Origin: a virus
Virus record (IMG/VR): IMGVR_UViG_3300032238_001186
Location: 1 to 23,742 of that record
Length of the DNA stretch: 23,742 nt
Reading direction: 5' to 3' (one strand)
Part shown: piece after piece, positions 1-23,742 of the stretch
Numbering within the stretch: the first letter of the stretch is position 1
Layout: every line of letters begins with the position of its first letter
Translations under genes and position numbers: made by a program
The notes under the pieces: model-generated
The model's input: the letters and a program-made list of their open reading frames with translations, nothing else
Databases searched by the model: none
What the model was told of the DNA's origin: nothing

Positions 1-459
1 AGTTGAAAAGTCATTTACAAATCTACGATGAATTTTAAGATGAACTTGAGCAGGATTAATGATTGCAAGTTGAACTACATCATAATCATAGGGAACTTTA
101 GAAAAGAAATCTTTCCAAGTAAATCCCCAATGTTTTACTGGATCCAAATCACAATCATCCTCCATAATTAAAGCACAAGGAGAATCAGAGTTCTCTAAGA
201 AGTGCTTGAGTGCCTTCAGGTGCGATGTTACACATCCTACCTCACCAGAAGACATCATATCAGGATAGCGTCCTTTGAGAATATCTCCTAAGTCTCTGTC
301 GCCCCTTCCATCATAGGCAGAGATGCGAGTATAATCTTCAATCTCCCAATACTTAAACTGACCTTCCATATATTCCGCTCTTTCTGGTTGTTCGTCCAGA
401 TTGACATAATAGATGGGAGGAAGTCCTTTGAGTTTATATGCTGCTTTGTTCTTATCCAT
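1..459 (-). CDS. Glycosyltransferase family 25 (LPS-type), partial
   Basis: The reading frame starts with ATG at 459 and stays open for 153 codons to the left edge, so the 3' end is missing. The product begins MDKNKAAYKLKGLPPIYYVN, followed by LDEQPERAEY, a SSGEVGC.TSHL segment near residues 70-81 and MEDDCDL near 99-105. The order 'YVINLD..PER', 'G(E)xGCxxSH' and 'ExDD' is the usual signature of GT25 LPS glycosyltransferases, which transfer a hexose (often galactose) onto LPS core or O-chain. The start overlaps the stop of the preceding GT4 gene by 8 bases (ATGGATAA), so it is probably translated by coupling. It is cytoplasmic, with no signal peptide. The family call is firm; donor and acceptor cannot be told. 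Confidence 0.85.
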   Translation of the reverse strand, partial: MDKNKAAYKLKGLPPIYYVNLDEQPERAEYMEGQFKYWEIEDYTRISAYDGRGDRDLGDILKGRYPDMMSSGEVGCVTSHLKALKHFLENSDSPCALIMEDDCDLDPVKHWGFTWKDFFSKVPYDYDVVQLAIINPAQVHLKIHRRFVNDFST

Positions 460-1396
460 TGATTACTTTATTAATGTTTGGAAGATAGTAATTTTCTAGT
501 ATTCTACACCATTCAAATTGTTTTGCATAGTCCAATATTTCATCTCTATGTTCAATTGAATATTTCCGATTCTCTTCAATACAATTCTCAATAAATTTTA
601 TATCTGAAATTTTATCTTCCGGTATAATTGTAATAAATTTTTTTGTGAAATCCAGATTTGCTGCTGCCCATTGACTAATCACCACACCCAATCCCGCAGC
701 AAATGCTTCCATACAAACTAATGGGTGTGCTTCTCCATCACTCAAAAGAACAAGATTGCCGTATTCAGTTAAGTTCTCGTAGAGATATTCTTTCTGCCAC
801 TCACCGAGATAATTTTTATTTGAATCAAATCTATGGTCTGAAATATTTCCAGCATACCAAAGAGAAGCAATATCTTGAAACAAGTGCTGCCTCTTACGAT
901 GATCAATCTTTGCAAGATAGATTGAAAGTTCCGAATTCTTTGGATTTTGAGAAACTTTGAAATTATTCAGTGCAACACCATTAGGATTTAGGTAAAGATT
1001 GTCTTCAGGAATTTCCGCAAGATAATTATAAATTACATTAATGTTTTCGGAAAGACCAAAAACATTTGGTTTAATTGCCTTAAACTGATCAAAGACTCTT
1101 TGACGATAACCACCCATCATTTCAGGACGTTCAATATATGCAAAGTGAGTTGTAACCGCACAAGGATATTGAATGTAAGGATAAAGACCTACCCAATCAT
1201 CATAATTGATATGAACAAAATCTGGACGATATTCATTGATCATTTGAATGATCTGATAAGGATCTTCCACATTAATGATCTGAACATCATGCCCCAGTTC
1301 ATTCAATGCCAACTTCATGTCCCAAATTAAACTTTCAACTGCACCCCAACCTACTGGAGGAATGGGAAGTGCAGGTCCAATAATACTAATTCGCAT
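452..1396 (-). CDS. GT4-like glycosyltransferase, copy 2 of a tandem pair
   Basis: A 314-residue GT-B fold glycosyltransferase. The N-terminus MRISIIGPALPIPPVGWGAV has the glycine-rich entry typical of GT4 enzymes, where the acceptor domain begins. The C-terminal donor half carries SDGEAHPLVCMEAFAAGLG near residues 220-238, matching the E-x7-E element that contacts the nucleotide sugar in GT4 retaining enzymes. It is shorter than typical GT4 proteins (about 350-400). It overlaps the upstream paralogue by 11 bases and the downstream GT25 gene by 8. The two neighbours share GWGAVESLIWD and NYLGEW motifs, so they arose by duplication. Sugar specificity is unknown. Confidence 0.8.
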   Translation of the reverse strand: MRISIIGPALPIPPVGWGAVESLIWDMKLALNELGHDVQIINVEDPYQIIQMINEYRPDFVHINYDDWVGLYPYIQYPCAVTTHFAYIERPEMMGGYRQRVFDQFKAIKPNVFGLSENINVIYNYLAEIPEDNLYLNPNGVALNNFKVSQNPKNSELSIYLAKIDHRKRQHLFQDIASLWYAGNISDHRFDSNKNYLGEWQKEYLYENLTEYGNLVLLSDGEAHPLVCMEAFAAGLGVVISQWAAANLDFTKKFITIIPEDKISDIKFIENCIEENRKYSIEHRDEILDYAKQFEWCRILENYYLPNINKVING

Positions 1397-2357
1397 TTAA
1401 CTTCTCAATATTTTGCACATAAAGTTTTACCAATCCTTCCCAAGAAAAATTATTCAGAGCAAATTCTCTAATATCATCTCGCATAGTAATTGAGATTTCA
1501 CGATTCTCTTTGATTTTTTCCTCCACAAAACAATTATCATTTAATTTATCATCGGGAATTACTGTAACATAGGGAAGATTATCTGGCAAATCGTGTGCAG
1601 CATATTTTGAAACTACCACTCCCAATCCACTAATCATTGCTTCCTTTACAACTAATGGAGTTCCATTTTCACCAACAGAAAGTAATACCATATTTGCATA
1701 TTCGGTAATATTATCATATATTTGTTTTTTTGTCCATTCTCCCAAATAATTTTTATTCACATCAAAATTATTGCAATCTCCAATAGGACCAACAAAATCA
1801 ATACTATCTATTGACTGATACAAAAATTGCATTTTTCTATTATCAATTTTACCAACATACAAAGATCTATCTGGTTTTAATACTTCTTTATTATAGGTAA
1901 AACTTTTATGATTTGCCCCATTCTCACATAAAATTAATTTACTCTCATCAGCACCAGCATTTTTAAATGTTTCATAATCTTTTTTAGAAACACAAAAAAT
2001 ATAATGCTTTTTATTTTTAATAATCCAATCAAAGGTTCGATCATATCCATCACGCTGATGCATATGTGGTTGATCAATATATGGGTAATGACTACTCATT
2101 GCTAGTTTTGGAATATTAGTTTCTTTCGAAATTATATCCATAATAGGATGAAAAACATCATAATGAAGATGTGCAAAATCATACGTATCTTCTTTTAGAT
2201 AAGATATTATTTCATCCCAATCTGGAGTATTGATAATTATACCTTCATGCCCCAATTCATCAAGTTCCAAAGCATAGTCCCAAATAAGACTTTCAACTGC
2301 ACCCCAACCATCGGGAGGAATATTCATAATACCTGGACCAATTAATGCTATTTTCAT
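1386..2357 (-). CDS. GT4-like glycosyltransferase, copy 1 of a tandem pair
   Basis: 323 residues, GT-B type. It begins MKIALIGPGIMNIPPDGWGA and carries the donor-binding stretch LSVGENGTPLVVKEAMISGL near residues 228-247. It shares with the next gene the N-terminal GWGAVESLIWD, the central KIDNRK/KIDHRK and the NYLGEW element, all in the same order. Its start overlaps the FkbM methyltransferase stop as ATGA (2354-2357), indicating translational coupling. It probably adds one sugar in the same glycan as its paralogue, with a diverged donor or acceptor. No membrane segment or signal peptide is visible. Confidence 0.8.
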   Translation of the reverse strand: MKIALIGPGIMNIPPDGWGAVESLIWDYALELDELGHEGIIINTPDWDEIISYLKEDTYDFAHLHYDVFHPIMDIISKETNIPKLAMSSHYPYIDQPHMHQRDGYDRTFDWIIKNKKHYIFCVSKKDYETFKNAGADESKLILCENGANHKSFTYNKEVLKPDRSLYVGKIDNRKMQFLYQSIDSIDFVGPIGDCNNFDVNKNYLGEWTKKQIYDNITEYANMVLLSVGENGTPLVVKEAMISGLGVVVSKYAAHDLPDNLPYVTVIPDDKLNDNCFVEEKIKENREISITMRDDIREFALNNFSWEGLVKLYVQNIEKLNAN

Positions 2358-3046
2358 TTCATTTTTTCCTTATATTTTTGCCGATATTCCTTAATTTGTT
2401 TTTCACATAATTCACAACTATCGTGCTTAACATTTGAAAATAAAACATCAATCTGATGAACTACACTTACTGGCAAGTCAACTCCAGGTCTAGACCAATG
2501 TTCTTCCAAAATTGCCATCGGATAAAATCCAATTTTTTTAACAAAATCAACGACATCTTCAATTTGAGGTGCTCCACAATTATAATTGGAAAAAGAACAT
2601 TCCAACAAAATATGTTTGGTTCTTTTTAAGGTTTCAAAAGATCCCTCAAGAATATCTCTTTCTGATCCTTGAGTATCAATTTTCAAAAGATCAACCCCTT
2701 CTGGATATAATTCACCTTCATCAAGAGTATGTGTTTCAACTTCAATTACAACACAATCATCATAAAACTTAGTATCTTCTTTATACAATGATGCTCCACA
2801 ACAAATATCATCATTTTTGTTTATGTAAAATTTTATATTTTCTCTTGTATCATTAGAAAGTGCAACAATAGCATAAGGATATCCAATCTCTGACAGTTTA
2901 TCTTCACAGTTAGGATTTGCTTCAATCATAGTGATATCAACCTTTGGACAAACTTGCCTCAAACTTTGAGCAAACCATCCTGTATTTGCTCCCACATCTA
3001 TAACTGTCTTTGGATTTACAAGTTCTCTAATAGCGTTAAAATTCAT
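2354..3046 (-). CDS. FkbM family SAM-dependent methyltransferase
   Basis: 230 residues. The motif I stretch VIDVGANTGWF (residues 15-25) is the FkbM form of the SAM-binding loop. TMIEANPNCEDKL supplies the acidic residue that holds the SAM ribose. LLKIDTQGSERDILEGS is the diagnostic FkbM post-motif region. The family mostly O-methylates sugars or polyketides. In this context a sugar hydroxyl of the phage-directed glycan is the likely acceptor. The C-terminus has a cysteine pair (CELCEK) followed by a lysine-rich tail, which is not part of the standard fold. A 33-nt gap separates it from the upstream SDR gene, one of the few spacers in the cluster. Confidence 0.88.
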   Translation of the reverse strand: MNFNAIRELVNPKTVIDVGANTGWFAQSLRQVCPKVDITMIEANPNCEDKLSEIGYPYAIVALSNDTRENIKFYINKNDDICCGASLYKEDTKFYDDCVVIEVETHTLDEGELYPEGVDLLKIDTQGSERDILEGSFETLKRTKHILLECSFSNYNCGAPQIEDVVDFVKKIGFYPMAILEEHWSRPGVDLPVSVVHQIDVLFSNVKHDSCELCEKQIKEYRQKYKEKMK

Positions 3047-3079
3047 AATTTTAAAATTTAGTGTTTAATATTTAAGGAC

Positions 3080-3916
3080 TCAATTATCTAAAGTTTTTTT
3101 GATAATTCGAATACCTTCAGTTAATGAGATTTTTGGTGCCCAACCCAACAGATCTTGTGCTCTGCTAGGATCGATTACAACATGAATAGCAGGATTTAGA
3201 CACTCTTTTAAATCAAGTTTTACATCTCCAATATTATTTTTTAACAGATTGAGTAAATGTTTTAATGAATAACTATTTCCATCACCAATCAAAAATGTAT
3301 CACTTGAATTGTAACTAATAGACGAAAGCACTGAAGACACCACATCATCAAGATGAATCCAATCATAACTACTATTTTGATTAGAATATACTTGCATTAT
3401 TGAATTGTTTCTAAAACAACTAACATACTTGTCAATAAATCCATTTACTCTATCTAAAGAGACATCACCACCATAAACATTTGTCACTCTCAAAACAATA
3501 AATTTTGCTTTGGTATTTTGAGTTAGAATATTCCCATAATTTTCCAAAAGTAATTTATGTGCCCCATGAATTGTTTTAGGAAATGGGATACTTTGTTCAT
3601 TTTGAATTTTTTTATAATAAGACCAATGAAGATCTCCACAAGAAGATAGTAGGATTATTCTTCCGTTAGGATTTTTATTTAAAAATTTCTTGAATAATTC
3701 CAATGAAAGATTAACATCTCTCATATAAAGTTCCACAGAAGAATCAATGGTATACCTAGTATTTGAAGAAGATGCTAAATGAATTAGTGTTGCATCTTCA
3801 TGAACATCAAATTCAATTTCATCTAGATTATCTCTGTAAGAAATCGAAGTAAATTTTGTAAAATTTTTTTTAAGAGATCTCCCAATTAAACCATTAGATC
3901 CTGTTACATAAATCAT
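3080..3916 (-). CDS. Extended SDR (NAD-dependent sugar epimerase/dehydratase) with His in place of catalytic Tyr
   Basis: 278 residues of the extended short-chain dehydrogenase/reductase family. The Rossmann glycine motif VTGSNGLIG is at residues 4-12, the LLSSCG strand near 89-94, and RVTNVYGG and YDWIHLDDV further on, all normal for nucleotide-sugar epimerases. The active-site YxxxK is written here as HGAHK (residues 117-121). The Lys is kept but the Tyr position is His, encoded by CAT (3568-3566), one base from TAT. Tyr is the general acid/base of these enzymes, so the protein may be inactive, altered, or use another residue. ATGA overlaps join it to the upstream glycosyltransferase. The substrate is not deducible. 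Confidence 0.82.
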   Translation of the reverse strand: MIYVTGSNGLIGRSLKKNFTKFTSISYRDNLDEIEFDVHEDATLIHLASSSNTRYTIDSSVELYMRDVNLSLELFKKFLNKNPNGRIILLSSCGDLHWSYYKKIQNEQSIPFPKTIHGAHKLLLENYGNILTQNTKAKFIVLRVTNVYGGDVSLDRVNGFIDKYVSCFRNNSIMQVYSNQNSSYDWIHLDDVVSSVLSSISYNSSDTFLIGDGNSYSLKHLLNLLKNNIGDVKLDLKECLNPAIHVVIDPSRAQDLLGWAPKISLTEGIRIIKKTLDN

Positions 3917-4767
3917 AGTTGATATGCCTCAGAAATAATTTTTAGAACTTCCTTGGAATAATCAATATCTAAAGGATCATTGCCATGGACCATACGATGT
4001 TTGTGAAAATTACAATGAACAAAAATTACAGGGTTGTAGTCCTCATCAAAAATATTTTTACCTACTAAAGTACCATCATCATCAATCTCCAAGTCCATAC
4101 TAATACCATTTCCTTTTGGACAAACATTAAGAGATCCGCCCAAATTTACAATATTATCTTTAAAAATAGAACTAAAGAAAAATTCATCCGTTAATGATGA
4201 TATTTCACCGTCATGAGTATCATTAAAATCATCATAACATTTAACAACCTTTTCAAATAATTTTCTATTCTCAGCAGTATTCTTAAAAAGAAAAACACCA
4301 CCAGCATAGTATGGAGTATTTAATGTTGTTTTTAAATTCTCCAGAGTTTGAACAAAAACTTGTCTATCCTGGACAGGAGTTGCCATATTATAGTAATGAT
4401 TAAAAGTAGGAACCCACCAGTGTTGAGCAGATCCAGCCTTATCTCCAATTATATCAAAAATATCTTCAAAAAAGTCATTAATTAAAACTGTGTCACAATC
4501 AAAATAAACCGCATACTCAGTATCAATTTCCAATGCTTTAACATATTTTTCTCGCCAATAAAGATATCCAATATCTTTTTTTAACGTATTTTGCTGATCA
4601 CGACAATCAACAGTTTCGGAATATTTGTTTTCAAATTTTCCACCAAAATCAAAAACTTTAATTTTAGATAAAGGAATTTTTTTATGAATAGATTCTACTG
4701 CCAGTTTAGTTGCATCATAAAAATGATCCGATCCGCCCATTACAGTATAAAAAGTTATGTCTTTCAT
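3913..4767 (-). CDS. GT-A glycosyltransferase (GT8-like)
   Basis: 284 residues. AVYFDCDTVLINDFF (residues 86-100) contains the DxD metal/nucleotide-sugar motif DCD at 90-92 followed by a hydrophobic turn, as in GT8-type galactosyl/glucosyl transferases. TPYYAGGVFLFKN near the middle matches the second conserved region of that clan (N/A-G-G-hydrophobic), and a C-terminal FVHCNFHKHRMVHG holds histidines suited to metal binding. The start overlaps the upstream stop as ATGA (4764-4767). The GT-A fold call is reasonably secure. The GT8 assignment is tentative, and the transferred sugar is unknown. Confidence 0.7.
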   Translation of the reverse strand: MKDITFYTVMGGSDHFYDATKLAVESIHKKIPLSKIKVFDFGGKFENKYSETVDCRDQQNTLKKDIGYLYWREKYVKALEIDTEYAVYFDCDTVLINDFFEDIFDIIGDKAGSAQHWWVPTFNHYYNMATPVQDRQVFVQTLENLKTTLNTPYYAGGVFLFKNTAENRKLFEKVVKCYDDFNDTHDGEISSLTDEFFFSSIFKDNIVNLGGSLNVCPKGNGISMDLEIDDDGTLVGKNIFDEDYNPVIFVHCNFHKHRMVHGNDPLDIDYSKEVLKIISEAYQL

Positions 4768-5765
4768 ACTTCATTATTATACACTTTAAGAATTGAACCG
4801 CAACGATTCAAATATGTATGATGATCACGAACTACATTCATTTGATGCTCTATGAGATCATAGTTAGTAATATTTGCTTCAGTGTCAAAGAACAAATCAT
4901 AGGTGTTACTATTATACACAATGTCACCATCAAATAGATCACTGACAATTTTAGAGTTAGTCATCCCCACTTGACCATAACTAATATTCTTAAAAACACG
5001 GCAGGGAATATATCCAGTTTTTAAATGATTACATCCAGTATCTGGATTATCATCACCCAGTCCAACACCACGAATATCGGGAGCAACATAGGATTCTTGT
5101 ACCAACCTTTTATTTTCTTCCCAGGAGAGAGGATTACGCCAAGGATCACTATGAATAAACTCCACACCAGCAGAAGCACATGCTCTAGCAAAAGGTTGAA
5201 TTTGATTAATGTTGGATGATGAAATGCTTCCAACATAATAAGACTTTCTCTGCCTTGGAATTTTCATATCATTATAATTAAATTCGTCTGGAAGTAAATC
5301 CGTTGCCCAACTTAAATAAATTGCTTCATATTCACGACGATCCTTTACCAATTGCGAATTTAAACCATCTGTAGATGCAGTCTTTTGATAATATTCACAT
5401 GCCCCAATCTTGATTGGATTTTCCTCAGAAAAAACATATGAATAATTGACATCATTTAACTCCTTTACATTATATCTAATATCAACAAGTCTAACTCCTT
5501 TATCAAGATACTTGTAAGGATCTTTACAACAATGAACAAAATACGTTGAAGAATCTACAATAGGTAAATTTGCATCATCAAACCCTTCAGTAATAATCAA
5601 ACTATTGCCATAATCAAAATCAGTAGGATCTGGATATTCTTTATTGTTAAACCAATGAACATCACATCCCATATGTTCAAATCCTTTTTTAAACCCACCA
5701 TGAATGTATGAGTGAGTATGTGAGTGTAAGGGATGTCCCCAAATAATAATTTTTTGTTTAGACAT
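4764..5765 (-). CDS. Putative GT-B glycosyltransferase-like protein
   Basis: I place the start at the ATG at 5765 (protein MSKQKIIIWGHP, 333 residues). A TTG at 5777 in the same frame is possible, but the ATG has a GGA 7 nt upstream. Visible features are an N-terminal IIIWGHPLHSHTHSYIHGGF segment, a central YYVGSISSSN strand-turn, and late GYIPCRVFKNISYGQVGMTN. The last resembles the donor-site region of GT-B enzymes, in which a substrate-linked domain follows 'R.FE..A.G'. No family assignment can be made from sight alone. It is separated by 28 nt from the WcbI-like gene and coupled by ATGA to the GT8-like gene. Function as a glycosyltransferase is inference from context and fold hints. Confidence 0.5.
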   Translation of the reverse strand: MSKQKIIIWGHPLHSHTHSYIHGGFKKGFEHMGCDVHWFNNKEYPDPTDFDYGNSLIITEGFDDANLPIVDSSTYFVHCCKDPYKYLDKGVRLVDIRYNVKELNDVNYSYVFSEENPIKIGACEYYQKTASTDGLNSQLVKDRREYEAIYLSWATDLLPDEFNYNDMKIPRQRKSYYVGSISSSNINQIQPFARACASAGVEFIHSDPWRNPLSWEENKRLVQESYVAPDIRGVGLGDDNPDTGCNHLKTGYIPCRVFKNISYGQVGMTNSKIVSDLFDGDIVYNSNTYDLFFDTEANITNYDLIEHQMNVVRDHHTYLNRCGSILKVYNNEV

Positions 5766-5793
5766 AAAAAAATCCAATTAATTTTATCGTTTA

Positions 5794-6633
5794 TTAAATT
5801 CCATTATAACATGGATGATTTGTTTCCAAATAATTTTTAATTCTTTGAATATAAAAATTATCAGAGTTTTCTAAATATTCTTTTCCATAATTTAAATTAT
5901 AGTCTATAATAGAAGATTTATGCAAGGGAAACATGCAAGTAGATGAATTATATGTCGTATCCTCTAATTTTCTATCATTAATACCTTCAATCACATTATC
6001 CGATAACTTTTCCATATTCAATTTTTCTAGAATTTGATTTGCAATATTGAGAAATATTATACTTGTCGGATGGTGAGGTATTAGAAAGAAAAGATTGTCT
6101 TTTAAATTTTTTTCAATAAACTCAGAAACTTTAACATCGGTTATAGTTTCCTTTTGTTTTAAAATATTAATACTACTCTCAAATCTTTTTTTATATTTCC
6201 AATCAATTTTATTTTCTAAAAACAAAGAAATAATTTCATTATAACTTATTCCTTGAGAAACTAATTCATCAATAACTTCTCCACCCCACCATCTATTTTC
6301 ATTTTGTTTTGTTTGGACTATTGGCCACATTGCAGAAGAATACACATAAGGAAATGAAATTTTTATGCAAGAATCTTTTACATAATAACCTATTGATCCA
6401 TGAACATTGGGATCTGTTGAATAGCATCCATGAACAGGTCTGAGTGGTTGATAAACAAATAAGTCCGATGATTCCACATCAAACATTGGAATTGAAGATT
6501 TATTCGAAATCAATTCCCAATTTGCATATATCTTTGTTTCATAAGTTTGAGAAAATTCTTCACTTTTTAAAAGATAGTGTATTACTCCACCAGTCTGGCA
6601 ATTTCCAATAAAAAGTGCCTTTAATTTATTCAT
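5794..6633 (-). CDS. WcbI-like polysaccharide biosynthesis protein
   Basis: Start chosen at ATG 6633, giving MNKLKALFIGNCQTGG (279 residues). It overlaps the upstream stop by 8 bases (ATGAATAA), the same pattern as at 452-459. A start 15 codons earlier would overlap the upstream gene by more than 50 bases. The N-terminal GNCQ motif (residues 10-13) after a hydrophobic strand is characteristic of WcbI family capsule proteins, which have an SGNH-hydrolase-like fold and are proposed to act as acetyltransferases on capsular sugars. Further support is the early VYQPLR segment and FFLIPHHPTS. The exact reaction is unproven even in the type member. Here it may acylate the glycan. Confidence 0.7.
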   Translation of the reverse strand: MNKLKALFIGNCQTGGVIHYLLKSEEFSQTYETKIYANWELISNKSSIPMFDVESSDLFVYQPLRPVHGCYSTDPNVHGSIGYYVKDSCIKISFPYVYSSAMWPIVQTKQNENRWWGGEVIDELVSQGISYNEIISLFLENKIDWKYKKRFESSINILKQKETITDVKVSEFIEKNLKDNLFFLIPHHPTSIIFLNIANQILEKLNMEKLSDNVIEGINDRKLEDTTYNSSTCMFPLHKSSIIDYNLNYGKEYLENSDNFYIQRIKNYLETNHPCYNGI

Positions 6634-7360
6634 AAAAATATCCAAAATGCTTATAATGTTCTTTATAATGATGCACAATTAGATATTTGGGATCCATCCA
6701 ATTAGGATTAGATACAGTTTCTGTGAAATAAGGATTTACAGTATATTCCTTTCTACAAAGATAAAAATAAACAGTCATCCAAATATCCACCCATCCAATA
6801 TTACCATATAAATTTTTCTTAATGTAATCAAATTCTTCATCAAATATTTTTGTTATTCTATCATAGTTTTCAACAAAAGTCTTTGTTTTAAAAATTGATC
6901 CGCCGGGAATTCCATACCAATTATTGTAAAATTTAGCATCATATTTTTCAGTGAGATAATCAATCATTTTTTGATCCATAACGTTACCTGGAATATACAA
7001 TCCAGAAAATTCAACATCATCATGAATGTCAATGTTTCCTTTAACCAAAACATCATCTTCCATCATCATAATATGATCAGACTCGGCAACAGTACATGCC
7101 AAATAAAATCTATGTAACCATTCCAGAACCTCATCCTTTTCCATCCCATAAATTCCGGATGGATGATTTTCATCTCTTAGTCCAAGATTCCAATTTGAAT
7201 GGTGATAATGACAATTATATTTTTCTGCAATATCTGAAAAATCTTCACCACCATCAGAAACTAAAAAATAAGGGCCATCATTATATTTCCTAAAATTTTT
7301 AACTGCCTCTTCTGTTGCTTTTCTATTTTTGAAACCCTGATGATATACTGCTAAAGTCAT
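6626..7360 (-). CDS. GT-A glycosyltransferase with MEDD motif
   Basis: 244 residues. The N-terminal TLAVYHQGFKNRKATEEAVK and PYFLVSDGG match the beta-alpha start of GT-A enzymes. HIMMMEDDVLVKGNI (EDD at 101-103) is the DxD-type metal motif. IPGGSIFKTKTF resembles the acceptor-side loop, and a WVDIWMT segment follows. It could be a GT2-related inverting enzyme, but no close family is recognised. It is coupled to the phosphodiesterase gene by ATGA and to the WcbI-like gene by an 8-base overlap. There is no membrane anchor, so it probably works on soluble or membrane-face acceptors in the cytoplasm. Confidence 0.7.
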   Translation of the reverse strand: MTLAVYHQGFKNRKATEEAVKNFRKYNDGPYFLVSDGGEDFSDIAEKYNCHYHHSNWNLGLRDENHPSGIYGMEKDEVLEWLHRFYLACTVAESDHIMMMEDDVLVKGNIDIHDDVEFSGLYIPGNVMDQKMIDYLTEKYDAKFYNNWYGIPGGSIFKTKTFVENYDRITKIFDEEFDYIKKNLYGNIGWVDIWMTVYFYLCRKEYTVNPYFTETVSNPNWMDPKYLIVHHYKEHYKHFGYFYE

Positions 7361-7845
7361 ATAATTATACCCGATTTAAATAACTCATTGTAATGAATTG
7401 GTTTATCAGTGCAAATGCCATAACTGTTTTTCATATAGTCAATTCCATGAGGAAAAGTATAAAGTGAAATATTTTCTGGCAAAACTATCACAGAGTTTGG
7501 ATATGGATATTGACCAACCAAAACCCACCCAATACCTTTACTAGTCAATGTGTAACGATCAGTTTCATGCCAAAAATAGTTAAATGCGGTTTTAGAAAAT
7601 TCAGAAAGTGCTTCTAAATTTTTGCAATGAACCCACAAATTTTCTCTATATTGACTTAACCAATACAAACTGACAACATATTGTGGTTCATCATGCCCCA
7701 AATAAAAGCACTTATCCCCACTATCATAACGCACATCAATCTCTACATCAAATCCTTGAGATAATGCTTCTTCAATATATTCTGGACTATTTTCTCTAAG
7801 TGGATTTGGTCCACTGAGATTTCCACGATGAGCAATAATTTTCAT
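7357..7845 (-). CDS. Short GDPD-superfamily phosphodiesterase
   Basis: Start placed at ATG 7845, with a good ribosome site GGAG 7 nt upstream that lies in the last codons of the RuBisCO-like gene. The product is 162 residues. MKIIAHRG, then REN, DVEIDVR and YLGHDEP, give the glycerophosphodiester phosphodiesterase active-site set (His6-Arg7, Glu19-Asn20, Glu36, Asp38, His50-Asp51) in correct order. Usual GDPDs have about 240-330 residues, so this is a compact form lacking much of the C-terminal half of the barrel. It begins one base after the RuBisCO-like stop and overlaps the next gene by ATGA. It may hydrolyse a glycerophospho- or sugar-phosphodiester made in this cluster; the substrate is inference. 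Confidence 0.75.
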   Translation of the reverse strand: MKIIAHRGNLSGPNPLRENSPEYIEEALSQGFDVEIDVRYDSGDKCFYLGHDEPQYVVSLYWLSQYRENLWVHCKNLEALSEFSKTAFNYFWHETDRYTLTSKGIGWVLVGQYPYPNSVIVLPENISLYTFPHGIDYMKNSYGICTDKPIHYNELFKSGIII

Positions 7846-7846
7846 A

Positions 7847-9085
7847 TCAAAACTCCAAAATCCATTCAGGGAGAGATCCACCACCAGTTTCATATCCCCA
7901 TTTATCTATAGCAGCACGAAACTCGGGTCCTGGAGTTTTATCAATTGCCTGTCTCATTGCCATAGCACCCGCCAGAGTGCCTCCAGGATGCCCGTGAATG
8001 GCACCTCCACAGTTGGCAAGGAAATCTGTACCAAACTTCTCTGAGGTAGTATTAACGATGCCTGGATGCATTCCACAACTCAATGCCGGAAGAACATTGC
8101 GTTTATGAAGTGTTGCAAGAGTTTGGCGAAGTTCATTTTCATCATCACTCAAATACCCACCCCACATTCCAGCATGAATGGTATCAACACCACAGAGTCC
8201 TGCAAGATCACAAAGAACATCCCAATCTATTCCAAATGCGTGGCGTTTATCCGTAAGAATTTTGTCCCCACTCTTCTGATAATGGATAAACAGTGGCAAA
8301 TCCAGTTTTCTAATTGAATTATAAACGCCAAGACCAGACCAAAAATTAATATGAATACCATTTCCACCATTGTCAGCAACAAACTTAGCACGATCAAGAA
8401 TGGTATGATGATCACCATTAATGCAGAAAGTATAGATGACATTACGACCACAGTTATTAACAATATTTGAAATAAGTTCTACACGATCTTCAAGGCGACA
8501 GAAAGATGGATTTGCGAGAATCTCATCTTCCTTAATAAAATCCACCCCACCATCAAGAAGTTCTCTTACCATCTCAGAAAGAGTTTGTGGTGAAATACCC
8601 GTTTTTGGTTTTACAATGGCACCAGAAAGTGGTTTGTCATAACGGTTGACAAACTTACGAATTCCATCAATACCATTTTTAGGTCCAAGAAACTGTGCTT
8701 CTACATCAGCAGGAAATTCGAGTTTTTGAAGACGGCAAACCTTGAACACATCAATATCCAACTGGCCACCCATAACTTGACAAAGAAGATGCGAAATTCC
8801 GTCACCTTTCCAATCAGTATTTACTTTTGGAAATCCAATTTTTACTACACCTTCCGTAAGTTGTGAGAGTTCATTTTCGTCTGCATAGATAACGCAAGAC
8901 GATAGTTCAAACAATTCATCACTCTCCCAACGATTACGAACTTTTGGATTACCCACACTTTGACCAATAGCAAGATTCCAAGCAGCGTCACGAAGATCGC
9001 CAACCTCACTATATGATTCAATATAATATGTTGCGACTACGCAACGATTTCTTTCTGCTTCTGTTAGTTCTCTAAAAAATTTCAT
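7847..9085 (-). CDS. RuBisCO-like protein (form IV-type RLP)
   Basis: 412 residues, RuBisCO large-subunit fold. SGAIVKPKTGISP (154-166) matches the KPK loop (K159 = spinach K175). GGVDFIKEDE (179-188) keeps the carbamylated Lys and its metal partners (K185, D187, E188 = K201, D203, E204). DTIHAGMWGG holds H304 (= H327), ALSCGMHPG holds S336 (= S379), and GGAIHGHPGG is the phosphate-binding turn. Key carboxylase residues are changed: R295 to Tyr (FIHYQK), K334 of loop 6 to Tyr311, N123 to Gln103. It therefore should not fix CO2. Known RLPs are enolases, isomerases or decarboxylases on sugar phosphates (MtnW, OiaX and relatives). G+C is clearly higher than in neighbours (32 of 60 bases at 7921-7980). 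It overlaps the cupin gene by ATGA. The clade cannot be assigned by eye. Confidence 0.92.
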   Translation of the reverse strand: MKFFRELTEAERNRCVVATYYIESYSEVGDLRDAAWNLAIGQSVGNPKVRNRWESDELFELSSCVIYADENELSQLTEGVVKIGFPKVNTDWKGDGISHLLCQVMGGQLDIDVFKVCRLQKLEFPADVEAQFLGPKNGIDGIRKFVNRYDKPLSGAIVKPKTGISPQTLSEMVRELLDGGVDFIKEDEILANPSFCRLEDRVELISNIVNNCGRNVIYTFCINGDHHTILDRAKFVADNGGNGIHINFWSGLGVYNSIRKLDLPLFIHYQKSGDKILTDKRHAFGIDWDVLCDLAGLCGVDTIHAGMWGGYLSDDENELRQTLATLHKRNVLPALSCGMHPGIVNTTSEKFGTDFLANCGGAIHGHPGGTLAGAMAMRQAIDKTPGPEFRAAIDKWGYETGGGSLPEWILEF

Positions 9086-9408
9086 TGTTTAATCTCAAAT
9101 TTGTCGTATGGAATGGAAGGGACTTTTACTACAACTAATGTACAATCTTCATGAAAAACTGGATCAGCAATTTCTCCTTTTTGAAAAACAAATACATCTC
9201 CACTATTTAATTCCTTTCCCTGAACCACCATTTTTCCAGTAACAAGGACATTATATTCAATACTTTCCTTATGGTAGTGTGGAGCCCAATACTCACCCTT
9301 CTTGTGAGTAAGCAACCCAACTTCAAAATCTTTAGTTTTGAAAAGGGATGGTTCAAAATTTCCGATAAACCATCCTCGTACATAATCTTTAATTTGTGTT
9401 ACGTTCAT
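9082..9408 (-). CDS. Single-domain cupin protein
   Basis: 108 residues. HYHKESIEYNVLVTGKM (residues 44-60) is cupin motif 1 (HxHx..E...G), with His44, His46 and a Glu positioned for metal binding. GDVFVFQKGEIADPVFHEDC gives a motif 2-like G..P/E..H region. Small cupins next to nucleotidyltransferases often act as sugar isomerases or epimerases, or as sensors. It sits between the sugar nucleotidyltransferase and the RuBisCO-like gene with ATGA overlaps at both ends (9405-9408, 9082-9085), which suggests that the three products act in one pathway. The exact activity is not known. Confidence 0.8.
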   Translation of the reverse strand: MNVTQIKDYVRGWFIGNFEPSLFKTKDFEVGLLTHKKGEYWAPHYHKESIEYNVLVTGKMVVQGKELNSGDVFVFQKGEIADPVFHEDCTLVVVKVPSIPYDKFEIKQ

Positions 9409-10118
9409 AACTTTTTCATAAATGAATCCAAATCTTCAGGAACTCCTACAGGATTATGCTGCCAATTGGGAATATGATGAATCCCAACTTTCAATCCCCT
9501 CTTAATCATATGATTATATGTTGGACCAACATAGAATTCACCATTAGGTGCTCTATCATTACATTCTACCATATCTTCAGTACTTTGTACAAAGTATTTT
9601 CCCTTTCTCCAATAATGAATTCCATTTAGTGAGATATCACTAATGACTTGTTTTTCTTTTATTTCTTGAACAAATCCAGTTTTATCAATTCTTGCGTAAC
9701 TATTTTTATTGGTATTTGTACTGTAAGTAACAATTAGTCCATCATACTTATAGTACCTAGCAGTTGTAAGGAAAAGATCTGAATCCCACCACATAATTTG
9801 ATCACAATTTGCAATTACCAATTCTTCCTCATTATTAATAAAATCTTTAAATAAAAGGCAGCTTGATGCTGGACCTTCAGTTGTCTGATCAACACTAATA
9901 ATCTTTACATTTGGAAAAATAGAATGTAAGAGCGTACAGACCTGATCATAGTAACTATCCTTTCTAATTACAAAGTGATAGGTCCCAATTAATCCTAAAG
10001 ATTCTATTGCTCTTTGAATCATTGGAACACCATATATATCAATTAATGGTTTTGGGACTTTATATGAGTCTTTAGGAAATCTAGTTCCTTCGCCAGCCAT
10101 AGGAATGATAATGTTCAT
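9405..10118 (-). CDS. Sugar-phosphate nucleotidyltransferase-like protein
   Basis: 237 residues from ATG 10118; a TTG one codon earlier is less likely. MNIIIPMAGEGTRF (1-14) is the G-x-G-x-R nucleotide-binding loop and KVPKPLI (20-26) the second signature Lys-Pro-Lys-Pro element of NTP_transferase enzymes. VIANCDQIMWW supplies the catalytic Asp. It is shorter than RmlA or GalU (about 290-300) and so resembles the compact nucleotidyltransferases of capsule clusters that make unusual NDP-activated groups. Its start uses TGATG, sharing one base with the upstream stop. Linked by ATGA to the cupin and RuBisCO-like genes, it may activate the product of that module. Substrate and nucleotide are unknown. 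Confidence 0.8.
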   Translation of the reverse strand: MNIIIPMAGEGTRFPKDSYKVPKPLIDIYGVPMIQRAIESLGLIGTYHFVIRKDSYYDQVCTLLHSIFPNVKIISVDQTTEGPASSCLLFKDFINNEEELVIANCDQIMWWDSDLFLTTARYYKYDGLIVTYSTNTNKNSYARIDKTGFVQEIKEKQVISDISLNGIHYWRKGKYFVQSTEDMVECNDRAPNGEFYVGPTYNHMIKRGLKVGIHHIPNWQHNPVGVPEDLDSFMKKL

Positions 10119-10879
10119 CAAAATCTAGGTAAAGTAACGTGTATTGGAAGTGGTTGCGTTTTAATTTGAAATGCATTTATAATTTGTGTATGAATCAGTT
10201 CAGAACACCAAGCACCGTTAGTTTGTTTCATACAATTTTCAATACACAAATCAATCACAGGAAATGTCCCCATAAAAGCATCCATAACTTTAGATCCACC
10301 AAAATTAAACCAATCGCAAATCATACCGTCTGGTTGGTTATTAATTCCAGTATAGTATAAAGTGTTTTTATCGAAAGATTCATACATTATACTATTATGA
10401 ATTTCAGAATCTGTTCTCAACCAAATAACATAGTCATATTTAAAATCATTTTCTAATTCATGAAGTTTTTTTAACAAACAAACTTCATTCATACTATAAT
10501 AATAAGAATGTATATTATTTACATCTCTTACCGGATAATTTGGTTCATTTGGGTTATTTATTGCTCCCTGCTTATATCTTTCTAAAGTTGGAGTATAATT
10601 ATCAGAGTATTGATGATTTAAAAAAGTTTTAGAAGATTCAACTTTTATTTTTACTGGCGAATATAATTCTACAAATTTTTCTATTGCATTTTTTGGTATT
10701 CTCTGGTTTTCCCAACCACCAGCTCCACCATACTTATATGCTTTTGTTTGCAGATCTTCATCAAACCAAAGATGGGCAAACACATCCACATCATAGTTAT
10801 CAAATACATTGGTCTTAATTAAAGGTGCAACTTGTTCAACAAATCTAGGTTGCCCACAAAAACAAACAGCTAATTTCAT
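10118..10879 (-). CDS. Uncharacterised glycosyltransferase-like protein
   Basis: 253 residues. MKLAVCFCGQPRFVEQ at the start, DVDVFAHLWFDED near 30-42 and YVIWLRTDSEIHNS in the middle are typical of a family found in phage, algal-virus and capsule clusters that is usually annotated as a putative glycosyltransferase. The RTDSE segment may replace the DxD motif. It lies between UDP-galactopyranose mutase and the nucleotidyltransferase with ATGA and TGATG junctions, so it is surely expressed with them. There is no signal peptide or transmembrane helix. The enzymatic role is inferred from neighbours and general resemblance only. Confidence 0.55.
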   Translation of the reverse strand: MKLAVCFCGQPRFVEQVAPLIKTNVFDNYDVDVFAHLWFDEDLQTKAYKYGGAGGWENQRIPKNAIEKFVELYSPVKIKVESSKTFLNHQYSDNYTPTLERYKQGAINNPNEPNYPVRDVNNIHSYYYSMNEVCLLKKLHELENDFKYDYVIWLRTDSEIHNSIMYESFDKNTLYYTGINNQPDGMICDWFNFGGSKVMDAFMGTFPVIDLCIENCMKQTNGAWCSELIHTQIINAFQIKTQPLPIHVTLPRF

Positions 10880-11973
10880 GATTGATTTAAAAATTTAAAT
10901 TTATTCATTGCAGATTCTATAACTACATGCATATCCATATACTTATATTCAGATAGTCTACCACCAAATATAAAGTTAGTCAAACTTTTACTTTTCTCCT
11001 GATATTGTTTATAAATTTTTTGATTTGCTTCATCATTAATAGGATAATAAGGAATTAATCCTTTCTTATAATCTTCAGAATATTCATAAGTAACTACTGT
11101 TTTTTCAGTATTTACTTTTTCAAAATGTTTATGTTCTATTGTTCTAGTTTGTTTAGGATATTTTTGGCAGTAATTAATAACAGCATTACCTTGATAATTT
11201 TCAGTATCCATTATTTTATGATCAAACTTTAGAGATCGATATTCCAATTCTCCATATTCATAATCAAAAAACTCATCAATACATCCAGTATAAACTACAG
11301 TATTTGCTAAAGAATTAAAATATTCTTTATTAGAAAAGTAATCAGTTTCTAATTTAACTTCAATACCATCAAGAATTTTTTCAAACATTTTTGTATAACC
11401 ACCAATAGGAATACCCTGATACTTATCATTGAAATAATTATTATCAAAAGTAAATCGTAATGGAAGTCTTTTAATGATAAATGTAGGAAGGTCTGTGGGA
11501 GATCTTCCCCATTGTTTCTCTGTATAATCTTTGATTAAAGTTTCATAGATATCTTTTCCGACCAAAGATAATGCTTGCTCCTCAAGATTATTTGGAGTTC
11601 CTTGAAATTTTTGACTTTGAATAATTAATTTTGCATTTTCTGGTGATACAGTTCCCCACAATTCATGAAAGGTATTCATATTAAAAGGTAATGAATATAA
11701 TTTACCGTTTGAATATGCTTTTGGAGAGTTAATATAATTATTAAATTCGGCAAATCTATTTACAAATTCCCAAACAAATTTATTACTTGTGTGAAAAATA
11801 TGAGCACCATACTTATGAACATTAATTCCTTCAATATTTTCAGTGTAACAATTTCCTCCAATATGATCTCTTTTGTCAATAATTAAACAAGACTTTCCTG
11901 CATCTGTAGCAAGTCTTGCAAACGTTGTGCCAAATAATCCACAACCAACAATTAAATAATCATATTGATGCAT
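10876..11973 (-). CDS. glf: UDP-galactopyranose mutase
   Basis: 365 residues, the standard length for bacterial UGM (about 365-390). The N-terminal FAD-binding motif DYLIVGCGLFGTTFAR is followed by IIDKRDHIGGNCYTE, KYGAHIFHT and SPKAYSNGKLYSLPFNMNTF, which are strongly conserved in the family and include the substrate-loop and flavin contacts. EKQWGRSPTDLP and PIGGYTKMFE also match. The enzyme converts UDP-galactopyranose to UDP-galactofuranose, the donor for Galf in LPS O-antigens and other glycans. It overlaps the upstream glycosyltransferase by 14 bases, and that enzyme is a candidate galactofuranosyltransferase. Cytoplasmic flavoprotein. Confidence 0.95.
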   Translation of the reverse strand: MHQYDYLIVGCGLFGTTFARLATDAGKSCLIIDKRDHIGGNCYTENIEGINVHKYGAHIFHTSNKFVWEFVNRFAEFNNYINSPKAYSNGKLYSLPFNMNTFHELWGTVSPENAKLIIQSQKFQGTPNNLEEQALSLVGKDIYETLIKDYTEKQWGRSPTDLPTFIIKRLPLRFTFDNNYFNDKYQGIPIGGYTKMFEKILDGIEVKLETDYFSNKEYFNSLANTVVYTGCIDEFFDYEYGELEYRSLKFDHKIMDTENYQGNAVINYCQKYPKQTRTIEHKHFEKVNTEKTVVTYEYSEDYKKGLIPYYPINDEANQKIYKQYQEKSKSLTNFIFGGRLSEYKYMDMHVVIESAMNKFKFLNQS

Positions 11974-12895
11974 ACTTTTCTATAATGTCTGTAGTATTTA
12001 AATATTCTCTCTGAGGCCAATAGGCATAGTGGACAGCTCTAGTATTCCCAACTATTGCATTTTTCAAATCAAATTTACATGGATAATAAGTTGTCAACCA
12101 AGGTTCATCATCAAGACATTTTACATTGCCATTAAATTTTGCAAAATCCTCCCCAGACCACATTACAAAATTTATACATACTGATTCACAATTTTCTAAA
12201 GTAATATTTTCAATGTCTAAATCAGACAATTTATTGTCAATAATTTTTTTATAAGATTGATTCAATATACTATATGCAAAAGATCCATCATAACAATATA
12301 ATTGACTTATAACTCTATGTTCTGGAATAAAATCTACCAATTTAGGTTCCTCTAAATTATCACTCATTACGGAAGGAGAGGATTTAATCAATCCTTTAGC
12401 ATTTTCAAAATCAAATTTCCAATAATGCATAGTACCAGTACATTCTGGAATATCCATCGTTCCAGATGCTCTAAGAAAATGATTACACCAAGGATTATTG
12501 ATTATAAGGGGAAATGTAAGAAAAGTTTCTGGATTATCTAATTTATATTGAGATAGTTTTTCAAATGTTCCATCCTCAATAAAAATAACATCGTCATCTA
12601 TTTTAAAATAAAAAGTATTTGGTTCAACGCAATAATTATAAAATCTTTTTACATTATGAGATTTACCCATTTGTTCTGGATCTAATGCTTCGCACCCATA
12701 TTTTAAATGGACAAAATCAGAATGTTCTTTTGCAAATTTATTAATATATTCCAAATCCTCTTCATTTACAGTATTGACCCATAAATGATATTCATCCAAT
12801 ATATATTGATTTTTCAACATATACTTAAATAGGCACTGCATAGAAGATTTTCTTCCAACAGGAGAACAAGCAATTAATTTTTTTCCTTTATACAT
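11960..12895 (-). CDS. GT-A glycosyltransferase, candidate galactofuranosyltransferase
   Basis: 311 residues. FYFKIDDDVIFIEDGTF contains the DDD metal motif at residues 100-102, preceded by an N-terminal LIACSPVGRKSSM strand. Other conserved-looking segments are FLTFPLIINNPWC and MWSGEDFAKF, which could hold the acceptor-binding Glu-Asp. A purine-rich AAAGG about 10 nt before the ATG may be the ribosome site, in a 26-nt gap after the methyltransferase. Because it overlaps the mutase gene by 14 bases it may use UDP-Galf, but that is inference from position. No signal peptide or membrane helix is seen. Confidence 0.65.
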   Translation of the reverse strand: MYKGKKLIACSPVGRKSSMQCLFKYMLKNQYILDEYHLWVNTVNEEDLEYINKFAKEHSDFVHLKYGCEALDPEQMGKSHNVKRFYNYCVEPNTFYFKIDDDVIFIEDGTFEKLSQYKLDNPETFLTFPLIINNPWCNHFLRASGTMDIPECTGTMHYWKFDFENAKGLIKSSPSVMSDNLEEPKLVDFIPEHRVISQLYCYDGSFAYSILNQSYKKIIDNKLSDLDIENITLENCESVCINFVMWSGEDFAKFNGNVKCLDDEPWLTTYYPCKFDLKNAIVGNTRAVHYAYWPQREYLNTTDIIEKYASI

Positions 12896-12921
12896 GTTTT
12901 AATAACCTTTTAAAATTTAAT

Positions 12922-13599
12922 TTATTTTTCAAAAGAGAAAGTAGCAATATGTAACCCAATTCCAGATTGATAGATTGGATTATGTTCAGATTGCTCATAT
13001 TCTTTTTTATATGGACTGGTCAATCTTAATCCAGTTGTTTCCACAATTTGAATCACATCCTCAGGCAAGATAAATCCTCCAGGTTGACTGGCAGGATAGA
13101 CAAGAGATACATCGGTAGACATTAAAAATTTTCCACCAGGTTTTAGTACCCTATAAATTTGATCGGAAACTTCCTTTAATCCTATATTTTTATATTTACT
13201 ATTACTATTTGGATTAAACTCATGTACTGCACAGAGATCGGTAACTACATCAACACTCCCATCTTCCATCTCTTTTAGTTCAAGTAAAGCATCACCAATA
13301 ACCATTCTAATTAAATTTTTGGGGCACCAATTATCAAAGTAATGAATATCAATACCAGTAACATTATTACCCAGACTAGCAATGATATATGGAACGACAC
13401 CAGTGGAAGTTCCGAGATCAATAACTTTTAGATTATTCTTACCAATAGATTTAAATTCTTCAAGAACTGAAACCCATTTAACAAAACCTGCAGGTATATT
13501 CCACAAATCTTTATGCTTAAATTTTTCCGAATAGTTTTCTCTTTGAATTATTTCAGAGAATACTGGAATATCATTTTGACTCAAAAGTCTATTGAACAT
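12922..13599 (-). CDS. Class I SAM-dependent methyltransferase
   Basis: 225 residues. KVIDLGTSTGVVPYIIASLG is SAM motif I, GIDIHYFD gives the ribose-binding acidic residue, GSVDVVTDLCAVHEF is the motif IV/V region, and RVLKPGGKFLMSTD is the classic post-motif of Methyltransf_11 proteins. The final LHIATFSFEK strand completes the fold. It probably methylates a sugar or an amino group of the glycan being built. Unlike most genes here it does not overlap its neighbours: 15 nt separate it from the upstream methyltransferase. Substrate cannot be read from the sequence. Confidence 0.85.
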   Translation of the reverse strand: MFNRLLSQNDIPVFSEIIQRENYSEKFKHKDLWNIPAGFVKWVSVLEEFKSIGKNNLKVIDLGTSTGVVPYIIASLGNNVTGIDIHYFDNWCPKNLIRMVIGDALLELKEMEDGSVDVVTDLCAVHEFNPNSNSKYKNIGLKEVSDQIYRVLKPGGKFLMSTDVSLVYPASQPGGFILPEDVIQIVETTGLRLTSPYKKEYEQSEHNPIYQSGIGLHIATFSFEK

Positions 13600-13614
13600 A
13601 ATTTTAATACAATT

Positions 13615-14268
13615 TTACTTTTTATTCTTTTTGGTTGCAAATCCAATCCCATAATCTTTAGGACATGCGTTTTCGATTACATCCCATTTATCTTTATCAA
13701 GATTACGAACAAAAAGATAAGGTCCAATATGATGACTAGTATCATGCAAACCAACTATCCCAGTATCACTTAACAAATTAGTGTATTCCCAATCTTTCAA
13801 AACTTGATTTAAACTATGCAACCCATCAATAAAAATAAAATCAAATTCGTCTATTTCAAATTTATCTTTAACAATTTCAACAATCTCATCATAATTTGAA
13901 CTGTTTCCTTGAATGGTAAAAATATTTTCACCATAATCTACCAACCAACTGCGGTCTTCAATATCAACTCCAACATATTTGGTATCGTTATTTTTATTTT
14001 CAAAAAACACAGTGGCAAAAGAATCCTTTCCGTTTCTACCAATACCAATCTCAAGAATTGCTTTACAATTATCTTTTACTTTAAGAAATTGTTGCTTCAA
14101 AGCCTCACGATTACATTCGGTAACTTCTTGCCCACTGTATGTATTGATGACAGATTCTTCATCTTTTGCTTCTGGCCAAAGGTTTAAAAAGTGATCGATT
14201 CCACAACACAAATCATCTGCATTAGTATTGCTTCTAACGTCTCCTATTAAATCAGATTCCCATTTCAT
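13615..14268 (-). CDS. Methyltransf_24/CmcI-like class I methyltransferase
   Basis: 217 residues. AILEIGIGRNGKDSFATVFF is motif I, YVGVDIEDRSWLVDYG the ribose-binding strand, and DFIFIDGLHSLNQVLKDWEY the metal-assisted motif found in Methyltransf_24 and cephalosporin hydroxylase (CmcI)-like proteins (IDG.H....V..D). GIVGLHDTSHH follows as the second acidic/His segment. Such enzymes in LPS clusters O-methylate sugars, often with Mg2+. A 42-nt gap upstream contains a possible extended -10 element, so expression may partly be independent of the first half of the operon. The substrate is unknown. Confidence 0.8.
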   Translation of the reverse strand: MKWESDLIGDVRSNTNADDLCCGIDHFLNLWPEAKDEESVINTYSGQEVTECNREALKQQFLKVKDNCKAILEIGIGRNGKDSFATVFFENKNNDTKYVGVDIEDRSWLVDYGENIFTIQGNSSNYDEIVEIVKDKFEIDEFDFIFIDGLHSLNQVLKDWEYTNLLSDTGIVGLHDTSHHIGPYLFVRNLDKDKWDVIENACPKDYGIGFATKKNKK

Positions 14269-14290
14269 ATTTTTATTGTGCAGTAGAACT

Positions 14291-14299
14291 ATTATAGCA
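14291..14299 (-). promoter_or_regulatory. Possible extended -10 promoter before the Methyltransf_24 gene
   Basis: Minus strand TGCTATAAT (TGn plus perfect -10) in the 42-nt gap after the GT6 gene, 22 nt before the ATG at 14268. The -35 position (CATATA) is poor, so it would have to act as an extended -10 promoter. Weak evidence in AT-rich DNA. Confidence 0.3.
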
Positions 14300-14310
14300 T
14301 ATATTATGCA

Positions 14311-15027
14311 TTATATATGGTATTTTGAATTATCCTTTGCCAAATGTATTATTTTTGGTTCAAAATTGCAGGATTCAGTAAAAAATTCTGGATATGCATA
14401 CTCAGGTCCAAGGGTATTAACTTTCTCCTTATTTAAAATAAAAAATTTGTTAAAATAAGATTCTTCATGCCAAACAGGGGAAACATTATTTGACAGATCC
14501 TCTTGAGTCCACCTATCAAGTTCTTCCATCATATCAAAAATTTGTGGCACTTTTCCGCCCCACAAGCACCCCTGATAGTAAACAGAAAGATCCATTTCTT
14601 CTGTTACACATGCTTTTGATTTTGGATTAACATCAAAAGATCCAGGAAACTTAGTATGAGGATTCATACTAAGATAATGGCATGGATGATGAACACCAAA
14701 ATAATCTTTAGTATTATCAAAAAACTCATCGTAAGAAATAATTGTTGCTGGTTTCATATCAGCATCTATTGATACAAACCAATCACAATCTTGAATATAT
14801 TCCTTTGACTTTAATAGATTTTCAAAAGTATGATTAAAAGTTTCTGGCCAACCATAGTGTTCGGAATGAATTTTTATTACATCATCTGGCCAATCACCTT
14901 CACCATCAGTAAAAACTAAAAATACCTTTTCCACATCTGGAGAAAAATTATCCTTCAAGGTAGAATACCAGTCTGGAAGGTAATTTAAATAATCCCCAGT
15001 TCCAACAAAAGAAATTGCAATTTTCAT
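14311..15027 (-). CDS. Family 6 glycosyltransferase (ABO/alpha-1,3-Gal type)
   Basis: 238 residues. The order of motifs matches GT6, the family of the human ABO transferases: FLVFTD (36-41), SIDADM with DAD (88-90) as the Mn2+/donor motif, VYYQGCLWGGKV (149-160), PVWHEESYFNKFF (184-196) and GPEYAYPE (207-214). Human GTA/GTB show YYLGGFFGG, VWHDESHLNKY and SPEYLW at the same sites. GT6 enzymes transfer Gal or GalNAc in alpha-1,3 linkage, often to a fucosylated galactose. A GT6 has been reported in cyanophage P-SSM2, to my knowledge. It lacks the membrane stem of animal enzymes. ATGA joins it to the Fe-S dehydratase gene, and a fucosyltransferase lies 2.7 kb upstream. Confidence 0.88.
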   Translation of the reverse strand: MKIAISFVGTGDYLNYLPDWYSTLKDNFSPDVEKVFLVFTDGEGDWPDDVIKIHSEHYGWPETFNHTFENLLKSKEYIQDCDWFVSIDADMKPATIISYDEFFDNTKDYFGVHHPCHYLSMNPHTKFPGSFDVNPKSKACVTEEMDLSVYYQGCLWGGKVPQIFDMMEELDRWTQEDLSNNVSPVWHEESYFNKFFILNKEKVNTLGPEYAYPEFFTESCNFEPKIIHLAKDNSKYHI

Positions 15028-16319
15028 AAGAACTTATCAATAACAGTCTCAATATACTGAAGCATATCTTCATTAATTGTTGGAGAACATCCCAAGAAAA
15101 ATACTTTATCTAAAACTTGATTTGCTTTGGAATATTTTGAGGCATCATCAAGGTGCCTATATCCTGGATGAAGAAGAATATTGCCAGCAAAATAATTACG
15201 AGTCTGAATCCTATTACTCTCAAGATAAGTAACTAATTTTTGTTTCTGTTCTTTTGTAGAGCACACAATAGGGACTCCAAACCAACTTGTCTCTGCTTGA
15301 GATCTTTCATTAATAATTCTCACGCCATCAATTTTCTCAAGTGCTTGTTGAATCTTCACTTTATTTGATCTACGAAGATTGTGAATTTCATCAAATTTTT
15401 GAAGTTGTACAGTTCCAATGCCACCCTGCAGATCAAGAGGTTTTAAATTATAACCCATATTAGAAAAGACATACTTATGATCTACAACACCATTATAATC
15501 TGGCAACCAGTTATCAAATCTTTTTCCACACGTACCACAAGATAAAAGATTCTGTGCTCCTACACAATAACAATCACGACCCCACCAAGCAAAACTGCGA
15601 GCAAGGTCAATAATTTCTTTCACATTAGAAGAAACCATTCCACCTTCAATAGTGCAGATATGGTGTGCAGGATAGAAAGAGCAAGATGCCGCAACAGCAT
15701 AATCTGTAAGATAATTATCATTCCACTTACTACCAAGACTATCGCAGTTATCAGCAATTACTGCAATACTATTTCTTCTACAAAGATCTACAAACTTACC
15801 AATATCATATGGATTACCAAGAACAGGTGAAGAAATTGCTGCTACTGTTCTTGAAGAAATTTTTTCTTCAATTTGATTAAGATCCCAATTCAAATCTTCC
15901 CAGTCAATATCTACAAAAACCGGGTTTAATCCATTCTGAACAATAGGAGCAACTGTAGTAGCAAAACCACAAGCACAAACAATAATTTCATCTCCATCTT
16001 TCCACCCAAAATGTTTCTTAAGTGCAGCAAACATTACAAGATTGGCAGAACTACCCGAATTCACCATTACAGAATGTTTAAAATTAAATTTATTGGAAAA
16101 CTCTCGCTCGAACTTATTTACGTTTTCTCCAGATGACAACCACTTACCATACAAAATAGAATTAATAATTTCTTTTATTTCGAGATCAGTCCAATAAGGT
16201 CCAGAATAATATACAGTGTCTTTATTGGGATCAAAATTTTTTTTGTTTGCCAAATACGGAAATATATTCTGCCCACTATCCGTTACAGTGGTGAGAAAAT
16301 TGTCTATCAACTCAGGCAT
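15024..16319 (-). CDS. PMP/[2Fe-2S] NDP-4-keto-6-deoxyhexose 3-dehydratase (RfbH/E1 type)
   Basis: 431 residues, DegT/DnrJ/EryC1 fold. The Lys that binds PLP in aminotransferases is replaced by His220 in SFYPAHHIC, the hallmark of the 3-dehydratases; Asp190 precedes an NCDSLG segment. Cysteines C192, C250, C252 and C261 are spaced C-x57-C-x1-C-x8-C, almost exactly the iron-sulfur ligand spacing of E1 (CDP-4-keto-6-deoxyglucose-3-dehydrase, x57-x1-x7). DHKYVFSNMGYNLKPLDLQ is the usual C-terminal region. It removes the 3-OH to make a 3,6-dideoxyhexose precursor. The normal CDP-glucose 4,6-dehydratase and E3 reductase partners are not in the window. It overlaps the upstream SDR gene by 13 bases. 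Confidence 0.9.
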   Translation of the reverse strand: MPELIDNFLTTVTDSGQNIFPYLANKKNFDPNKDTVYYSGPYWTDLEIKEIINSILYGKWLSSGENVNKFEREFSNKFNFKHSVMVNSGSSANLVMFAALKKHFGWKDGDEIIVCACGFATTVAPIVQNGLNPVFVDIDWEDLNWDLNQIEEKISSRTVAAISSPVLGNPYDIGKFVDLCRRNSIAVIADNCDSLGSKWNDNYLTDYAVAASCSFYPAHHICTIEGGMVSSNVKEIIDLARSFAWWGRDCYCVGAQNLLSCGTCGKRFDNWLPDYNGVVDHKYVFSNMGYNLKPLDLQGGIGTVQLQKFDEIHNLRRSNKVKIQQALEKIDGVRIINERSQAETSWFGVPIVCSTKEQKQKLVTYLESNRIQTRNYFAGNILLHPGYRHLDDASKYSKANQVLDKVFFLGCSPTINEDMLQYIETVIDKFL

Positions 16320-17137
16320 AATTCTTTAATTCCTTCTTCTAATGTAATCTTTTGTTTAAATCCCAAACTGTTCAACTTAGATGTATCCATCCAGAAATCT
16401 TTAACCTGGACTATACTATGAAACTCCGGAGTTTCAATAGAAGTGATTTGTGAATTTGACTGTAACATTTGTTTCGACATTCCTATTATATCACGTATAG
16501 TAGTTGGATGTCCACTACCAATGTTGTAGATAGTATTTAATTCACCTTTTTCCACAACCAAATCTATGGCATTAGAAATATCATCTATATGCATCAAATC
16601 TCTAATAGGAGTACCATCATCATATAAAGAAACTTCCATATCTTCTTTTAGAAGATTGATCATATGCTGAATAGCATTTTTCTTTTTTGATACTTTATTA
16701 TCACCAGAACCATAAACATTGCAAAGGCGAAGAATTCTATAATTAACTTTGTAGGTTTTACAAAAAGAAATTAGAAGATCTTCTGCTGCTTTTTTAGTGA
16801 TGGAATAGAATCCTGTTGGATAACATGTGTATTCTTCTTTTGCTGGTAATTGAGTTTCCCCATAAACAAACCAAGAACTAATAAAATTAAAAACAATACC
16901 AGTATCTCTACAAAAATCTAAAACTTCACAAAGAACTTTAAGATTGGTTTCAACATCTATAGTAATATCCGTATGAATATTATAGTTGTCAACTGTAGAA
17001 ATAAAGTATAAAATATTTTTACTTTTTGGACTTCTATCTTCTCTATTAATTTTAATAATTTTATCAGAATAAAGAGAGCAATATCGACTACCAATAAATC
17101 CAGTTGCCCCAAAAACAGATATTAAATTTTGATTCAT
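16307..17137 (-). CDS. Extended SDR, NDP-sugar epimerase/reductase
   Basis: 276 residues. ISVFGATGFIGSRY (6-19) is the nucleotide-binding GxxGxxG motif and FYSITKKAAED (110-120) holds the catalytic Tyr111 and Lys115. LRLCNVYGSGD and IRDLMHIDDISNAI are standard extended-SDR segments, and YNIGSGHPTTIRD the late one. Since it is coupled to the Fe-S 3-dehydratase, it may do the final 4-keto reduction or epimerisation of a 3,6-dideoxy sugar, like abequose or paratose synthase. The sequence does not look close to the Salmonella abequose synthase, so this is a role guess. 34 nt separate it from the cytidylyltransferase-like gene. Confidence 0.85.
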   Translation of the reverse strand: MNQNLISVFGATGFIGSRYCSLYSDKIIKINREDRSPKSKNILYFISTVDNYNIHTDITIDVETNLKVLCEVLDFCRDTGIVFNFISSWFVYGETQLPAKEEYTCYPTGFYSITKKAAEDLLISFCKTYKVNYRILRLCNVYGSGDNKVSKKKNAIQHMINLLKEDMEVSLYDDGTPIRDLMHIDDISNAIDLVVEKGELNTIYNIGSGHPTTIRDIIGMSKQMLQSNSQITSIETPEFHSIVQVKDFWMDTSKLNSLGFKQKITLEEGIKELCLS

Positions 17138-17171
17138 TAATTTACCATCTCATATAAAAAATTAAATCTAA

Positions 17172-17717
17172 TCATACAGGATGCCACGATAAAGGTTCTT
17201 CTACTTTAGAGTTAATTGAGTTATTTTCAATAGAATACTTATCTAAAAGTTCTAAAGAGTGTGGGGGTATCGGAGATTCTCCTTCTTTTAATTCTCTTTT
17301 TTGTTTTTCTAAAAAATAAATTCTATTCCTAAGTTCTGTTGAAGAATAATTATGCCTTCTTAGGTGATAGTGAAGTTCAATTCCATGATCCATACAATAC
17401 TGTTTTCCAGTAAAGTCTCTATTTTCATACTCTTCACTCAAGAATCTGATATTAATAGATTGAGTTTGAATCAAATTAAGAAGATCTTTTTCAGTTTCAT
17501 AAACTAAAATTTCATCGACATATTTACATGCCTGCAATTGAACATATCTTTCGTAAATAGATTGAGTGGGTTTATTTTTAATCCCAAATCTATCGATTGT
17601 AGGATCTAATTGCAATGCCACCTTTAAGTAGTCACACAGCTCCTTTTCCATTCTGAGCATTGTAACATGTCCAGCATGAAAAAGATCGAATGAACTACAA
17701 TTAAAACCGATTTTCAT
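17172..17717 (-). CDS. TagD/glycerol-3-phosphate cytidylyltransferase-like protein
   Basis: 181 residues from ATG 17717, which shares one base with the upstream TAA (TAATG). MKIGFNCSSFDLFHAGHVTM contains the HxGH nucleotide-binding motif (HAGH). YERYVQLQACKYVDE gives the conserved ER..L....YVD segment of TagD, and LRRHNYSSTELRNRI the late R....ST..(I/L) motif. TagD makes CDP-glycerol from glycerol-3-phosphate and CTP. The C-terminal ~45 residues (KEGESPIPPHSLELLDKYS and after) are an extension not in TagD. A CDP-linked alcohol or sugar is the probable product. The 5' end is repeated as a relic at 22573-22614. Confidence 0.82.
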   Translation of the reverse strand: MKIGFNCSSFDLFHAGHVTMLRMEKELCDYLKVALQLDPTIDRFGIKNKPTQSIYERYVQLQACKYVDEILVYETEKDLLNLIQTQSINIRFLSEEYENRDFTGKQYCMDHGIELHYHLRRHNYSSTELRNRIYFLEKQKRELKEGESPIPPHSLELLDKYSIENNSINSKVEEPLSWHPV

Positions 17718-18508
17718 TAAATTACCGTCCAAGTTTCAGGAATAAGATCTTTAGTATCTAGGTGTTCATTATTAGATCCAGAAAACCACCCAGAAGGTGC
17801 TACAACCTGTTTGCTGTTTGATAACCATGCACCCCACCAGGAGAATGAAGAGTTAGCAATAATGTGTCCAGAGCACAATGTCATCAGGCACAAATCTACG
17901 TAATTTGTATTTCCTTCAGCAATCAAAAACCTATCTCCAGAAAATAGTTCCTGTTGGTTGCACCATTCTGGATCATCAGAAAACACAATAACTTCATTAT
18001 CACCAAACTGTTTTAGTGCCTCTTCATAATAATTTATTCCCAACACAGTATGATTTGGGTCTGTAAGATAATCACCTCTACGAATATGAAGTGAAATAGG
18101 AGAAGTATCAAATTGAGACATCATCTCCTCACAAGGATCAAAAATTTCATCTTTAAATTGAAAATCTTTTCTTATTTCAGATTCAATGTGTTTAAAATAT
18201 TTTTCAGATTGAAAATAACCTTGAAGATTTACCCAATCTGGACAATTATTAAATAATTTTTCATCAAAACAAAATCCATTTTCTGATATAGTATCTCTAC
18301 TAAAATCTATAAATTGCACATTTAATTGATCAGTACTAGAAAATTTAAATGGATTGAACAGTAAATTATCAACCCATTCTTGTTTCCCTTTGGCAGGAGG
18401 TATGCAGTATTGATATCCATTATTTTTAGCAATTCCTTTTAAAGCAGAAAATTGAAACATTTGATTAGCCAAAAGTCCCAATTTTCCCAAAGCATTAAAT
18501 CCAATCAT
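17717..18508 (-). CDS. GT11 alpha-1,2-fucosyltransferase
   Basis: 263 residues. LGLLANQMFQFSALKGIA near the start is GT11 motif (G.LgNQMFqya). HIRRGDY (141-147) is the HxRRGDY GDP-fucose binding motif. EVIVFSDDPEWC and ANSSFSWWGAWLS are the other two conserved blocks. The enzyme inverts and transfers L-fucose from GDP-fucose onto galactose in alpha-1,2 linkage. Its donor would come from GMD and GDP-fucose synthase upstream. The start overlaps the ColD-like stop as ATGA (18505-18508). Slightly short compared with the 280-300 usual. No transmembrane helix; soluble like bacterial members. Confidence 0.93.
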   Translation of the reverse strand: MIGFNALGKLGLLANQMFQFSALKGIAKNNGYQYCIPPAKGKQEWVDNLLFNPFKFSSTDQLNVQFIDFSRDTISENGFCFDEKLFNNCPDWVNLQGYFQSEKYFKHIESEIRKDFQFKDEIFDPCEEMMSQFDTSPISLHIRRGDYLTDPNHTVLGINYYEEALKQFGDNEVIVFSDDPEWCNQQELFSGDRFLIAEGNTNYVDLCLMTLCSGHIIANSSFSWWGAWLSNSKQVVAPSGWFSGSNNEHLDTKDLIPETWTVI

Positions 18509-19671
18509 TTTAATCTCTCCAAAATAGATTTAAGTAAATTTAATTCTTTATCCCCAATAAATTGATTATTGCCAAGATAAATTCCATTATTGTGAATATA
18601 ATCAACATTCAAATTATTTTTTTGAGTTGTAATTTTATGTCCAGATAAAAATGGTTGTTTAAGTAAGTTTCCACTAATAATTGGTCTGTGTTCAATACCA
18701 ACATCATCAAAAATTGTTTTCATTCTATCTGCCAATTCTTTGGTTCTACAAATTAAAGGAAAACAAAAATTACTACAGGTTTGTGGAACTAATGGTATAT
18801 AAAAATCAAATGAATATTTAGAAATTAGATTAACAAATTTTTTATAATTTTGATTGCGTTTTTGGATATACAAATCCAATCTTTTAAGTTGAGATAAACC
18901 CAAAACCGCACCCAATTCATGATTTCTAAAATTATATCCATCAGTAATAAAAAGAAATTGATTGGAAACATCCGGATATTGTTTCACATATTCGGCATAT
19001 TTTGTAGATTCCCTTGCCAATCCATGACTTCTTTTCATTTTCATAAGATCATAAAGTTCATAATTATTTGTAGAAATCATTCCACCTTCTATTGTTGAAA
19101 TATGATGACCAAAATAAAAACTAAATGTTGCTCCCAAACTATCAGATCCTGTTTTGTATCCATTTGGCAACTTACATCCATGGGATTCACAAACATCGTC
19201 AAGAATCAAAGCATTTGGAAATAATTCTTTATATTTTTGAACATTGGCAGAAAAACCTATCAAATGTGTAACAAAAATTAATTTAATGTCTGGATGAATT
19301 TTGGAAATGTGTTCAAGATCTTGCTCACAAAAACTAAAGTTATCTAGATTAATATCACAAAAAATTGGAGTAAATCCAAGTTGAATTACTGGACCAACAT
19401 TTGTAACCCATGTGCAGGCAGGAACTAAAACCTTATCCCCATCCTTCAACCCATAAAGTTCTTTGACAGCAGAAAGAAGAAGATAGTTAGCAGTGCTTCC
19501 AGAAGAAACATATAAAGAATATTTTGAACCTAACCAGTCATTCCACTTACTTTCAAATTTACGGACTTTTTTCCCATTAGTAAAACGATCTGAAGTTAAT
19601 ACAAATTTAGCAAGATTAAATCTATCGCCAAAAGTAATATTATTCTTCATTAATGGCCATTTATATTGCAT
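18505..19671 (-). CDS. ColD-like GDP-4-keto-6-deoxymannose 3-dehydratase
   Basis: Start set at ATG 19671, 11 bases inside the upstream gene; earlier starts would overlap by nearly 100 bases. This gives 388 residues, about the size of E. coli ColD. SFYFGHHISTIEGGM carries His (residue 190) where aminotransferases have Lys, as in ColD, and LILDDVCESHG has the cofactor-binding Asp. SSGSTANYLLL binds the PMP phosphate. No iron-sulfur cysteine set is present, unlike the second 3-dehydratase in this cluster. It would remove the 3-OH of GDP-4-keto-6-deoxymannose on the way to GDP-L-colitose. ATGA couples it to the fucosyltransferase. Confidence 0.88.
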   Translation of the reverse strand: MQYKWPLMKNNITFGDRFNLAKFVLTSDRFTNGKKVRKFESKWNDWLGSKYSLYVSSGSTANYLLLSAVKELYGLKDGDKVLVPACTWVTNVGPVIQLGFTPIFCDINLDNFSFCEQDLEHISKIHPDIKLIFVTHLIGFSANVQKYKELFPNALILDDVCESHGCKLPNGYKTGSDSLGATFSFYFGHHISTIEGGMISTNNYELYDLMKMKRSHGLARESTKYAEYVKQYPDVSNQFLFITDGYNFRNHELGAVLGLSQLKRLDLYIQKRNQNYKKFVNLISKYSFDFYIPLVPQTCSNFCFPLICRTKELADRMKTIFDDVGIEHRPIISGNLLKQPFLSGHKITTQKNNLNVDYIHNNGIYLGNNQFIGDKELNLLKSILERLK

Positions 19672-20590
19672 TTGTAACGTACCACTGATAAGTTTTTTGA
19701 ATTCCAGTCCAAAGACAGATATTAGGTTCCCAACCAAGAGATTTAATTTTATCAACATTTAAAACTTTTCTTGGAGTTCCATTTGGTTTAAGTTTATTCC
19801 AAACAATTTCTCCAGAATAACGAACAATATGAGCAATTGTTTCTGCTAGTTGTTTAATTGTTACGTCATTACCAGTTCCAACATTAATATGTTCTTCTCC
19901 ATCATAGTTTTTCATAGTAATATAACATGCTTCAGCCAAATCGTCAACATATAAAAATTCCCTCATCGAAGAACCATCACCCCAACATTCAACATAAGGC
20001 AGTTGCATCTCCTTTGCCTGATAAAACTTAGCAATCATTGCAGGAAGGACATGTGAGGTTTCTAAATCAAAATTGTCGTTAGGACCATAAAGATTAGTGG
20101 GCATCAAAGAAATTGCATTAAAATTATATTGTTGCCGATATGCCTGACACATTTTAACACCTACTATTTTTGCAAGTGCATATCCATCATTTGTTGGTTC
20201 CAAAGGACCAGTCATTAACTGATCTTCTGTGATTGGTTGAGTTGCTAATTTGGGATAGATGCAGGAAGAACCAAGGAACAAAAGTTTAGTTACATTATTA
20301 ACCATAGAATAATGAATAATGTTGTTTTGTATCATTAGATTCTGATACAGAAAATCTGCCTTATATGTCTTGTTTGCCATAATGCCACCAACTTTAGCAG
20401 CAGCAACAAAGACATACTCAGGTTTATTTTTTTCTAAAAATTCTTTTGTTTCTTCCTGATCCGTAAAGTCAACTGTATTACGAGTTGCCTCAATAATATT
20501 TTTATATTCCTTTGCTTTTAAATTCCTTACGATTGCAGATCCAACCATTCCACTGGCACCTGCAACCAAAATCTTACTATCACTGTCCAT
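19661..20590 (-). CDS. fcl: GDP-L-fucose synthase (or ColC-type epimerase/reductase)
   Basis: 309 residues from ATG 20590, overlapping GMD by 11 bases; an alternative ATG at 20608 overlaps more. [18 protein letters not shown] is the NADP-binding motif. [20 protein letters not shown] (Ser-Ser-Cys at 108-110), GYALAK (Tyr137 and Lys141) and [13 protein letters not shown] are signatures of Fcl/WcaG. It performs 3,5-epimerisation and 4-reduction of GDP-4-keto-6-deoxymannose to GDP-L-fucose. Colitose synthase ColC is a homologue doing the same chemistry on the 3-deoxy intermediate, and the ColD-like neighbour makes either role, or both, possible. Confidence 0.92.
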
Positions 20591-21581
20591 AAACACACAT
20601 GTCCTCAACTAATTTTTTAAAAGAAGTCTTGGGTTCCCAACCCAATTTTTCCTTTGCCTTAGAGGCATCACCTAACAAAGTCTCAACTTCAGCAGGTCTA
20701 AAATATTTAGGATCAACTCTAATCACCGCTCTATTGGTATTAGCATCAATTCCAACTTCATCTAAACCTTCACCCATCCATACAATCTTCATACCAAAGT
20801 AAGGTGCTGCTTCTTTAACAAAATCACGAACTGAATATTGTTCTCCAGTAGCAACTACATAATCATCAGGTTCATCTTGTTGAAGCATTAACCACATTGC
20901 TTCTACGAAGTCTTTGGCGTGTCCCCAATCACGTTTAGCATTAAGATTACCAAGATACAAACAATCTTGAAGTCCTACAGAAATCTTAGAAAGTGCCTGA
21001 GTAATCTTACGAGTCACAAAGGTCTCACCACGACGAGGAGATTCGTGATTGAAGAGAATGCCTGTGCAAGCATACATTCCATATGCCTCACGATAGTTCT
21101 TTGTAATCCAGTATCCATAGAGTTTCGCCACACCGTAAGGAGATCGGGGATAGAATGGTGTTGTCTCCTTCTGTGGAATCTCCTGAACTAATCCGTAGAG
21201 TTCGCTAGTAGATGCCTGATAGATCCGCACACGGTCTTCCATACCCAAGAGACGGACTGCCTCAAGGATGCGGAGAGTGCCCATACCATCCACATCAGCA
21301 GTGTATTCAGGCATCTCAAAAGATACCTTAACATGACTTTGAGCACCAAGATTATAAATTTCATCTGGTTGAACTAATTGAATAACTCTGACTAAGTTAG
21401 TAGAATCAGTAAGATCACCATAGTGAAGACTAAGACGATCATAAATCCCATCAATTCTGTGAGTATTGATAAGGGAGGATCGTCTGACGATTCCATGTAC
21501 TTCATATCCTTTTTCCAAAAGCAATTCTGCAAGATAAGAACCATCTTGCCCAGTAATACCAGTAATTAATGCAACTCTCAT
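20580..21581 (-). CDS. gmd: GDP-mannose 4,6-dehydratase
   Basis: 333 residues, normal for GMD (about 325-375). [20 protein letters not shown] is the nucleotide-binding motif. [43 protein letters not shown] (Tyr and Lys of YxxxK), [16 protein letters not shown] and [17 protein letters not shown] are near-invariant in the family. It converts GDP-mannose to GDP-4-keto-6-deoxy-D-mannose, the branch point for fucose and colitose. G+C is distinctly higher than in most neighbours (33 of 60 bases at 21241-21300). The gene has its own sigma70-like promoter just upstream. Confidence 0.97.
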
Positions 21582-21601
21582 ATCATAAAGTTCTTTGTAC
21601 C

Positions 21602-21630
21602 ATTATACCAAAAAAAGAGAGTTTATGCAA
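21602..21630 (-). promoter_or_regulatory. Sigma70-like promoter before gmd
   Basis: On the minus strand TTGCAT (21630-21625), 17 nt, then TATAAT (21607-21602). A T-rich spacer of the form ACTCTC(T)nGG precedes the -10. The -10 is perfect consensus and the -35 matches 4 of 6. Almost the whole 29-nt element recurs at 22637-22665. The gmd ATG lies 21 nt downstream of the -10, so the leader is very short. Typical of host-polymerase (early) phage transcription. Confidence 0.75.
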
Positions 21631-21643
21631 CAGATCAAATAAA

Positions 21644-22570
21644 TTATTCTTTATTACTTTCATACCATTCAATTGTTTTGTCAAGTCCTTGTTCTATAGA
21701 AAATCTTGGAGACCACTTCAATTCATGACGAATCTTAGTAATATCAGTTGAATAGCGACGGTCATGCCCAGGTCTATCCTGAACATATTCTACCATATTT
21801 TCCTTCATATTCATACGGTCAAGAATCATTCTAACCAAATCAATATTTTTGATTTCACACTCCCCACCAATATTGTACTTTCTACCTATTCTACCACGAC
21901 TCCAGACCTCTACAAGTGCATCACAATGGTCCTGGACATATAACCAATCACGAACTTGCTTTCCATCTCCATAGACAGGAACCTTCTTGCCTTGCATTAA
22001 ATTTGTAACTGTCTTTGCAATCATTTTTTCAACATCCTGTCTAGGACCATAGTTATTAGAGCAGTTTGTAATGATTGTAGGCAAACCATAGGTGGTATGA
22101 TATGCCATCACAAAATGGTCACTTGCTGCTTTAGATGCGGAATATGGATTTCTTGGAGCATAATTTGAGAGTTCAGTAAAATACCCCTCATCTATAGAAC
22201 CATAAACTTCATCGGTTGAAATATGCATAAACCTTTCAACTTCATACTCCACAGATAGATTGAGAAGATTTACCGTTCCATTAATATTTGTATGAAGAAA
22301 TTGAGAGCAATCCTTAATTGAATTATCTACATGACTTTCAGCAGCAAGATGAAAAATTGTTTTCGGTTTATGCTTTTTAAAAATATATTCACAGTTATGC
22401 TCATCGGCAATATCTGTGGCATAAAACTTTATTCCATCAGGAACATTATTTCTGTCTGCGGCATAAGTCAGTTTATCAATACATATAATTTCTTCATCTA
22501 CAGTATTAATCAAATGATGAAGAAGATTGCTGCCAATAAATCCGGCTCCGCCAGTAACTAAAATAGTCAT
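21644..22570 (-). CDS. rmlB: dTDP-glucose 4,6-dehydratase-like protein
   Basis: 308 residues. ILVTGGAGFIGSNLLHHLI is the NAD-binding site. IDKLTYAADRNN, HLAAESHVDNSI, HISTDEVYGSI (Thr-Asp-Glu catalytic triad region), NPYSASKAASDHFV (YxxxK), TNCSNNYGPRQ, PVYGDGKQVRDWLYV and DRPGHDRRYSTD are all RmlB signatures. It would convert dTDP-glucose to dTDP-4-keto-6-deoxyglucose. It is shorter than typical RmlB (about 340-360). RmlC, RmlD and a clear RmlA are absent from the window, so the product may be finished by host enzymes or used by other enzymes here. It is the first full gene after the promoter at 22637. Confidence 0.92.
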   Translation of the reverse strand: MTILVTGGAGFIGSNLLHHLINTVDEEIICIDKLTYAADRNNVPDGIKFYATDIADEHNCEYIFKKHKPKTIFHLAAESHVDNSIKDCSQFLHTNINGTVNLLNLSVEYEVERFMHISTDEVYGSIDEGYFTELSNYAPRNPYSASKAASDHFVMAYHTTYGLPTIITNCSNNYGPRQDVEKMIAKTVTNLMQGKKVPVYGDGKQVRDWLYVQDHCDALVEVWSRGRIGRKYNIGGECEIKNIDLVRMILDRMNMKENMVEYVQDRPGHDRRYSTDITKIRHELKWSPRFSIEQGLDKTIEWYESNKE

Positions 22571-22572
22571 AG

Positions 22573-22614
22573 TTAATTATTTTCAAATGAACTGCAGTTA
22601 AAACCAATTTTCAT
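22573..22614 (-). pseudogene. 5'-end relic of a TagD-like cytidylyltransferase gene (mini-ORF MKIGFNCSSFENN)
   Basis: ATG at 22614 opens a 13-codon frame ending in TAA, 2 nt before the rmlB ATG. Its first ten residues, MKIGFNCSSF, are identical to the start of the cytidylyltransferase-like protein at 17717. Across these ten codons four bases differ (codons 3, 6, 7 and 10), all silent third positions. So it is not a recent copy of that gene but the trace of a diverged homologue cut off after codon 10. It could also be translated as a short leader for rmlB. Family match is read directly; the origin is inference. Confidence 0.75.
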
Positions 22615-22636
22615 ATAAAAAAAAAACTTTTAATTA

Positions 22637-22665
22637 ATTATACCAAAAAAGGAGAGTTTATGCAA
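22637..22665 (-). promoter_or_regulatory. Sigma70-like promoter before rmlB
   Basis: Minus strand TTGCAT (22665-22660), 17-nt spacer, TATAAT (22642-22637). The same element recurs before gmd with two single-base differences at most in the shared core. Here the -35 and spacer are also the loop, right arm and T-tract of a terminator hairpin, so one short sequence both ends upstream transcription and starts the sugar operon. Confidence 0.75.
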
Positions 22666-22671
22666 CTCTCC
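22645..22671 (-). terminator. Intrinsic terminator after the endonuclease region
   Basis: Minus strand reads GGAGAGTT, loop GCATA, AACTCTCC, then six T. The eight-pair stem is perfect and is followed at once by the T-run, as in rho-independent terminators. It would stop transcripts coming from the endonuclease and the small gene at 23497-23742. It overlaps the promoter at 22637-22665. Confidence 0.8.
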
Positions 22672-22784
22672 TCTAGGTCTTTCAGGCTCGCCACCAATTC
22701 TTTAACTGGAAATTGGAAACCAGGCGGGAGAGAGTCCCATCCGCACCAACTGCCCTTGAGAGAGGCAGTAAACTCATAACAGGG
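22672..22784 (-). other. GC-rich hairpin block downstream of the endonuclease (candidate structured RNA)
   Basis: About 53 percent G+C over 22681-22770 against roughly a third nearby. Three inverted repeats are visible: ACTGCC/GGCAGT (22749-22754 with 22764-22769), GGGA/TCCC (22726-22729 with 22735-22738) and CCAATT/AATTGG (22694-22699 with 22711-22716). The terminator follows directly. No known tRNA or riboswitch was recognised. A 31-codon frame (22777-22682) crosses it but looks like chance. Could be part of an intron, a 3' UTR element or a small RNA. Confidence 0.4.
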
Positions 22785-23378
22785 TCATATTAACTTAAAA
22801 GATATTCTTTTCCAATTAGGAAAATTTTTAGACAAACATCTATTTCTAATAGATGCTAATGACACACTATACACTTCACTAACTTCATTTAAAGTATTAA
22901 AAGATTTATTATCTATCAAATACTTATATTGATAATTGGTTTTCAAAGGTAAAACTTCTTTTCTTCTTTCTGCTGCTTTTTTATTCCTTTGTTCTCTTTG
23001 ATCTATTGTTAAACTTTGCCAATGAGATTTTACAGAATTACTAATATTTTTTTTATGGTCTTCTGTAATAATTTGCAGTGGTCTGACAATTTTTAATTTT
23101 GTACTGATTTTATTCTTATGCTCTTCTGTTAGTGAAGAACGACTACCAGATTTACCACCACTTTTTTTATTTAACAAATTATTTAAGATTGATATTAAAT
23201 ATTTTTCGTGTTTTAAAGCATTTTCTTCAGAAAGATTTTGTTTTAGGAATAAAATTTTATCTTTGTTTGGGCGAGGAACATTATGATTTTTATGAAATGC
23301 TCTACGCCCTTTACCTTTTCCAATGTAATAAGGTGTTCTATCTTCTCTCAAATAAGCATAAGTATAATAGGTCTCCAT
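22785..23378 (-). CDS. GIY-YIG homing endonuclease with NUMOD3-type repeats
   Basis: 197 residues from ATG 23378 (a GTG at 23423 is the alternative, but it lies before the late promoter). YYTYAYLREDRTPYYIGKGK is the GIY-YIG domain start, with YAY and YIGKG spaced as in the family, then the catalytic Arg in GRRAF and Glu in HEKYLIS. The middle has two NUMOD3-like motifs, SLTEEHKNKISTKLK and ITEDHKKNISNSVKSHW. The C-terminus FNTLNEVSEVYSVSLASIRN resembles a NUMOD1/HTH DNA-binding segment. It makes a site-specific break that spreads its own gene. It stands between two GC-rich blocks, with a T4-type late promoter just ahead. Confidence 0.9.
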   Translation of the reverse strand: METYYTYAYLREDRTPYYIGKGKGRRAFHKNHNVPRPNKDKILFLKQNLSEENALKHEKYLISILNNLLNKKSGGKSGSRSSLTEEHKNKISTKLKIVRPLQIITEDHKKNISNSVKSHWQSLTIDQREQRNKKAAERRKEVLPLKTNYQYKYLIDNKSFNTLNEVSEVYSVSLASIRNRCLSKNFPNWKRISFKLI

Positions 23379-23401
23379 AGTTTTATTTTTAGATGTAAAA
23401 C

Positions 23402-23409
23402 TATTTATA
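23402..23409 (-). promoter_or_regulatory. T4-type late promoter (TATAAATA)
   Basis: Minus strand TATAAATA, the T4 late consensus, with its end 23 nt before the ATG at 23378 of the endonuclease. Late promoters in front of homing endonuclease genes are known in T4 (I-TevI). A late transcript here could only use ATG 23378 as start, which supports that choice over GTG 23423. In AT-rich DNA an eight-base match can also arise by chance. Confidence 0.55.
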
Positions 23410-23421
23410 TGGATTGGCTCC

Positions 23422-23499
23422 ACCAGTGCTTTTAAAGTCTCTCCGTGACTAAAGGGGTTTGCTCCCGACCAGTGCGCTTTTTAAGTCATCCCGAGACTA
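23422..23499 (-). repeat. Two ~31-nt direct repeats with small hairpins
   Basis: Units at 23422-23451 and 23468-23499, 45-48 nt apart in period. On the minus strand each begins TAGTC, has a 7-nt loop, GACTT, a run of A and then GC..ACTGGT. Each can fold as AGTC-7 nt-GACT. The first unit begins on the TAG stop codon of the small gene upstream. Between them lies GC-rich DNA. They may be regulatory RNA hairpins or relics of the endonuclease insertion event. Confidence 0.6.
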
Positions 23500-23742
23500 T
23501 TGTTCCCAATCAAGAATATCATTGGGATCCATATAACAAGGATCGTTGCTCAACCATTTCGCATACTCGATATCTTCCATTGCAGTAGTAAGTTGCATAG
23601 AATTATCGAACAAATAAATGTCATTCCAACGTTTAGAGTAATAATCTTGTTTTTGCATACGGTAATCAGGCATACCGTTGAGTTCAATAATACCTTTTTC
23701 AATGAAACGGTATCCTTCTCGCTCAAGTAGAACTTTTGTCAT
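23497..23742 (-). CDS. Small unknown protein
   Basis: 81 residues beginning with ATG exactly at the right edge of the window, so a longer N-terminus cannot be excluded. The sequence MTKVLLEREGYRFIEKGIIE shows a short beta-like start. The C-terminal half is acidic (MEDIEYAKWLSNDPCYMDPN), ending DILDWEQ. There are no membrane segments and I recognise no family. Codon use looks like normal coding DNA. The next transcribed feature after it is the repeat pair that starts on its stop codon. Confidence 0.7.
   Translation of the reverse strand: MTKVLLEREGYRFIEKGIIELNGMPDYRMQKQDYYSKRWNDIYLFDNSMQLTTAMEDIEYAKWLSNDPCYMDPNDILDWEQ

Follow-up and report, generated by a model that had tools for sequence, protein, structure and literature searches.

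Island border

Occupying the minus strand of the virus record analysed here is a long operon of sugar and glycan genes; the whole stretch (23.7 kb, 23,742 nucleotides) is referred to here as the window. At the operon border, in minus-strand order, are a small gene (23742–23497), an open reading frame (ORF) with weak similarity to GIY-YIG proteins, the wcaG RNA, a terminator and promoter, an ORF of 13 codons, and rmlB. A gene similar to the small one adjoins glycan genes in many Synechococcus phages, and cyanophages are already known to carry large clusters of LPS genes close to hli03, phoH and tRNAs (Sullivan et al. 2010, PMC3037559). The features needed below are:

22680–22777, minus strand: wcaG RNA (Rfam RF01761), full length, 103.3 bits, E = 1.9e-20
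22645–22672, minus strand: intrinsic terminator hairpin and T-run, 9-bp stem, −12.9 kcal/mol, z = −4.4
22637–22665, minus strand: sigma-70-type promoter, TTGCAT, 17 bp, TATAAT; same element upstream of intact tagD in 77 of 171 starts
22585–22614, minus strand: relic head, reading as tagD codons 1–10 (MKIGFNCSSF); 32/32 bases with the tagD of locus L270
22573–22584, minus strand: relic tail, ENN and TAA stop, probably the last three codons of tagD; 12/14-base match, gap alignments
21644–22570, minus strand: rmlB, dTDP-glucose 4,6-dehydratase, intact; TIGR01181 416.7 bits, cut-off 365.1
17172–17717, minus strand: resident second tagD-like cytidylyltransferase, 181 amino acids; PF01467 42.6 bits, cut-off 21

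The wcaG RNA (22777–22680), scored by covariance model against a gathering score of 42, forms a conserved boundary of the island of glycan genes, and likewise precedes the islands of S-SKS1, S-SRM01, S-SM2, SynMITS9220M01 and several IMG/VR loci. Behind the RNA and promoter, S-SKS1 has gmd as its first gene, S-SRM01 a glycosyltransferase gene, and S-SM2 and SynMITS9220M01 other epimerase genes. The promoter that a sequence-only reading had placed at 22637 is present, with a −35 box TTGCAT (22665–22660), a 17-bp spacer and a −10 box TATAAT (22642–22637). Terminator and promoter overlap (22637–22672), the −35 box lying partly within the terminator loop and the −10 box directly after the T-run. 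Promoters of the same kind stand upstream of 77 of the 171 distinct tagD starts; of these 77, 72 have a spacer of exactly 17 bp and 61 show a stem of 5 bp or more at the −35 box. The overlapping element parts the wcaG RNA from the genes that the RNA is thought to control; owing to this placement, the RNA may end an upstream transcript or act by attenuation.

Located between the small gene and the wcaG RNA is the GIY-YIG-like ORF (22785–23423, minus strand; PF22945 below cut-off, phrog_15526, phrog_10829), possibly a homing endonuclease judging by these similarities. Before it are two similar hairpin-like stretches (23420–23500; CACTGGTCGGGAG.. and CACTGGTGGAGCC..), for which no Rfam match was reported and which have similar text in S-SM2 and in L263. 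Elsewhere in the cluster, adjoining cupin-like and sugar-nucleotidyltransferase-like genes, is a gene for a RuBisCO-like protein of 412 amino acids (7847–9085, minus strand). Its best NCBIfam profile is rubisco_III at 196.7 bits, far below the cut-off of 497; it matches PDB 2cwx (E = 2e-39) in an alignment where the K-x-D-E metal-ligand motif lines up, and a PHROG search gave no match. A phage RuBisCO-like enzyme in glycan synthesis, if true, would merit separate study.

A tagD start directly behind the promoter

The 13-codon ORF (22614–22573, minus strand) translates as MKIGFNCSSFENN and a stop; its coding bases (22614–22576) are ATGAAAATTGGTTTTAACTGCAGTTCATTTGAAAATAAT, and the TAA stop (22575–22573) is followed by CT and the rmlB ATG at 22570. 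The gene starting at 17717 opens with ATGAAAATCGGTTTTAATTGTAGTTCATTC, so that the two heads agree in 10/10 residues and in 26/30 bases, the four differences being silent T/C exchanges at third positions. This likeness had been noticed in the sequence-only reading, and re-reading the letters confirmed it.

A closer match to the head is found outside the window. The first 32 bases of the ORF (the head and the next GA) are identical to the intact 165-aa tagD of L270, and match the tagD genes of L238 and of L262 at 31/32 bases each. All three genes stand behind the same terminator/promoter as the short ORF, whose 5′ untranslated region is nearly base-for-base common to L263. Its ATG lies 22 bases past the −10 box; the 77 tagD genes that were scored mostly have 17–22 (mode 20). 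A chance ORF is ruled out by the ten shared residues, the 32 shared bases, this spacing and the shared promoter.

The ORF stops ahead of the HAGH motif (HxGH) of intact tagD, and the catalytic body is gone. Among the 176 distinct MKIGFN starts in all fetched loci, the one in the window is the only short one; pattern scans of IMG/VR records returned 0 further copies of the exact scar, which is known as one copy on one metagenomic contig. Judged from its sequence, the 13-codon ORF is what is left of a diverged homologue of tagD, once situated immediately behind the terminator/promoter. The earlier reading had proposed such a remnant, and the match to L270 behind the same promoter backs it. It had suggested looking in relatives for tagD directly after the terminator/promoter, where intact tagD is indeed found in many, and had named a leader conserved before rmlB as the contrary case, which was not found (1 of 176 starts short, no IMG/VR match). 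A second part of the relic had been overlooked: three codons and a stop that resemble the end of tagD.

Order of tagD and rmlB in related viruses

Intact tagD lies directly upstream of rmlB in 93 distinct viral loci, and the same succession is found in the cultured Synechococcus phages S-B43 and S-H68. The distance from tagD stop to rmlB start is −4 in 53 of the 93 loci and +1 to +3 in 37 (+2 in 26), the rest being slightly farther apart; for the relic it is +2. Relatives of the rmlB in the window are up to 96% identical, and those at 91–96% mostly have tagD in front. One further locus, L009 (AG-345-D19), has an unrelated gene before rmlB and is uninformative on tagD. The order tagD–rmlB is therefore standard, rmlB being the usual downstream partner of tagD, and as the two genes were already neighbours, the loss lies inside tagD.

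In S-B05 (L004, 12001–12351), the tagD before rmlB is reduced to its last two thirds, an unrelated opposed gene standing in place of the first 48 codons; this is either another damaged border tagD or an assembly join.

The probable relic tail and the extent of the proposed deletion

Between the relic head and the ATG of rmlB are 14 bases, GAAAATAATTAACT, that look like the 3′ ends of intact tagD, such as TCAATTGAGAATAATTAATT-ATG in L212 (encoding YSIENN and a stop) and ATTAAAGATAATTAACT-ATG in L101, L217, L237 and L239 (YSIKDN and a stop). The best match, 12/14 bases including the CT spacer, is reached by these five and by L266. At least 12/14 was reached by 154 of 20,000 composition shuffles, a number to be read with the choice of the best of 93 tails and with a stretch of 14 AT-rich bases. 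The mean match over the 93 tagD tails is 7.49, reached by 108 of 20,000 shuffles; of the 645 14-mers that precede an ATG on this strand, a single one attains it, evidently that of the relic. The resemblance suggests that the last three codons are probably the tail of the same tagD, with a chance match possible given 14 AT-rich bases.

When the window was aligned with 78 promoter–tagD–rmlB loci, the commonest single-gap alignment was 459 bp, that is 153 codons, in frame (17/78); in many of the 78 the gap was placed elsewhere because the tail is short. The 459-bp gaps put the join at or near TTTGA/AAAT (22582–22586). A near-repeat is present in tagD, with TTCATTTGA in the heads near codon 10 and TTCAATTGA in the L212 tail agreeing in 8/9 bases. 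None of the loci compared combines the parental head and the parental tail exactly; the breakpoint repeats, drawn from relatives rather than from a direct parent, would fit slippage or annealing.

The resident tagD

The tagD at 17717 has a C-terminal extension and falls into a clade of its own with L207, L208 and L209 (support 99/94). The gt11–tagD–epimerase block is common to the window and these three loci, and is also followed by the aminotransferase gene and the next gene. The substrate profiles TIGR01518 and TIGR02199 both score far below their cut-offs on the resident tagD. The resident gene belongs to a separate clade and is not a duplicate of the lost copy.

L208 is the one relative that combines the gt11–tagD–epimerase–aminotransferase module with rmlB at the border. 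There the promoter-proximal tagD is absent, its start position being taken by the rmlB ATG. When whole records were checked for tagD copies, most of 14 had a single close copy. Two different losses in two module-bearing islands suggest redundancy, two cases being few, and we infer that redundancy with the module tagD probably allowed the promoter-proximal tagD to be lost.

Proposed history and alternatives

We assign a probability of about 0.83 to the 13-codon ORF being a scar that arose when tagD lost an internal segment in frame, with rmlB left untouched. The ancestor would have had the usual cyanophage island border, that is, the wcaG RNA, the terminator/promoter, tagD (about 166 codons) and rmlB. 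An in-frame loss of about 459 bp, for which slippage or annealing between the near-repeats TTCATTTGA and TTCAATTGA or similar ones is the probable cause, would then have fused codons 1–10 with the three final codons and the stop, leaving rmlB and the 2-base spacing unaltered. The loss would have been tolerated owing to the second, diverged tagD in the module, and ribosomes might still initiate at the 13-codon ORF before passing to rmlB.

The sequence-only reading had explained the cut otherwise, by recombination that inserted rmlB and the following genes at the operon border. Border contents do vary, as the differing first genes of S-SKS1, S-SRM01, S-SM2 and SynMITS9220M01 attest, but insertion of rmlB is needless where rmlB normally follows tagD directly; the order in the 93 loci and the two cultured phages speaks against the claim, as does a relic that appears to retain both the last codons of tagD and the rmlB spacing. 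We consider it very improbable, such that the remnant behind the promoter stands and its cutting by rmlB insertion does not. Recombinational copying of the relic head from the resident tagD at 17717 would account for the same ten residues, but 4/30 bases differ from the resident and none from L270, and promoter and 5′ untranslated region are those of promoter-proximal tagD genes, not of the 17717 start region. The four silent differences and the missing common 5′ region rule the head out as a copy of the resident gene, and this origin is exceedingly improbable. A chimeric read or misassembly that linked one tagD start to the region before rmlB is suggested by the single metagenomic contig and by a join at a short repeat, as in PCR or amplification chimeras; the stretch shared at the join, 4–9 bases, is however too short for assembler joining, the product is in frame and the rmlB spacing is normal, making an artefact quite improbable.

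Of a different kind is a selected leader or minigene, which would give rmlB the start region of tagD, with translation restarting 2 bases on; it may add to the deletion rather than replace it. The relic has preserved its reading frame, its stop and the gap of 2 bases, its ATG is as far from the promoter as is usual, and in relatives tagD and rmlB have an overlap of 4 bases or a distance of 1–3, as coupled genes do. Against this, no second record in IMG/VR carries the 13-codon ORF, L208 manages without it with rmlB directly behind the promoter, and the fold around the two starts is ordinary (z = −0.61); a selected minigene is unlikely. With start, stop and gap retained in its sequence, the relic ORF may still load ribosomes for rmlB. 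Rather unlikely as a whole, and to be taken as a tentative extension of the internal deletion, is a scheme in which the module tagD makes the promoter-proximal tagD redundant, repeated but different deletions follow (ATG for ATG in L208, internal in the window), and the minigene is kept as the translation start of rmlB.

Implications

On this evidence, cyanophage glycan islands would keep a constant border, made up of the wcaG RNA and a terminator that contains a promoter, and their first gene would be open to replacement, loss or trimming when a module supplies another copy. The scar preserves the lineage's ancestral order promoter–tagD–rmlB, and intact tagD is still there in dozens of related viruses. 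No description of a tagD remnant at this island border was found in a literature search, which yielded few papers. The scar is a well-documented record of gene loss, the kind of event being ordinary.

Comparison with known systems

Gene remnants arising from deletion between short direct repeats are a general phenomenon. The scar would resemble these in its internal loss with both gene ends probably kept and in the putative short near-repeat at the join, and is distinct in that its repeats are imperfect and drawn from relatives.

S-B43 and S-H68 (MN018232, MK016663) share with the window the terminator and promoter, a tagD start MKIGFNCSSF and the dTDP-glucose 4,6-dehydratase gene that comes next. 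Their promoter is TTGACA-17-TACAAT, and their tagD, intact at about 165 amino acids, overlaps the dehydratase gene by 4 bases, whereas the window keeps about 13 codons and has a second, diverged tagD further on.

The closest island by module, L208/L276 (IMGVR_UViG_3300032218_003441), shares the wcaG RNA, promoter, rmlB (93%), gt11, 181-aa tagD (90%), epimerase and aminotransferase with the window; it differs in having no relic and in missing gmd, fcl and the second aminotransferase in between. In cyanophages, the wcaG RNA has been described ahead of exopolysaccharide genes (Weinberg et al. 2010, PMC2864571), and its placing in the window is the same, with the terminator and promoter added between RNA and genes.
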